Part shown: positions 1-64,000 of the stretch, one piece after another
Layout: every line of letters begins with the position of its first letter
Position numbering within the stretch: the stretch's first letter is position 1
NCBI RefSeq assembly: GCF_002865605.1
Contig: NZ_CP025583.1
Location: 910,501 to 974,500, forward strand
Reading direction: 5' to 3'
Source: Paracoccus jeotgali
Lineage (GTDB): Bacteria; Pseudomonadota; Alphaproteobacteria; Rhodobacterales; Rhodobacteraceae
DNA: 64,000 bases
Translations under genes and position numbers: made by a program
Notes under the pieces: model-generated
The model's input: only the letters and a program-made list of their open reading frames with translations
The model's database searches: none
What the model was told of the DNA's origin: nothing

Positions 1-1073
1 ACGACACCACGACCAACCTCCTGCTCCCAAACATTCTTGCAGCGCAGGCCCAGAAGCATGTCACCCACAACGAGGCACTGCGCATACTCGACGGGCTGGT
101 TCAGCTTTCCGTCCTCGACCGCGACCTGACCGCGCCGCCCGGCAGCCCCGCCGATGGTGACCGCTACATCGTGGCCAGCGGGGGCACCGGTGACTGGGCG
201 GGGTGGGACCTGAACGTGGCGTTGTTCTCAGACGGCGCATGGCTGCGCCTGCCACCCCGGACTGGCTGGCGCGCATGGGTTGAGGATGAGGACTTGCTGT
301 TGGTCTACGACGGCGCGGCGTGGATCGGCTCAACCCCGGAAGCGCTCCAGAACATGGCACTGGTCGGCGTCGGTACCACTGCCGACGCCTCGAATCCGTT
401 CTCGGCCAAACTCAACGCTGCGCTCTGGACGGCCAAGACCGTGGCCGAGGGTGGCACCGGCGATCTCTTCTACACCATGAACAAGGAGGCCGCGGGCGAC
501 GATCTCGGGCTGACGCTCCAGTCGGGCTTCGTGACCAAGGCGCTCGTGGGCCTCTTCGGCTCTGATCGCTTCCGCGTCGCGGTGTCCGCCGACGGCAGCA
601 CCTTCTTCGATGGTCTGACCGTCGACAACACGAACGGCATCGTTGATCAGCCGCAACTGCCGCGCTTCAAGGCGTACACGAACTACGACAACTACATGGG
701 CGTTGGGACCTGGACGAAGATCGGTCTGAACAACACCGACTATAACGATCAGGGCGCGTTTGATGCCGCGAACAATTGCTTCGTCGCGCCCGTCGACGGG
801 ACTTATCTCTTCGGCGCGACCCTGCTTTACAAGGTCAATTCCAGCACTTCGGCCCGCATGCGCGGTCGGCTCGTGCTGAACGGCGCGACGGAAATCCGGG
901 GCTCCTTCGGCGAGAGCTCCGCCACCCATGTCTCGTTGGCCACCGCGATCTGGCTCCAGACCATGGTGCCACTGACGGCGGGCGATACCGTTGAGCTTCA
1001 GGGGTATTTCCGCGCTCAGGATGGGTATTTTGCGGCCGACCACACGTCCTTCTGGGGCTGCAAGGTCGGCTGA
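1..1073 (+). CDS. DUF2793 phage tail/fibre-like protein, 5' end outside window
   Basis: The reading frame is open from base 3, so the start lies upstream; 356 residues are visible. The first ~100 residues have the DUF2793 pattern (AQKHVTHNEALRILDGLVQL, then PADGDRYIVA and WRAWVEDEDLLLVYDG), a domain found in alphaproteobacterial prophage tail proteins. The last ~130 residues (from about KAYTNYDNYMG to FWGCKVG) look like a C1q/TNF-like beta jelly roll, a fold often used at the tip of phage fibres. I infer a structural or receptor-binding role in a virion. It is followed after 19 bases by a small membrane protein and then an endolysin, the usual end of a phage late operon. Confidence 0.75.
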   Translation, partial: DTTTNLLLPNILAAQAQKHVTHNEALRILDGLVQLSVLDRDLTAPPGSPADGDRYIVASGGTGDWAGWDLNVALFSDGAWLRLPPRTGWRAWVEDEDLLLVYDGAAWIGSTPEALQNMALVGVGTTADASNPFSAKLNAALWTAKTVAEGGTGDLFYTMNKEAAGDDLGLTLQSGFVTKALVGLFGSDRFRVAVSADGSTFFDGLTVDNTNGIVDQPQLPRFKAYTNYDNYMGVGTWTKIGLNNTDYNDQGAFDAANNCFVAPVDGTYLFGATLLYKVNSSTSARMRGRLVLNGATEIRGSFGESSATHVSLATAIWLQTMVPLTAGDTVELQGYFRAQDGYFAADHTSFWGCKVG

Positions 1074-1092
1074 GCGGCGGAAGGAGGATCCG

Positions 1093-1383
1093 ATGACACC
1101 ACCTCGATCTGATCTGGGCTTTGTGCGCATGCCCGACGCCGAGTTTGAGGCAATGTTGGCACGCGCTGCCGAGAAAGGCGCCAAACGCGCGCTCGCCGAT
1201 GTCGGCCTCGATGGCGAAGAGGCAGCGCTCGATATCCGGGACCTGCGATCCTTGCTCGACTGCATCCGGCTGGTGCGCCGCACCGCAATGCAGACGGCAG
1301 TCCGAATAATCACCACCGGCGTGATGTTGGCGCTGCTGGCGGGTATCGCGATCAAGCTCAAGATCTTCGGCGGGGCCCCGTAG
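1093..1383 (+). CDS. DUF6127-like small membrane protein of prophage, possible holin-like role
   Basis: This encodes 96 residues from ATG 1093, which has a strong AAGGAGG ribosome site 7 bases upstream. An upstream in-frame ATG at 991 lies inside the preceding gene and is not preferred. The N-terminal two thirds are charged and soluble. One hydrophobic helix (IITTGVMLALLAGIAIKL) sits near the C-terminus. It resembles DUF6127 proteins that sit between tail-fibre and endolysin genes in alphaproteobacterial prophages. The position just before an endolysin suggests a holin or anti-holin function, but that is inference from context only. Confidence 0.6.
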   Translation: MTPPRSDLGFVRMPDAEFEAMLARAAEKGAKRALADVGLDGEEAALDIRDLRSLLDCIRLVRRTAMQTAVRIITTGVMLALLAGIAIKLKIFGGAP

Positions 1384-1415
1384 CTCCGCCGCATCCCAAT
1401 CCGTTAGCCCAACCG

Positions 1416-1439
1416 ACCCGCCCATGTGGCGGGTTTTTT
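1416..1439 (+). terminator. Rho-independent terminator
   Basis: CCCGCC at 1417-1422 pairs with GGCGGG at 1428-1433 around a 5-base loop and is followed by six Ts. It separates the small membrane protein gene from the endolysin gene. Because it lies 17 bases before the endolysin start, it may limit rather than abolish read-through. Confidence 0.7.
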
Positions 1440-1456
1440 CGTTTCTGGAGGATACC

Positions 1457-2131
1457 ATGACTACGACCTTTTACGACCATTGGCACGATGTGCCGGAGAA
1501 AGCCTGGCGCTGGACCAACTTCTCGCCTGCCGAAATTGCCTGCCGCGGCACCGGCAAGCTGCTGATCAACGAGCCCGCGCTCGACAAGCTGCAGGCGTTG
1601 CGCGACCGTCTGGGGAAACCGCTGATCGTCCGCTCTGCCTATCGCAGCCCGGAGCACAACCGCGCCGTTGGCGGCGCAACCCGCTCGAAGCACATGGAAG
1701 GCGCGGCCTTCGATATCGCAATGTCGAACCACGACCCGTTGGCCTTCGAGGCTGCGGCACGAACAGTGGGATTTCTCGGATTCGGCTTCTATCCGCGCTC
1801 GGGTTTCATCCATGTTGATCTCGGCCCGGCGCGCCAATGGGGCGAGCGCTTCCCGGTCCGGGCGACCGCATTCGCCGAGGATACGCCGCCCGCGCGCGAG
1901 GTTCTGGCTGAAAGCCGCACGATGAAAGGTGGCGGAGCGGCCGGGGTGGCGACGCTGGGCGCGGCGGGGGTCGAAGTCGCACAGAGCGTCCTGTCCGAGA
2001 CCGGGTCCGCCGTCCTGCCACTGGTGCCATATCTGGACTCGTTGCGCTGGGTGTTCATCGCGGTGGCGCTCGTTGGCATTGCTGTCACGATCTACGCCCG
2101 CCTCGATGATTGGAAGCGGGGGCAGCGATGA
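1457..2131 (+). CDS. M15A peptidase endolysin with C-terminal membrane anchor
   Basis: This encodes 224 residues from ATG 1457, preceded by CTGGAGG. The N-terminal ~130 residues form an M15A/VanY-type D-Ala-D-Ala carboxypeptidase domain: the zinc motif SKHMEGAAFD (SxHxxGxAxD) and the later HVD (third zinc ligand) are both present, as is the conserved SAYRSPEHNRAVGG segment. A linker and a hydrophobic helix near residues 195-215 (WVFIAVALVGIAVTIYARL) end in a basic tail, giving a C-terminal anchor. It probably cuts peptidoglycan cross-links at lysis. Its stop overlaps the next gene's start (ATGATCA around 2128-2131), so the lysis genes are likely coupled. Confidence 0.8.
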   Translation: MTTTFYDHWHDVPEKAWRWTNFSPAEIACRGTGKLLINEPALDKLQALRDRLGKPLIVRSAYRSPEHNRAVGGATRSKHMEGAAFDIAMSNHDPLAFEAAARTVGFLGFGFYPRSGFIHVDLGPARQWGERFPVRATAFAEDTPPAREVLAESRTMKGGGAAGVATLGAAGVEVAQSVLSETGSAVLPLVPYLDSLRWVFIAVALVGIAVTIYARLDDWKRGQR

Positions 2132-2384
2132 TCACCACCATTCTCGGCGGGATCGCAGCCAGCACATGGGCGCGGGCCATTTTGCGCTACGGTGCCATCG
2201 CCGTCGCCATTGTCCTGTTCCTGCTGTCGATCCGCCGCTCCGGCGAGCACGTCGGGCGGATCGCTGAAGTCTCGAAACCACGGAGAAGGCCAATGAAATC
2301 CAACGCCAGATGCTGGAGGCTGCAGCTCGCCGTCCTCGTGATCGGTGCGAGCTGGTTGACCGGTTGCGCAACGGCGGGTTTTGA
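2128..2384 (+). pseudogene. Rz-like inner-membrane spanin, frameshifted
   Basis: Translation from ATG 2128 gives a single membrane helix (ARAILRYGAIAVAIVLFLL) and a short periplasmic start (RRSGEHVGRIAE). The frame then becomes unlike a spanin and runs into the Rz1-like frame. If one base is restored near 2270, the frame continues as a charged helical stretch (LETTEKANEIQRQMLEAAAR, then RPRDRCELVDRLRNGGF) and stops at TGA 2382-2384. That is the expected shape of an Rz-type protein: one N-terminal membrane helix plus a coiled-coil periplasmic part. The break is either a true single-base deletion or a sequencing error. Confidence 0.55.
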
Positions 2385-2544
2385 AGCGAACGGCTTGGCG
2401 GCATGTCCGCCGGTCGTGGAATACAGCAGGGAGTTACAGGCGCGGGCGGCCGAGGAATTGGCGATGCTGCCGGATCGGTCGGTGGTCGTCGAGATGATGG
2501 GTGATTACGCCGTTATTCGAGATCAGGCGCGCGGCTGCAGATAG
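2293..2544 (+). CDS. Rz1-like outer-membrane spanin lipoprotein nested in the Rz-like gene
   Basis: This encodes 83 residues from ATG 2293. A signal peptide ends in a good lipobox (ASWLTGC), predicting a lipoprotein anchored at Cys25. The mature part (PPVVEYSRELQARAAEELAM and DYAVIRDQARGC) resembles o-spanins of Rhodobacterales prophages, which carry short Pro/Ala-rich sequences ending near ARxC. The gene starts inside the Rz-like gene in another frame, the classic Rz/Rz1 embedded layout. With the inner-membrane partner it would bridge the periplasm and fuse membranes at lysis. Because of a one-base loss upstream, the two proteins are now in one continuous frame. Confidence 0.6.
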   Translation: MKSNARCWRLQLAVLVIGASWLTGCATAGFEANGLAACPPVVEYSRELQARAAEELAMLPDRSVVVEMMGDYAVIRDQARGCR

Positions 2545-2587
2545 AGTCAGCGCATCTTGGTCTTCAGCGCAGTCTGCAGAGTATCGA

Positions 2588-3061
2588 TCACTCGGAATGC
2601 TTGATATCCTTTTCGCCAATTTCAAGCTGCCTGCTGTCTGAGAGCAGCCAAGCCGCAAGAACTTCAACCGTTGCGGCCAATTGGTCGGTCTTGCGCAATG
2701 AACACTCCCACACTGTTGCGACCCGCCATCCTGTCTCTATCAACTGGTCCCGTATGGCAGCGTCCCGGATCACATTCGCGTCGAACTTCGCCTGCCAGAA
2801 CTCTGAACGTGTCGATGGAGTGGTTGTGTAACGACAGCCCTCATGGCGGTGCCAGAAGCAGCCATGCACGAAGACGATTGCGTGATGCTTCGGAAACACG
2901 AGGTCCGGTCGCCCGGGGACATTTTTCGAATGCAGCCGGTAACGGAAGCCACGCGCATGAAGTGCCCGCCGAAGCACCAGTTCGGGCTTCGTGTCCTTCC
3001 CCTTGATCCCGGCCATCATCCGGGAGCGGGTCTGTTTGTCTACGATATCGGTCACGTGCAC
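2588..3061 (-). CDS. vsr: Very short patch repair endonuclease Vsr
   Basis: This encodes 157 residues. The Vsr family pattern is clear: VDKQTRSRMMAGIKGKDTKP at the N-terminus, the metal-binding GRPDLVF, FVHGCFWHRHEGC and GWRVATVWEC. Vsr nicks DNA 5' of T:G mismatches that arise when 5-methylcytosine deaminates, and so protects cells carrying a cytosine methylase. It is divergent from the Dcm-type methylase with 61 bases between the starts, as expected for a functional pair. It sits just downstream of the prophage lysis genes, convergent with them. The C-terminal tail after EVLAAWLL is less conserved. Confidence 0.9.
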   Translation of the reverse strand: MHVTDIVDKQTRSRMMAGIKGKDTKPELVLRRALHARGFRYRLHSKNVPGRPDLVFPKHHAIVFVHGCFWHRHEGCRYTTTPSTRSEFWQAKFDANVIRDAAIRDQLIETGWRVATVWECSLRKTDQLAATVEVLAAWLLSDSRQLEIGEKDIKHSE

Positions 3062-3122
3062 CCTGGTCTTCGGTCTGGAACCTGGTATACACCGACTGAA
3101 TGAATTTCGTCAGGAGCCGGAT

Positions 3123-4655
3123 TTGTCAGCCACTTTCGGCATTGTCGATCTGTTTGCCGGTCCAGGCGGACTTGGCGAGGGCTTTGCCTCCCTCGTCGAG
3201 GATGGACATGCGCCGTTCCGGATCGGCATCTCGGTCGAGAAAGAGGCATCGGCTCATCGCACCCTGACGCTGCGCGCGTTCCTGCGTGAATACCAGGCGC
3301 TTCACGGCGCCTTGCCCGACCAGTTCATCGATTTTCATGCGGGGCTTGTCCCCGAGCCGGATTGGTCAGCAGTCGACGCCGAAGCGTGGCAGCTTGCCAT
3401 TGATGAGGCTCGTGCACTCGAACTCGGCACTGAGGCAGCTGCGACGGCGATTGACGGTGCCATCGCGAAGCTGCGCAAAAACCATGACGATACGATTCTG
3501 ATCGGCGGACCGCCCTGTCAGGCTTATTCCCTGGTCGGGCGTGCGCGGGCCAAGGGCAAGATCGGCTATGTGCCTGAAGAAGATGAGCGGCACTACCTGT
3601 TCCGAGAGTACATCCGCGTGCTCGACAGGCTTCGTCCCGCTGCTTTCGTGATGGAAAACGTCAAGGGCATGCTCTCCTCGACTGTTGAAAGCCGACTTGT
3701 CTTCGAGATGCTGATGGAGGACCTGTCCTCGCTTGGTACGGGCCAAGGTCATCACTACGATCTGCTGGCAGTCCGCGTGGTAGATGGAAAAGCCAGCCTG
3801 CAAGAAGCAGCGCGACCGTCCGATTTCATTGTGCGTGCTGAGGAATTCGGGGTCCCGCAAAGACGCCACAGGGTGATCATCGTCGGCATCCGCTCCGACC
3901 TTGCGGGCAAGGCTGCGAGCACCGAGATTGCTGTTTCGGGTCTGCCGCGAACGGTCAGCGACGTTATCGGGACGATGCCCAACCTGCGCAGCGGCATTAG
4001 TCGGGGTCGAGACGATTCATCGGCGTGGCGAGACGAGGTTGTCGAAGCGGCGAAACTACTGGCCAAAATCCATAAGGGGAAAGAGAATGCTCCGCTTCGG
4101 GAGGCATTCTCATCCGTTGCCAAGCGAATGAAGTCGGAAGCGCAGAGACGTCGGACAGCGTCATGCCAGCCGGATGGCTATGGCACCTCAAACGATGAAT
4201 TGCTGCGCTGGATTGAGCGGCCAGAATTGCGCACCATTGCCCAGCACGAAACACGCGGGCACATGCCCTCGGATCTTGGAAGGTATCTGTTCGCCGCTGT
4301 GTTCGGGGCAGTGCGTCGCTACAGCCCGAAGGCCGCCGATTTTCCCCTCGCGCTTAGCCCGGATCATCGGAACTGGCACAGCGGCGTCTTCAACGACCGA
4401 TTTCGAGTCCAACTGGCCGATGCGGCAGCCACTACGGTAACCAGCCATATCTCCAAGGATGGACATTACTTCATCCATCCTGACCCTATGCAGTGCCGCA
4501 GCCTGACCGTGCGCGAGGCCGCTCGGCTACAAACCTTTCCTGACGACTATCTGTTCCTCGGCAATCGGACCCAGCAATACGTCCAAGTGGGGAATGCCGT
4601 ACCTCCCTTCCTCGCACGGCAAATCGCAGCTTTGCTAGGGACAGTCCTATCCTGA
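3123..4655 (+). CDS. dcm: DNA (cytosine-5-)-methyltransferase, Dcm type
   Basis: This encodes 510 residues if translation starts at TTG 3123, which has AGGAG six bases upstream. Upstream in-frame codons back to 2991 overlap vsr and give non-family sequence. C5-methylase motifs appear in order: I (FAGPGGLGEGF), IV (GGPPCQAYS, catalytic Cys near residue 132), VI (ENVKG), VIII (QRRHRVIIVG), IX (SLTVREAARLQTFPDDY) and X (QVGNAVPP). A long insert of ~60 residues separates motifs I and IV, and another ~150-residue variable region carries the target recognition part. It probably protects host or phage DNA; no cognate restriction endonuclease is adjacent, only Vsr. The sequence specificity cannot be read from the protein. 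Confidence 0.9.
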   Translation: MSATFGIVDLFAGPGGLGEGFASLVEDGHAPFRIGISVEKEASAHRTLTLRAFLREYQALHGALPDQFIDFHAGLVPEPDWSAVDAEAWQLAIDEARALELGTEAAATAIDGAIAKLRKNHDDTILIGGPPCQAYSLVGRARAKGKIGYVPEEDERHYLFREYIRVLDRLRPAAFVMENVKGMLSSTVESRLVFEMLMEDLSSLGTGQGHHYDLLAVRVVDGKASLQEAARPSDFIVRAEEFGVPQRRHRVIIVGIRSDLAGKAASTEIAVSGLPRTVSDVIGTMPNLRSGISRGRDDSSAWRDEVVEAAKLLAKIHKGKENAPLREAFSSVAKRMKSEAQRRRTASCQPDGYGTSNDELLRWIERPELRTIAQHETRGHMPSDLGRYLFAAVFGAVRRYSPKAADFPLALSPDHRNWHSGVFNDRFRVQLADAAATTVTSHISKDGHYFIHPDPMQCRSLTVREAARLQTFPDDYLFLGNRTQQYVQVGNAVPPFLARQIAALLGTVLS

Positions 4656-4670
4656 ATACTGGGCATAAAG

Positions 4671-5610
4671 TCAGATTTTGGCACACTGAACTCGGGTTAA
4701 TACGCCGCTTGCTTTAAAGAAGGCATCACCCTTGCCAGTCAGGGACTCCGCCCCAGGATCGTCCATGATGACTCGGCTTTCGGTAGAGCTTTTGACGCGC
4801 AATGCGATTTGCGCGGGGAGGTTTGACCGCAAGTTGGTGCTGATTACCGAGGCATCTGGCTTCTGGGTGGCAATTATTACGTGAATTCCCGCAGCGCGGG
4901 CTTTCTGAGCAAGACGCTTCAAATGTCCTTCAATTGTCTTTTTTGCGTCCGGCTCTGATGTCAAATCAGCGTATTCGTCTAAAACGATAATCCACCTCGG
5001 AATTCGCTCACCCTCGGCTACATTTGCGTTGAAGTCTCCGATCGTTCTGACCTTCGCGTTCTTGAAACTTGCATAACGGGCCTGCATTTCCTCTACGGCG
5101 CGGAGAAGAATCCCGATTGCATCCTCTTCGTCCCAGCCAATCTCTCCATCGAGATGTTCAGATTCTGAAAGATGCTCGAGCTCGGTTCCCTTCGGATCGA
5201 TTAGCTGCAGCCTTACTTCATCCGGTGTGTAGTGCTGGGTAATACCGGCTAGGATTGTATTGAGGGCTTCAGATTTACCACTCCCGGTGGTGCCGCCGAT
5301 GAGGAGATGCGGCGAGTTGGAGGAGGTGAAGTCGATTTCAACGACGTTTCCGAAGCGATCCTCTCCCAAGGGCACCCTGAGGCCAAACTCAGGACGTTTC
5401 CAGCGCGACCAGAGATCCGATGCTTCCACAAAATACCGGTCCTTGTCCAACTTGGGTACATCAATGGTGACGTAGCCCTTGTCTATGTCGAACCGCATAT
5501 CCTGAGCGGCGTCCAGCTCCAGGGCAAGCTTGAGGGCGTCATGCTGGGCAGACAGCTTGTTCGGTGCCACGCCCTTTCCTGGACGAACCCTGAAGAGAAT
5601 TGATGCGGGG
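4671..5610 (-). pseudogene. FtsK/HerA-like ATPase, 5' end cut off by an IS3 element
   Basis: The frame encodes an FtsK/SpoIIIE-type motor domain with Walker A GGTTGSGKS, the DPKGTELEHL segment and Walker B WIIVLDEYADL, then the FtsK-like IIATQKPDASVI and LPAQIALRVKSSTESR. A GTG at 5570 would give 299 residues. However, the frame stays open upstream to base 5610 with family-like sequence (ILFRVRPGKGVAPNKLSAQH), where it meets the IS terminal repeat. The gene has therefore lost its N-terminal part, and no continuation is visible on the other side of the IS. It is somewhat AT-richer than the core genes. Such standalone FtsK-like ATPases occur in mobile and defence islands; the role here is unknown. 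Confidence 0.7.
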
Positions 5611-5674
5611 TGACGTTGCCCCCTCTGCCTAATCCAGTTTGAGGTAGACTCTGGCCTAACCGAAAGGACCAGAG

Positions 5675-5942
5675 ATGAAGCGCAGCAGGTTCACCGAGGA
5701 TCAGATCATCGGCATTCTGAAGGAGCACGAGGCGGGGGATTTCCGTTGCCGATCTTTGCCGTAAGCACGGCGTCAGCGATGCGACCGTTTACAAGTGGAA
5801 AGCCAAGTATGGCGGCATGGATGTCAGCGAGGCGAAGCGTCTGAAGGCGCTTGAGGATGAGAACGGCAGGCTGAAGAAGCTGCTGGCCGACTCCATGCTC
5901 GACAATTCGGCCTTGAAGGATCTGCTCGGAAAAAAGTGGTGA
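5675..5942 (+). pseudogene. IS3-family transposase OrfA, frameshifted
   Basis: The frame starts MKRSRFTEDQIIGILKEHEAG, the usual IS407-type OrfA beginning with a helix-turn-helix. At the five-G run at 5734-5738 an extra G shifts the frame and a stop follows soon after. Removing one G restores VADLCRKHGVSDATVYKWKA and the leucine-zipper-like ALEDENGRLKKLLAD, ending at TGA 5940-5942. The gene overlaps orfB by a few bases as in intact relatives. Confidence 0.8.
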
Positions 5943-6866
5943 CGCCCGCCGCGAAGCGGCAAGCGGTCGCGCATCTAGTGGCAAGTCACGAGATGAGCGA
6001 ACGGCGGGCGTGCCGGGTGATCGGCTGTTGCCGGATGACCATGCGGTATGAGGTGGTCCGCCAAGACGACCCTGTGCTGCGCGAGCGGCTGAAAGAATTG
6101 GCAAAGGTCCGGCGCCGGTTCGGGTATCGTCGGTTGCATGTCTTCCTGCGGCGCGAGGGCCACGAGGTCAACCACAAGCGCCTGTTTCGCATCTACCGCG
6201 AAGAGCAGTTGCATGTCCGTCGCCGGGGCGGGCGCAAGCGGGCCATGGGCACACGGGCCCCGATGGTGCTGCCTTTGCTGCCAAACCAGCGCTGGTCGCT
6301 GGACTTCGTGTCAGACCAGCTGACCGATGGCCGCCGGTTCCGGATCATGACCGTGGTCGATGACTGCACGCGGGAATGCTTGGCGCTGATCGCGGACACG
6401 TCGCTCTCGGGGGCAAGGGTGGCGCGGGAACTGGCGACGCTGTTCGACACCCGCGGCAAGCCTCAGACGGTGGTCAGTGACAATGGAACCGAGTTCACCT
6501 CGAATGCGATCCTCAAATTCGTGGATGACCGCAAGTTTGACTGGCATTACATCGCGCCCGGAAAGCCGACCCAGAATGCCTTCATCGAAAGCTTCAACGG
6601 TCGCCTGCGAGACGAACTCTTGAACGAAACGCTGTTCCCGTCCCTGCACCATGCCCGCGCAACGCTGGTCGCCTGGCGCACGGACTACAACACCGAACGC
6701 CCCCCACTCCCGCCTCAGCTGGCAGACCCCAGCCGAGTTTGCCGAAACCTTCACCCCGCAACGGGGCCTGACGCTGCGCAATCCGCAAAGCTCCGCGCCA
6801 GCCCCCGTTGCCCAACCCGCCCAAATGGGCAAAACTCAGTCCCGGAGTCTCGCTCACGCTGGATAA
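5936..6866 (+). pseudogene. IS3-family transposase OrfB (DDE), frameshifted near C-terminus
   Basis: The frame encodes an rve-type integrase core: RWSLDFVSDQL (first Asp), VVSDNGTEFTS (second Asp) and QNAFIESFNGRLRDE (Glu). After NTERP an extra C in the run at 6700-6705 shifts the frame. Without it the protein ends with the family-typical HSRLSWQTPAEFAETF and stops at 6866. As written, the C-terminal ~55 residues are replaced by unrelated sequence that runs past the element's end. Probably non-functional, although the DDE triad itself is intact. Confidence 0.8.
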
Positions 6867-6884
6867 AAGTTGGGGGCAACGTCA

Positions 6885-7041
6885 ATATGTCTGTATCGAG
6901 CCGGTAAGCCATGTTGCGGGGGCGAGTTCATTTTTTCGGGGTGCTGGAAGAGAACTTTGGAGACTGCAACCGCGCCAACAAGTGCGGGCTTCCGTTTCGC
7001 TTCTTTTTTCCGATCTTAATAATGCATGAGCTGACAGGATA
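6885..7041. other. Short non-coding stretch between IS fragments
   Basis: No convincing gene is visible. The sequence does not continue the FtsK-like frame that the IS3 element truncated on its other side, and I could not assign it to a known element. Confidence 0.4.
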
Positions 7042-7193
7042 GAGTTTTACCATCGCCACCCGCACAAGGCCTTTGGCGGCTAACCACCGGTCGTGGTCCA
7101 CTCATTATAAATCGACGCAACGCAACCGGATCAGCAGGAGCAAAAAGGAGCTTAAAAAGCGCGAGCTCCGTCCAAGCGATGGGGGGCACGTCA
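7042..7193 (+). mobile_element. 3'-end remnant of an IS3-family element
   Basis: This 152-base stretch matches the right end of the intact IS3 element at 21295-22567. It has the same GAGTTTTAC start, the HPHKAFGG-encoding part, GATCAGCAGGAGCAAA, and a degenerate right terminal repeat ending GGGGGGCACGTCA (intact copy GGGGAGCACCTCA). Stop codons interrupt the frame (FYHRHPHKAFGG then stop). Everything upstream of this in the element is missing. Confidence 0.75.
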
Positions 7194-7330
7194 GAGTTGC
7201 CTGAAGCTCTTGGGCGAGCGGATCATGTCCCGAGACCACCGACCGCCATACCGCCGAAATCCAGAACCGAATCGCCATCATGAACCGCCTCTCGGCCCTC
7301 GGCAGGGCCAAAATCGAGGCCATGGCATGA
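7194..7330 (+). pseudogene. C-terminal fragment of an IS5-family transposase
   Basis: Directly after the IS3 remnant, one frame reads LKLLGERIMSRD, and after a frame change TDRHTAEIQNRIAIMNRLSALGRAKIEAMA and a stop. This matches the KLLGxRxxxRDxDRxxAExQxRxAxxNxxxALG pattern at the end of IS5-type transposases. The abutting IS3 end suggests that the IS3 element had inserted into this gene. Only ~45 codons remain. Confidence 0.5.
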
Positions 7331-7617
7331 AGGACCACGGGAAAGGGCCCTTCACCCCGAGAGCTCATTTTCGCAACAACTCCGACACACGGTATCGGTG
7401 ACGGCGTGCAGATTGAGTTCATACCGCCTCAAACCGATCAGGCGGCCACCCACCCAGTTTTTTCGTAGTCAGGCTCGAAACTGGGCGATGCGTCTTGGAA
7501 TAAGTTGCAGCGCCTTCCCTTTCATGATGTTGCTTTTTGTTTTGGCTTAAGGTCTGTTTAGCGGGAACGTGAATGACTGGGGTTCCGCCTTAACTGGGTC
7601 GAACCGGAGAGGACTTA
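7331..7617. other. Intergenic region upstream of the M20 hydrolase gene
   Basis: About 290 bases without a convincing gene. It must hold the promoter of the following gene but I see no strong match to the sigma-70 consensus. It is a little AT-richer near 7500-7570. Confidence 0.4.
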
Positions 7618-9072
7618 GTGAACAAGATTTCTGCCAGCGCCGCCGCCTGTTTCGCCGCCATTCTCGCCGCCGCACCGTTGCTTGCCGCTCCGTTAACCGA
7701 TGAGCAGCGCGCTGCCATTGAAGAAGGTGTTGCCGCCTACGAGCCCCGCATGATGGATGTCGCGCAGCAGATCTGGCAGAATCCGGAATTGGGTTATTTG
7801 GAAACAGAGACCGCTGCCCTGTTGATCTCCGAACTTGAAGGGCACGGTTTTCTGACGGAGGCAGGCGTCGGAGACATGCCGACCGCCTTCGTCGCCCGTC
7901 GTGGCAGCGGCGATGGACCTGTCATCGCCATTCTCGCCGAAATGGACGCGCTTCCAGGCTTTTCGCAGGCAGCTGTCCCGCATGAAGAGGCTGTCGCAGG
8001 CCTTTCCAGTGGCCATGCATGTGGTCACCACCTCTTTGGCGCTGGCTCGGTTGCAGCCGCCATCGCACTGGCAGATTACGCCGAGGCCCAGGGCCTGGCT
8101 GGTGAAGTCAGGCTCTATGGCACCCCCGCAGAAGAAGGCGGCTCCGGAAAGGCTTACCTGGCCCGCTCGGGAGCTTTAGACGATGTGGATGCGGTGCTGC
8201 ATTGGCACCCCGGCGGCTCCAATAGCGCTTCACAGGGAGCATCACTTTCCAATGTGAGCGCCAAGTTCCGTTACCGCGGTCAGGCTGCCCATGCCGCACT
8301 CGCCCCCGATCAAGGACGCTCCGCGCTTGATGCGCTGGAAGCAACCACATTCATGATCAACCTCATGCGCGAGCATGTTCCTCAGGAGGCGCGAATTCAC
8401 TATGTGATCTCGAACGGTGGGGCCGCTCCAAACGTTGTGCCTGACTTCGCCGAGCTATATCTCTATGTGCGCCATCAGGATCCCGCCGTAGTGGCTGATA
8501 TCTACGCGCGCATCCAGCGGGCAGCTGAGGGTGCCGCAATGGGCACTGAAACAGAGGTCGAGTTTGAGCGGATCAGCGGCGTTTATTCGGTCCTGCCCAA
8601 CGACACCCTCGGCCGACTGATGGACCAGAACCTTCGGGCCGCCACGCCTATCGAATGGGACGCTGACGAAACCGCTTTTGCCAGGGAACTTCAGGCGACG
8701 CTTCGCAAGCAGCCGGACATCTCGGAGGCATTCGAGATCGAAGACTACGACTTCGGGGGAGTTGGCTACTATTCTTCGGATGTTGGCGATGTTAGTTGGA
8801 TCGCCCCAACCGTTGGCCTTAGCACCGCAACCTTCGTGCCGGGAACACCGCAGCATTCGTGGCAAGCAGTTGCCGCAGGCGGCATGTCCATCGGCCACAA
8901 AGGAACGGCTTACGCTGCGCGCGCGCTGGCAGCGACGGGGGCAGAGTTGCTTCAGACGCCTGAACTGATCGACCAGGCCAAGGCGGAGTTCCTTAATGCC
9001 TGGGGAGAAGGCTTCGAGTATGAGGCACTGGTCGGCGATCGAATGCCTCCCCTCGACTATCGGGTGGAGTAG
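7618..9072 (+). CDS. Exported M20D-family amidohydrolase/peptidase (AbgB-like)
   Basis: This encodes 484 residues from GTG 7618, which has GGAGAGG seven bases upstream. A Sec signal peptide (AAACFAAILAAAPLLAAPLT) predicts export to the periplasm. M20 metal-site motifs are present: ILAEMDALPGF, SSGHACGHHLFGAG, YGTPAEEGGSGK (catalytic EE) and LHWHPGG. The length and the dimerisation domain that follows are like AbgB and related aminoacylase/carboxypeptidase enzymes, which hydrolyse N-acyl or aminobenzoyl-glutamate bonds; the actual substrate is unknown. It stands alone between IS debris and the restriction operon, so it may be cargo acquired with the island. Codon use looks typical of the host. 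Confidence 0.8.
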   Translation: MNKISASAAACFAAILAAAPLLAAPLTDEQRAAIEEGVAAYEPRMMDVAQQIWQNPELGYLETETAALLISELEGHGFLTEAGVGDMPTAFVARRGSGDGPVIAILAEMDALPGFSQAAVPHEEAVAGLSSGHACGHHLFGAGSVAAAIALADYAEAQGLAGEVRLYGTPAEEGGSGKAYLARSGALDDVDAVLHWHPGGSNSASQGASLSNVSAKFRYRGQAAHAALAPDQGRSALDALEATTFMINLMREHVPQEARIHYVISNGGAAPNVVPDFAELYLYVRHQDPAVVADIYARIQRAAEGAAMGTETEVEFERISGVYSVLPNDTLGRLMDQNLRAATPIEWDADETAFARELQATLRKQPDISEAFEIEDYDFGGVGYYSSDVGDVSWIAPTVGLSTATFVPGTPQHSWQAVAAGGMSIGHKGTAYAARALAATGAELLQTPELIDQAKAEFLNAWGEGFEYEALVGDRMPPLDYRVE

Positions 9073-9183
9073 GAACGGAGGGAAGTAGGCACGGCATTTC
9101 GTCAGCTTAAGAAGCAGTCATCCATCGTCTTCGCGGCGTCGTAGGGTGAGTTTCCGTCATCGCCCCTCAGTGACCGGCGATGC

Positions 9184-9212
9184 TAGACAGGGTGCAAACC
9201 GGAACGGATAAG
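9184..9212 (+). promoter_or_regulatory. Probable sigma-70-type promoter of the hsd operon
   Basis: TAGACA (9184-9189, five of six matches to the -35 consensus) is separated by 17 bases from GATAAG (9207-9212, four of six at -10). It lies 26 bases upstream of the hsdM start, at a suitable distance. Confidence 0.4.
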
Positions 9213-9237
9213 CTATGGTCCAGGTGAAAGCATCTGC

Positions 9238-10767
9238 GTGGAGACAACCTTGAGCATTGAAAAGACCCTGTTCACTGCGGCCGACAAGATGCGCGGCGCC
9301 ATGGATGCTGGAGAATACAAGCACATCGCCTTGGGCCTGCTATTCCTGCGCTACGTTTCCGAGGCCTTCGAACGGCGCCAGTCCTATATCCTCGAAGACG
9401 GTGGCGATCCCGAGGATCGCGATGAATACCTGGCCGAGAACACCTTCTATGTGCCGCCGTCTGCCCGCTGGTCCACCCTCGCGGAAAAGTCCAAGGACGC
9501 ACGCATTGGCGTCATGATTGACGACGCCATGCGACTGATCGAAGCCGAGAACACTAGCCTCAAGGGCGCGCTGCCGAAGGTCTTCGGCCGCGAGAGCATC
9601 GACCGTGCGATGCTGACCGGGCTGATCGACCTGTTCTCGAACCTGAAACTTGAAGGCACCGGCGCTGATTTTGACCTGATCGGCCGCATCTACGAATACT
9701 GCATCGGCGAGTTCGCCAGCAGCGAGGGCAAACGCGGCGGCGAATTCTACACTCCGAAATCTGTAGTCGACACGCTGATCGAGATGATCGAGCCGACCCG
9801 CGGCCGCGTCTACGACCCCTGCTGCGGCACCGGCGGCTTCTTTGTCCAGTCCGAGAAGTTCATCGACGCCCACCAAGGCCAACGCGACGACATCGCCATC
9901 TACGGGCAGGAGCGGAACCATACCACCTTTGGCCTCGCCCGCATGAACCTCGCCATCCGCGGCATCTTTGCCGACATCCGCTGGAATTCGGAAGGCACGC
10001 TGCTGCGCGACGAGTTCCCGGACGAGCGCTTCGACTACATCCTCGCCAATCCACCCTTCAACATCTCGGACTGGTCCGGCGACCTGCTGCGAGAGGATCA
10101 CCGCTGGCGCTTCGGCGCGCCACCAGTCGGCAACGCGAACTTCGCCTGGATCCAGCACGTCCACGCGCACCTATCCTCGGCAGGCATCGGCGGCGTAGTC
10201 ATGGCCAATGGTTCCATGTCCTCGATGTCGGGGGGCGAGGGCGAGATCCGGCAGGCGCTGGTTCAGGGCGACGCGGTGGACTGCATGGTCGCACTGCCGG
10301 GGCAGCTGTTCTATGGCACGCAGATCCCGGCCTGCCTGTGGATCCTCGCACGTGACAAGTCGAACGGCATCGCCATGGACGAAAAGCTGCGCGACCGGCG
10401 CGGCGAGGTGCTGTTCATAGACGCCCGCAAGATGGGGGCGCTGGTCCCCGGCTCCCGTAAGCAGAAGGAGTTGTCGGCCGAGGAGATCCGCCGCATCGCC
10501 GCCACCTATCACGCCTGGCGGGGCGAGGCGCGCGAGGGCAGCTACGAGGACGTGCCCGGCTTCTGCAAGTCCGCCACGCTGGAGGAAATCGCCGACCACA
10601 ACTTCGTCCTGACGCCGGGCCGCTATGTCGGCGCGGGTGCAGCCGAGGAGGACGACGAGGCTTTCGAGGAGAAGTTCGAGCGGCTGATGGGCACCCTGCG
10701 CGAGCAGTTCTCCGAGGGGCGGCGGTTGGAGGCGGAGATCGAGACCCGGTTGGGGGCGTTGGGATGA
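9238..10767 (+). CDS. hsdM: Type I restriction-modification system methyltransferase subunit HsdM
   Basis: This encodes 509 residues from GTG 9238; TTG 9250 (MSIEKTLFTAADKMRG) has the better-placed GGAGA and may be the true start. It has an N-terminal HsdM helical domain (residues ~8-130, KHIALGLLFLRYVSEAF), then an N6-adenine methylase fold with SAM motif DPCCGTGG (193-200) and catalytic NPPF (271-274). HsdM2-HsdS forms the methylase, and with HsdR the restriction complex. It is first in the operon, and its stop overlaps the hsdS start by four bases. The closest relatives appear to be alphaproteobacterial type I systems with an extra DUF4268 gene. Confidence 0.93.
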   Translation: METTLSIEKTLFTAADKMRGAMDAGEYKHIALGLLFLRYVSEAFERRQSYILEDGGDPEDRDEYLAENTFYVPPSARWSTLAEKSKDARIGVMIDDAMRLIEAENTSLKGALPKVFGRESIDRAMLTGLIDLFSNLKLEGTGADFDLIGRIYEYCIGEFASSEGKRGGEFYTPKSVVDTLIEMIEPTRGRVYDPCCGTGGFFVQSEKFIDAHQGQRDDIAIYGQERNHTTFGLARMNLAIRGIFADIRWNSEGTLLRDEFPDERFDYILANPPFNISDWSGDLLREDHRWRFGAPPVGNANFAWIQHVHAHLSSAGIGGVVMANGSMSSMSGGEGEIRQALVQGDAVDCMVALPGQLFYGTQIPACLWILARDKSNGIAMDEKLRDRRGEVLFIDARKMGALVPGSRKQKELSAEEIRRIAATYHAWRGEAREGSYEDVPGFCKSATLEEIADHNFVLTPGRYVGAGAAEEDDEAFEEKFERLMGTLREQFSEGRRLEAEIETRLGALG

Positions 10768-12086
10768 GCGCAGAATGGTCCTCAACTTCTCTAGGGGCGC
10801 TTATCGACATAAAGCACGGATTTGCGTTCAAAGGAGAACACATAACAGATCAGGAGACACAGAATCTGTTACTGACACCGGGGAATTTTGCCATCGGCGG
10901 CGGATTCCAACCTAGAAAACAAAAGTTCTACTCAGGGAAAATCCCCGATGATTATATTTTAGCGGTTGGCGATCTTATCGTTACAATGACCGACTTAAGC
11001 AAGGAAGCGGATACTCTCGGTTATAGCGCTTTGGTGCCAAAATCATCTTTTTTGATGCTCCACAATCAGCGCATCGGAAAGGTTGTCCCTAAGTCTGAAG
11101 ATGCGCTTCTTGGCTTTTTGCACTGGGTGATGAGAACGCCGGATTACAGGAACGAGATACTTGCCAACTATTCCGGTTCCACGGTCAAGCACACGTCCCC
11201 CACCAAGATCCTGGCTTACAAGTTCAATCTGCCCCCACTCGCTGAACAAAGCGAGATCGCGGCTACACTTGATGCGCTGGAGGACAAGATCAAGCTGAAC
11301 CGCAAGACGGCGGCGACGCTAGAGGGGATGGCGCGGGCACTCTATCGCTCGTGGTTCGTGGATTTCGACCCGGTGCGCGCCCGCGCCGAGGGCCGCACCC
11401 CCGCCCACATGGACCCCGCCACCGCCGCGCTGTTCCCCGACAGCTTCGGCGAGGATGGGCTGCCGGTGGGGTGGACGCTGTCCAGCATCGGAGAGGTAGC
11501 CGAGATCGTCGGTGGCTCGACCCCGTCGACCAAAGAGGACAGATTCTGGGTCGGCGGCGAGCACGCCTGGGCAACGCCGAAGGACTTGTCGAACCTTGGG
11601 CAAGCCTTCCTGTTCGACACCGAGCGGAAAGTGACGTCGGCGGGACTGGCGAAGATCACCTCGGGCCGGTCGCCTGCCGGAACGCTGCTTTTGTCCTCTC
11701 GCGCGCCCATCGGATACCTTGCCTTGGCCACGATGCCGGTTGCGATCAATCAGGGCTTCATCGCAATCCGGGAAACTGAGGCCATTTCCGGGATCGAAGC
11801 CTATTTCTGGTGCGGCGAGAGCATGGACCTAATCCACGCGAACGCCAATGGCTCGACCTTCCAAGAAATCTCGAAGAAGAACTTCCGCCCCCTGACCTAT
11901 GCTCTAGCTCCGGCCGCGATCCGGACCGCCTACAATGAGCAGGCTGGGCTGTGGTTTGCGCGGATGAAGGAACTGATGGACGAAAACCGCACGCTCGCTA
12001 CGCTACGCGACACGCTCCTCCCCCGCCTCATGTCCGGCGCGCTTCGCGTCGGCGCGGCGCGCGCGCTGGTCGAGGAGGTCGTCTGA
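10764..12086 (+). CDS. hsdS: Type I restriction-modification specificity subunit HsdS
   Basis: This encodes 440 residues with two target recognition domains. TRD1 (residues ~1-155) starts SSTSLGALIDIKHGFAFKGE, and TRD2 (~230-400) starts GWTLSSIGEVAEIVGGSTPS. Between them is the conserved helical spacer (LPPLAEQSEIAATLDALEDK and RSWFVDFDPVRARAEGR), repeated in part at the C-terminus (AGLWFARMKELMDENRTLA). Each TRD reads one half of the bipartite target. The first ~500 bases are visibly AT-richer than the rest of the gene and operon, suggesting that TRD1 was swapped in. The gene overlaps hsdM and the DUF4268 gene by a few bases. Confidence 0.93.
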   Translation: MSAEWSSTSLGALIDIKHGFAFKGEHITDQETQNLLLTPGNFAIGGGFQPRKQKFYSGKIPDDYILAVGDLIVTMTDLSKEADTLGYSALVPKSSFLMLHNQRIGKVVPKSEDALLGFLHWVMRTPDYRNEILANYSGSTVKHTSPTKILAYKFNLPPLAEQSEIAATLDALEDKIKLNRKTAATLEGMARALYRSWFVDFDPVRARAEGRTPAHMDPATAALFPDSFGEDGLPVGWTLSSIGEVAEIVGGSTPSTKEDRFWVGGEHAWATPKDLSNLGQAFLFDTERKVTSAGLAKITSGRSPAGTLLLSSRAPIGYLALATMPVAINQGFIAIRETEAISGIEAYFWCGESMDLIHANANGSTFQEISKKNFRPLTYALAPAAIRTAYNEQAGLWFARMKELMDENRTLATLRDTLLPRLMSGALRVGAARALVEEVV

Positions 12087-13225
12087 TGTTCCGCGTCGAT
12101 CGCACAGCCAACCGCATCTCGCGCCTGACCCAGAAGCGCTTCGGCGACCTCGCCCTGCGCGAACGCGACCACCTGCAGGAATGGCTCGTCCATCAGCCCG
12201 ATGCCTTGGGCGAGGACCTGTTGATCCTGCAGAAGGAGTTCGACGGCTTCGACGAGACCCGCGAACGGCTGGACCTGCTGGCACTCGACAAGGCCGGCAA
12301 CCTCGTGGTGATCGAGAACAAGCTGGACGATTCCGGCCGCGACGTGACCTGGCAGGCGTTGAAATACGCTGCCTATGTATCGGGCTTGAAGAAGACCCAG
12401 ATCGCGGAAATCTTCCAACACTACCTTGACCGTCACGGTGGCGGCGGTAGTGCGACCGATATTATCTGCGAGTTCCTCGAAGTCGAGGATTGGAACGAGG
12501 TGGTCCTGAACCCCGGCAGCGGCCAGCGGATCATGTTCGTCGCCGCCAACTTCCGGCGCGAGGTCACGGCAACCGCGCTTTGGCTCATCGGCCGCGGCAT
12601 CGCCGTGCAATGCTTCCGGGTGACGCCCTATGCTTTTGACGACGAGCTCTTCCTCGACCTGCAACAGATCATCCCTCCGCCCGAAGCTGCCGATTACATG
12701 ATCAACGTGGCCTCGAAAGAGGCCGAAGAGACCAGTTCGATGACCGGTCAGAGCCGGCGCCATAACATCCGACGCGAGTTCTGGGAGGTGGCGCTGGAAC
12801 GCTTGCGCACCGATGGCGTCACGATGTTCGCCAATATCAGCCCGGGCAAGGAGAACTGGCTGAATGCCGGGTCCGGGATTGGGGGGTGTCCCTTTATGCT
12901 TCTGTTCCTACAACAAGGGGCAAAGGTGCAGTTGTATATCGGCAAGTCGGATCGAGAGCAGAACAAGCGCATCTTTGACTGGCTTCATGCCAAGAAGGAC
13001 CAGATCGAGGCGGAGTTCGAAGCGCCGCTGCAGTGGCGCCGGCTGGACAAGCTGAAGGCAAGCTTGATCTTGTTTGAGACGAGTTTCGATGGCCTTGACC
13101 GAGAGAACTGGCCCGAGATCGCGGCCTGGATGTCGGAACATATTCGCAAGCTGGAGGCCGCCCTACGTGGTCCGCTGACCGAGCTTGCGCGGAACCCGAC
13201 GCTGCTGAACCGGCAGGACGTGTGA
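12086..13225 (+). CDS. DUF4268 protein with PD-(D/E)XK-like N-terminal domain, restriction operon accessory
   Basis: This encodes 379 residues from ATG 12086, overlapping the hsdS stop. The N-terminal ~130 residues include [22 protein letters not shown], which has the D...(I)ExK signature of the PD-(D/E)XK nuclease fold seen in NucS/DUF91 proteins. The C-terminal ~150 residues ([16 protein letters not shown] to [16 protein letters not shown]) fit DUF4268. It lies inside the operon between hsdS and hsdR and overlaps both, so it is co-expressed and probably works with the type I complex or as a separate nuclease. Function is inferred; no experiment is known to me for this gene. Whether the active site is complete needs alignment. 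Confidence 0.75.
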
Positions 13226-16200
13226 TGGCTTGGATCAGTGAGGCGGAGCTTGAGACGCACTTCATGGAAAGCCTTGCGCCGCTGGGGTATGCGTTGTGGC
13301 ATGGCGCAGACCTCTCGCCCGAGACACGGCAGCCGCTGCGGCGCAGCTTTCGCGAGACGATCCTCGCGCCGGTGTTGCTGGACAGCCTGCGCCGCCTCAA
13401 CCCCGACGTGCCGACGCTCGCGCTCGAGGACGCAGCCCGGCGAGTGACCGATACTGTCTTCGCCACCGATCTCGTGCAGGAAAACCGCCGCTTGCATGAT
13501 CTGCTGGTTCATGGGGTGCCCGTGACATTTGTGCAGGCCAACGAGGACCGGAATGCTCGCGTCCAACTTGTCGACTGGACGAATACTGTCAACGACTGGC
13601 GAGCGGTCCAGCAGTTCGACGTGGCCGGTAAGACTGCCCGCATTCCGGATGTCGTGTTGTTCCTGAATGGCATGCCGCTGGTCGTTGTCGAGCTGAAAGG
13701 CGTGGCAGGTGCCGACATTTCCGCCGCCTGGAACCAGATAGAGACCTACAAGGCCGACATCTCCGATCTGTTCCGCACGAACCTGCTAGCCGTGGTCTCG
13801 GACGGACTGCATGCCCGCTACGGCTCGCTTTCAGCTGGTTTCGACCGGACCATGAACTGGCGGACAATCGACGGACAGTCTCTGGTTCCGAAGGGCTCCG
13901 CTCTGGAGCTTGCCACTCTCACGCATGGGCTGCTTGCACCACAGGTTCTGCTCGACATGCTGCGCTGGTTCGTGGTTTTCGAGAACGAAGGAAAGGGGCC
14001 AATCAAGAAAATCGCTGGCTATCACCAGTTCCACGCCGTGCGGAAGGCCTGCGACGCGATACTGGCGGCGCGCCGCAGCGATGGCAAGGGCGGGGTCATC
14101 TGGCATACGCAGGGTTCTGGGAAGAGCCTGCTGATGGCCTTCCTGTCCGGCCGTCTGATGCACCATCCGGGCATGCAAAACCCCACACTGCTGGTGCTGA
14201 CGGACCGCAACGACTTGGACAATCAGCTCTTCGCGACGTTTGCCCGCTGTAAGGAGTTGCTAGGCGAGAAACCAGAGCAGGCCGACAGCACCGAGGATCT
14301 GCAGCGCCTGCTGGACCGAAATGTCGGTGGCATCATCTTCTCGACCATCCAGAAGTTCCGGCCCGAGGCGGGCGAGGCCGTTCCAGAGCTCACCGCGCGC
14401 TCGAATGTTGTCGTGCTGGTCGACGAAGCCCACCGCACCCAATACGGTTTCGAGGCGAAGTTGAACAAGGAAACCGGGGAAATCCGGCATGGCCTTGCCT
14501 ATCAGCTTCGTCAGGCTCTGCCGAATGCGGTATATGTTGCCTTCACCGGGACGCCTATCGAACTGGTCGGCGCAGATACGCGCGGCGTTTTCGGCGATTA
14601 CATCGACATCTATGACATCGCGCAGGCCGTGGCTGATGGCGCCACCGTCCCCATCTACTACGAGGCGCGGGTCGCCCGAATCACGCTTGACGAGAACGTG
14701 GCGGCGACGTTGGACGATGAGTTCGACGAAGCGACAGAGGCTCTGGCCGAGGATGCAGCCGGCGCCGCTGCCAGGAAGTGGGCGCGTGTCGAGGCGCTCG
14801 TGGGGGCGGAACGCCGCTTGGAGACGGTCGTGCAGGACATCCTGACCCATTTCGACGCGCGGCTGGCGGCGATCGACGGAAAGGCAATGATCGTCTGCAT
14901 GAGCCGTCGGATCTGCGCCGAGGTTTATGATCGGATCGTCGCTGCGCGGCCGGAGTGGCACAGCGATACGGATGAGGCTGGCTGCGTGAAGGTGGTGATG
15001 ACTGGCTCTGCCGCCGATCCCGCTGCGCTCCAGCCGCATATCCGCTCCAAGGCGCGGCAGGAGGCGATCCGTGGGCGCTTCAAAGACCCTAGCGACCCGC
15101 TGAAGCTAGTGATCGTGCGCGATATGTGGCTAACGGGTTTCGATGCGCCTTGCATGCATACGCTCTATGTCGACAAGCCCATGAAGGGCCACGGCCTCAT
15201 GCAGGCGATCGCGCGGGTAAACAGGGTGTTTCGAGACAAGCCGGCGGGGCTGGTCGTGGACTACATCGGCATCGCGGCGGAGTTGAAGGCAGCGCTGGCG
15301 CATTACTCGCAGACTGACCAGGCACAGACGGGGATCGACGAGCGCGAGGCCGTGGCGGCCTTCCTCGATGCGCTTGACGTGGTGCGCGCCCAGTTCCACG
15401 GCTTCGACTATAACCTCGCAGTGACCGGCACACCGGGTGAGCGTCTCACTATGCTGCCGGGCGCGATCGAGCATATACTCCTCAAGGACCGGAATGCGGA
15501 CGGCACACACGAGGCCAAACGCTTTCATAACGCGACCGCCAAGCTGATTACGGCCTACAAACTCGCCTCGGGCAGCCCGCAAGCAACCGAACACGCCGAA
15601 GAGATCGCCTTCTTCGCCGCCGTCCGGTCCTCTCTTTCCAAGCTGGACGTAGCTGGCGTGGGGCGTGATGGTGGCACCGACTTCGCCATTCAGCAGCTGA
15701 TCAACAATGCCGTAGCCTCGACCGAGATCGTCGACATCCTCAGCGCTTGTGGCTTCGACCGCCCCGACATCAGCGTGCTCTCCGAGGAGTTCATGCTGGA
15801 ACTCCAGAACATGCAGCATCGCAATCTCGCGGTTGAGGCGCTCAGAAAGCTCTTGACAGGTGAGATATCGGCCCGCACCCGCACGAACGTTGTTCAGAAG
15901 GAGGCATTCTCGTCCCGCCTCGAACAGGCCATCGCCCGGTATCACAACCGCAGCGTAGATGCGCTACAGATTATTCAGGAACTTATCGCTCTTGCCAAGG
16001 ACCTGCGCAGCCAGCCCGAGGATGGCCTGAACGCGGCCGAGCGGGCATTCTACGACGCGCTGGCCCGCAACGAGAGCGCAGTGCAGCTCATGAGCAACGA
16101 GGAACTTCGCGTCATCGCCACCGAGCTAGTTTTGACCGTTCGCAAGAATTCCGGAGTGGATTGGTGGAAGCGCGAGAATGTGCGGGCAAAAATGCGGGTC

Positions 16201-16365
16201 GCGATCAAGCGGATATTGAACCGTCACGGATACCCGCCGGACCTTGCTTCCGACGCTGTTAAGCTGGTCCTGAGGCAGGCGGAAGCACTCGCATTGAGAC
16301 AAGAGGATCCTGTGCCCGAGAACAGCCTCGACCGGGATGCTCATAGCCGTCAGCTGGCGGATTAG
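13225..16365 (+). CDS. hsdR: Type I restriction endonuclease subunit HsdR
   Basis: This encodes 1046 residues from ATG 13225, overlapping the preceding stop; GTG 13222 is an alternative start. It has an N-terminal PD-(D/E)XK nuclease ([20 protein letters not shown], residues ~141-159), then a superfamily 2 translocase: Walker A HTQGSGKS (~294-301), DEAH (~400-403), AFTGTPIE (motif III) and [11 protein letters not shown] (motif VI). A C-terminal helical domain contacts the methylase. The subunit pulls DNA through the complex and cuts at a distance when it meets another complex. All nuclease and helicase motifs I checked are intact, so the system looks functional. Confidence 0.93.
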
Positions 16366-16423
16366 AGTATTCTTGTATTCCTCCTTAATCCGTCTCCGCA
16401 TTAACACGTGGAAGGCAATTGGG

Positions 16424-16546
16424 ATGCTCCGTTCTTTAGAGAAGGTGGGTGTTGTCAGGGGCCAATCCAAAACGAGAGAGGCCAGCGAACTCCCGGGAAC
16501 AGGAAAAACCAGAGGAAAGAAATCGGTTCAGGCCAAAGGAGAATGA
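16424..16546 (+). CDS. Possible 40-residue basic leader-like peptide
   Basis: ATG 16424 opens a short frame (MLRSLEKVGVVRGQSKTREA..., rich in Lys/Arg) that stops at 16546, overlapping the ribosome site (AAAGGAG) of the next gene seven bases before its start. Such placement would allow translational coupling. No family is recognised and no good ribosome site precedes it, so it may be chance. Confidence 0.2.
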   Translation: MLRSLEKVGVVRGQSKTREASELPGTGKTRGKKSVQAKGE

Positions 16547-16552
16547 GCTAGT

Positions 16553-17248
16553 ATGAGCCTCAGTCAAACGCAGATTATTCGATCTCTCGGCGAAGCTCTG
16601 GCTTGGTTTGAAAAGGAATTGGCTTGGGGTGCCCCAATGGGCGAGCTTCGACATCTGACCGGACGGATCGGGGAACTCTATGCCGCAATGGTCACTCGAG
16701 GGCAGATGGCCTTGGCGGTAAATCAATCGGGCTATGATGTCGTTTCTGATGAGGGAGAGCGGATCTCCGTCAAGACTTTCACCTCATCTAGTCATATCAA
16801 CTTCAATGCGAGCACTCTAGAACTTGCTGATCGTGTAATGGTCCTTCAAATCGTCATTGACGAGGGCGAACCTTCGATACGAGAATTGTTGGATTGTTCA
16901 GTTGAAGAATTGAAGCCAAAACTGAAGAACCTTGAGACCAATTCTTATCTTCCTGTCCATCTCCTGTTGACACCTAAAGACGGCGCAGCAGTTGTCTTGG
17001 CCGATCTGAAGGTGGTCTCCTCGGGTTTTCGGAGCGGTTTCCGCGTTGATCAACTGGAAAATGGCACAATACAGGTATGGCATGACGGAAAGCTTGAGCC
17101 TCAGGCCAAGCCTGTCCTTCGAAAGCTTGCAGGCGAATTAGGCGTCGAAATCCTGAATTCTGTCGGAAATATAAAAAACACCCGTTCGTTGGGGTCTGAT
17201 GTCCTGAAGGCATTGGCTGATCAACCACCGTTGACTACCTCGTCGTGA
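16553..17248 (+). CDS. DUF6998-like protein downstream of the type I system
   Basis: This encodes 231 residues from ATG 16553, with AGGAG upstream. The N-terminal half (LTGRIGELYAAMVTRGQMAL ... GYDVVSDEGERISVKTFTSS) matches DUF6998 proteins that are often encoded beside type I restriction operons in Alphaproteobacteria. The pattern E...YDVV...ERISVKT resembles a PD-(D/E)XK core (Glu, Asp, then Lys after a beta hairpin), so a nuclease-related fold is possible. The C-terminal half is not recognised. It is 190 bases after hsdR on the same strand and may belong to the same transcription unit. It is AT-richer than hsdR. Role unknown. Confidence 0.55.
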   Translation: MSLSQTQIIRSLGEALAWFEKELAWGAPMGELRHLTGRIGELYAAMVTRGQMALAVNQSGYDVVSDEGERISVKTFTSSSHINFNASTLELADRVMVLQIVIDEGEPSIRELLDCSVEELKPKLKNLETNSYLPVHLLLTPKDGAAVVLADLKVVSSGFRSGFRVDQLENGTIQVWHDGKLEPQAKPVLRKLAGELGVEILNSVGNIKNTRSLGSDVLKALADQPPLTTSS

Positions 17249-17474
17249 TCTCCCCTTCAAGGTTGATCTCCCGAACGTCGAGGAGCTGTCGGAGGTCGTG
17301 GTAAGCGAGTCTGAGTGACCTGCCACTGAACTTTCATCCAGCCGCGACCGGAGCCCGGTTGTGTTGGATGTCACTGAGAACTGACCCATCAGCGATCAAG
17401 ATTGTCACTGAGAATTGACCCATGTGGAAACTTCCCCCTGACGGGATTTGTCGGGTAAGCGTCCGGCCTGACCG

Positions 17475-18973
17475 CTACCCGCGCCATTTCCAAGGCAGCA
17501 GGTCATCGACCTTTGTGATCTTGTAATCAGGGATACGGGCCAGGGTGTCGGCGAGCCAGGCATGGGGATCGATGGCGTTGAGCTTGGCTGTTTCGATCAG
17601 GGTGTAGGCGATGGCGGCGGCCTTTCCACCTGCCTCGGAACCGACGAATAGGTAGTTTTTCCGCCCGAGGGCGATGGCGCGCATGCCGCGTTCGGCGGCG
17701 TTGTTGTCGAGCTCGAGGATGCCGTTGTCGAGGTAGGGGCGCAGGCGTTCCATCCTGGTGAGGGCGTATCGGATGGCGGCCGCTAGCGGGGATTTCCCCG
17801 AGATCGTGGTGAGTTGCATGGCCAGCCAGACTTCCAGGTCATCGAAGACCGGGGCGGCATGTGCCTTACGGAGTTCGGCGCGGCGGTCCGGTGGCGAACC
17901 TCGGGCTTCCTTCTCGACGGCATAGAGCCGGGCGATGCGGCCGATGGCCTCCTCAGCGATCGGCGAACCTTGCGATCGGTGGATGTCCACGAACTTGCGC
18001 CTGACATGGGCCATGCAGGCGACCTCGCGGATGGCGCCGGAACGGTAGAGATCCTCGAACCCGGCATAGCCGTCGGCATGCATCCAGCCGCGGAAACGGG
18101 CCAGATGATCCTTGGGGTGCTGACCCTTGCGGTCGCCCGAGAAGCGATACCATGCGGCAGGCGGAGCATCGCCATCCCATGGGCGCTCATCGCGGGCATA
18201 GGTCCAGAGCCGGGCCGTCTGGGTCTTGCCGGTGCCGGGCGCCAGCATCCGCACCGGCGTATCGTCGGCGAAGATCGCCTCGGCCGACAGGACATGGCGC
18301 CCGATGGCCTCGGCCAGTGGCTCCAGAAGGGTGGTGGTCTTGCCGACCCAGTCGGCCAGGGTCGATCGGTCGAGATCGAGCCCTTCGCGGCCGAAGATCT
18401 GGCTCTGGCGATAGAGGGGGAGATGGTCGGCATACTTGCTGACCAGCACATGGGCCAGCAGACCCGGCCCGGGGCGACCGCGCTCGATCGGGCGCGACGG
18501 CAGCGGGGCCTGGACGAAGCGTTCGCAGCAAGCGCAGGTCAGCCGGGGCGGACAATCCGGTTCACGATGAAGCGCCCAGGAACATACTCCAGCTCTTCCG
18601 TGACGTCCTCGCCGATCCGGCGCAGGCGACCGCCGCAATCGGCACAGGCATCGGCGCCGGGCATCAGTTCCACCTCCATCCGGGGGATATGATCCGGGAT
18701 CGGACGGCGCTTGGGTTTGCCCTTCTCCTCGATGTCCGGCAGACGCATCCGCGCCGTCATCGCGGCGGCCGCGATCTCGCTGGCCTCAAGAGCCAACTGA
18801 AGCTGTTCTGCCGTCTCCGAGGACGCGCCGAACCGGTGTGCCCGGTGCCCGGCCAGTTGGTGCCGCAGCTTCTCGATCAGGATCGCCTGCGCCTTCACCT
18901 CGGCCAGAAGCCGCGCGGTGAAGCTGCGCAACTCCTCGGGATCTTCCGGCAGGGTCAGGGTCTGATCGAGCAT
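17475..18973 (-). pseudogene. IS66 transposase TnpC, frameshifted
   Basis: The gene reads from [20 protein letters not shown] at 18973 through a leucine-rich helical region and a zinc-finger-like CADCGGRLRRIGEDV to VNRIVRP. It then hits a stop because one base is missing near 18546-18556. In the next frame it continues LTCACCERFVQAPLPSRPIE with the DDE IS66 core (AIFADDTPVRML, GWMHADGYAGFEDL, DNGILELDNNAAERGMRAIA) to the TAG stop at 17475. With the lost base restored it would be ~500 residues, normal for TnpC. Confidence 0.85.
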
Positions 18974-19033
18974 GCAAGGAGTTTATCCCACGGGATTCCT
19001 TATGGGAATCATTCTCTTGTGGCCCCCCCCTGA

Positions 19034-19379
19034 TTATCCCGCTGCCAAGGGCCGCCACGTTCGCTCCGGGGCACGCCAGTCGATCCCTTCCAGGAGCATC
19101 GACAACTGCGCCGGTGTCAGCGCCACCTTCCCCTCCTTGGCCGAGGGCCAGACGAACCGGCCCCGCTCCAGCCGCTTCATGAACATGCAGGCCCCTGGCC
19201 ATCCACCAGATGACCTTCACCAGATCACCGCGACGGCCGCGGAAGACGAAGAGATGCCCGCCGAAAGGATCCTGCTTCAGCACCGCCTCGGCCTGCGCCG
19301 CCAAGGAAGCAAAGCCCTTGCGCATGTCGGTGACCCCGGCAGCCAGCCAGACCCGCGTGTTGGCCGGAACCGGGATCAC
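19034..19379 (-). pseudogene. IS66 accessory protein TnpB, frameshifted
   Basis: It starts [20 protein letters not shown] and follows the TnpB pattern to DLVKVIWW. At about 19195-19212 the sequence lacks two bases relative to the family, and the frame leaves the expected [12 protein letters not shown]. The other frame continues the true C-terminus ([20 protein letters not shown] ... [10 protein letters not shown]) and stops at 19034-19036. Its start overlaps the tnpA stop by four bases. Confidence 0.85.
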
Positions 19380-19771
19380 GCCGAAAGTCCCCGGATCAGC
19401 CGCGCCAGCGCCTCAGGATCATAGCTGCCGCTGATCCGCATCCGGTGACCGCCCGCCAGCTCGATCTCGATGTGGTTCTCGGCGGCAGGTGCCGCCGGAG
19501 TAGACCTGGTCTCCGCGACGATCTCTACGGGCAGAAACCGCGCCTCCTCTGCTGGGGGCGCAACCGAGGTGGGGTCCGGCGCATAACGGGGATCGCGCAG
19601 CCACTTGAAGATCAGGTTCGCGTTCACCGCGTAGCGCCGCGCCACCTGAGCCACGGAAACGCCCGGCGCCGCCGTCTGGAAACAGATCGAACGCTTCTCC
19701 TCATCCGTCCAAAGTCGCTTCGTCCGACGCGCCACGCCATCACCATAGTGTCCACTATCAATGGTGGACAC
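19376..19771 (-). CDS. IS66 family protein TnpA (helix-turn-helix)
   Basis: This encodes 131 residues. The N-terminal helix-turn-helix ([20 protein letters not shown], then [20 protein letters not shown]) is the standard IS66 OrfA/TnpA. The C-terminal [20 protein letters not shown] is also typical. The gene appears complete and overlaps tnpB. It is required with TnpB and TnpC for IS66 transposition, but both of those are broken here. Confidence 0.85.
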
Positions 19772-21371
19772 TATCCGCCTCTTTCACCACGCGGCAGGGC
19801 GGTCAGGCCGGACGCTTACTTTGTCGGGGGTCACTGGAGTGATCGACATGGATATATTGAGCGTCATTCGACGTTGGGCACTTCGGGACAAGTTACCGAT
19901 CCGCGAGATTTCACGGCGGGCTGTCGCGCAATACTATCAGGCGTTACCTGCGTGCCGGGATCGTGGAGCCCAAGTTCAAGGCACCATCGAGGCCGAGCAA
20001 GCTTGATCCTTACGCAGAGAAGCTGTCGGGCTGGTTGTTGGCGCAGCAGCGCAAGCCGCGCAAAGAGCGACGAACGGCGAAGCAGATGCACGCTGATCTG
20101 GTTCAACTTGGATTTGATGGCTCCTACGAGCGGGTCTCGGCCTTTGTCCGCGCCTGGAGATCGGACCGGGCGCGCGCGCAGAACACCACAGACCGCGGGA
20201 CATTCGTGCCACTGGTGTTCAAGCCGGGCGAGGCATTCCAATTTGATTGGAGCGAGGACTACGCAATCATCGGGAGTGAACGGATCAAGCTGCAGGTCGC
20301 ACACATCAAGCTGTCGCACAGCCGCGCGTTCTTGGTCGAGGCGTATTTGCTACAGACACATGAGATGCTGTTCGATGCGCACTGGCATGCGTTCAGGGTC
20401 TTCGAAGGCGTGCCGGGCCGCGGGATCTACGACAATATGCGCAAGGCGGTAGACCGCGTGGGCGCTGGCAAGAAGCGCGACGTGAACGCGCGCTTCATGG
20501 CGATGACCAGCCACTACGTGTTCGAACCTGACTTCTGCAATCCGGCGGCGGGATGGGAGAAGGGCCAGGTCGAGAAGAACGTCCGCGATGCGCGCAGCCG
20601 GATGTGGCAGGTAATGCCATCCTTCCCTGATCTCAACGCGCTGAACCGGTGGCTGGAAGAGAGGTGCAAGGCGCTATGGACCGAGACCGGACACGGCCGC
20701 TTGCCAGGCAGCATCGCTGAGATCTGGGAGGCTGAGAAATCGTCGCTGATGCCTTTGCCCACGGCGTTCGATGGCTATGTCGAGCAAAATAAGCGGGTGT
20801 CACCGACCTGCCTCATCACGTTTGATCGCAATCGCTACTCTGTGCCCGCCAGTTTTGCGAACCGGCCCGTCAGCCTGCACATCTACCCCGAACGGCTGGT
20901 TGTCGTTGCCGAAGGGCAGGTCGTCTGTGAGCACCGGCGCATCATTGAAAGGTCGCACCGGCAACCGGGCCGCGTCATCTATGACTGGCGCCATTACCTC
21001 GCCGTGGTCCAGCGCAAGCCGGGCGCGCTTCGCAATGGCGCCCCGTTTGTCGAAATGCCGGAGGGCTTTCGTGAGTTGCAGAATCAGATGCTGCGCAGGC
21101 CCGGCCGCGATCGGGAGATGGTCGACGTCCTGTCATTGGTGCTGCATCACGACGAACAGGCCGTGCTTTGCGCGGTGGACATGGCACTGAAGGCCGGCGT
21201 GCCGAGCAAGACCCACGTGCTGAACCTGCTGCACAGGCTGGTGAGCGGCACGTCGGGCGAAAAGCCGGACGTGATGCCGCCTCCGGCCTTGATGTGAGGT
21301 GCTCCCCGGAAACTGGACACTGACGTAAGCTCGAGTTTTCTGTCTGCTGATCTTCGCCACGAAGGAGATCG

Positions 21372-21668
21372 ATGATGACGAAACGAAAGCAGCATGCGCC
21401 TGCATTTAAGGCCAAGGTGGCACTTGAGGCGCTGAAAGGCGAAGAAACCGTGTCGGAACTGGCGAGCCGGTTCGGCGTGCATCCGACAATGATCAATCAA
21501 TGGAAGCGCGCGCTGTTGGATGGCGCGTCCGGTGTTTTCGAGCGCGGCAGCCGCAAGGCACCGGTGATTGATGAAGATCAGGTCCGGGACCTGCACGCCA
21601 AGATCGGGGAGCTGGCGGTGGCCAATTCTTTTTTGGAAAGAAAGCTCAAGCCCTGGGGCGGGACGTGA
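21372..21668 (+). CDS. IS3-family transposase OrfA
   Basis: This encodes 98 residues from ATG 21372 (a second ATG at 21375), preceded by GAAGGAG. The helix-turn-helix KGEETVSELASRFGVHPTMI and the following coiled region (VRDLHAKIGELAVANSFLER) are typical of OrfA. It overlaps OrfB by four bases. A run TTTTTTGGAAAGAAAGC before the overlap could be the site of -1 ribosomal frameshifting that makes the OrfAB transposase, as known for IS3 elements. Confidence 0.88.
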   Translation: MMTKRKQHAPAFKAKVALEALKGEETVSELASRFGVHPTMINQWKRALLDGASGVFERGSRKAPVIDEDQVRDLHAKIGELAVANSFLERKLKPWGGT

Positions 21669-22528
21669 GGCGCGGCATGATCGAGCGCGACCATCCGGAC
21701 TTGTCGATCGGCCAGCAATGCGCGCTGCTGTCGATTCCGCGGTCGTCGTTCTACTACGCACCGCAGGGTGAGACGGAGCAGAACTTGGCGCTGATGCGGT
21801 TGATCGATGGACAGTTCCTTGAAACGCCGTTCTTCGGCGTTCGCCAGATGACGTGGCACCTGCGCAATCAGGGTCATGCCGTGAACGAAAAGCGCATCCG
21901 CCGGCTCATGCGCCTGATGGGGCTGATGCCAATCTATCAGAAGCCCAGCACCAGCAGGCCGGCGAAGGGGCACAAGACCTATCCTTATCTGCTGCGCGGG
22001 CTGCGTGTGGGCAGACCAAACCAGGTCTGGTGCGTGGATATCACCTACCTGCCAATGCGCCGCGGCTTTCTCTATCTGGTGGCGATCATGGACTGGCACA
22101 CCCGGATGGTGCTGTCCTGGCGGATCTCGAACACGCTGGACGCCGACTTCTGCGTCGAGGCGCTGAACGAGGCTATCTATCGGTTCGGACCGCCGGACAT
22201 CATGAACAGCGATCAAGGATCTCAGTTCACGTCGTTTGCTTGGATAGACCGCTTGCGCCGGTCGGGTATCCGCATCTCGATGGATGGCAAGGGGCGCTAC
22301 CTGGACAACATCTTTATTGAACGCCTCTGGCGCACGCTAAAATACGAGTGCGTCTATCTGCATGCCTGGGAGACCGGGTCCCACGCCCGCGCCGGCGTCC
22401 GCAAATGGATCGAGTTTTACAATCACCGCCGCCCGCACAAAGCCCTTGGCGGCCGACCACCAGCAGTGGTCTACTCACTGCAAATCGAAGCAACCCAACC
22501 CGATCAGCAGGAGCAAATCAGAGCTTAA
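21665..22528 (+). CDS. IS3-family transposase OrfB (DDE integrase core)
   Basis: This frame gives 287 residues, probably expressed mainly as a frameshift fusion with OrfA. It has an N-terminal HTH_21 region (FFGVRQMTWHLRNQGHAVNE) and an rve core with VWCVDITYLPM (first Asp), IMNSDQGSQFTS (second Asp) and LDNIFIERLWRTLKYE (Glu). It ends EFYNHRRPHKALGGRPP, as usual. No lesions are seen. Confidence 0.9.
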   Translation: MRRGMIERDHPDLSIGQQCALLSIPRSSFYYAPQGETEQNLALMRLIDGQFLETPFFGVRQMTWHLRNQGHAVNEKRIRRLMRLMGLMPIYQKPSTSRPAKGHKTYPYLLRGLRVGRPNQVWCVDITYLPMRRGFLYLVAIMDWHTRMVLSWRISNTLDADFCVEALNEAIYRFGPPDIMNSDQGSQFTSFAWIDRLRRSGIRISMDGKGRYLDNIFIERLWRTLKYECVYLHAWETGSHARAGVRKWIEFYNHRRPHKALGGRPPAVVYSLQIEATQPDQQEQIRA

Positions 22529-22637
22529 AAAGCGCCAGATACTGTCCAAGCAATGGGGAGCACCTCAATGCTGAGCAAGGAGCCCGAAGCGAACGTCGCA
22601 CGCTACGATGGGCTGCGCACGTCCGGAGGCAAACGCC

Positions 22638-23429
22638 ATGCGTCATGATCCCGCCGGAGCTGCCATCGTCATCATGCTCCGCAGTCTGAAGATGCCAGGC
22701 ATGGCCCAAGCAGTTCACGACCTCATGGAACAAGGTGCGCCTGCATTCGACGCGGCGATCCCGATCCTGTCGCAGCTGCTGAAGGCCGAAATGGCTGAGC
22801 GTGAAGTGCGGTCGATCTCCTATCACATGAAAGCCGCGCGCTTCCCGGCCCACAAGGACCTTTCTGGCTTTGACTTTGCGGCCAGCGAGGTCAACGAGGC
22901 CCTTGTGCGGCAACTTCATCGATGCGAGTTCTTGGATGCCGCAGAGAACGTGGTCCTGATTGGTGGGCCCGGCACCGGGAAGAGCCATGTCGCCACGGCC
23001 CTCGGTGTTCACGCCATCCAGCATCACCGCAAACGTGTGCGCTTCTTCTCGACTGTCGAACTGGTCAACGCGCTGGAACAGGAAAAGGCACTGGGAAGGG
23101 CCGGCAAGATCGCCGAGGCGTTGGTGAAAACCGAATTGGTGATCCTCGACGAGCTGGGATACCTGCCGTTTAGCGCCGCGGGCGGCGCGCTCGGGTTCCA
23201 CCTGCTCAGCAAACTCTACGAGCGCACCAGCGTCGTGATCACCACAAACCTGAGCTTCAGCGAATGGGCCAGCGTCTTTGGCGACGCCAAGATGACCACA
23301 GCGCTCCTCGATCGCCTTACCCACCGTTGCCACATTCTGGAGACCGGAAACGACAGCTACCGCTTCAAAGCCAGCTCGGAGACCGCGAAAAGAAAGAGAA
23401 AGGAGGCACAGACATTGACCACGTCATGA
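22638..23429 (+). CDS. istB: IS21 helper ATPase IstB
   Basis: This encodes 263 residues from ATG 22638, overlapping the istA stop. It is an AAA+ ATPase with Walker [15 protein letters not shown], Walker [14 protein letters not shown] and sensor [14 protein letters not shown]. IstB works with IstA in IS21 transposition. It is intact, but IstA is broken, so the element cannot move by itself. Confidence 0.92.
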
Positions 23430-23505
23430 ACACACCGACATACTGACAGGCGGGTCAAATCTCGATGACAATGCTGGGTCAGTTCTCAGTGACATCCAAC
23501 AAACG

Positions 23506-25317
23506 CTAAAAACGTCTTGCGATGTCCGTCGCCTGCTTCATACTCTCCGCCGCCTTGGTGTTATCGCCATCCCTCCAGAAGACAGTATCGTCCAGCAGTG
23601 ACTGCTCCGTCTGCGGCGGGACGGTGATAATTATGATACCGAGGCCATAGTAGGAGTTGTAGTCAATAGACGATAGGACTGCGGTCTTTAGGTGATCAGA
23701 TAGCGTGGAATTGCCAATTCGGTGACGAATTATCCCAATATAATCCTCGAGCGACTTGCCAAGAATGCGGGCTTCCCGATCGACACCAACGACAAATTTA
23801 TCCCCAACTTTTCTCGGCGAAATCTTATCTAGAGCAAGTGCGCGATCAGCATCGGCTTGATTATCCGATACACCGATTAATATCTTTCCAGCGCGGGCAG
23901 GCCCATTGTTCGCAATGGCGCATATCGTCTGGATAATGCGGTCGACAAGCCCTTCGTTGAATTCTCTTTTTTCTCCTAGAGCTACCAAGCCCTGCTTCAG
24001 CTCATAGTATGATAACTCCGTAGAGGATCTGCGTATGGCGGAATCGATATCTACGGACGCGTGATTCGAGTATATCTCGGCCGACTGGTCTTGGTTCAGA
24101 AAATGAGGGCCGATGATCCCTTTGATCGTGTTGACATTAGTCCTCCTCTCTTCAGGCGAGGTAGCCCGACGTGACGTTTCGATCCTATTAGTCAGATTTA
24201 CTAACTGCCTCTTGAGCGCCGGATAATCACTGATCTTCTTCTTCTCCGCGATAATCATCTCATGAAATGCCACGAAGATCACCGAAAAAACAGCGGGGAA
24301 AGCGTTCGTGTTCCGTCTCTCGAATATTATGTTGCGGAGCTTCTCCGGACTTCCTGTGTTGCAAACTTCTTCAATCTGCTGTATGCAGAATTTTATCTCA
24401 TCCATTAGCTTTTCGGCGCCGTAAACCTTGAGCGCGTCAAGAACCGAGTTCGAACGCTCGGTTCCACTTTCATATATGTTATCAAGTTCGGCTTTAGACC
24501 GTTCGATCATTGACCCCGTGACGATGCAGGCTGCTATATCCGCAATGCACTGTTCATCCATGCTGTCCCGAAGATGCGTTGATCGAAGGATTCCCTGGTC
24601 AACCCAGAAGACTTCCTCCGCGCGCACCAAGTAACCGTGTTTGGTCATCGGCAGATCGATCGAGATACTCGGCATCTTCGCGAGAGGAAGCGATGCTTCG
24701 GACTCGTCGCCCCGGACAGTGCAAGCAATTGTCCTCACCAATTCGGAGAATTCGTTTTGAATTCCCGCCTGACGCCGCTCTTGATCGCTCAGCCGGTGAC
24801 CATAAGAGTTGATGCGATCGAATACATCATCAATCTCGCGCTCCGACGCCTTCCTCATGATGGAAATTGCGAGAGAATAATCCAAAAGCACGCCGACTTC
24901 TCTCGCTCCAATAACGTCGTCCTGCGACAACGGCTCAAACAGATTTCCCTCTCTACGCGCTTGGGCAGTCGGAAATTTGGAGACGTCAAAATACTTGCCG
25001 TCCACGGTCGGGAAGGACCCCTCGATGAACGAGATAATGGCATTCAGGCGCTGCAACCCATCAATGATTTCATACCGGTTCGGATCGTCGTCGCGTTCCG
25101 CGACCAGAATGGCCGGGATTGGATATTTCTTCAGGATGGATTCGACAAGCTTTTGCTTCTCTTCCAGCGTCCAAACCAGTTTGCGCTGATACCTCCGATT
25201 AACAAAAAGCCGATCGTCATTGTGCCAACCATACACTGACTGGACTGGGGTAGGTTGAGCAGCAACGTCGGCCAAAGCGTGATCTCCTGGTTGTTTCAGA
25301 GTTTCTCGCCTGTGCAT
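23506..25317 (-). CDS. DUF262 / AlbA_2 fusion protein, putative defence protein
   Basis: This encodes 603 residues. The N-terminal DUF262 (GmrS-like) domain has RRYQRKLVW (41-49), the DGLQR motif (86-90, in place of DGQQR) and FDRINSYGHRLSDQERRQ (166-183). A middle helical region follows. The C-terminal ~170 residues fit the Schlafen AlbA_2 domain: YYELKQGLV (437-445), TICAIANN (464-471), GKILIGVSD (477-485) and FWRDGDNTKAAE (580-591). The HNH DUF1524 nuclease found with DUF262 in GmrSD-type type IV restriction enzymes is absent, so AlbA_2 seems to replace it. The gene is clearly AT-richer than the chromosome, suggesting transfer. A role in anti-phage defence is inference from domains and island context. 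Confidence 0.65.
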   Translation of the reverse strand: MHRRETLKQPGDHALADVAAQPTPVQSVYGWHNDDRLFVNRRYQRKLVWTLEEKQKLVESILKKYPIPAILVAERDDDPNRYEIIDGLQRLNAIISFIEGSFPTVDGKYFDVSKFPTAQARREGNLFEPLSQDDVIGAREVGVLLDYSLAISIMRKASEREIDDVFDRINSYGHRLSDQERRQAGIQNEFSELVRTIACTVRGDESEASLPLAKMPSISIDLPMTKHGYLVRAEEVFWVDQGILRSTHLRDSMDEQCIADIAACIVTGSMIERSKAELDNIYESGTERSNSVLDALKVYGAEKLMDEIKFCIQQIEEVCNTGSPEKLRNIIFERRNTNAFPAVFSVIFVAFHEMIIAEKKKISDYPALKRQLVNLTNRIETSRRATSPEERRTNVNTIKGIIGPHFLNQDQSAEIYSNHASVDIDSAIRRSSTELSYYELKQGLVALGEKREFNEGLVDRIIQTICAIANNGPARAGKILIGVSDNQADADRALALDKISPRKVGDKFVVGVDREARILGKSLEDYIGIIRHRIGNSTLSDHLKTAVLSSIDYNSYYGLGIIIITVPPQTEQSLLDDTVFWRDGDNTKAAESMKQATDIARRF

Positions 25318-25715
25318 CAGTTTTCGTCAAGCTTGCTGCCGCCACTCGGTTCAGCTGCTTCCGCCTCCGCGTCGATCTCCCGCCGAAGATGTGGCGTCAG
25401 CGACGAATGTCCACATTGGCTCGATGCAGCGGTTGCCATGCCGCACCGCCGTCAGGCTGCTTACCGCCCGTTGCAGCCGTCATGTCGGTGCGCAAACACC
25501 AGTTGTTCTGATGCATCCATTGCTGAGCCCTCCATCCCTCGGCTCGATGGGATGAGCCGCTGAAACGAACTCCTGCGCGCTAACAAGAAGAGTGTGGCGC
25601 CGCTCATATCGCCGTTCTTCGGCCGGTTCGTGGCGCGGTATAAACGATACCCCATCCACACGGTTCACCCTTCGCGCAAGTTGCGGCACAAGGTGGGACC
25701 TGAAAGGACCTGCCG
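25318..25715. other. Non-coding or decayed stretch between the DUF262 and TniQ genes
   Basis: Short open frames exist on both strands but none has a recognisable protein pattern or a good ribosome site. The starts of the two flanking divergent genes leave room here for their promoters. Confidence 0.35.
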
Positions 25716-27560
25716 ATGCCGCAAATGCGCCCTGTGCCACGCGAAACCCTCCCGTCGTTCCTGTCTCGGCTGGCAGCATCAAGGGGAGTGGACACGCCGG
25801 AATTCGCCCACGATCTCGGAGGGGCGTTCAAAAGGTTTCTCAGAGGCGACCCAGAGGTCGTGAACAGCTTGGCCAACTGGGCAGGGCTGCGAGACCGCGA
25901 CGTGAAGGAGATGCTCTCCTGGACCGGCATGCCGATAGGAAAGGTCCGTCTGCAGTTCCGGGGTGAGCCTGTCGGTTCTCGTGCATTGCTCAACCCTGTC
26001 GTTGAAGGTTGCCCCACGTGCTTGCGGGAAGACGCACAAGGAAATCTTTCCGAACCGCTAACTCGCATGGCCCTGAGAGGTGACTGGCAGATGCGCGAAG
26101 TATCTGTCTGCCGGCGCCATCGTAAGTTGCTCGTTCCGCTCTGGACGGAGACGCGGCCCGTCCAGAGGTTCGATGCGCAGGGTCAGTTGTCGAGAATCCT
26201 CGACAGGATCATGGCCGGTGACATGGATGGAGACAGTGTCGAGCTGTCCCGATTCGATGACTGGCTGGACGATCGGCTGAGCAGCACAACCGATCCGACC
26301 TGGCTGGCGGCGCAAGCGACGGCTGCAAGTGCATCATTCTGCCGGTTGTTCGGACAGGGGCTGTTGCCCCATGCAGGTTCCGACGCCTCTATTCGACACC
26401 GGCACGAAGCGGCGGCCGCTGGCTTTTCGATCGTAGAACATGGCCCAGAGGCGATCGTGGCGCATCTTGTGGCGTCCTCAACCGGCGCAGCCACTGTATC
26501 CGACCCCGTTCGCCAGGCACATGGCAAGCTGATCTTCGCGCTGGAATCCCATTTATTGGACGAACCGTCATTTGACGTTTTCCGAGATATTCTCCGGGAG
26601 GCAGTGTTGGAGATATGGCCTGTTGCCGCGGGAGAAAAGGTGTTGGGCGCAGTTCTGAATGGACGCAGGCTACACTCCGTCAGTTCGGCCGCAGCAGAAG
26701 CAGGAATTGACCCGGTCCGCCTGCGTCCGATGCTGATCGAAGCTGGTGCATTGACGGCTGATGATCCCCGGCCTGACTCACGTGCCGTCTTCGATGCCAA
26801 GGGATACGCGCAACTTCTGGCGAATATCCCATCGCTGGTGACCACGAAAGCAATGTGTGCGCTACTCGGCACGACGAGGGTAGAGCTGGATGCGCTGAAG
26901 AAGGCGGGAGTTCTCTCCCCGCGCACGGCGCTGGCTGGGGCACGGCGGAAGTGGCTTCCAGATGACGGGTTGTCGCTTCTCGAAGAGTTGCGGAAATGTG
27001 CTGTCGATGTCTCGACGCCGGTCGATGCTCGGGACTGGATCGCCATCCAGTCCGCACAGGCTAGGTCGGGAGTCCGTGTCGCAGACATCATCAACGGCAT
27101 CCGCTCGGGTGATATCGAAGTGCGGCATGTTCAGCCAAGCGCAGGATATCATGGCTATCAGGTCTCAGCGGCCGCGATATCTTCTTACGGCGATCGTATT
27201 CAGGCGCGCGAAAGCCTGTCGGGCGAGCTTTCCCTGGCCGAGTTTGGTAGAAGCGTCGGCATACGAGAGATGGAACGGCTCATGGCGCTGATCGAAGCAG
27301 GTGAGATTCCGGCGAGACACGTGATCCATCCCACCACCCGCCGTCCGCAGTGGCGGGTCACAAAATCGGCAGTCGAGACCTTCCGCCGCCGATTCCTGAC
27401 CCCCAGCATAGTCCAGAACGAGTTCGCCTTGTCGATCAATGCCGCGCGGGCAATCCTTCGTGCGGGCAGCATTGCCCCCTATGAACCGAAAGGGCGGAAG
27501 CTCGGAGATCTCTACCTCCGAGACGATGCGTTGCCCCTGATCAGCCGCGCATCATCATAA
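25716..27560 (+). CDS. TniQ-family protein, orphan
   Basis: This encodes 614 residues. The N-terminal ~150 residues fit TniQ: ETLPSFLSRLAASRGVD, WAGLRDRDVKEML and a zinc site formed by CPTC (Cys99, Cys102) and CRRH (Cys132, His135). In Tn7- and Tn5053-type transposons TniQ/TnsD proteins choose the target site. The rest holds several helix-turn-helix-like repeats (e.g. VSSAAAEAGIDPVRLRPMLI, LAEFGRSVGIREMERLMALI), plausible for DNA recognition. No TniA/TnsB transposase or TniB/TnsC ATPase is nearby. It ends 123 bases from the 3' end of a tRNA-Arg gene, so it could be part of a transposon directed to that tRNA. A host-domesticated role is the alternative. Confidence 0.65.
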   Translation: MPQMRPVPRETLPSFLSRLAASRGVDTPEFAHDLGGAFKRFLRGDPEVVNSLANWAGLRDRDVKEMLSWTGMPIGKVRLQFRGEPVGSRALLNPVVEGCPTCLREDAQGNLSEPLTRMALRGDWQMREVSVCRRHRKLLVPLWTETRPVQRFDAQGQLSRILDRIMAGDMDGDSVELSRFDDWLDDRLSSTTDPTWLAAQATAASASFCRLFGQGLLPHAGSDASIRHRHEAAAAGFSIVEHGPEAIVAHLVASSTGAATVSDPVRQAHGKLIFALESHLLDEPSFDVFRDILREAVLEIWPVAAGEKVLGAVLNGRRLHSVSSAAAEAGIDPVRLRPMLIEAGALTADDPRPDSRAVFDAKGYAQLLANIPSLVTTKAMCALLGTTRVELDALKKAGVLSPRTALAGARRKWLPDDGLSLLEELRKCAVDVSTPVDARDWIAIQSAQARSGVRVADIINGIRSGDIEVRHVQPSAGYHGYQVSAAAISSYGDRIQARESLSGELSLAEFGRSVGIREMERLMALIEAGEIPARHVIHPTTRRPQWRVTKSAVETFRRRFLTPSIVQNEFALSINAARAILRAGSIAPYEPKGRKLGDLYLRDDALPLISRASS

Positions 27561-27625
27561 CCCGCTGTAGTGACGGACGATTTATAATACCTTCCGTCGA
27601 GGTCACGTTTCTTCTTGACAGGGGG

Positions 27626-27653
27626 TGTGCACGAAAACCGCATTTTGTGCACA
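27626..27653. repeat. Palindromic repeat between the TniQ gene and tRNA-Arg
   Basis: TGTGCAC (27626-27632) and GTGCACA (27647-27653) form an inverted repeat separated by 14 bases, 30 bases from the tRNA 3' end. It could be a transposase-binding site near an element end, a regulatory site, or a weak hairpin downstream of the tRNA. Nothing decides between these. Confidence 0.35.
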
Positions 27654-27683
27654 GATATGATCCATCGTCAACAATGGAAAGTT

Positions 27684-27760
27684 TGGTGACCCCGGCAGGA
27701 TTTGAACCTGCAACCTGCCCCTTAGGAGGGGGCTGCTCTATCCAGTTGAGCCACGGGGCC
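27684..27760 (-). tRNA. tRNA-Arg (anticodon CCT)
   Basis: This is a 77-base cloverleaf on the reverse strand. The acceptor stem GGCCCCG pairs with CGGGGTC, followed by A and an encoded CCA. The D-arm contains GGCTCAACTGGATAGAGC, the anticodon loop CTCCTAA gives CCT, and the T-arm contains GGTTCAAATCC. tRNA-Arg genes are common island integration sites, and the accessory region begins at its 3' side. Confidence 0.95.
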
Positions 27761-27858
27761 GCCTGCGTTCTTTTGACCGGATAGGAGCGTTTTGGCAAGA
27801 TGCTTGCCTGCGGCCTCTGTCATGCGCTAACTCGAAGAAACGGCAAGCGGGGCCAGCC

Positions 27859-28905
27859 ATGTCTCAACCCAAGAAACGCCGCCCGCTGACCTTGCGGGAC
27901 GTGTCCGAGGCTTCGGGCGTGTCGGAAATGACAGTCAGTCGGGTGCTGCGGAACCGTGGCGATGTCTCGGCGGCGACGCGGGAAAAGGTGCTGACGGCGG
28001 CCAAGACCTTGGGTTACGTCCCCAACAAGATCGCCGGCGGGCTGGCCAGCCAGCAGGTCAACCTGGTCGCCGTGGTCATCCCATCGCTCGCCAATCTGGT
28101 CTTTCCCGATGTGCTCAGCGGCATCTCGGCCGAGCTGGACGACACGCCGCTGCAGCCTGTCATCGGCGTCACGAATTACTCGCCCGCGCGCGAGGAGACG
28201 GTGCTTTACGACATGCTGTCCTGGCGGCCCTCGGGAGTCATTCTGGCGGGGCTGGAGCACAGCCGCGGGGCGCGGGCGATGCTCGAGGCGGTGGCGGTTC
28301 CGGTGGTCGAGATCATGGATGTCGATGGCGATGTGATCGACTGCGCGGTGGGCATCTCGCATCTGCAGGCGGGGCGCCAGATGGCGGCCGAGATACTCGC
28401 CGCCGGTTATCGCCGGATCGGTTTCATCGGCACCCATATGCCCGAGGATCATCGGGCAAAGAAGCGCCTCGCGGGGTTCGAGGCGGCGCTGGCCGAGGCC
28501 GGGGTCGCGCTGGCAGCGCGCGAGTTCTATCAGGGCGGCTCGTCGCTGGCGAAGGGGCGCGAGTTGACCGAGCGCATCCTCGCGCGCGAGCGGGATCTGG
28601 AGTTTCTTTATTATTCCAATGACATGATCGGCGCGGGCGGGCTGTTATGGGCGCGCGAGCAGGGTTATGATATACCGGGCAAGCTGGGGCTTGCGGGGTT
28701 CAACGGCGTCGATCTGCTGGACGGGCTGCCGATCCGGCTGGCCACGACCGATGCCCGCCGGCAGGATATCGGGCGCCGGGCCGCGCGGATCGTGGCGGGG
28801 AAAGAGCCGCGTCCCGAAGGCGGCAAGCTGATCCTCGCGCCGCATTTCCTGCCCGGCGAGACGATCCGCGCGCCGGGGTCGGGGATCGGTGTGCGTCAGG
28901 AGTGA
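27859..28905 (+). CDS. LacI/GntR-type transcriptional regulator
   Basis: This encodes 348 residues. The N-terminal LacI helix-turn-helix (LTLRDVSEASGVSEMTVSRV) and hinge (AKTLGYVPNKIAGGLAS) are followed by a periplasmic-binding-protein-like sensor domain (VVIPSLANLVFPDVLSGISA to LATTDARRQDIGRRAARIVA). It is most like the GntR/IdnR branch that senses gluconate-type sugars, but no sugar genes are adjacent in this window and the effector is unknown. It is the first core gene right of the tRNA-Arg boundary and transcribed away from it. Confidence 0.85.
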   Translation: MSQPKKRRPLTLRDVSEASGVSEMTVSRVLRNRGDVSAATREKVLTAAKTLGYVPNKIAGGLASQQVNLVAVVIPSLANLVFPDVLSGISAELDDTPLQPVIGVTNYSPAREETVLYDMLSWRPSGVILAGLEHSRGARAMLEAVAVPVVEIMDVDGDVIDCAVGISHLQAGRQMAAEILAAGYRRIGFIGTHMPEDHRAKKRLAGFEAALAEAGVALAAREFYQGGSSLAKGRELTERILARERDLEFLYYSNDMIGAGGLLWAREQGYDIPGKLGLAGFNGVDLLDGLPIRLATTDARRQDIGRRAARIVAGKEPRPEGGKLILAPHFLPGETIRAPGSGIGVRQE

Positions 28906-29151
28906 GCAGACGCCATGGCGCGTGGGGCAGGGAATATCCGGCGCGCGCGTGCAGAGGCCGATTCCTGATCTGACGGTTTCGACTGATGCTGCGATCCTCT
29001 CGCAAATCTCTTGCGGTAGCGTCAGACGGCGGGCTTACCGCGCAAGTTGCAGATACGACGGCTCGGTCCGCCGAACACTCCTCGCACCTGGCCGCCGCCA
29101 ATCAGGCGGCGCGGGCGGGGCCGATCCGTCCGCGCCCCAGCCGCCTCGCCC

Positions 29152-30012
29152 TCAGATCGCGCGGCGGCGCATTTCGTCGATATAGATTTCGCGCAGGCGG
29201 GCGGCGACGGGGCCGGGCTTGCCGCTGCCGACGGGGGTGCCGTCGATCTCGACCACCGGCATGACGAAGGCTGAAGCCGAGGTGATGAATGCCTCGTCCG
29301 CCGATTTCGCCTCGTCGGGGGTGAAGGCGCGTTCCTCGACGCTCATCTGCGCCTCATCCGCGAAGCGCAGGACCGCCTGACGGGTGATGCCGTGCAGGAT
29401 GTCGTGGGACAGTTCGCGAGTGATGATTGTGTTGCCGCGCAGGATATAGGCGTTGTTCGAGGTGCCCTCGGTCACCGTGCCATCCTGCACCAGCCAAGCA
29501 TCATCCGCGCCTTGTGCCTTGGCCGCCATCTTGGCCATCGACGGGTAGAGAAGCTGCACCGTCTTGATGTCGCGACGGCCCCACCGCTCGTCCGGCAGGG
29601 TGACGATCTTCAGCCCCGTCCGGGCGGCGGGGTTGTCGGCGAGGCCGGGCTTGGACTGGGTAAAGGCCACCACGGTCGGCGGCGTGTCGGCGGGCGGATA
29701 GGCGAAATCGCGGTCGCCCGGATTGCCGCGCGTGACCTGCAGGTAAACCAGCCCCTCGTCGATCCCGTTGCGCTGCACCAGCTCGCGGAAGGCGGTCAGG
29801 TATTCGTCGTCCGACAGCGGGTTGCGGATTTCCAGCGCATCCAGCGAGCGCTTCAGCCGCGCCTGATGCCCCTCGAAATCGATCAGCTTGCCGTCCAGCA
29901 CGCTGACCACCTCGTACACCCCGTCGGCCATGACGAAACCGCGATCAAAGACCGAGACGCGCGCCTCGGCTTCGGGAAGATAGTCGCCATTCAGGTAGAC
30001 GGTGCGGGACAT
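29152..30012 (-). CDS. dat: D-amino-acid aminotransferase (class IV PLP enzyme)
   Basis: This encodes 286 residues from ATG 30012, which has AAGGAGC upstream. It is a class IV aminotransferase: YLNGDYLPEAEARVSVFDRG at the N-terminus, the PLP lysine expected in RRDIKTVQLLYPSM, VTEGTSNNAYIL, and the domain-end pattern ITSASAFVMPVVEIDG. The SVFDRGFVMADGVYEV and length fit D-alanine-type transaminases (Dat), which make D-glutamate and other D-amino acids for peptidoglycan; branched-chain aminotransferase activity is an alternative. It stands alone, with long non-coding flanks on both sides. Confidence 0.8.
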   Translation of the reverse strand: MSRTVYLNGDYLPEAEARVSVFDRGFVMADGVYEVVSVLDGKLIDFEGHQARLKRSLDALEIRNPLSDDEYLTAFRELVQRNGIDEGLVYLQVTRGNPGDRDFAYPPADTPPTVVAFTQSKPGLADNPAARTGLKIVTLPDERWGRRDIKTVQLLYPSMAKMAAKAQGADDAWLVQDGTVTEGTSNNAYILRGNTIITRELSHDILHGITRQAVLRFADEAQMSVEERAFTPDEAKSADEAFITSASAFVMPVVEIDGTPVGSGKPGPVAARLREIYIDEMRRRAI

Positions 30013-30392
30013 GGACTGCTCCTTGGTTGCAGATTTCCGCAATGTCATGCGCCTGACGGGCAGGGGCGTCAAGCACCGGGCGCGACCACGCGCCGCAGGC
30101 GAAGGTTGACAGAGGCGGGGGCGATGGGGCAAACAGACAGGGCGTCAAGCATTCGTGATCGTGACGCAACGGCATACGCAGGGCGCGCGACGAGGAGGTC
30201 GCCCGCCCGACGCGGGAGGAGACAGACCCTTCGCGCCCGCGAGGGGTCTGTTTCATTGGCAGCGTCTTCATCGGCAGCGTCGGGTCACGGTCTCGCCCGC
30301 AGCGCCCGACCCGCGTCCCCTAGCGCCTTCCGGCTTGGCCTCGGCGCCGGTCAGGTGCAGTCTGGCGCCGATTCACCGCGACAGGAGCCGAC
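30013..30392. other. Non-coding region with a strong hairpin
   Basis: No gene is supported. ACAGACCC (30222-30229) pairs with GGGTCTGT (30244-30251), with further pairing of TCGCG-type sequence inside and TTTC after it. It could be an attenuator or terminator of an unseen transcript from either side. A smaller hairpin lies near 30827-30850, just downstream of the next gene. Confidence 0.35.
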
Positions 30393-30806
30393 ATGGACAC
30401 CCGCTTTCACCTTGCCTATCACGTCCGCGACCTTGACGAGGCCCGCGCCTTTTACGGCGATCTGCTGGGCTGCACCGAGGGGCGCAGCACCGATAGCTGG
30501 GTCGATTACGACTTTTTCGGCCACCAGATCAGCCTGCATCTGGGCGAGCCCTTCGCCACCACGCGCACCGGCAAGGTGGGCGACCATCTGGTGCCGATGC
30601 CGCATCTGGGGCTGGTCATGCGCCATGACGACTGGACGAAGCTGGCCGACCGGCTGGAAGCCGCGGCCGTCCAGTTCATCCTGCCGCCGCAGACGCGCTT
30701 CGCCGGCGAGCCGGGCGAGCAGTCGACCATGTTCTTTGCCGATCCCTCGGGCAATCCCATCGAGATCAAGGGCTTTCGCGACTGGGACGGGCTGTTCGCG
30801 CAGTAG
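30393..30806 (+). CDS. VOC/glyoxalase-family protein
   Basis: This encodes 137 residues. The vicinal oxygen chelate fold is seen in two beta-alpha-beta-beta-beta modules: FHLAYHVRDLDEARAFYGDL with a metal His near residue 10, and the second half ending MFFADPSGNPIEIKGF with the metal Glu. Likely a small dioxygenase or glyoxalase-like enzyme, or a bleomycin-resistance-like binding protein; substrate unknown. It stands alone. Confidence 0.75.
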   Translation: MDTRFHLAYHVRDLDEARAFYGDLLGCTEGRSTDSWVDYDFFGHQISLHLGEPFATTRTGKVGDHLVPMPHLGLVMRHDDWTKLADRLEAAAVQFILPPQTRFAGEPGEQSTMFFADPSGNPIEIKGFRDWDGLFAQ

Positions 30807-30914
30807 CGCCGCCCGATGACGCCCGGAACGCTCACGCTGGCGTGCGCGTTGACCGGCTGATTCGTCGCCGCAAGGTGATGTGCAACCCGCTCTCTAGCCA
30901 GTCATAAAGGACGC

Positions 30915-31511
30915 ATGAAAAAGCTGTCTCTCGCTGTCGCGCCCGTTCTCGCCCTTCTTGCCACCGCGCCCGCGGCCCTGGCCGAGAAGATCCCGCTCAA
31001 CACCATTTCCAACTATCTCAACAGCCTGACCACGCTGCAATCCGAGTTCACGCAGGTGAACCCGGACGGCTCGATCTCGGCCGGGACGGTTTATATCCAG
31101 CGCCCGAACCGGGTCCGGTTCGAATACAAGAACTCGAACCAGCTCATGCTCGCCTCGGGCGGGCAGGTGGCGGTGTTCGACGCGAAATCGAACCAGGGTC
31201 CGCAGATCTATCCGCTGAACCAGACCCCGCTGTCGCTGATCCTCGGGCAGAACGTGAACCTGTCGCGGGCGGGCATGGTGGTCGGCCATAGCGAGCGGAA
31301 GAACACCACCGTCGTCAAGGCGCAGGACCCCGCCCATCCCGAATACGGCAATATCGAGATGGTCTTCACCGCCCCGACCGAGCTGCGTCAATGGGTCGTG
31401 ACCGACGATACCGGCAAGAAAACTACGGTGATTCTGGGCGAGATGAAAAAGGGCGTCAGCTTCAAGCCCTCGACCTTCGCGCTGGAAAGCGAAGTCCAGC
31501 GCCGCAAGTAA
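30915..31511 (+). CDS. lolA: Outer-membrane lipoprotein carrier protein LolA
   Basis: This encodes 198 residues with a Sec signal peptide (MKKLSLAVAPVLALLATAPA then ALA). The mature protein follows LolA: LNSLTTLQSEFTQVNPDGS, GTVYIQRPNRVRFEY and LRQWVVTDDTGKKTTVIL. LolA ferries lipoproteins from the LolCDE transporter across the periplasm to the outer membrane. A preceding AAAGGA serves as ribosome site. The gene converges with the SLT-lipoprotein gene. Confidence 0.88.
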   Translation: MKKLSLAVAPVLALLATAPAALAEKIPLNTISNYLNSLTTLQSEFTQVNPDGSISAGTVYIQRPNRVRFEYKNSNQLMLASGGQVAVFDAKSNQGPQIYPLNQTPLSLILGQNVNLSRAGMVVGHSERKNTTVVKAQDPAHPEYGNIEMVFTAPTELRQWVVTDDTGKKTTVILGEMKKGVSFKPSTFALESEVQRRK

Positions 31512-31524
31512 GGCGCAGGCGGGG

Positions 31525-31541
31525 CAGGGCCGCTGGCCCTG
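31525..31541. terminator. Hairpin between convergent lolA and SLT genes
   Basis: CAGGGCC (31525-31531) pairs with GGCCCTG (31535-31541). It sits between two convergent genes, where a bidirectional terminator is expected. No long T-run follows, so it is only a candidate. Confidence 0.4.
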
Positions 31542-31548
31542 TCCTGGC

Positions 31549-32127
31549 CTAGCGGCAGCTGCGAAGCTGGGCGTGATACATCTCGGCCCGGCCCTGCACG
31601 CGGGCGGCCACGTTCACCAGCCAGCCCTTGCTGAGATAGGACCCCCGCGCATAGCCGGACCGCCCCTCGTGATAGGCGAGGTATTGCGCGCGCGCGTCCC
31701 ATTTCGAAATCCCCAGCCGGCGCGCGCTGCCATCCATATACCAGCCCATGAAATCGGTCGCGTCGTTGATATTGTCGCGCCGCGCCCGGCGGTTGCCGGT
31801 CTGCTGCAGATACTCCTCCCACGTCCCGTCCAGCGCTTGGCTATAGCCATAGGCCGAGCTTTGGCGTCCGATCGGGATGATGCCGAGGGCGTATTGATGC
31901 GGCGTGCGCGCGTCGCCGATGAATTTCGATTCCTGATGGATCGAGGCCATCTGCACCGCCACCGGCACGCCCCAGCGTTTCTCGGCCCGCAGCATGGCGC
32001 GGTGATAGGCGGGACGCTCGCGGACAATGTTGCAGGCATTGTCCAGATCGCGCGGGGCCGAGAAATTGCCGCCTCCGCCGCAGGATGCGACCAGCATCAG
32101 GATCGCAAGTTTCAAAAACCTGTTCAT
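31549..32127 (-). CDS. Lipoprotein with SLT-type transglycosylase domain
   Basis: This encodes 192 residues. The signal peptide ends in a lipobox (LMLVASC), so the protein is predicted to be membrane-anchored at Cys16. The mature part has the lytic transglycosylase-like fold: GVPVAVQMASIHQESKF with the catalytic Glu in QES, then YGYSQALDGTWEEYLQQTGN and a C-terminal YLAYHEGRSGYARG. It probably cleaves peptidoglycan glycan strands. It is convergent with lolA. Confidence 0.75.
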   Translation of the reverse strand: MNRFLKLAILMLVASCGGGGNFSAPRDLDNACNIVRERPAYHRAMLRAEKRWGVPVAVQMASIHQESKFIGDARTPHQYALGIIPIGRQSSAYGYSQALDGTWEEYLQQTGNRRARRDNINDATDFMGWYMDGSARRLGISKWDARAQYLAYHEGRSGYARGSYLSKGWLVNVAARVQGRAEMYHAQLRSCR

Positions 32128-32274
32128 GGCTGCCTCTGCTCTTTTTCGCGGATGCTACAGGCATCGGGTCAGGATGAAAACCGCCCCGCAACCGCCTGAC
32201 GGGTTTCCGCCTGTATGCGCGGCAATGACGCCCCTGCGCCACCGCGGCGCGATCAAACCGGCGTGAAGCGGGCG

Positions 32275-34902
32275 TCAGGCGGTCAGCCCCTTCAGCTCAT
32301 AGATCAGGTCGAGCGCCTCGCGCGGGGACAGGCTATCGGGCTGGATCTCGCGCAGGCGGTCATCGACGGGGCTGGGGGCCGTGCGGGCGGGGGCCGGGGC
32401 AGGCGGCGCGGCGCGGAACAGCGGCAGGTCGTCGATGATCGCGGCCGGACGCGCCGCGCCCTCTCGCTCGCCGGATTCGAGGCTGGTCAGGATGTCGCGG
32501 GCGCGGGCGACGGCCGCGTCGGGCAGACCGGCCAGCCGGGCCACCTGAACGCCATAGGACCGGTCGGCCGCGCCCCGGATCACCTCGTGCAGGAAAATCA
32601 CGTCGCCTTCCCATTCGCGGACCGCGACGGTGGCGTTCTCGACCCCGTCCAGCCGGGCGGCGAGGGCGGTCAGCTCGTGGTAATGCGTCGCGAACAGCGC
32701 CCGGCAGCGGTTGACAGCGTGCAGATGCTCCATCACCGCCCAGGCGATGGACAGCCCGTCCCAGGTCGCGGTGCCGCGCCCGATCTCGTCCAGGATCACC
32801 AGCGCGCGGTCGTCGGCCTGATTGAGGATCGCCGCCGTCTCGACCATCTCGACCATGAAGGTCGAACGTCCCCGCGCCAGATCGTCGGCGGCACCCACCC
32901 GGCTGAAGAGCTGGCTGACCAGCCCCAGATGCGCCCGCGTTGCCGGCACGAAGCTGCCCGCCTGCGCGAGAATGGCGATCAGCGCGTTCTGGCGCAGAAA
33001 GGTCGATTTCCCGGCCATGTTCGGCCCGGTCAGCAGCCAGATTGCGGGCGTCTCGCCCTCGGTCAGGGCGCAGTCATTGGCGACGAAGCTTTGCGATTTG
33101 CGGCGCAGCGCGGCCTCGACCACCGGATGGCGGCCGCCTTCGATCAGAAAGGCGCGGCTGTCGTCGATGACGGGCCGCGTCCAGTCCTGCTCCGCCGCCA
33201 GATCGCCCAGCGCGGCCGCCAGGTCGATCTCGGCCAGCGCGCGCGCCGCCTGTCCGACCGGCCCTGCCTGCGCCAGCACCGCGTCGCGCAGCCGGGCGAA
33301 GATGCCGCGTTCGATCTCCAGCGCGCGGTCGCGGGCGTTCAGGATGCGGGTTTCCAGCTCCGACAGCTCGACCGTGGTGAAGCGGATCTGGTTGGCGGTG
33401 GTCTGGCGGTGGATGAAGATTTGCGACAGCGGCGGGGCCAGCATCTTTTCGGCGTGAGTCGCGGTGGTCTCGATGAAATAGCCCAGAACGTTGTTGTGCT
33501 TGATCTTCAGGCTGCCGACGCCGCTGCGGGCGACGTAATCGGCCTGCATCTGCGCGATCACGCCGCGTCCCTCGTCGCGCAGGCGGCGGGTCTCGTCCAG
33601 ATCCGCGTCAAAGCCGCTGGCGGTGAAGCCGCCATCGCGGGCCAGCAGCGGCGGTTCGGCCACCAGCGCGTCGTCGAGCAGGTCGATCAGCGCCTCGTGC
33701 CCGGACAACGCGCCGACCGCCTCGGCCAGCAGCGGGGGCGCGTCATCGCCCAGCAGCGCCGCGACCGCCAGCCCCTGCGTCAGCCCGGCGCGGATCGCCG
33801 ACAGATCGCGCGGCCCGCCGCGTTCCAGCGCCAGCCGCGACACAGCGCGGTCCATGTCCGGCACCCGCGCCAGCGCCTCGCGCAGGCGCGCGGTCAGCCC
33901 GGTATCGGCCAGCAGCCAGCCCACCGCGTCATGCCGCGCCCGGATCACGCCCATATCGCGCGAGGGCGCGCTGATCCGCCGTTCCAGCAGCCTTGCGCCC
34001 GCCGCCGTCACGCTGCGGTCGATGGCGGCCAGCAGCGAGCCCTCGCGCCCGCCCGACAGCGCCTGCGTCAGTTCCAGATTACGCCGGGTGGCCGCGTCGA
34101 TCTGCATCGCGCCCTGCGCATCCTCGCGCAGCGGCGGGCGGATCAGCGGCATCTGCGCCTTTTGCGTCATGTCGAGATAGGCCGCCAGCGCCCCCATCGC
34201 CGCCAGTTCGGCCCGCGAAAAGCTGCCGAAGCCGTCCAGCGTCTCGACCCGGAACAGCGCCGCCAACCGCCGCGCGGCCGCGGCGGAATCGAAACTCGCC
34301 GCCGGCAGTTCGGTCAGCACGCTGCCTTGATCGGTGGCCAGATCGTCAAGGCCGCTGCCCTCGACGGCCAGCAATTCGCGCGGCGCAATGCGGGCCAGTT
34401 CCGGGGCCAGCCGCGACGACGGGCAGTTCATCACCCGCAGCGTCCCGGTCGAGATATCGACCCAGGCCAGCGCCGCGTCGTCGCGCACCGTGGCGTAGGC
34501 GGCGAGAAAGTTGTGCCGCCGCGCTTCCAGCAGCGATTCTTCGGTCAGCGTGCCGGGCGTGACCAGCCGCACGACATCGCGGGCGACGACCGATTTGCTG
34601 CCCCGCTTGCGCGCCTCGGCCGGGTCTTCCATCTGCTCGGCGATGGCTACGCGAAACCCCTTGCGGATCAGCGTCAGCAGATAGCTTTCGGCGGCGTGGA
34701 CGGGCACCCCGCACATCGGGATCGGCTGGCCCTGATGGGTGCCGCGCCGGGTCAGCGCGATATCCAGCGCCGCCGCCGCCGCCACCGCGTCGTCGAAGAA
34801 CATCTCGTAGAAATCGCCCATGCGATAGAACAGCAGCGCGCCCGGATTGGCCTCGCGGATCGCCAGATACTGCGCCATCATCGGGGTCGGCTGGTCGGTC
34901 AT
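32275..34902 (-). CDS. mutS: DNA mismatch repair protein MutS
   Basis: This encodes 875 residues. The N-terminal mismatch-binding domain has GDFYEMF (phenylalanine wedge motif), and the connector, lever and clamp domains follow. The C-terminal ABC ATPase has WLLTGPNMAGKSTFLRQ (Walker A, near residue 625), ALVILDEIGRGT (Walker B) and FATHYHELT. MutS recognises mispairs and recruits MutL. The length fits the family. It begins 69 bases from the mtaB stop on the same strand, so the two may be co-transcribed. Confidence 0.95.
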   Translation of the reverse strand: MTDQPTPMMAQYLAIREANPGALLFYRMGDFYEMFFDDAVAAAAALDIALTRRGTHQGQPIPMCGVPVHAAESYLLTLIRKGFRVAIAEQMEDPAEARKRGSKSVVARDVVRLVTPGTLTEESLLEARRHNFLAAYATVRDDAALAWVDISTGTLRVMNCPSSRLAPELARIAPRELLAVEGSGLDDLATDQGSVLTELPAASFDSAAAARRLAALFRVETLDGFGSFSRAELAAMGALAAYLDMTQKAQMPLIRPPLREDAQGAMQIDAATRRNLELTQALSGGREGSLLAAIDRSVTAAGARLLERRISAPSRDMGVIRARHDAVGWLLADTGLTARLREALARVPDMDRAVSRLALERGGPRDLSAIRAGLTQGLAVAALLGDDAPPLLAEAVGALSGHEALIDLLDDALVAEPPLLARDGGFTASGFDADLDETRRLRDEGRGVIAQMQADYVARSGVGSLKIKHNNVLGYFIETTATHAEKMLAPPLSQIFIHRQTTANQIRFTTVELSELETRILNARDRALEIERGIFARLRDAVLAQAGPVGQAARALAEIDLAAALGDLAAEQDWTRPVIDDSRAFLIEGGRHPVVEAALRRKSQSFVANDCALTEGETPAIWLLTGPNMAGKSTFLRQNALIAILAQAGSFVPATRAHLGLVSQLFSRVGAADDLARGRSTFMVEMVETAAILNQADDRALVILDEIGRGTATWDGLSIAWAVMEHLHAVNRCRALFATHYHELTALAARLDGVENATVAVREWEGDVIFLHEVIRGAADRSYGVQVARLAGLPDAAVARARDILTSLESGEREGAARPAAIIDDLPLFRAAPPAPAPARTAPSPVDDRLREIQPDSLSPREALDLIYELKGLTA

Positions 34903-34971
34903 CGGGGCCTCCTTCGCCGCCCGCTTCTAGCCTATCGGCGCGGGCGAATGAAAGGGCGGGCGCGGCTGCGC

Positions 34972-36237
34972 TCAGGCGGTCAGGCGGGTGCCGTCATGGC
35001 CGGTGATGGTCAGGTCCAGCAGGCTGCCTTCGGGCATGTCGCGGTCGAAACGCACCTCGGCGAAATGCGCGGTCCGACCCAGGCGCGGGCCCTCGGTCAG
35101 GATGCGGTGGGTGACGCCCCGCTGCGCGTCCAGATGCGCCAGCAGCGCCGCGTCGCCGGCGGCACGCAGACGCGCGGCGCGGTCGCGGATGGCGGTGCCG
35201 TCGACCGCCGGCATCCGCGCGGCGGGCGTGCCATTGCGGGCGGAATAGGGGAAGACATGCAGGAAGGTCAGCCCGCAATCGCGCACCAGGTTCAGCGAGT
35301 TCTGGAACATCGCCTCGGTCTCGGTCGGAAAGCCCGCGATGATGTCGGCGCCAAAGACGATATCGGGGCGCAGGCGGCGGGCATCCTCGCAAAAGCGGAT
35401 GGCGTCGTCGCGCAGATGGCGGCGCTTCATCCGTTTCAGGATCATGTCGTCGCCCGCCTGCAGCGACAGGTGCAGATGCGGCATCAGGCGGGGTTCGGTG
35501 GCCAGCGCCTCCATCAGCCGGTCGTCGGCCTCGATCGAATCGATGCTGCTGATCCGCAGGCGCGGCAGGTCGGGCACCAGCTTGAGGATGCGCATGACCA
35601 GATCGCCCAGACGCGGCGCGGCGGGCAGATCGGCCCCCCACGAGGTCAGATCGACGCCGGTCAGCACGACCTCGTTGAAGCCTCGGTCGCGCAGGCGCTT
35701 GATCTGCTCGACCACGACCCCTGCGGGCACGCTGCGCGAATTGCCGCGGCCATAGGGGATGATGCAGAAGGTGCAGCGATGGTCGCAGCCGTTCTGGACC
35801 TGCACATAGGCGCGATGGCGGCCGAACCCGTCGATCAGGTGCCCGGCGGTCTCGCGCACGGCCATGATGTCATCCACGATGACGCGTTCGGTCTGACCAA
35901 TCAGGTCGGGGGTCAGCCGCGCCCAGCTTTCTGGCTGCATCTTTTCGGCATTGCCCAGCACCCGCGTCACCTCGGGCATGGCGGCGAAGGTTTCGGGCTC
36001 GGTTTGGGCGGCGCAGCCGGTCACGATGATGGGCGCGTCGGGGTGGTCGCGGCGCAGGCGGCGGATGTCCTGACGGGCCTTGCGGACAGCCTCGGCGGTG
36101 ACGGCGCAGGTGTTGACGATGACCGCGCCGGTCAGGCCCGCCGCCTCGGCCATCTCGCGCATCGCTTCGGATTCATAGGCGTTCAGCCGGCAGCCATGGG
36201 TCGAAAAGACCGGCGGGTTGTGGTCCGGCCCGCTCAT
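34972..36237 (-). CDS. mtaB: tRNA t6A37 methylthiotransferase MtaB
   Basis: This encodes 421 residues from ATG 36235-36237; upstream in-frame codons lie inside dapF and are not family-like. UPF0004 N-terminal domain (VFSTHGCRLNAYESEAMREM), radical-SAM cluster motif GCDHRCTFCIIPYGRG (CxxxCxxC) and a C-terminal TRAM-like region (LLDLTITGHDG). It adds a methylthio group to N6-threonylcarbamoyladenosine at position 37 of tRNAs. It overlaps dapF by four bases. Confidence 0.92.
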   Translation of the reverse strand: MSGPDHNPPVFSTHGCRLNAYESEAMREMAEAAGLTGAVIVNTCAVTAEAVRKARQDIRRLRRDHPDAPIIVTGCAAQTEPETFAAMPEVTRVLGNAEKMQPESWARLTPDLIGQTERVIVDDIMAVRETAGHLIDGFGRHRAYVQVQNGCDHRCTFCIIPYGRGNSRSVPAGVVVEQIKRLRDRGFNEVVLTGVDLTSWGADLPAAPRLGDLVMRILKLVPDLPRLRISSIDSIEADDRLMEALATEPRLMPHLHLSLQAGDDMILKRMKRRHLRDDAIRFCEDARRLRPDIVFGADIIAGFPTETEAMFQNSLNLVRDCGLTFLHVFPYSARNGTPAARMPAVDGTAIRDRAARLRAAGDAALLAHLDAQRGVTHRILTEGPRLGRTAHFAEVRFDRDMPEGSLLDLTITGHDGTRLTA

Positions 36238-37052
36238 CCGCGCCACACGCCGTCGAAGATATGGGCGGTGCGCGCGGTCATCCAGACCCCGTCCTCGCGC
36301 CAGTCGATCATGATCTCGCCCCCCGGCACATGCACCGTGACCTGCCGTTCGGTCAGCCCGCGCCGGGCCGCGGCCACCGCCGCCGCGCAGGAACACGACC
36401 CCGAGGCCAGCGTCGGCCCGGTCCCGCGTTCCCAGATCCGCAGCCGGATCGCGTCGCGCGACAGCACCTGCACGATTTCGACATTGGTCCGTTCCGGGTA
36501 AAGCGGGTGGTGTTCGTGTTCCGCGCCAAAGCGTTCCAGATCGACCGCGTCGGCATCGGGGACGAAAAAGGTCAGATGCGGGTTGCCCATGCCGGTCGCG
36601 ACCGGATCGCCGGGGATCGGCAGATGGTCGATGTCGACGTCATGCGACAGCGGGATCGCGCGCCAGTCGAGCACCGGCGGCCCCATGTTGACACGGGTCA
36701 GGCCCGCGCCCGCATCCTCGGCCTCAAGCACTGCGTGATCGGTCCGCAGCCGCAGGCGGGGCTTGCCGGTCGCGTCGATCAGCCAGCGCGCGATGCAGCG
36801 CGTGGCGTTCCCGCAAGCGGCCGAGCGCGAACCATCGGCGTTGAAAAACACCAGCCGCGCATCCGCGCCCGCGTCGTCGTGATCGACGGTCGCAAGCTGG
36901 TCGAAGCCGACGCCGAAACGGCGGTCGGCCATGGCCGCCACGGTCGCGGCATCGGGCGCGTTCATGCCGTGACGCAGGTCGAGGACGACGAAATCATTGC
37001 CGAGCCCGTGCATCTTCATGAAGGGCAGGCCGGGGGTGCGCGCGTGTTCCAT
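36234..37052 (-). CDS. dapF: Diaminopimelate epimerase DapF, catalytic Cys2 position reads Ser
   Basis: This encodes 272 residues from ATG 37052; 37061 is an alternative. It has DapF halves with KMHGLGNDFVVLD, FNADGSRSAACGNATRC (first catalytic Cys, residue ~80) and GNPHLTFFV. In Escherichia coli the second catalytic Cys (217) lies in QACGSGACA; here the matching stretch reads LASGSCSCA, so that position is Ser, with Cys three and five residues later. The enzyme converts LL- to meso-diaminopimelate for lysine and peptidoglycan. It precedes and overlaps mtaB. Confidence 0.85.
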   Translation of the reverse strand: MEHARTPGLPFMKMHGLGNDFVVLDLRHGMNAPDAATVAAMADRRFGVGFDQLATVDHDDAGADARLVFFNADGSRSAACGNATRCIARWLIDATGKPRLRLRTDHAVLEAEDAGAGLTRVNMGPPVLDWRAIPLSHDVDIDHLPIPGDPVATGMGNPHLTFFVPDADAVDLERFGAEHEHHPLYPERTNVEIVQVLSRDAIRLRIWERGTGPTLASGSCSCAAAVAAARRGLTERQVTVHVPGGEIMIDWREDGVWMTARTAHIFDGVWRG

Positions 37053-37148
37053 GCGCCGCATATAAGGCCGCAAAAAGTTTTTCGCCAGAACCGATCTTTT
37101 GCGCTTGACCCCATCGGCGGCCAAATCTAGGTAAGCGCCCTGAAGAGT

Positions 37149-37224
37149 GGGCCCGTAGCTCAGTTGGTAGAGCAACTGACTTTTAATCAGTGGGTCACAG
37201 GTTCGAATCCTGTCGGGCTCACCA
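37149..37224 (+). tRNA. tRNA-Lys (anticodon TTT)
   Basis: This is a 76-base cloverleaf with encoded CCA. The acceptor stem GGGCCCG pairs with CGGGCTC, the D-arm is GCTCAGTTGGTAGAGC, the anticodon loop CTTTTAA gives TTT, and the T-arm is CAGGTTCGAATCCTG. It is divergent from dapF. Confidence 0.96.
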
Positions 37225-37355
37225 TTTTCATCAACAGCTTGCGGGGCGGTCGTCGCCCTGGCGTTGCGGCGGATCGCGCGTTATTGCGCCCGCCGGATGG
37301 GTGGTCATTGCCTCTTCGCTGCGTGACCTAAATCCCCGCTTTGGCTCCGCCCCGG

Positions 37356-38399
37356 TTACTCTTGCCCGACGCAGATCTGCTGCAGCGTGATCCAATCGCG
37401 TTCGTCCAGCGCGGGCGGATAGGGGTGGCTGCGGAAGGGATCGGATTCGGTCAGCGCGACGGCGCGGGTGCCGCTGTCGGGCAGCGTCTCGGCATAGGGG
37501 CTGCTGGGCAGCTTGGCCGCCGCGAACCCCTCCAGCAGCCGTCGTTCCGAGGCGCGCTTCGGGGGCTGGGACAGCAGCGCCTCACCATAACCCTGCCAGA
37601 CATCGGGGCGCAGCGTCCCGCGCGTCAGCAGGCCGAGGATCTGCGAAAACGGCACCTGCGCCAGCGCCTCGACCATCGGATCGGTTTCGGCGGCGGTCAG
37701 ATAAGCGGCGAGCATGTGGCCCGCCAGCGCCTCGGGCTCGGACTGGTCGCGGATCAGCGCGTGATCGACGGCAAGGACATGGCCGGGCAGCATGATGGCG
37801 CCCGGCAACCCCTCGCGCAGCACGGCGATGCGGGCGCCCGCCGGCAGACCGATGCGCTTGGCTAAGAGATGCAACGAGCCAGCGGCCGCGGGATCGGCGC
37901 AGGGCGCGCCCGTGGTCCGGCTCATGTCGCGCAGGATGGCGAGGCCGATCTGCTGACGCTCGGCCGCAGGCGTGATCCGCGCCGCATGGCTGCGCATCGC
38001 GCCGGGCAGCCACACCGCGCCGGCCAGCAGCATCACCAGCACCGCGCCCGCCATCAGCCCGCCGCGCAGGCGCCCCGGATGGGGCCGCCGCGCGGCGATG
38101 GCGGCCTGCACGCGGCCGATGGCGTCGATCATCCAGCGATCATCGACCTCCAGCGATTCAAAGGGGCCGTCGCCTTCGGCCGCGACGGGAACATAGACCG
38201 CCGGACGGGTGCCGGGATTCATCCGTTTCACCGCCGGCAGCGACCAATGGGCCAGCGGCGCGTCGGATTTGGGATCGGAGAGGATCAGCGTCGCCTCGCC
38301 GATCGAGACGACCACCTCGCGCAATTGCGCGTCCGGCGCCGGGCGCCAGCTGCCCGGTGCTTCCAGCCGCTGAAACTGCCTGAGCGCCGTCGAACGCAT
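37356..38399 (-). CDS. Membrane protein with degenerate M48-like peptidase domain
   Basis: This encodes 347 residues. The N-terminal ~110 residues are cytosolic (beta-rich, LRQFQRLEAPGSWRPAPDAQ), followed by one membrane helix near 115-135 (LMAGAVLVMLLAGAVWLPGA). The rest resembles an M48 metallopeptidase domain (IMLPGHVLAVDHALIRDQSE, then EALAGHMLAAYL), but the HExxH zinc motif is lost (GHMLAAYL instead). It ends WITLQQICVGQ like Rhodobacteraceae relatives. It is likely an inactive, pseudo-peptidase membrane protein. It lies between tRNA-Lys and rpoH on the rpoH strand; its function is unknown. Confidence 0.5.
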   Translation of the reverse strand: MRSTALRQFQRLEAPGSWRPAPDAQLREVVVSIGEATLILSDPKSDAPLAHWSLPAVKRMNPGTRPAVYVPVAAEGDGPFESLEVDDRWMIDAIGRVQAAIAARRPHPGRLRGGLMAGAVLVMLLAGAVWLPGAMRSHAARITPAAERQQIGLAILRDMSRTTGAPCADPAAAGSLHLLAKRIGLPAGARIAVLREGLPGAIMLPGHVLAVDHALIRDQSEPEALAGHMLAAYLTAAETDPMVEALAQVPFSQILGLLTRGTLRPDVWQGYGEALLSQPPKRASERRLLEGFAAAKLPSSPYAETLPDSGTRAVALTESDPFRSHPYPPALDERDWITLQQICVGQE

Positions 38400-38448
38400 C
38401 CTGCCCTGCCCTGTTTTCAGGCCAGCATGGGATGCACCGGGCGCGGCG

Positions 38449-39354
38449 TCAATCGTCGCTGCCGATCTTCATGCCCTTGTCGCGGGCGAGATCCCGCATC
38501 CGGTCCTGCAGTTTCTCGAAGGCGCGGACCTCGATCTGACGAATGCGCTCGCGCGAGACCTCGTAGCGGCCCGAGAGTTCCTCGAGCGTGAGGGGATCGT
38601 CGCGCAGTCGCCGCTCCATCAGGATGTCCTTTTCGCGGTCGTTCAGCACGTCCATCGCCTCGATCAGCATCTCGCGTCGGGTGTCGAGTTCTTGGCTTTC
38701 GGCATAGGATTCCGCCTGGTTGGCGTCCTCGTCTTCCAGCCAGTCCTGCCATTGCGCGGTGGAATCGCCGTCGGCCGAGCCGATGGTCGCGTTCAGCGAC
38801 GCGTCCGCCCCGGCCATGCGGCGGTTCATCTCGATCACTTCGCGTTCGGTGACGTTCAGGTCATGGGCGATCTGGGCCACGTTTTCCGGGCGCAGATCGC
38901 CTTCCTCCATCGCACCGATGCGGTTTTTCGCCTTGCGCAGGTTGAAGAACAGCTTTTTCTGGCCCGAGGTGGTGCCCATCTTGACCAGCGACCATGACCG
39001 CAGGATGTATTCCTGGATGCTGGCCCGGATCCACCACATCGCATAGGTCGCCAGCCGGAAGCCGCGTTCGGGGTCGAAGCGCTTGACCGCCTGCATCAGC
39101 CCGACATTGGCCTCGGAAATCACCTCGGCCTGCGGCAGGCCGTAGCCGCGATAGCCCATGGCGATCTTGGCCGCCAGACGCAGGTGGCTGGTCACCATCT
39201 TGTGCGCCGCCTCACTGTCGCCGTGATCGACCCAGGCCTTGGCCAGCATGTATTCCTCTTCCGGCTCGAGCAGCGGAAACTTGCGGATTTCCTGCAGATA
39301 GCGGTTCAGCCCCTGTTCGGGGCTGGGCGCGGGAAGTCTGGTGTAATTGGCCAT
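38449..39354 (-). CDS. rpoH: RNA polymerase heat-shock sigma factor RpoH
   Basis: This encodes 301 residues from ATG 39354. It is a group 3 sigma with region 2 (ATYAMWWIRASIQEYILRSW), the RpoH box GQKKLFFNLRKAKN, and region 4 (LTLEELSGRYEVSRERIRQI). Alphaproteobacteria often have two RpoH; this fits the RpoH1 type for heat-shock genes. It follows rluD by 19 bases on the same strand, an arrangement common in Rhodobacteraceae. Turnover control through DnaK/FtsH is known in the family and is not visible here. Confidence 0.92.
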   Translation of the reverse strand: MANYTRLPAPSPEQGLNRYLQEIRKFPLLEPEEEYMLAKAWVDHGDSEAAHKMVTSHLRLAAKIAMGYRGYGLPQAEVISEANVGLMQAVKRFDPERGFRLATYAMWWIRASIQEYILRSWSLVKMGTTSGQKKLFFNLRKAKNRIGAMEEGDLRPENVAQIAHDLNVTEREVIEMNRRMAGADASLNATIGSADGDSTAQWQDWLEDEDANQAESYAESQELDTRREMLIEAMDVLNDREKDILMERRLRDDPLTLEELSGRYEVSRERIRQIEVRAFEKLQDRMRDLARDKGMKIGSDD

Positions 39355-39373
39355 GTCCTGTCCTCTCAGCGTC

Positions 39374-40417
39374 TCAACGCTGCGTCGCGGCATCGGTTCC
39401 GCGCAGTTGCGCCAGCAAAAGCTGCATATCCTGCGGCAGATCGGATTGCAGGTCCAGCCGCTGACCGCTGACCGGATGGATGAACCCCAGACGCGCCGCG
39501 TGCAGCGCCTGACGGGGGAAGGCCTGCACGGCCTCGGCCACCTCACCCAGCGCGCGGACCGAGGCGCGGCGGGCGCCGCCATAGACCGGGTCGCCGATCA
39601 GCCCCAGCCCGGCATGGGCCATGTGAACGCGGATCTGGTGCGTGCGCCCGGTTTCCAGCCGACACTCGACCAGCATGGCAGCGGGCGGTGTGCCGAACGC
39701 CTCGAGCATCCGGGCCCGCGTCACCGCGTGGCGGCCGCGCTCGCCGTTGAAATGCACCGCCTGCCGCTGGCGGTCATGCGGGTGACGGTCCAGCCGCGAG
39801 GTGATCTTCAGCACCCCGCCCGGCTCGAAACTGACGCCGCGGGTGCCGCGCAGCCGGGCGTCGCCGGGGTCGATGATGCCATGCGCCAGCGCCAGATAGG
39901 CGCGGTCGACGCTATGCGCCTCGAACTGGGCGGCGAGGCCGTGATGGGCGCGGTCGGATTTCGCCGCGACCAGCAGGCCGGATGTATCCTTGTCGATGCG
40001 GTGGACGATGCCCGGCCGCATCTCGCCGCCGATCCCCGACAGGCTGCCCGCGCAGTGATGCAGCAGCGCGTTGACCAGCGTGCCGTCGCGGCTGCCGGGG
40101 GCGGGGTGGACGACCATGCCCGCCGGCTTGTCGATCACGATGATGTCATCATCTTCATACGCGACGGTCAGGTCGATCTGCTGCGGCAGGGTCTCTACAC
40201 TTTCCGGCGGGGGCAGGGCGATGCGCCAGACCTGTCCCGGCAGGACGCGGACGCGCGGCCCCGCCGCCACCCCGTCCGGCCCCGACACCGCGCCGTCGGC
40301 GATCAGCCGGGCGAGACGCGAACGCGACAATGCCGCTTCGGCTGGCACAAGTGCGGCAAGCACCTTATCAAGGCGGTCGGACATACCTTCTGGAACGGTC
40401 AGGACAAGATCACTCAT
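39374..40417 (-). CDS. rluD: Ribosomal large-subunit pseudouridine synthase RluD
   Basis: This encodes 347 residues from ATG 40417. An N-terminal S4 domain (RLDKVLAALVPAEAALSRSR) is followed by the pseudouridine synthase core: DDIIVIDKPAGMVVHPAPGS and HRIDKDTSGLLV with the catalytic Asp, plus LETGRTHQIRVH. It makes pseudouridines in helix 69 of 23S rRNA. Its start codon overlaps that of the divergent DUF6476 gene by two bases, so its upstream signals lie inside that gene. Confidence 0.9.
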   Translation of the reverse strand: MSDLVLTVPEGMSDRLDKVLAALVPAEAALSRSRLARLIADGAVSGPDGVAAGPRVRVLPGQVWRIALPPPESVETLPQQIDLTVAYEDDDIIVIDKPAGMVVHPAPGSRDGTLVNALLHHCAGSLSGIGGEMRPGIVHRIDKDTSGLLVAAKSDRAHHGLAAQFEAHSVDRAYLALAHGIIDPGDARLRGTRGVSFEPGGVLKITSRLDRHPHDRQRQAVHFNGERGRHAVTRARMLEAFGTPPAAMLVECRLETGRTHQIRVHMAHAGLGLIGDPVYGGARRASVRALGEVAEAVQAFPRQALHAARLGFIHPVSGQRLDLQSDLPQDMQLLLAQLRGTDAATQR

Positions 40418-40781
40418 GACAGGCGACATAAACCAGCCGCGCGACCTGCGCGAGACGGAACTGCGCGATCCCTCGCGCGAACTCGAGCCGGGGCAGCAGA
40501 TCATTCCGCATGTGCTGTTTCTGAAATTGCTGGTCGGCGGGCTGGCGGTGGCGATGGTGCTGGGGCTGGCGGTCATCGCCGTGGTGATGTGGCTGCAGCT
40601 GCGCACCCCGCCGCTGCCGCAACTGCCCGCGACCATCAGCCTGCCCGAAGGCCAGACCGCCGAGGCCGTGACCTTCGGCCGCAACCTGCTGGCGGTGGTG
40701 ACCGACGCGGGCGAAATCCTGGTCTATAACCGAGACGGCAGCCTGCAGCAGCGGGTGACGCTGGATCAGCCGGCGCAATAG
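40416..40781 (+). CDS. DUF6476-like membrane protein
   Basis: This encodes 121 residues. One membrane helix (LKLLVGGLAVAMVLGLAVIA, residues ~35-57) is followed by a short periplasmic beta-rich part (ISLPEGQTAEAVTFGRNLLA). It matches the Rhodobacteraceae DUF6476 proteins that sit divergent from rluD. It could sense or bind something in the periplasm, but no function is known. Its start codon (40416-40418) overlaps the rluD start codon on the other strand. Confidence 0.7.
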   Translation: MTGDINQPRDLRETELRDPSRELEPGQQIIPHVLFLKLLVGGLAVAMVLGLAVIAVVMWLQLRTPPLPQLPATISLPEGQTAEAVTFGRNLLAVVTDAGEILVYNRDGSLQQRVTLDQPAQ

Positions 40782-40814
40782 CGCCGGCGAGACGCCCCGA
40801 ACCGGCGCGCGGGG

Positions 40815-41090
40815 TCAGCCCTGCGCGTCGCTCGGCGTCGAATTGCCGCGCGGTGCTGCGTCGAGCGCGTCGAGCCGGGCCTTCAGCTCGGCATTTTCGG
40901 TGCGGGCCTTGATCGCCATGTCGCGGACGGCGTCGAATTCCTCGCGCGTGACCAGATTACGCTCGGCAAGCCAGCGGTCGATCCACGAGTTGAAGGCGGT
41001 CTCTGCTTCGGATCGCGCGCCCTGGGCCACGCCCATCGCGTTTGTCATCATCCGTGACATGTCGTCGAAAAACTTGTTCTGGCCGGTCAT
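40815..41090 (-). CDS. UbiK-like (BMFP) accessory protein
   Basis: This encodes 91 residues, strongly helical: KFFDDMSRMMTNAMGVAQGA and a coiled-coil LVTREEFDAVRDMAIKARTE near the C-terminus. It fits the BMFP/UbiK family, which helps assemble the ubiquinone synthesis enzymes or acts as a membrane-fusing coiled-coil protein. It is divergent from lgt. Confidence 0.7.
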   Translation of the reverse strand: MTGQNKFFDDMSRMMTNAMGVAQGARSEAETAFNSWIDRWLAERNLVTREEFDAVRDMAIKARTENAELKARLDALDAAPRGNSTPSDAQG

Positions 41091-41293
41091 TGCTGCCTCT
41101 TGAATGCGCTGTGGCGGGTCGCGCCTATATGGGGCAGCCCGCCCGCGCGTTCAACGGCTGACATGGGCGCGCGCCGATCACGGGGCGCGCGGGGCAGGGG
41201 CGGCACGGGCCGGGATCGCAGTTGACACCGGGGGCGCGGCGGCTAGCGTGCGCGCAGCCCCGAACGCCCCTGCCGGGCACGACAAGGACCGCC

Positions 41294-42157
41294 ATGATCG
41301 CCTTTCCCGATATCAGCCCCGAGATCTTCACCATCCGGCTTGGCGGGATCGAACTGGCGCTGCGCTGGTATGCGCTCGCCTATCTGGCCGGTCTGGTGCT
41401 GGGCGCGCTGGCGATCTGGCGGCTGATGAAATCCGATCACCTGTGGGGCGACGCCGCCCCCATGCCGGCGAACCGGGTCGAGGATCTGCTGACCTGGGTC
41501 ATCGCCGGGGTGGTGATCGGCGGGCGGCTGGGCTTCGTGCTGTTCTATCAGCCCGGCTATTACCTGTCCCACCCGTTCGAGATCGTGAAGGTCTGGCAGG
41601 GCGGCATGTCCTTTCACGGCGGCTTTCTGGGCACCGTCATCGCCGCCTGGTGGTGGGCGCGGCGCAACGGCGTCGATCCGCTGCGGCTGGCCGACGCCAT
41701 GGCCATCGCCGCGCCGATCGGGCTGTTCTTCGGCAGGCTCGCGAATTTCGTCAATGCCGAGCTGTGGGGCCGCCCCACCGACATGCCCTGGGGCGTGATC
41801 TTCCCCGGCGCGGCGGCCCAGGACTGCCCCGGCGTGGTCGGCCCCTGCGCCCGCCACCCCAGCCAGCTCTACGAGGCCGGGCTGGAAGGGCTGGTCCTGG
41901 GGCTGGTCCTGCTGGTGCTGCTGCGGCGCGGCGCGCTGCGGCGGCCGGGGCTGCTTCTGGGCGTGTTTCTGGCCGGCTATGCGGCGGCCCGCATCTTTGT
42001 CGAGTTCTTCCGCGTGGCCGATGTCCAGTTCATCACCCCCGACAACCCGCTGGGCCGGGTGGCGCTGGGGATGAGCATGGGACAGCTTTTGTCGCTGCCG
42101 ATGCTGGCGCTGGGGCTGTGGCTGGTCGTCCGCGCGCTTAACCGCCCGCCCCGATGA
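41294..42157 (+). CDS. lgt: Prolipoprotein diacylglyceryl transferase Lgt
   Basis: This encodes 287 residues from ATG 41294. It is an integral membrane protein with seven helices and the Lgt signature GRLANFVNAELWGRPTD, plus HGGFLG (catalytic His region) and ARHPSQLYEAGLEG. It transfers diacylglycerol to the lipobox Cys of prolipoproteins. Its stop overlaps the next start by four bases, so midA is likely coupled. The N-terminal MIAFPDISPEIFTIRLGGIE is typical of Rhodobacteraceae Lgt. Confidence 0.93.
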   Translation: MIAFPDISPEIFTIRLGGIELALRWYALAYLAGLVLGALAIWRLMKSDHLWGDAAPMPANRVEDLLTWVIAGVVIGGRLGFVLFYQPGYYLSHPFEIVKVWQGGMSFHGGFLGTVIAAWWWARRNGVDPLRLADAMAIAAPIGLFFGRLANFVNAELWGRPTDMPWGVIFPGAAAQDCPGVVGPCARHPSQLYEAGLEGLVLGLVLLVLLRRGALRRPGLLLGVFLAGYAAARIFVEFFRVADVQFITPDNPLGRVALGMSMGQLLSLPMLALGLWLVVRALNRPPR

Positions 42158-43221
42158 CGCCTCTGGCAGCGGTGATCGCGGACGAGATCCGCAGCAGCGG
42201 CCCGATGAGCCTGTCGCGCTATATGGAGCTGTGCCTGCTGCATCCCCGGCACGGCTATTACTCGACCCGCGACCCCTTCGGCGCGCAGGGCGATTTCGTC
42301 ACCGCGCCCGAGATCAGCCAGATCTTCGGCGAGCTTCTGGGGCTGTGGCTGGCGCAGGTCTGGCTGGATCAGGGCCGACCCGCCCCCTTTACGCTGGCCG
42401 AGATCGGGCCGGGGCGCGGGACGCTGATGCAGGATGCGCGGCGCGCCTTGCGCGTCGTGCCCGGCATGGGCGATGCCGCACGGCTGCATCTGGTCGAGGC
42501 CTCGCCCCATCTGCGCGCGGTGCAGCAGCAGCGTCTGGGCGCGGTGACGCATCTGGACGACATTACCCAACTGCCGCAAGCGCCGCTGTTCCTGATCGCG
42601 AACGAGTTTCTGGACGCGCTGCCGATCCAGCAGTTCCGGCGCGTGGCAGGCGGCTGGGCCGAATCGCTGGTCGGGCTGGCGGGGGATGGCACGCTGCGCC
42701 CCGGTCTGGGGCCGGTGCTGGATCTGGACCTGCCGGGCGAACCCGGCGACGTCATCGAGCGTTGCCCGGCCGCCCCGACCATTATCGGCCAGATCGCGGC
42801 GCGGGTCGCGCAGCATGGCGGTGCGGCGCTGCTGGTCGATTACGGCGGCTGGAACGGGCGCGGCGACACGTTTCAGGCGCTGTCCCGGCACAAACCCGTC
42901 GATCCCTTTGCCGCGCCGGGAACCGCCGATCTGACCGCGCATGTCGATTTCGCGCCGCTCGCCATGGCCGCCGCGGCCGAGGGCTGCGCGGTGGGCTTCA
43001 CCAGCCAGGGCGAGCTGCTGACCGCGCTGGGGATCGAGGCCCGCGCCGCGCGGCTGACGGCGGCGGGCGACAAGGGCGCGGCCGAGGCTGCAAGACGCTT
43101 GACCCATCCCGATTCGATGGGACAGTTGTTCAAGGCGCTGGCCATCTGGCCGGCCGCCGCGCCGTCCCCGCCGGGCTTTTTGGCCCTTGGCGGGGCGGCC
43201 CTAGCAGGCAGGGGCATATGA
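42154..43221 (+). CDS. SAM-dependent methyltransferase of the MidA/NDUFAF7 family
   Basis: This encodes 355 residues from ATG 42154, overlapping lgt. It has the MidA pattern MSLSRYMELCLLHPRHGYYS, GAQGDFVTAPEISQIFGELL and LAEIGPGRGTLMQDARRALR (SAM-binding glycine motif), then IANEFLDALPIQQF. Mitochondrial NDUFAF7 methylates an arginine of complex I; bacterial members probably act likewise on NuoD. It is followed directly by pgeF with a four-base overlap. Confidence 0.85.
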   Translation: MTPLAAVIADEIRSSGPMSLSRYMELCLLHPRHGYYSTRDPFGAQGDFVTAPEISQIFGELLGLWLAQVWLDQGRPAPFTLAEIGPGRGTLMQDARRALRVVPGMGDAARLHLVEASPHLRAVQQQRLGAVTHLDDITQLPQAPLFLIANEFLDALPIQQFRRVAGGWAESLVGLAGDGTLRPGLGPVLDLDLPGEPGDVIERCPAAPTIIGQIAARVAQHGGAALLVDYGGWNGRGDTFQALSRHKPVDPFAAPGTADLTAHVDFAPLAMAAAAEGCAVGFTSQGELLTALGIEARAARLTAAGDKGAAEAARRLTHPDSMGQLFKALAIWPAAAPSPPGFLALGGAALAGRGI

Positions 43222-43982
43222 AACTGACGCTGGACATTCTGACCCATCCGCTGCTCGACGGGGTGCGGCACGGGTTCTTCACGCGCCGGGGCGGCGCGAG
43301 TTCCGGCCTTTATGCCGGGCTGAATTGCGGGCGCGGCTCGAACGATCAGCAGGATGTGGTGGAAACCAACCGCAGCCGCGCGGCCGAGGCGATGGGGGTC
43401 AGCCTGTCACATCTGGCCGGGGTCTGGCAGGTCCATTCCGCCGATGTGGCGACCATCGACAGCGCCGATGACATCCCCGCGCTGACCCGGACCAAGGCCG
43501 ATGCGCTTGTCACCGCAACGCCCGGCATCGCGCTGTCGGTGCTGACCGCCGATTGCCAGCCGGTGCTGCTGGCCGACAGGCAGGCGGGCGTCATCGGTGC
43601 CGCCCATGCCGGGTGGCGGGGATCGCTGGACGGCGTGCTCGAAGCCACGGTCGCCGCCATGCAGGCGCTTGGCGCCAGCCGCATCAAGGCGGTGATCGGC
43701 CCCTGCATTTCGCAGCGGGCCTATGAGGTCGGCTGGGAGTTTATGGAGAACTTCACCGACGAAGATCCCGGCTATCAACGCTTTTTCTCGGGCGGCCCGA
43801 ACGAGCAGCCGATGTTCGACCTGCCCGGCTTCGGCCTGTCGCGGCTGCGCGAGGCGGGCGTCGAGGCGGCGTGGATCGGGCATTGCACCTATGCCGATTC
43901 CGAGCGCTTCTTTTCCTATCGCCGCAGCACCCACCGGGGTGAGGCCGATTACGGCCGGCTGATCTCGGCCATCACCCTGTGA
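43218..43982 (+). CDS. pgeF: Peptidoglycan editing factor PgeF (YfiH/laccase-domain)
   Basis: This encodes 254 residues from ATG 43218, overlapping the midA stop. It has the laccase-domain pattern HGFFTRRGGASSGLYAGLNC, VWQVHSADVATI, TADCQPVLLADRQAGVIGAA, HAGWRGSLDGVL and the C-terminal GIAL/GPCISQ region. Metal ligands His and Cys are in HS, DCQPV and HAGWR. Known members remove mis-incorporated L-Ser from peptidoglycan precursors or cleave purine nucleosides. It probably forms one transcript with lgt and midA. Confidence 0.88.
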   Translation: MKLTLDILTHPLLDGVRHGFFTRRGGASSGLYAGLNCGRGSNDQQDVVETNRSRAAEAMGVSLSHLAGVWQVHSADVATIDSADDIPALTRTKADALVTATPGIALSVLTADCQPVLLADRQAGVIGAAHAGWRGSLDGVLEATVAAMQALGASRIKAVIGPCISQRAYEVGWEFMENFTDEDPGYQRFFSGGPNEQPMFDLPGFGLSRLREAGVEAAWIGHCTYADSERFFSYRRSTHRGEADYGRLISAITL

Positions 43983-43986
43983 TCTT

Positions 43987-44478
43987 CTAGGGCTTCGGCG
44001 CGGCCATGGGGGAAAACGGCACGCCCGGCTCGTCCTTGGCGCAGCGGATCACCAGCGAGGTCTTGACCGAGGCGACATTGGGCGCGGCAGTCAGCTGCTC
44101 GGTCAGGAACTGCTGAAAGCGGGGCAGGTCGGGGGCCACGCATTTCAGGATGAAATCGATCTCGCCGTTCAGCATGTGACACTCTCGCACCAGGGGCCAG
44201 TCGCGGGCGCGGTCCTCGAAGGCGGCAAGGTCGCGCTCGGACTGGCTGTGCAGCCGGACCATGGCAAAGACCGCGACATCGAAGCCCAGCGAATGGGCGT
44301 CGATCTGGGCGTGATAGCCGCGGATGAAGCCCGCCTCTTCCAGCACCCGGACCCGGCGCAGGCAGGGCGGCGCGGAAATGCCGACGCGGCGGGCCAGTTC
44401 GACATTGGTCATGCGGCCATCGGCCTGCAGCTCGGCCAGGATCTTGCGGTCGATCTCGTCAAGCTTGTGGGCGACCAT
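43987..44478 (-). CDS. Lrp/AsnC-family transcriptional regulator
   Basis: This encodes 163 residues from ATG 44478. It has an Lrp-type winged helix (KLDEIDRKILAELQADGRMT, NVELARRVGISAPPCLRRVR) and a RAM ligand-binding domain (LGFDVAVFAMVRLHSQSERD). It is divergent from trxB (182 bases between starts), so it may control trxB and/or itself. It converges with pgeF, leaving only four bases between the stops. Confidence 0.88.
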   Translation of the reverse strand: MVAHKLDEIDRKILAELQADGRMTNVELARRVGISAPPCLRRVRVLEEAGFIRGYHAQIDAHSLGFDVAVFAMVRLHSQSERDLAAFEDRARDWPLVRECHMLNGEIDFILKCVAPDLPRFQQFLTEQLTAAPNVASVKTSLVIRCAKDEPGVPFSPMAAPKP

Positions 44479-44507
44479 GGCGCTTCCTGTCCTTGTTTCG
44501 CGCCTGA

Positions 44508-45662
<1,155 letters not shown>

Positions 45663-45666
45663 GGGC

Positions 45667-46170
45667 ATGTCCCGCAGCGTCACCGTCAACGACAAGATGC
45701 AGCAGGGCTACAGCTATCGGCTGACCGAACCCGAGGGCGAGAATTTCGCCGACGGGTTCGACCCAGACCTGTCACCGGCCGAGATGCTGGAGCTGGGCGT
45801 CTTCGGCGGCTGCTACATGACCGATTGCCGCGACGAGTTTCCCGCCGCGTGGTTCGAACACTCCAAGCTGTCGCCGGGGAAGCCCGACGACAGCCTGAAT
45901 TATTTCGGGATCCACGCCAGCCAGCCGCTCTCGGTCTGGCGGGACAAGGGTTGGCTGCATCAGGACGACCCGCGCGGCTGGTTCCAGTGGTATTGCCGGT
46001 ATTACATGGGCCGCCGTCACCCGGACGACGACCGCCAGATCGGCCGCTGGCGGGCGATGCGCCGCCATGTCGGGCAATTGCGCAGCGCCTGCGACACCGG
46101 CGATCTGTCCTGCCGCCCGCGCCAGCGTCAAGCGCTGCTCCATTGGGCCTATGACAGCCGCAAGCTCTAG
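45667..46170 (+). CDS. Conserved hypothetical protein, co-transcribed with trxB
   Basis: This encodes 167 residues. A Cys-containing middle (GGCYMTDCRDEFPAAWFEHS) and a His/Trp-rich part (WLHQDDPRGWFQWYCRYYMG, then RRHPDDDRQIGRWRAMRRHV) stand out; the C-terminus has RQRQALLHWAYDSRKL. It resembles conserved alphaproteobacterial proteins of unknown function. It follows trxB by four bases and probably shares its transcript. No membrane segment is seen. Confidence 0.65.
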   Translation: MSRSVTVNDKMQQGYSYRLTEPEGENFADGFDPDLSPAEMLELGVFGGCYMTDCRDEFPAAWFEHSKLSPGKPDDSLNYFGIHASQPLSVWRDKGWLHQDDPRGWFQWYCRYYMGRRHPDDDRQIGRWRAMRRHVGQLRSACDTGDLSCRPRQRQALLHWAYDSRKL

Positions 46171-46476
46171 TCAGGTGCGGCCAGCGTCCTGAGCCGCCGT
46201 CGCGCGATCCAGCGCCGCGGTCAGCACCTGCTTTTTCAGCCGCATCCCCTCATCCCCGCCAGCCGGGTGCAGGCCCGCGGGTTCCGCCTTGCCGCGCGCC
46301 TCGCGCCGCTGCCGGTCGGCCAGATCGCGGGCGCGGTCGCGCCGGTCGCGCAGGCGCCGCACCAGATCGGCAAGCTGGCTGCCGCCAAGCCGGGTCAGGT
46401 CGCCCATGCTTTGTTCGACAAGGGAAAGCTCCTCCTTGTCGAGGGCGCGAAGTTCATCCTGGCTCAGTCGGTCCAT
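46171..46476 (-). CDS. Hypothetical helical protein
   Basis: This encodes 101 residues, highly charged and helical ([40 protein letters not shown]). It converges directly with the preceding gene. Family not recognised; the [18 protein letters not shown] part looks like an RNA- or DNA-binding helix. Confidence 0.6.
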
Positions 46477-46641
46477 GGCGGCTGCCTTTCTGATTGGTTG
46501 GGTGTCACGTCAACGCCGCAGTCTGGGGTTGTGTTCCTTTTGCCCCGTTGTCAGCACCGGGCGCAGCGGCTATGCGACGGGCAGCCCGCAACCGGGGATG
46601 TCCGGCTGTGCAACGCGACCGCGAACAGGAACGACGCCGCC

Positions 46642-48354
46642 ATGACCGAAAACAGCAATCACCTGCCGATCCCCGAACTTTTTGTCGCGCCGCAATCCGC
46701 GGCGGCGCTGAAGGATGTCGCCGGCGACATGCCCAGTTGGGACCTGACAGAGCGCCAGCTGTGCGATCTGGAATTGCTGATGAACGGCGGGTTCTCTCCG
46801 CTGAAGGGGTTTCTGACCCAGGCCGACTATGATGGGGTCGTGAACGAGATGCGGCTGGCAGATGGCCGGCTGTGGCCGATGCCCATCAACCTCGACGTGT
46901 CGCAGGCCTTTGCCGACCGGATCGAGCCCGGCACCGATATCGCGCTGCGCGATCAGGAAGGCGTGATCCTGGCGGTGATGTCGGTCACCGACAAATGGGT
47001 GCCGAACAAGTCGCACGAGGCCGAAAAGGTCTTTGGCGCCGATGACGTGGCCCACCCGGCGGTCAACTATCTGCACCACACCGCCGGCCCGGTCTATCTG
47101 GGCGGCCCGGTCAAGGGTCTGCAGGCGCCGACGCATTACGATTTCCGCGCCCGCCGCAACAGCCCGAACGAGCTGCGCGCCATGTTCAAGAAACTGGGCT
47201 GGCGCAAGGTCGTGGTGTTCCAGACCCGCAACCCGCTGCACCGGGCGCATCAGGAACTGACCTTCCGCGCCGCGCGCGAGGCGCAGGCCAACCTGATGAT
47301 CCACCCCGTCGTCGGCATGACCAAGCCGGGCGATGTCGACCACTTCACCCGCGTCCGCTGCTACGAGGCGGTGCTCGACAAATATCCGCAGGCGACCACG
47401 ACGCTGTCGCTGCTGAACCTCGCCATGCGCATGGGCGGCCCGCGCGAGGCGGTCTGGCACGGGCTGATCCGCAGGAACCACGGTGCCACGCATTTCATCG
47501 TCGGCCGCGACCATGCCGGGCCGGGCAAGAACTCGGCCGGCGAGGATTTCTACGGCCCCTATGACGCGCAAGAGCTGTTCCGCAAGCACGAGGACGAGAT
47601 CGGCGTCAAACTGGTCGATTTCAAGCACATGGTCTATGTGCAGGAACGCGCCCAATACGAACCCGCCGACGAGATCGAAGATGGCGTGACGGTGCTGAAC
47701 ATCTCGGGCACCGAGCTGCGCCGCCGCCTGCGCGAGGGGCTGGAAATCCCTGAATGGTTCAGCTTTCCCGAGGTGGTGCGCGAACTGCGTCGCAACTCTC
47801 CGCCGCGGGCGCAGCAGGGCTTTACGGTGTTCTTCACCGGGCTCTCCGGCTCGGGCAAATCGACCGTCGCCAACGCGCTGATGGTCAAGCTGATGGAGAT
47901 GGGCGGCCGCCCGGTCACGCTGCTGGACGGCGATGTGGTCCGCAAGCATCTGTCGTCGGAACTGGGGTTCAGCAAGGAACACCGCGACATCAACATCAAG
48001 CGCATCGGCTATGTCGCGTCCGAGATCACCAAGAATGGCGGCATCGCCATCTGCGCGCCGATCGCGCCCTATACCGCCACCCGCCGCGCCGTGCGCGAGA
48101 TGATCGAGGCCGGCGGCGCCTTTGTCGAGGTGCACGTCGCGACCCCGCTGGAAGAATGCGAGCGCCGCGACCGCAAGGGCCTCTACAAGCTGGCGCGCGA
48201 GGGCAAGATCAAGGAGTTCACCGGCATCTCGGACCCTTACGAGGAACCGCAGGCGCCGGAACTGCGTCTGGATACGACCAATATCGACGTCGACAACGCG
48301 GCCCATCAGGTTCTGCTGAAACTGGAACAGCTTGGGCTGATCGGCCTGAAATAA
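46642..48354 (+). CDS. Bifunctional sulfate adenylyltransferase / adenylylsulfate kinase
   Basis: This encodes 570 residues from ATG 46642. Residues ~1-390 are ATP sulfurylase: [20 protein letters not shown] and [16 protein letters not shown]. Residues ~395-570 are APS kinase: [18 protein letters not shown] (Walker A), [12 protein letters not shown] and [18 protein letters not shown]. Together they turn sulfate into PAPS. Similar Sat-CysC fusions are found in other Alphaproteobacteria, including Rhodobacteraceae. It supplies PAPS for cysteine synthesis or for sulfation. Confidence 0.92.
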
Positions 48355-48415
48355 GGCCGCAACCGCAGTATTGCGCCGGGCCGGAACGGCCCCGCGCCCG
48401 CACAAAGGCTCGGTC

Positions 48416-49198
48416 GTGGGCGAAGCCGTCAACATCCTCTGCATGAAATGGGGCACGCTGTATGGCGCGCAGGATGTGAACCGCCTGTTCGCGCAGGTGC
48501 GGCGCAACCTGCCGCGCCCGCACCGCGTCATCTGCTTCACCGACGACACCCAGGGCATCGACCCCGGCGTCGAGTGCCTGCCCCTGCCGGAACTGGGCCT
48601 GCCTGCGGGCAGCCGCGACACCCGCTGGCGCAAGCTGGCCCTGTTCCGCCGCGACCTCGCGGGGATCGAGGGGCAGGTGGCGCTGTTTCTCGACCTCGAT
48701 CTGGTGGTGGTGGACGATCTGTCGCCGTTCTTCGATCTGCCGGGCGAGGTGGTGATCCTGCGCGACGATGATCTGTTCCGCCCAAAGCCGCTGCGCCGCC
48801 TGAACCGCACGCGCGACCGCTTTCTGCACATGGTGGGAAACACGTCGGTCTTTCGCTTTCGGATCGGCGCCCATCCCGAAGTGCTCGACAGATATCTCAC
48901 TGATCCGGCCGCTGCGGCAGAGGAATACGAACACGAACAACAGCTTGTGAGCGATGTTCTGAACCAGCAGGGCCAACTGTCTTACTGGCCGCGCGGCTGG
49001 TGCGTCAGCTTCAAGAATGATTGCGTCGGGCGATTTGCGCGCAGCTGGTTGCGCGACCCGGTGCTACCACACGGCGCGCGCATCGTGGTCTTTGCCGGCA
49101 GTCCGAAAATGGCCGAAGTCATGTCCGGGCAGGGCAGCCGATGGTATCGCCGGATTGGCCGGCTCGACTGGGTGAAACAAGCGTGGGAGACCGCATGA
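48416..49198 (+). CDS. Glycosyltransferase-like protein (DxD)
   Basis: This encodes about 260 residues from GTG 48416 (MGEAVNILCMKWGTLYGAQD); the frame is open upstream, so the start is tentative. The part VALFLDLDLVVVDDLSPFFD holds a DxD metal motif of GT-A glycosyltransferases, with VGNTSVFRFRIG and EQQLVSDVLNQQGQLSYWPR further on. It is the first of two adjacent transferases and is followed with a four-base overlap by a family-8-type one. The substrate is unknown. Confidence 0.7.
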   Translation: MGEAVNILCMKWGTLYGAQDVNRLFAQVRRNLPRPHRVICFTDDTQGIDPGVECLPLPELGLPAGSRDTRWRKLALFRRDLAGIEGQVALFLDLDLVVVDDLSPFFDLPGEVVILRDDDLFRPKPLRRLNRTRDRFLHMVGNTSVFRFRIGAHPEVLDRYLTDPAAAAEEYEHEQQLVSDVLNQQGQLSYWPRGWCVSFKNDCVGRFARSWLRDPVLPHGARIVVFAGSPKMAEVMSGQGSRWYRRIGRLDWVKQAWETA

Positions 49199-50127
49199 GC
49201 AAGGTCCATATCGTTACCGGATCGGACGACAACTATGCGGCCGGTGTCATGGGGCTGATCGCCTCGGCCGCCGCGCATATCCCGGACCTGCGCGTGACGG
49301 TGCTCGATCGCGAGATCAGCCCGGACAACCGCGCGCGCATCGACGCGCTTGGGCCGCGCCTGAACATCGACGTTCAGCGGATCGAGATCGCGGCCGACGC
49401 TCTCGCCGATCTGCCGGTGCTGCGCGGGCACCTGACCTCTGCGACCTATCTGCGACTGCTGATCCCGGAGCTGTTGCCCGATGAGGATCGCGTTCTGTAT
49501 ATGGATTGCGACATGGTGGTTACCGGCAATCTGACCGACATCGCCTGCATGGAAATGGGTGACGCGCCCGTCGCGGCGGTGCCCTGTCCATCGCCCATGG
49601 CAGCAGAACTGAGCGCGACGGAACTCGCCAAGGGGCAGTATGTGAACGCCGGGCTGCTGGTGATGAACCTGCCGATCTGCCGGCGCGAGGACATGGCCGG
49701 CGCCTGCCTGCGGCTGCTGGCCGATCCGGCCAAGCCCCTGCTGAGCGAGGACCAATCAGCGCTCAACATGGCCTGCCGCGGCCGGATCATCCTGCTGCCG
49801 CCCGAATACAATGTCTATTCCGACCCTGCCGCGTGGAGCGATCCGAGCCTGATCCCGGCAGAGCCGAAGGTGATCCATTATGTCGTGGGCATGAAGCCGT
49901 GGAACGGGCCGGTACCACTTGGTGCCGTCTGGTCGGCCTATGTCGCGCCCATCGCCGATCTGATGCCGCAGCTAAAGCCGACGCGGCGGCGCCGGCGTCT
50001 GTCGCGGCTGAACGGACAGCGCAAGATGGTTCTGGGCCTGCTGACCGGCCGACGCAAATATCTGAACAAGTTTCAGGCGCAGCGGCGGATGGCGGAACTG
50101 TCGCGGGAGCTCAGCGCGCGGGTCTGA
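49195..50127 (+). CDS. Family 8-like glycosyltransferase
   Basis: This encodes 310 residues from ATG 49195. GT8 features: HIVTGSDDNYAAGVMGLIAS, DRVLYMDCDMVVTGNLTDIA with the DxD metal motif, GQYVNAGLLVMNLP, and DQSALNMACRGRIILLPPEY. Such enzymes add Glc, Gal or similar residues to lipopolysaccharide or other glycans. The basic C-terminal part (RRRRLSRLNGQRKMV) may bind the membrane. It is co-transcribed with the preceding DxD protein. Confidence 0.8.
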   Translation: MSKVHIVTGSDDNYAAGVMGLIASAAAHIPDLRVTVLDREISPDNRARIDALGPRLNIDVQRIEIAADALADLPVLRGHLTSATYLRLLIPELLPDEDRVLYMDCDMVVTGNLTDIACMEMGDAPVAAVPCPSPMAAELSATELAKGQYVNAGLLVMNLPICRREDMAGACLRLLADPAKPLLSEDQSALNMACRGRIILLPPEYNVYSDPAAWSDPSLIPAEPKVIHYVVGMKPWNGPVPLGAVWSAYVAPIADLMPQLKPTRRRRRLSRLNGQRKMVLGLLTGRRKYLNKFQAQRRMAELSRELSARV

Positions 50128-50157
50128 AGCAACGCGGAAAAGGCGCCAGATGCGAAA

Positions 50158-50184
50158 GCGCCGCCCCCGGAGCAAGGGCGGCGC
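50158..50184 (-). terminator. Terminator hairpin after the DUF1150 gene
   Basis: GCGCCGCCC (50158-50166) pairs with GGGCGGCGC (50176-50184) around a 9-base loop. Read on the reverse strand it is followed by TTT, and lies 25 bases after the DUF1150 stop. It may also serve the GT8 gene on the other strand. Confidence 0.5.
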
Positions 50185-50208
50185 AGTCGTCAGCCGGGAT
50201 ATGTCGCG

Positions 50209-50436
50209 TCAGTGGACGCTGACGGGGCTGAGATCGTTCTGCCGGGCCAGGAAGAAGGCCAGCTTTCGGTCCTTGACCAGAGCCAGCCGCTCTCCATCGA
50301 TCCCGTGGACGGCATAGAGGCTGTCGGTGCCGGGCACCTGCTGGCGCACCTCGTCCGGCAGGCTGTCGAGTTCGACCCGGCGGATATAGACGATATTGCC
50401 TTCGTCCCCCGGCAGATTTTCAAATTTGGTATTCAT
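50209..50436 (-). CDS. DUF1150 family protein
   Basis: This encodes 75 residues. NIVYIRRVELDSLPDEVRQQ and GERLALVKDRKLAFFLARQN are the DUF1150 pattern. Its gene follows the hsp20 gene by 12 bases on the same strand, a conserved pair in Rhodobacterales. The function is unknown, perhaps linked to small heat-shock proteins. Confidence 0.8.
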   Translation of the reverse strand: MNTKFENLPGDEGNIVYIRRVELDSLPDEVRQQVPGTDSLYAVHGIDGERLALVKDRKLAFFLARQNDLSPVSVH

Positions 50437-50448
50437 GGCGATCCCCTT

Positions 50449-50859
50449 CTATTTGCGGCTGATCGGAATGGTCTGGACGACATTCGGTTGCGGTTTGCGC
50501 TGCAGCGAGATGGACAGAAGGCCGTTTTCCAGCCTTGCGCCGCCGACCTCGACCCCTTCGGCCAGCACGAAGCTGCGCTGGAAGGCGCGGGCGGCGATGC
50601 CGCGATGCAGGAACACGCGCTCGGCCTCGGTGTCGGGCTGGCGGCCGGCGACGGTCAACTGCCGGTTTTCCAGCGAGATCGTCAGATCCCCCTCGGCAAA
50701 GCCCGCGACGGCCAGCGTGATGGTGAACCCATCGGGCGCGTGGTGTTCGATGTTATAGGGCGGATAGCCCTCGGTCCCCTTGGCGGCGCGTTCCGCCAAC
50801 CGCTCGATCTGGTCAAAGCCCAGAAGATGCGGATGCGAGGCCAGTGTCAGCTTCGTCAT
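50449..50859 (-). CDS. Small heat-shock protein Hsp20/IbpA-type
   Basis: This encodes 136 residues from ATG 50859 (an in-frame ATG at 50868 is possible). It has an alpha-crystallin domain (YPPYNIEHHAPDGFTITLAV ... VAGRQPDTEAERVFLHRGIA) with the I-x-I motif near the C-terminus. It binds unfolding proteins under heat. It could be under RpoH control, as in relatives, but I did not resolve a promoter. Confidence 0.88.
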   Translation of the reverse strand: MTKLTLASHPHLLGFDQIERLAERAAKGTEGYPPYNIEHHAPDGFTITLAVAGFAEGDLTISLENRQLTVAGRQPDTEAERVFLHRGIAARAFQRSFVLAEGVEVGGARLENGLLSISLQRKPQPNVVQTIPISRK

Positions 50860-51048
50860 GTGTCTCAAGCCCTTGTGCAGCGACTCGTCGTCGGTTGGGC
50901 CCCATCATGGCGACCCTTGCGATCAATATGTGGTCGCGGACTGGCCGCGACAAGATGTGCCGGGGATCAAGCGCCAGCCTGCAGAAAACACTTAACTTTT
51001 GCTGCAGCGCGGCTATAATCGCGCAGCGCCAGCCAGGAACCCGCCGCC

Positions 51049-51267
51049 ATGACCTTCCAGCCCGAGATGAACCACGACGAAATCGCCCGCACCCGGCTTG
51101 CGGTGCTGCGCCGGGAACATCGCGATCTGGACGAGGCGATCGGGGCGCTTGTGGTGCAGCCGACGGCGTCCTCGCTGACGCTGCAACGGCTGAAGAAGCA
51201 GAAACTGGCGCTCAAGGATCAGATCGCGCGGCTGGAAGACGAGCTGACGCCGGATATCATCGCCTGA
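51049..51267 (+). CDS. YdcH/DUF465-like small helical protein
   Basis: This encodes 72 residues, a long two-helix coil: IARTRLAVLRREHRDLDEAI and LTLQRLKKQKLALKDQIARL, the typical YdcH/DUF465 pattern. The function is unknown. It is upstream of purE by 65 bases on the same strand. Confidence 0.8.
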   Translation: MTFQPEMNHDEIARTRLAVLRREHRDLDEAIGALVVQPTASSLTLQRLKKQKLALKDQIARLEDELTPDIIA

Positions 51268-51332
51268 GGCGCCGCCGATTGTTGCGTCCCGCGACGGCGC
51301 GATTATAGTGCGGTTTTTGCGACGGGGGCGAG

Positions 51333-51836
51333 ATGGAGTTGAGCGAGCAGGCCGGCGTTCCGGTGGGCATCATCATGGGCAGCCAGTCCGATTGGCAGAC
51401 CATGCGCGAGGCGGCGGCGATCCTGGACGAGCTGGGCGTGGGCCATGAATGCCGCATCGTCAGCGCGCACCGCACCCCCGACAGGCTGTGGAGCTATGGC
51501 CGCGCGGCGGTGGATCGCGGCTTGCGGGTGATCATCGCTGGCGCGGGCGGTGCGGCGCATCTCCCGGGGATGATGGCCTCGAAAACGCGGCTGCCGGTGA
51601 TCGGCGTGCCGGTCCAGACAAGGGCGCTGTCGGGCGTCGATTCGCTTTATTCCATCGTCCAGATGCCCAAGGGGTTTCCGGTGGCGACCATGGCCATCGG
51701 CGCCGCGGGGGCCGCCAATGCCGGGCTGATGGCGGCGGCGATCCTGGCGCTGGACGACCCGGCGCTGGCCCGCCGCCTCGATGCTTGGCGCGAGGCGCTG
51801 TCGCAGTCGATCCCGCAGGAGCCTTCGGATGACTGA
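51333..51836 (+). CDS. purE: N5-CAIR mutase PurE
   Basis: This encodes 167 residues. Motifs: [32 protein letters not shown] and [19 protein letters not shown], then [20 protein letters not shown]. It rearranges N5-CAIR to CAIR in purine biosynthesis. It overlaps the purK start by eight bases, so the two are probably coupled. Confidence 0.95.
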
Positions 51837-52896
51837 CCCCAAGCCCGCGAATGACCCCCTGCCGCTGGGGTCGGTGATCGGCATCCTCGGCGGCGGCCAG
51901 CTTGGGCGGATGCTGTCGATGGCGGCGGCGCGGCTTGGCTATCTGACCCATATCTATGAACCGGGCGCCGCGCCCGCCGCAGAGGTGGCCTATGCCCTGA
52001 CGACGGCGGAATATGACGATGCCGAGGCCCTGCGCCGCTTTGCCGGCGCGGTCGATGTCATCACCTATGAATTCGAGAATGTACCGGCCAAGTCATTGGA
52101 TCTGCTGGAATCCCTGCGCCCGATCCGGCCCAACCGGCGGGCGCTGTCGGTGTCGCAGGACCGGCTGACGGAAAAGCAGTTTCTGACCGGTCTGGGCCTG
52201 CGGACCGCGCCCTTTGCCGATGTCGGCGATCGCGATGCGCTGCCTGCGGCCCTGGCGGAAATCGGCACGCCCGCAATCCTCAAGACCCGGCGGCTCGGCT
52301 ATGACGGCAAGGGGCAGATCCGGTTCTCGGATGCCGGGCAGGGCGACTGGACCGGCGCGCCGTCGGTGCTGGAGGGATTCGTCGATTTCTCGGCCGAGAT
52401 CAGCGTGATCGTGGCGCGGGGGATGGACGGGCAGGTGGCGGCGTTCGATCCCGGCTTGAACCTTCATCAGGGCGGCATCCTGCGTCGGACCACGGTTCCC
52501 TGCGGTCTGCCTGCCTCGGTCGTCACCGACGCGGTGCTGCTGGCGGCGCGGATCGCGGCGGCGCTGAATTATGTGGGCGTGATGGGGGTCGAGCTGTTCG
52601 TGACCGATCAGGGTCTGATCGTGAACGAGATCGCGCCGCGTGTGCACAACTCGGGCCACTGGACGCAGGCGGGTTGCGCGGTCGATCAGTTCGAGCAGCA
52701 TATCCGCGCCATCGCCGGTCTGCCGCTTGGCGACGGGCAGCGCCATGCGGATGTGGTGATGGAAAACCTGATCGGCGACGACATGGACCGGCTGCCAGCG
52801 CTGCTGGCCGCGCCGGATACGCAGATCCATCTCTACGGCAAGGCCGAGGTTCGGGCGGGCCGCAAGATGGGCCATGTCAACCGGATCGTCCGGTGA
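51829..52896 (+). CDS. purK: N5-CAIR synthetase PurK
   Basis: This encodes 355 residues from ATG 51829. It is an ATP-grasp enzyme: [24 protein letters not shown] start, [37 protein letters not shown] and [20 protein letters not shown]. It makes N5-CAIR from AIR, bicarbonate and ATP. It works with PurE. Its stop overlaps the NUDIX start. Confidence 0.95.
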
Positions 52897-53339
52897 CGGC
52901 GGCGCGGCCCCGGCTGGCGGTGCGCGCGGCGATCCTGCATCGCGAGCGGCTGCTGCTGGTCAACGCCTATCCCGGCACGCGCTCGGACCTGTGGTGCCTG
53001 CCCGGCGGCGGGGTCGAGCCGGGCGCCTCGCTGCCCGACAATCTGTCCCGGGAGGTGCTGGAAGAGACAGGGCTGGTGGTGCTGATCGGCGCGCCGATCC
53101 TGATCAACGAATTCCACGACCCCGCGCGCGGCTATCACCAGATCGAGCTGATATTTCGCGCCGTGCTGACCGGCGATGACGCGGTGTCGCTCGCCGATCC
53201 CGAAGGCATCGTGAACCGCTTTCGCTGGGTGACGCAGGACGAGCTGGCCGGGCTGCGCCACAAGCCCGATTCGCTGGCCCGCGCCGTCTGGTCCGATCGT
53301 GCGGCAATGTATGATCCGCTGGAGCGGATCGTGCCGTAA
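52893..53339 (+). CDS. NUDIX hydrolase
   Basis: This encodes 148 residues from GTG 52893, overlapping purK. It has the NUDIX box GGGVEPGASLPDNLSREVLE then EETGL. The substrate is unknown; candidates are nucleoside diphosphate derivatives. It probably shares the purE-purK transcript. Confidence 0.85.
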   Translation: MTAARPRLAVRAAILHRERLLLVNAYPGTRSDLWCLPGGGVEPGASLPDNLSREVLEETGLVVLIGAPILINEFHDPARGYHQIELIFRAVLTGDDAVSLADPEGIVNRFRWVTQDELAGLRHKPDSLARAVWSDRAAMYDPLERIVP

Positions 53340-53357
53340 GACCGGCAGGGCGAGGCT

Positions 53358-54131
53358 TCAGCGACGGACCTGATCCATCCGGCTGACCAGCTCCGCCACC
53401 CGTTCCGCATTCGAGGCCGCGAGTCCTCCATCGGCGTTGAACAGGTTGTTTTCAAACCCGATCCGCGCCTTCCCGCCCTGTTCCAGCGCCGCCAGCAGGC
53501 AGTCGGTCTCTGCCGGGCCAAAGGCGCAGACCGCCCAATCGGCCTGCAGCCCCAAGGCGCGCTGCCGCGACAAGGGCGCGTCGAGATCGGCGGGGGACGA
53601 GACCTGCCCCTCGCTATAGCGCCCCAGCACATGCAGAAGCTGCGGGGTCTCGCCGGGGATGGTGCCGTCCTTGATCAGTTCGGCCAGCCGGTCGACCTCG
53701 CTCACGTCATACAGGATATGCTGCACCGCAATGCCCGCCGCGTCGCAGTCATGGAAGAAGGCGCGGGTCAGGCCCGCGTCCGGCTCGGCCGTGATTTCGC
53801 GCAGCGCGACCGAGACCATGGCGGGCTGCAATTCCGCCACCAAAGCACGCTGCTCGGCGGGGCTGTAGCGGCCGACGGCCTCGGTGGTGATCTGGATCGC
53901 CATGCCGGGGACCTGCCGGGACAGTTCCGCGATCAATTCGCGATAGAGGCCGGCGTCGAGCACGTGGTGGCCATCCGCGTCGCGGACATGGGCGTGAATG
54001 CCGCCCGCGCCCTCGGCATGGCAGGCGGCGGCGCAGGCGACGAGTTCGGGGATGGTGACGGGCAGGGCCGGGTGGTCGGCCTTGCCGCGACGCGCGCCGT
54101 TGGGCGCGACCATGATGCGCGGCAGGCTCAT
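53358..54131 (-). CDS. Beta-keto acid cleavage enzyme (BKACE) family
   Basis: This encodes 257 residues from ATG 54131. It is a TIM-barrel with GGIHAHVRDADGHHVLDAG (metal-binding HxH) and IGFENNLFNADGGLAASNAE, as in BKACE proteins such as 3-keto-5-aminohexanoate cleavage enzyme. It uses acetyl-CoA to split beta-keto acids; the natural substrate is not predictable from the sequence. It converges with the NUDIX gene. Confidence 0.8.
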   Translation of the reverse strand: MSLPRIMVAPNGARRGKADHPALPVTIPELVACAAACHAEGAGGIHAHVRDADGHHVLDAGLYRELIAELSRQVPGMAIQITTEAVGRYSPAEQRALVAELQPAMVSVALREITAEPDAGLTRAFFHDCDAAGIAVQHILYDVSEVDRLAELIKDGTIPGETPQLLHVLGRYSEGQVSSPADLDAPLSRQRALGLQADWAVCAFGPAETDCLLAALEQGGKARIGFENNLFNADGGLAASNAERVAELVSRMDQVRR

Positions 54132-54282
54132 GCCGGCAGCGCGGGATGGGGGCTGGGATGGGTCACGCGGGGTCTCTTTCCGGGTTGTCTGGGGCCGCGT
54201 CGGGCGGTCCCGCAAAGGTCGCGCGCATCCTGACCCGCCGGGCGCGCCGGATCAACCCCGGCTGCGGCGGCCCGCCCGCAGG

Positions 54283-55458
54283 TCACCCCTGCGGCAGCAT
54301 CTCGGACAGATAGCGCATCATGTTACCGCCCATCACCTTGGCGATCTGCGCCTCGGTCAGCCCGGCATCCAGCAGCGCCTGCGTCAGCGCCGCCAGCCCC
54401 GCCACATCGAAAGGCGCATCGACCGAGCCGTCGTAATCCGACCCCAGCGAGACGTGATCCTCGCCCGCGACCGCAATGGCGGCCCTGATCGCGCCCGCGA
54501 TATCGGCGGGAGTCTTGCCGCAGACCACGTCGGACCAATAGCCGATGCCGATCAGCCCGCCCTTGGCGGTGATCTGGCGGATCAGATTGTCGTCAATATT
54601 GCGGGGCGTGTCGCAATGGCTGCGGATGCCGGTATGGGACAGGATCGGGCGCGTGCCGTCGATGGCCAGCACGTCGCGGATCAGCTGCGGGCTGGCATGG
54701 GCGAGGTCGATGATCATGTCGCGGGCCATCATTTCGTCCACCCCCTGCCGCCCGAAAGCGGTCAGCCCCTGATCGCCCTGCCCATGCAGGCTGCCGCCGA
54801 TCCGGTTGTCAAAGAAATGCGTCAGCCCGAGCAGCCGGAACCCGGCATCGTAAAGCGTGTCGAGATTGGCGAGATCCCCCTCGAGCGGGTGCGCGCCTTC
54901 TGACCCAAGCAGGATGCCGACGCCCCGGCCCCCCGCCGCGCGATCCGCCAGCACCGCATCCAGATCGGCGCGGGTCAGGATCAGGCGGAGCTGGTCGGGC
55001 GCCGTGCGGGCATAGCGCTGCAGCGCCTCGGCCTGCACCAGCGCGCGCTGCTTCAGGCTGGTCCAGCTGCGGATGGGGCGAAGCTGGCCGATGAACAGCG
55101 GGGTGATGTTGTCGGGCGCCTCGGCGCTGTTCTGGCTGTAGTTCTGGCCGCGCGGGCTTTTCGTGACGGTGGTATAGACTTGCACGGCGACGTTGCCCTC
55201 GGCCAGGCGCGGGATGTCAGTATGGCCGCGCGTGCCGCGTTCCAGCAGGTCGCGGTCCCACAGCAGCGCGTCGGCGTGCCAGTCGCCGATCACCAGACGG
55301 TCATGCAGGGCCCGGGCCTCGGCGCTGACCGGCCAGCCCTCGGGCGGGGCGGTGACGGGGTTGAGGTTGCGTTCCAGAAACCCCGGCGCGAACACGAAGA
55401 ACGCCGTCGCGGCAAGGATCGTCAGGGCGAGAAGGGCGATCAGGGTCTTGCGCAGCAT
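54283..55458 (-). CDS. M19-family membrane dipeptidase
   Basis: This encodes 391 residues from ATG 55458. An N-terminal membrane anchor/signal (LIALLALTILAATAFFVFAP) places the enzyme in the periplasm. M19 zinc motifs: VIGDWHADALLWDRD (HxD), LGSEGAHPLEGD (Glu), LAHASP (His) and ILSHTGIRSHCDTPRN (His), then LGSDYDGSVD. It cleaves dipeptides. It lies in a row of separate enzyme genes on the reverse strand. Confidence 0.9.
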   Translation of the reverse strand: MLRKTLIALLALTILAATAFFVFAPGFLERNLNPVTAPPEGWPVSAEARALHDRLVIGDWHADALLWDRDLLERGTRGHTDIPRLAEGNVAVQVYTTVTKSPRGQNYSQNSAEAPDNITPLFIGQLRPIRSWTSLKQRALVQAEALQRYARTAPDQLRLILTRADLDAVLADRAAGGRGVGILLGSEGAHPLEGDLANLDTLYDAGFRLLGLTHFFDNRIGGSLHGQGDQGLTAFGRQGVDEMMARDMIIDLAHASPQLIRDVLAIDGTRPILSHTGIRSHCDTPRNIDDNLIRQITAKGGLIGIGYWSDVVCGKTPADIAGAIRAAIAVAGEDHVSLGSDYDGSVDAPFDVAGLAALTQALLDAGLTEAQIAKVMGGNMMRYLSEMLPQG

Positions 55459-55570
55459 CGGGCGTTCCTTTGCAATCGGGCCTGCGCCGTAAGGCGCGCC
55501 CGGCCAAGGGGAAACCCGCCGGGCGTGCCGCGTCATTTGGGGCGGCGTGTCACCGCCGCCCGCCTTGCCG

Positions 55571-57430
55571 TCAGTCCGGCAGCGCCTCGAGCTGGTCGAT
55601 GAAGTCCTCGATCATCTGCAGACCCTTGTCCCAGAAGGCCGTGTCGGACGCGTCCAGACCGAAGGGCGCCAGCAATTCCTTGTGATGCTTGGACCCACCG
55701 GCCGAGAGCATGTCGAAATACTTCTGCTGAAAGCCCTCGGGCGCGGCCTGATAGGCGGCGTAAAGCGCGTTCACCAGCCCGTCGCCGAAGGCATAGGCAT
55801 AGACATAGAAGGGCGAGTGCACGAAATGCGGGACATAGGACCAGAAGGTCTCGTATCCCGGCATGAACTCGAAGGCCGGGCCGAGGCTTTCGGTCGCCAC
55901 ATCCATCCAGATCGCGTTGATGTCGTCGGGGGTCAGCTCGCCCTCGGCCCGCGCGGCGTGCAGGCGCAGCTCGAAATCATAGAAGCTGATCTGGCGGACG
56001 ACGGTGTTGATCATGTCCTCGACCTTGCCGGCCAGCAGCGCCTTTTTCTGCGCCGGATCGGTGGTCTCGGCCAGCAGCTTGCGGAAGGTCAGCATCTCGC
56101 CAAAGACCGAAGCCGTTTCCGCCAGCGTCAGCGGCGTGGAGGACAGCAGCTCGCCCTGCTGCGCGGCCAGCCGCTGATGGACGCCGTGGCCCAGCTCATG
56201 CGCCAGGGTCATCACGTCGCGCGGCTTGCCCAGATAGTTCAGCATCACATAGGGGTGCGCGGTGGTCACGGTCGGATGGGCGAAGGCGCCGGGCGCCTTG
56301 CCGGGCTTGACGGCGGCGTCGATCCAGCCGCGGTCGAAGAACGGCTCGGCCAGTTCCGCCAGACGCGGCGAAAAGCCCGCATAGGCGTCCAGCACGGTCT
56401 GGCGCGCCTCGTCCCAGCCGACGCTGCGCGGGGTTTCGGTCGGCAGCGGCGCGTTGCGGTCCCAAACCTGCAGCTTGTCCAGCCCCAGCCAGCGGGCCTT
56501 CAGCTTGTAATAGCGGTGCGAGATGCGCGGATAGGCGCGGGTGACGGCGTCGCGCAGCGCCTCGACCACCTCGGGCTCGACATGGTTGGCGAGGTGGCGT
56601 CCATATTCGGGCGAGGGCATCTTGCGCCACTTGTCCTCGACGGCCTTTTCCTTGGCCAGCGTGTTGTGGATGCGGGCGAACAGCTTGACCCTGTCGCCAA
56701 AGACCTGCGCCAGCGCGCGGGCCGCCGCCTCGCGCCGGGCGCGGTCATGGTCGGTCAGCAGGGTCAGCGCGGCCTCGAGCTGCATCTCTTCGCCGTCGAT
56801 CTGGAAGGTCAGACCGGCCATCGTCTCGTCGAACAGCCGGTTCCATGCGGCGGCCCCGACGACGGAGTTGTCGTGCAGGAATTTTTCCAGCTCATCGGAG
56901 AGCTGGTGCGGACGCATGGCGCGCATGCGGTCGAAGACCGGCTTGTAGCGCGCGGGACCGTCGGGCGCGGTGAACAGCGCCTGATAATGATCGTCGGGCA
57001 CGCGGTTGAATTCGAGGCTGAAAAACACCAGCGGCGTGGTCGCGTCGGTGATCCGGGCCTGAATGTCCGACATCTGCTTTGCCCGGGCGGAATCGGTGGT
57101 GTTCTGGTAATAGCGCAGCCCGACATAGGACATGATGCGGCCGACGAGGATGTCGATTTCCTCGTATCGCTGGATCGCGTCCAGCATGCCGGGCGCGTCC
57201 AGCGCGGCCAGCTTGCCTTCGTAATCGGCGGCGAAAGCTGCGGCCTTTTCCTCGACCGCCTCCAGATCGGCGGTCAGTTCGGGCGCGTCGGGGGCGGGGT
57301 AGAGGTCGGTCAGATCCCAGTCGGGCAGGGCGCCGAACTCGGTCTGGGTCGCGGACAGCCCGGCCGAGGGGCCGGCGTCGCGGACGGTGTCATGCAGGGG
57401 GCGGCGGAGAAACTCGCGGTCAGGGCGCAT
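55571..57430 (-). CDS. pepF: Oligoendopeptidase F, M3 family
   Basis: This encodes 619 residues from ATG 57430. It has the zinc motif TLAHELGHGVHQRLAAQQGE (HExGH) and the third-ligand region ETASVFGEMLTFRKLLAETT. The length is right for PepF-type M3 peptidases. It degrades short peptides in the cytosol. A neighbouring hydrolase gene follows on the same strand with 49 bases between them. Confidence 0.9.
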   Translation of the reverse strand: MRPDREFLRRPLHDTVRDAGPSAGLSATQTEFGALPDWDLTDLYPAPDAPELTADLEAVEEKAAAFAADYEGKLAALDAPGMLDAIQRYEEIDILVGRIMSYVGLRYYQNTTDSARAKQMSDIQARITDATTPLVFFSLEFNRVPDDHYQALFTAPDGPARYKPVFDRMRAMRPHQLSDELEKFLHDNSVVGAAAWNRLFDETMAGLTFQIDGEEMQLEAALTLLTDHDRARREAAARALAQVFGDRVKLFARIHNTLAKEKAVEDKWRKMPSPEYGRHLANHVEPEVVEALRDAVTRAYPRISHRYYKLKARWLGLDKLQVWDRNAPLPTETPRSVGWDEARQTVLDAYAGFSPRLAELAEPFFDRGWIDAAVKPGKAPGAFAHPTVTTAHPYVMLNYLGKPRDVMTLAHELGHGVHQRLAAQQGELLSSTPLTLAETASVFGEMLTFRKLLAETTDPAQKKALLAGKVEDMINTVVRQISFYDFELRLHAARAEGELTPDDINAIWMDVATESLGPAFEFMPGYETFWSYVPHFVHSPFYVYAYAFGDGLVNALYAAYQAAPEGFQQKYFDMLSAGGSKHHKELLAPFGLDASDTAFWDKGLQMIEDFIDQLEALPD

Positions 57431-57479
57431 CGGGACTTCCTTTCTGTTGTCCCTGATGTGCAGGCTGCGGGTCGCGGGA

Positions 57480-58523
57480 TCAAGCCCCGCTGTCCATTGC
57501 CTGGGCCTCGGCGTCGACAAGCTCCGGGTCGGTCGCGGTGTCGTGCGATTTTATGGGCGCAGCAGGCGATTCGGGTTCGGCGCTGTCGCCATAGACCAGT
57601 TCGAGGAAGGCGAGCAGAAAGCGGTCCTGCAGCTCGGGCCGTTCCATCATCACCTCGTGGTGACCGTCGGGCAGTTCCAGCAGCCTCGCATCGGGCCATT
57701 CGGCGGCGCGTTTGCGGATCGCGGGGGCCGAGACGATCATCTCGCGCGAGCCGAGCGTGATCAGCGCCGGCAGATCGGGGGCGGGCAGGGTTGCCAGCCG
57801 GCGACATTCGCGCAGCGCCTCGCCCACCCAGCGGAAGCTGGCCCCGCCAAGGGTCAGCTCGGGCCAAGCCGCCGCCTCGCGCAGCAGCCGCGCCCAGCTA
57901 TCGGCATCGCCCGTCAGCATGTTGTCGCGGAACGGCTCGTCCAGCACATAGGTGCCCTCGCCGCCGGTGCCAAAGGCCGCGCGTCCGCCGCGCCCCAGCC
58001 GACCGGCAACGCCGGACAGGCCAAGGGCGAAGCCCTGCGGGATGGGCGCGTGATTGATGCCCCACATCGGCGCCGAAAAGGTCGCGGTGGACACCGGCAG
58101 CCCGTTTTCCAGCGCCGCAAGCCCGATGGCGCCGCCCATGGAATGGGCCAGCAGATGCCACGGCTCGGGCAGATCGAGCGCGGTCGCGGCCTCGACCATG
58201 GCCAGCACATCCAGCTGATATTGCGCGAATTCGTCGATATGGCCCAGCCGGTGCCGGTCCTGCAGCCGGTCCGCCAGCCCCTGACCGCGCCAATCGATGG
58301 TCAGCACGTTCAGCCCGGCATCGGTCAGCCGGGCGGCAAAGGGGCCGTATTTCTCGACATATTCGGTGCGGCCGGGGAACAGCAGCACCGTGCCTGCGGC
58401 GTCGGTGGCCCGCCACAGCGCCGCGCGCAGGCGGATGTCGTCATCGCTGCGCAGCCAGAAGGCCTGCGCCGGACGCTGCGTCGTGTCGTCGAACTGATGG
58501 AAGGGGGCAGATGTTGGCGTCAT
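57480..58523 (-). CDS. Alpha/beta hydrolase, lysophospholipase-like
   Basis: This encodes 347 residues from ATG 58523. The fold has LLFPGRTEYVEKYGPFAARL (oxyanion-hole region), LAHSMGGAIGL (nucleophile elbow with Ser) and PDGHHEVMMER (catalytic His); the Asp is expected before it. It resembles PldB-type lysophospholipases. The substrate is uncertain. It is immediately upstream of pepF. Confidence 0.85.
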   Translation of the reverse strand: MTPTSAPFHQFDDTTQRPAQAFWLRSDDDIRLRAALWRATDAAGTVLLFPGRTEYVEKYGPFAARLTDAGLNVLTIDWRGQGLADRLQDRHRLGHIDEFAQYQLDVLAMVEAATALDLPEPWHLLAHSMGGAIGLAALENGLPVSTATFSAPMWGINHAPIPQGFALGLSGVAGRLGRGGRAAFGTGGEGTYVLDEPFRDNMLTGDADSWARLLREAAAWPELTLGGASFRWVGEALRECRRLATLPAPDLPALITLGSREMIVSAPAIRKRAAEWPDARLLELPDGHHEVMMERPELQDRFLLAFLELVYGDSAEPESPAAPIKSHDTATDPELVDAEAQAMDSGA

Positions 58524-58600
58524 GCCGGTGCTGTAGCACAATCCGCAGCGGTTGGAAGCGCGCATTGGCGCCCCCGACCGCGCGGGATCGCGTCAGGCGA

Positions 58601-58888
58601 TCAGGACAGCGCCGAGCCCAGCTTCATCGCCAGCCCGATATTGCCGTCGATGCCCAGCTTGCCCGACATATAGGCCATGGTCGGATTGACCGAGCCGTCC
58701 AGCAGCCCCTCGAACGTCTCGCGGCTGGCGGTCAGGGTGACGTCGGCCTCTTCATCGCCGGCGCGCGCGCCCTCGGAATCGACCATGATCGAGCCCTCGT
58801 CCTTGATGACGAATTTCGCGGTACCGTCCGCAAAGCCGCCCAGCTTTTCGTTCAACGCGGCGACGGCGCCGGGGATCACATTGCTCAT
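58601..58888 (-). CDS. SCP2 sterol-binding-domain protein
   Basis: This encodes 95 residues from ATG 58888, which has GGAGAAACC upstream. It has the SCP2 pattern: FVIKDEGSIMVDSEGARAGD, ADVTLTASRETFEGLLDGSV and NPTMAYMSGKLGIDGNIGLA. It probably binds lipid-like molecules. It is divergent from the TPR gene. Confidence 0.88.
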   Translation of the reverse strand: MSNVIPGAVAALNEKLGGFADGTAKFVIKDEGSIMVDSEGARAGDEEADVTLTASRETFEGLLDGSVNPTMAYMSGKLGIDGNIGLAMKLGSALS

Positions 58889-58942
58889 CGGTTTCTCCTT
58901 CTTCGGCTGGCGGGTCCCAGCCTGTCGGTTTACAAGACCTGT

Positions 58943-59512
58943 ATGAACAGGCGCGTCCCGATTTTCCATCATGCCCTTGCGGCAATTGCCACCGCTATCT
59001 GCACGACCGGCGCTTTTGCCGGCGGGGCGGTCGCCGCTGCCGCCGATCCGGCGCTGTTCGACATGCTGGCCAGCCAGAACGGCGACGGCTGGATCAAGGC
59101 CGAGGCCGAGATCCTGACTGCGTGGGAGGATACCGGCTCGGACGCGCTGAACCTGATCCAGCAGCGGGGCGAGGATGCGCTGGATCAGGGCGACTACGTT
59201 GCGGCCATCGGGCATCTGACCGCGCTGACCGACCACGCGCCCGAGCACGCGATGGGCTTTCAGCTGCGTGGAATGGCCTTCTGGCTGAACGGCGATTACG
59301 GCCCCGCCGCCGCCGATCTGGCCCGCGCCCTGACGCTCGAGCCGCGGCAATATCTGGCGCTGACCCAGCTTGGCACCATGCTTGAAGAACTGGGCGATAT
59401 CGACCGCGCCGCCGATGCGCTGCGACGCAGCCTGTCGATCAACCCCCACCAGCAGGACGCCCGCGACGCGGCGGCCCGGCTTGACACGGCCGATAGCGGC
59501 ACGTCCATCTGA
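58943..59512 (+). CDS. Exported TPR-repeat protein
   Basis: This encodes 189 residues with a signal peptide (LAAIATAICTTGAFAGGAVA then AAA). The TPR helices are EDALDQGDYVAAIGHLTALT, MAFWLNGDYGPAAADLARAL and MLEELGDIDRAADALRRSLS. It is a periplasmic protein of unknown role, perhaps a scaffold. It is 22 bases upstream of the helicase gene and may share its transcript. Confidence 0.85.
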   Translation: MNRRVPIFHHALAAIATAICTTGAFAGGAVAAAADPALFDMLASQNGDGWIKAEAEILTAWEDTGSDALNLIQQRGEDALDQGDYVAAIGHLTALTDHAPEHAMGFQLRGMAFWLNGDYGPAAADLARALTLEPRQYLALTQLGTMLEELGDIDRAADALRRSLSINPHQQDARDAAARLDTADSGTSI

Positions 59513-59534
59513 CGGCGCCAGAAAAGGGGCAGCG

Positions 59535-62984
<3,450 letters not shown>

Positions 62985-63030
62985 GGTCTCGGGCTAAGCC
63001 TCTGGCCAACGCCGAATGAAAACGACCCTC

Positions 63031-63063
63031 TGCCCGCCGCGTCCCTGACGCTGCGGGCATTTC
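63031..63063 (+). terminator. Hairpin after the helicase gene
   Basis: TGCCCGC (63031-63037) pairs with GCGGGCA (63053-63059), followed by TTT. It lies about 50 bases after the helicase stop. Confidence 0.45.
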
Positions 63064-63109
63064 CATTTGACGAGAGTCGGCTTGCCGTGCCGCGCGTCGC
63101 ATCAATCCG

Positions 63110-63295
63110 TCAGCCGAGGATGAGGTACCCGATCAGCAGAAAAAGGGCTGCCATCCCAATGGACTGTAGCCAAGTGCTGACCCGCCCGAGTTCAGCCGGC
63201 GCCTGCCAATGCCGTCGCAGAAGCCGCCGATATGCCCGCAGCACCCGCGCGACGGCTGCATGAAGAGAGGTCGGGGTTTCGTTGGGGTCGAGCAT
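63110..63295 (-). CDS. Small hypothetical membrane protein
   Basis: This encodes 61 residues. A basic part (VARVLRAYRRLLRRHWQAPA) precedes a C-terminal membrane helix (LQSIGMAALFLLIGYLILG). No family is recognised, so the gene is tentative; no strong ribosome site is seen. Confidence 0.4.
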   Translation of the reverse strand: MLDPNETPTSLHAAVARVLRAYRRLLRRHWQAPAELGRVSTWLQSIGMAALFLLIGYLILG

Positions 63296-63551
63296 GGGCG
63301 AACCCTATCACCGTCAGCGCCGAGGAAAACGAGATATTGAGGGTTCGGTGGTGTCAGTCGCGCCCAAATTCCAAGCGAGTCGCAACTCGGCGGGTGCCCG
63401 TGTAAGCACTTGACCGCAGCACCGCCAGACCCGCCACCAGTGCCACCTCCGACACAACGTCCCGCCGCAAGTTATCACTGCCCGGACCTGCCGAAGGCTC
63501 CGACGCAGCCGCCCCCGGACCAGCTAACGCGGCATACCCGCGCCCCCAAAG
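63296..63551. other. Non-coding stretch before rpsD terminator
   Basis: About 256 bases with no supported gene, RNA or repeat. The sequence is GC-rich and featureless apart from the terminator that follows. Confidence 0.4.
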
Positions 63552-63578
63552 AAAAAGGGCCGCCCCGAAGGACGGCCC
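63552..63578 (-). terminator. Rho-independent terminator of rpsD
   Basis: Reading on the reverse strand, GGGCCGTCC (from 63578) pairs with GGGCGGCCC (to 63557) around a short TTC-containing loop, followed by TTTTTC. It lies 36 bases after the rpsD stop. Confidence 0.75.
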
Positions 63579-63613
63579 ATCTTCCCGAGCGCACAGAACC
63601 TCCGCGAAGCGGA

Positions 63614-64000
63614 TCAGTTCTTGGCGTAGTATTCGACGACCAGGTTCGGCTCCATCACGACGGCATAGGGCACGTCGCCCAGCATCGGGGTGCGCACGAA
63701 GGTCGCGGTCATCTTGTTGTGGTCGACTTCGAGATAGTCCGGCACGTCACGCTCGGCCAGCGCCACGGCTTCCATCACGATGGCCAGCTGACGCGAACGC
63801 TCGCGGATCGAGACGACGTCGCCTTCCTTGACGCGATAGGACGCGATGTTGACGCGCTTGCCGTTCACCTCGATATGGCCGTGGTTCACGAATTGACGGG
63901 CGGCAAAGATCGTGGGCACGAATTTCGCGCGATAGACGACGGCGTCCAGACGACGCTCGAGCAGGCCGATCAGGTTCTCGCCGGTATCGCCGCGCACACG
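63614..64000 (-). CDS. rpsD: 30S ribosomal protein S4, 5' end outside window
   Basis: The visible 128 residues are the C-terminal part of S4: [20 protein letters not shown], the S4 RNA-binding segment [20 protein letters not shown] and the end [16 protein letters not shown]. The gene is on the reverse strand and starts beyond base 64000. S4 is an early 16S rRNA binder in 30S assembly. A terminator follows the stop. Confidence 0.95.

Follow-up and report, generated by a model that had tools for sequence, protein, structure and literature searches.

A gene on the minus strand of Paracoccus jeotgali (23506..25275) codes for a protein composed of an N-terminal DUF262 domain, which is an NTPase-type sensor domain, and a C-terminal SLFN_AlbA_2 domain, and it is probably a one-gene alarm by which protein synthesis would be stopped when foreign DNA arrives. 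We hold with moderate confidence, by analogy with known systems, that its product would be a sensor-effector defence protein acting through RNA cleavage. The proposal is built on the presence of both domains, their predicted folds, a conserved motif and an acidic triad, the long co-inheritance of the two parts and the finding of no recurrent partner in the loci examined. The preliminary description of the window (the whole stretch of 64,000 nt that was analysed) had put forward a candidate defence protein with its nuclease half replaced, an idea that is kept here as a candidate.

The gene lies in an ORF of 603 codons that runs from an ATG (23506-25317, minus strand) and is open throughout in the ORF list of the window. 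Its product is probably a protein of 589 aa that starts at a TTG (codon 15, at 25275), leaving the first 14 codons outside the translated protein, because homologues begin with M-A-[ED]-L (the N-terminus in most of the homologue loci that were fetched) and the TTG has an AGGAG upstream (25284..25288, minus strand), a sequence read directly that is a probable ribosome-binding site, 8 bases before the start codon. Among the best 120 of 1945 homologues, 111 are 588-594 aa long. A promoter and terminator scan of 23300-25760 gave scores within the shuffle range and zero matches on the minus strand. The gene had been described as AT-rich, which agrees with its composition of 50.5% GC and 58% GC3, compared with 67.8% GC to the right of the tRNA that borders the island and 89% GC3 in the ORF 32275-34902 (mutS by eye). 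It is the sole DUF262 gene and the sole AlbA_2 gene of the P. jeotgali genome (3.30 Mb, 3 contigs; profile search, E 0.001).

Both domains are found in the window protein at scores beyond chance. The Pfam profile of GmrSD_N/DUF262 (PF03235, ParB/Srx-like) matches ORF residues 36-184 (24766..25212, minus strand) with an E of 1.3e-22 and 81.4 bits, against a gathering cut-off of 33.2, and that of SLFN_AlbA_2 (PF04326) matches residues 436-590 (23548..24012, minus strand) with an E of 9.1e-8 and 33.1 bits in the whole protein, against a cut-off of 25.3, and with 3.7e-9 and 37.6 bits when the C-terminal piece is scanned alone. This profile search had been proposed in the preliminary description as a check on the two domains, and both are confirmed by it; the three motifs named there (GKILIGVSD, FWRDGDNT and DGLQR) are all present in the translated ORF. 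The SLFN_AlbA_2 profile is also matched by 21 of 21 C-terminal pieces (scan at E ≤1), down to 25% identity with the window protein, and, of two distant full-length proteins compared with Pfam at E 0.01, one matches it (L040, 6.9e-6) and the other (L037) does not. The two domains are joined by a mainly helical middle region, with approximate limits of 24073..24705 (minus strand) in the AlphaFold2 secondary structure. No DUF1524/HNH family was detected in the window protein down to E 10 (Pfam; the HMMER filters drop most matches above 0.1), nor in 10 of its window neighbours (Pfam, E 0.01), which accords with the claim that AlbA_2 takes the place of the HNH nuclease of GmrSD-type enzymes. In PADLOC, the best match is NsnA (4.3e-32, 109.8 bits, residues 6-377), followed by PD-T4-2_A (4.4e-19).

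Column conservation was counted over 148 close and 7 distant homologues, leaving out of the alignment the broken or short frames (L011, L018, L019, L023, L033, L034 and L035) and two copies of the window gene (L001 and L036). The DUF262 part contains the motif NRRYQRKLVW (residues 40-49; 25171..25200, minus strand), invariant in the close rows and kept by the distant ones except for its second R and its V. A further motif, DGLQR (residues 86-90; 25048..25062, minus strand), was taken as D98-G99-Q100-Q101-R102 of BrxU, an equivalence drawn by motif and not from a printed structural alignment. Its D, Q and R are kept in the 155 aligned homologues, and its third position is L in 148, M in 6 and V in 1, so that the family departs from the DGQQR described as conserved in nearly 100% of GmrSD sequences (PMC4619093). 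At the same position, NsnA loci have L in 5, I in 1 and V in 2 (8 of 10 loci, those where the script detected the motif), a DUF262 protein of a Vibrio phage carries DGLQR and another of phage RB49 carries DGKQR. DGLQR instead of DGQQR had been read correctly from the sequence, although the idea that it is an oddity of this gene has to be rejected in view of these counts; as far as the sequences indicate, it marks branches of DUF262, because a hydrophobic third residue occurs also in the NsnA loci and in the Vibrio phage protein, with DGKQR in RB49.

The BrxU mutants Q101A and R102A are reported to lose hydrolysis, DNA cleavage and phage resistance (PMC8565348), and the counterparts of both residues are retained in the window protein. 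According to modelling cited there, Q100 sits at the gamma-phosphate together with D98, Q101 and R102, and it is absent among the mutants named in the passages concerned; the notion that the third residue of the motif is dispensable was therefore dropped. NTP hydrolysis in the DUF262-AlbA_2 family may be altered, because the equivalent of BrxU Q100 is L, M or V throughout.

The C-terminal domain contains an acidic triad of the Schlafen type (E-x4-E...D), formed by E434 and E439 (E420 and E425 in the 589-aa numbering; 24001..24018, minus strand) and by D485 (D471; 23863..23865, minus strand), which lies in GKILIGVSD. E434 is present in all the close (148/148) and distant (7/7) rows. Position 439 is E in every close row and is shared between E (3) and D (4) in the distant ones (E 151 and D 4 overall), and position 485 is D in 145 and N in 3 of the close rows, and D in 5 and E in 2 of the distant ones. 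The predicted model of this domain has the Schlafen C-lobe/AlbA_2 fold, with VIA-align matches to SAMD9 and Schlafen structures at 14-19% identity, and the BrxU structure aligns over model residues 3-391 (rmsd 11.2); the structure prediction suggested at the outset points in the same direction as the profiles. The fold comparison rests on VIA-align, because the single Foldseek match below 1e-3, BrxU, superposes poorly overall (TM 0.19, 17.5 Å). Searches of solved structures with sequence profiles gave nothing convincing for AlbA_2 (best 0.1) and a weak BrxU for DUF262 (0.0027, ranking under an HNH protein and among histones); since no convincing solved relative came from the profiles, the fold argument is based on predicted models with middling Z. 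SAMD9L and SLFN13 are reported to require the matching residues for translation block or RNA cleavage (PMC5862951, PMC11221667), and SLFN5 is discussed as a tRNA binder without cleavage (PMC11221667). The AlbA_2 part is thus better read, from the model and the alignment, as an RNase-like domain of the Schlafen/SAMD9 type whose acidic triad is intact. The domain itself had been correctly recognized, whereas its reading as nucleic-acid-binding only is disfavoured by the triad and by the match to the SAMD9 and Schlafen fold.

This architecture is widespread but rarely carried. At least 1945 proteins reach E 1e-3 (8000 candidates scored), and among the best 120 of them all have DUF262 and 109 have both Pfam domains (precomputed annotation), the closest being from Cereibacter sphaeroides (93% identical). 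The preliminary description could match the combination to no described system, and we likewise found no description of it in the open-access literature searched, although these 109 proteins imply that it is not unique. The 22 named loci span Pseudomonadota, Cyanobacteriota, Actinomycetota, Verrucomicrobiota and Kiritimatiellota at 53-63% identity in 21 cases and 42% in one, and 12 family loci come from viral contigs. The gene was found in 2 of 101 relatives at E 1e-30 and, at E 1e-40, in 2 of the 385 genomes searched from the class and 2 of the 398 from the phylum, each count including P. jeotgali itself. On plasmids the relatives are more distant: a single place covering ≥80% of the query occurs in 144 of 72,556 records (the 40 listed have 31-41% identity), and in none of the 86 phage records with a match. 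The two phage DUF262 proteins mentioned above are short (172 aa in RB49, L058:2450-2968, near a DNA methyltransferase gene and alt; 340 aa in the Vibrio phage, L059:2860-3882) and might be decoys or superinfection factors. Reading frames are broken in 6 of the 34 loci L002-L035 of the genome and viral collections (L011, with an internal stop; L018, with a split match; L023, L033, L034 and L035). Pieces of the C-terminal part on Lactobacillaceae plasmids were considered as a possible independent gene, and this was rejected when the annotated ORFs in the two records opened turned out to be short remnants.

The DUF262 and AlbA_2 parts have, judging from their alignments, long been inherited together, because sequence identity in the N-terminal part goes with that in the C-terminal part (correlation 0.91 over 124 sequences less than 85% identical, 0.77 over the 117 close ones; none of 999 permutations was as high). 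With 23 rows, a tree requires 4 phylum changes overall, the fewest possible, and 3 for Pseudomonadota alone, in a topology where 10 of 20 inner branches are unresolved, 5 rows have no group and 3 have very long branches. It fits an old, patchy family, with no sign of free hopping between phyla, and rapid cross-phylum transfer is unsupported by it. The identity of 53-63% across phyla is high for a defence gene, and we count it against a defence reading.

On a Salmonella IncFIA/IncFII plasmid, a copy of 590 aa that is 31.5% identical to the window protein lies between pemIK and parM, and a MOBH plasmid has another copy within its transfer region. When the Salmonella copy was compared with RefSeq E. 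coli by megablast, 803 of 5426 genomes matched, 105 of them with ≥80% of it at a single place, and 862 of 890 match places were on plasmids. These plasmids persist without the gene, since 740 of the 847 matching records (mostly plasmids) have no place that covers 80% of it. Thirty records sampled at even steps include 4 with the whole gene, which indicates that intact copies persist in E. coli, 14 in which the match ends at the same base, 8 in which it starts overlapping that base by 9, and 4 other pieces, so that 22 of 30 share a recurrent break between the sensor and the AlbA_2 parts. In the two plasmid records that were opened (L065 and L066), the break is bordered by an IS1 remnant and resistance genes, and the pieces carry annotations as GmrSD-domain and RNA-binding-domain proteins; the E. 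coli plasmid homologues are labelled as GmrSD restriction endonuclease domain protein, a name that may mislead. A more specific version of the proposal, which we offer tentatively as a possibility, is that the family is a single-protein bacterial counterpart of SAMD9, in which a restriction-type NTPase would read foreign DNA and switch on a Schlafen-type tRNase in cis, and that in most of the E. coli IncFII plasmids with pieces of the gene its halves were split by an insertion associated with a resistance region that IS1 borders.

In P. jeotgali, the DUF262-AlbA_2 gene shares its island with restriction genes; the profiles identified Vsr, a cytosine methyltransferase, HsdM, HsdS, HsdR, TniQ and IstB among its neighbours. 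The adjoining gene (22608-23429) is an IS21 istB (Pfam), part of some 6 kb of insertion-sequence genes (17475-23429; the others recognized by eye) that separate the type I locus from the DUF262-AlbA_2 gene, which is flanked on its other side by a divergent tniQ-like gene (25716-27560, plus strand, 614 aa). A tRNA-Arg(CCT) (27684-27760, minus strand) lies close to where the low-GC stretch ends, at the GC boundary of the island; when the tRNA 3' end was searched for as an attachment repeat (≤2 mismatches), only the tRNA itself was found, in the window and in the genome, and this candidate was discarded. Elsewhere in the island, an FtsK/HerA-type ORF (4671-5570, minus strand) aligns with the C-terminal portion of SspH (2.7e-60), lies near an ORF that by eye resembles a transposase and is probably the remnant of a larger defence gene; a DUF4268 protein (11951-13225, plus strand), the PADLOC candidate PDC-S11 (3.6e-167), lies between hsdS and hsdR, its listed ORF overlapping both; and a DUF6998 protein (16553-17248, plus strand), without a PADLOC match at 0.001, is encoded immediately 3' of hsdR.

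The preliminary description had seen this island of type I, Vsr/Dcm and TniQ genes as an argument for defence and had proposed gene-neighbourhood statistics. The genes are indeed there, but the argument is weak. Twelve other loci, 2 of which carry broken gene copies (L011 and L018), were compared with control regions from the same contigs, with ORFs called by a greedy length rule and PADLOC at E 1e-10. The 119 ORFs of the loci (35,016 residues) matched 7 PADLOC models with one member each, and the 108 control ORFs (42,276 residues) matched 43 models, of which 20 of the 25 listed are PD-T4-6 with one member each (probably one protein), and mad3 was matched by 3 members. Defence genes are thus not enriched near the family in these 12 loci relative to the 12 control regions, and no Pfam family occurs in more than 2 of the 119 neighbour ORFs, so that no recurrent partner gene was found in them.

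In the mechanism that we propose, the DUF262 domain would bind and hydrolyse NTP and, together with the helical middle region, would detect invasion by some cue, most likely in the foreign DNA itself, as GmrSD, BrxU and SspE do. NTP turnover would then change the conformation or the dimerisation of the protein, so that the C-terminal Schlafen/SAMD9-type domains become paired or uncovered; single AlbA_2 lobes may need such pairing, unlike the two-lobed N-domains of the Schlafens. The metal-binding triad E434/E439/D485 would cut RNA, tRNA being the first guess, and translation would halt, so that the infected cell yields no phage. We infer NTP hydrolysis, RNA cleavage, the trigger, the switching step and the phage defence role alike. 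The switching step is suggested by analogy, because BrxU is described to pass from dimers to monomers on NTP binding (PMC8565348), and the NTPase activity of SspE, triggered by modified DNA, to switch its effector domain (PMC10952713).

Each part of this arrangement has relatives among known systems. GmrSD and BrxU carry a C-terminal DUF1524 HNH nuclease where the window protein has SLFN_AlbA_2, and DGQQR where it has DGLQR, and the phosphorothioate-sensing SspE/DndI also differ from it in their C-terminus; among the scanned window neighbours, the only phosphorothioation gene is the SspH-like fragment at 4671-5570. SAMD9/SAMD9L and the Schlafens resemble it in the C-terminal fold and the acidic triad, and SAMD9 likewise is said to couple AlbA_2 to an NTPase (PMC5445408), although the Schlafen N-domain has two lobes and the window protein one, the NTPase of SAMD9 is a P-loop STAND while that of the window protein is ParB/Srx-like, and the glutamates are spaced by 12 in SAMD9L and by 5 here. 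Schlafen-type RNase domains in bacterial defence proteins, as proposed here, also appear, by its title alone, in the preprint on anti-phage bacterial Schlafens by Taboada et al. (2025; cited in PMC12839542), and the latter paper, a BREX survey, mentions Schlafen RNases with histidine-kinase and wHTH parts. ParB/DUF262-HEPN fusions, which also combine a sensor with an RNase-type domain, HEPN being another RNase fold, are listed in the HEPN survey PMC3710099, whose relevant passages include Schlafen-HEPN and not Schlafen-DUF262 fusions. The additional domains given for the GmrSD family in the main text of Machnicka 2015 (PMC4619093) are DUF4268, DUF4357 and DNA_binding_1, with no AlbA among them.

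NsnA shares with the window protein the DUF262 domain, the helical region and the hydrophobic third residue of DG[LIV]QR. Its profile, of 385 positions, gives 480 and 459 bits with two proteins of NsnA-NsnB operons and 110 with the window protein, and 51 matches at E 1e-30 or better in 398 genomes, the window's own gene included. NsnABC we take to be the gene names of Menshen (NsnA being PADLOC PDLC03877). Menshen is presented in a review as a DUF262 gene with a predicted OLD nuclease (PMC10952713). NsnB, an AAA_15/AAA_21-DUF3696 ATPase, is encoded directly downstream of NsnA in 3 of 3 loci scanned (E 1.8e-120, 3.9e-120 and 5e-111), and none was found among the PADLOC matches listed for 9 window neighbours (three of them listed in part). 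One NsnA protein (L074:1480-3207, minus strand) has an N-terminal extension of ~180 aa, and two further NsnA open frames have 671 and 684 codons. Two NsnA proteins were scanned with Pfam and lack AlbA_2; in contrast to NsnA-NsnB, with its separate ATPase partner, the window protein stands alone with an effector-like domain in cis. Because of these scores, the RNase-like domain in cis and the absence of NsnB from the listed matches, the window sensor appears as a relative of NsnA with a different effector arrangement.

Several other explanations could account for these data. The protein could be a type IV-like restriction factor, in which AlbA_2 merely holds nucleic acid and any cutting would be of DNA, by AlbA_2 or by DUF262; this is the closest to the view of the preliminary description, and we consider it rather unlikely. 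It is consistent with the crystallisation of the SAMD9 AlbA_2 with DNA (7ksp, title), with the naming of AlbA_2 as a putative DNA-binding domain (PMC5445408) and with the action on DNA reviewed for GmrSD, BrxU and SspE, the relatives of the N-terminal part (PMC10952713), but the triad is kept in nearly all 155 sequences, at residues whose counterparts SAMD9L and SLFN13 reportedly need, and no HNH/DUF1524 was detected in the protein. An NsnA-like sensor with a host-encoded or unlinked partner and AlbA_2 as a docking module only would explain why NsnA is the best PADLOC match and would have a precedent in the NsnB that follows NsnA; it is made very unlikely by the absence of NsnB from the matches listed for the neighbours, of a recurrent neighbour in the 12 loci (highest Pfam recurrence 2 of 119) and of AlbA_2 from the scanned NsnA proteins.

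The setting of the gene bears on two further readings. A factor serving mobile elements, which would act in the stability, exclusion or regulation of islands and plasmids, its ParB-like and AlbA_2 parts working on plasmid DNA or on RNA, would suit its position between pemIK and parM or within a MOBH transfer region, the insertion sequences beside the window gene and the lack of defence-gene enrichment in the 12 loci. We regard it as unlikely, since large contigs of, for example, 5.28 and 3.98 Mb carry the gene too, no transfer gene appears among the 25 listed of 126 neighbour Pfam families, and the E. coli plasmids mentioned above persist without it. The gene could also code for an RNase of housekeeping or stress that plays no part in defence and survives in rare strains, as its strong conservation and a tree in keeping with within-phylum descent would allow, although the sparse carriage in relatives, class and phylum and the location in a low-GC island make this highly improbable. 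The sensor-effector protein acting through RNA cleavage is therefore the reading that we prefer.

DUF262 sensors have been described in cis with an HNH nuclease (GmrSD, BrxU, SspE), beside a separate ATPase partner (NsnA-NsnB) and in HEPN fusions. In the open-access literature searched, by title, abstract or passages, no description of a DUF262-Schlafen/AlbA_2 fusion was found, nor any paper containing both DUF262 and AlbA_2, nor a report of phage-defence activity or any assay of the family. Both halves and the general logic are thus already known, and it is the DUF262-Schlafen combination that is new within that literature. If the proposal is true, the same DUF262 sensor module would be wired to a translation-stopping effector related to the human antiviral SAMD9 and Schlafens, linking the sensor family of type IV restriction to translation shut-off. 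Because the acidic triad and the NTPase motif are both clear and lie in a single gene, sensing could be separated from killing by single alanine mutants, and what DUF262 domains recognise would therefore become directly testable.
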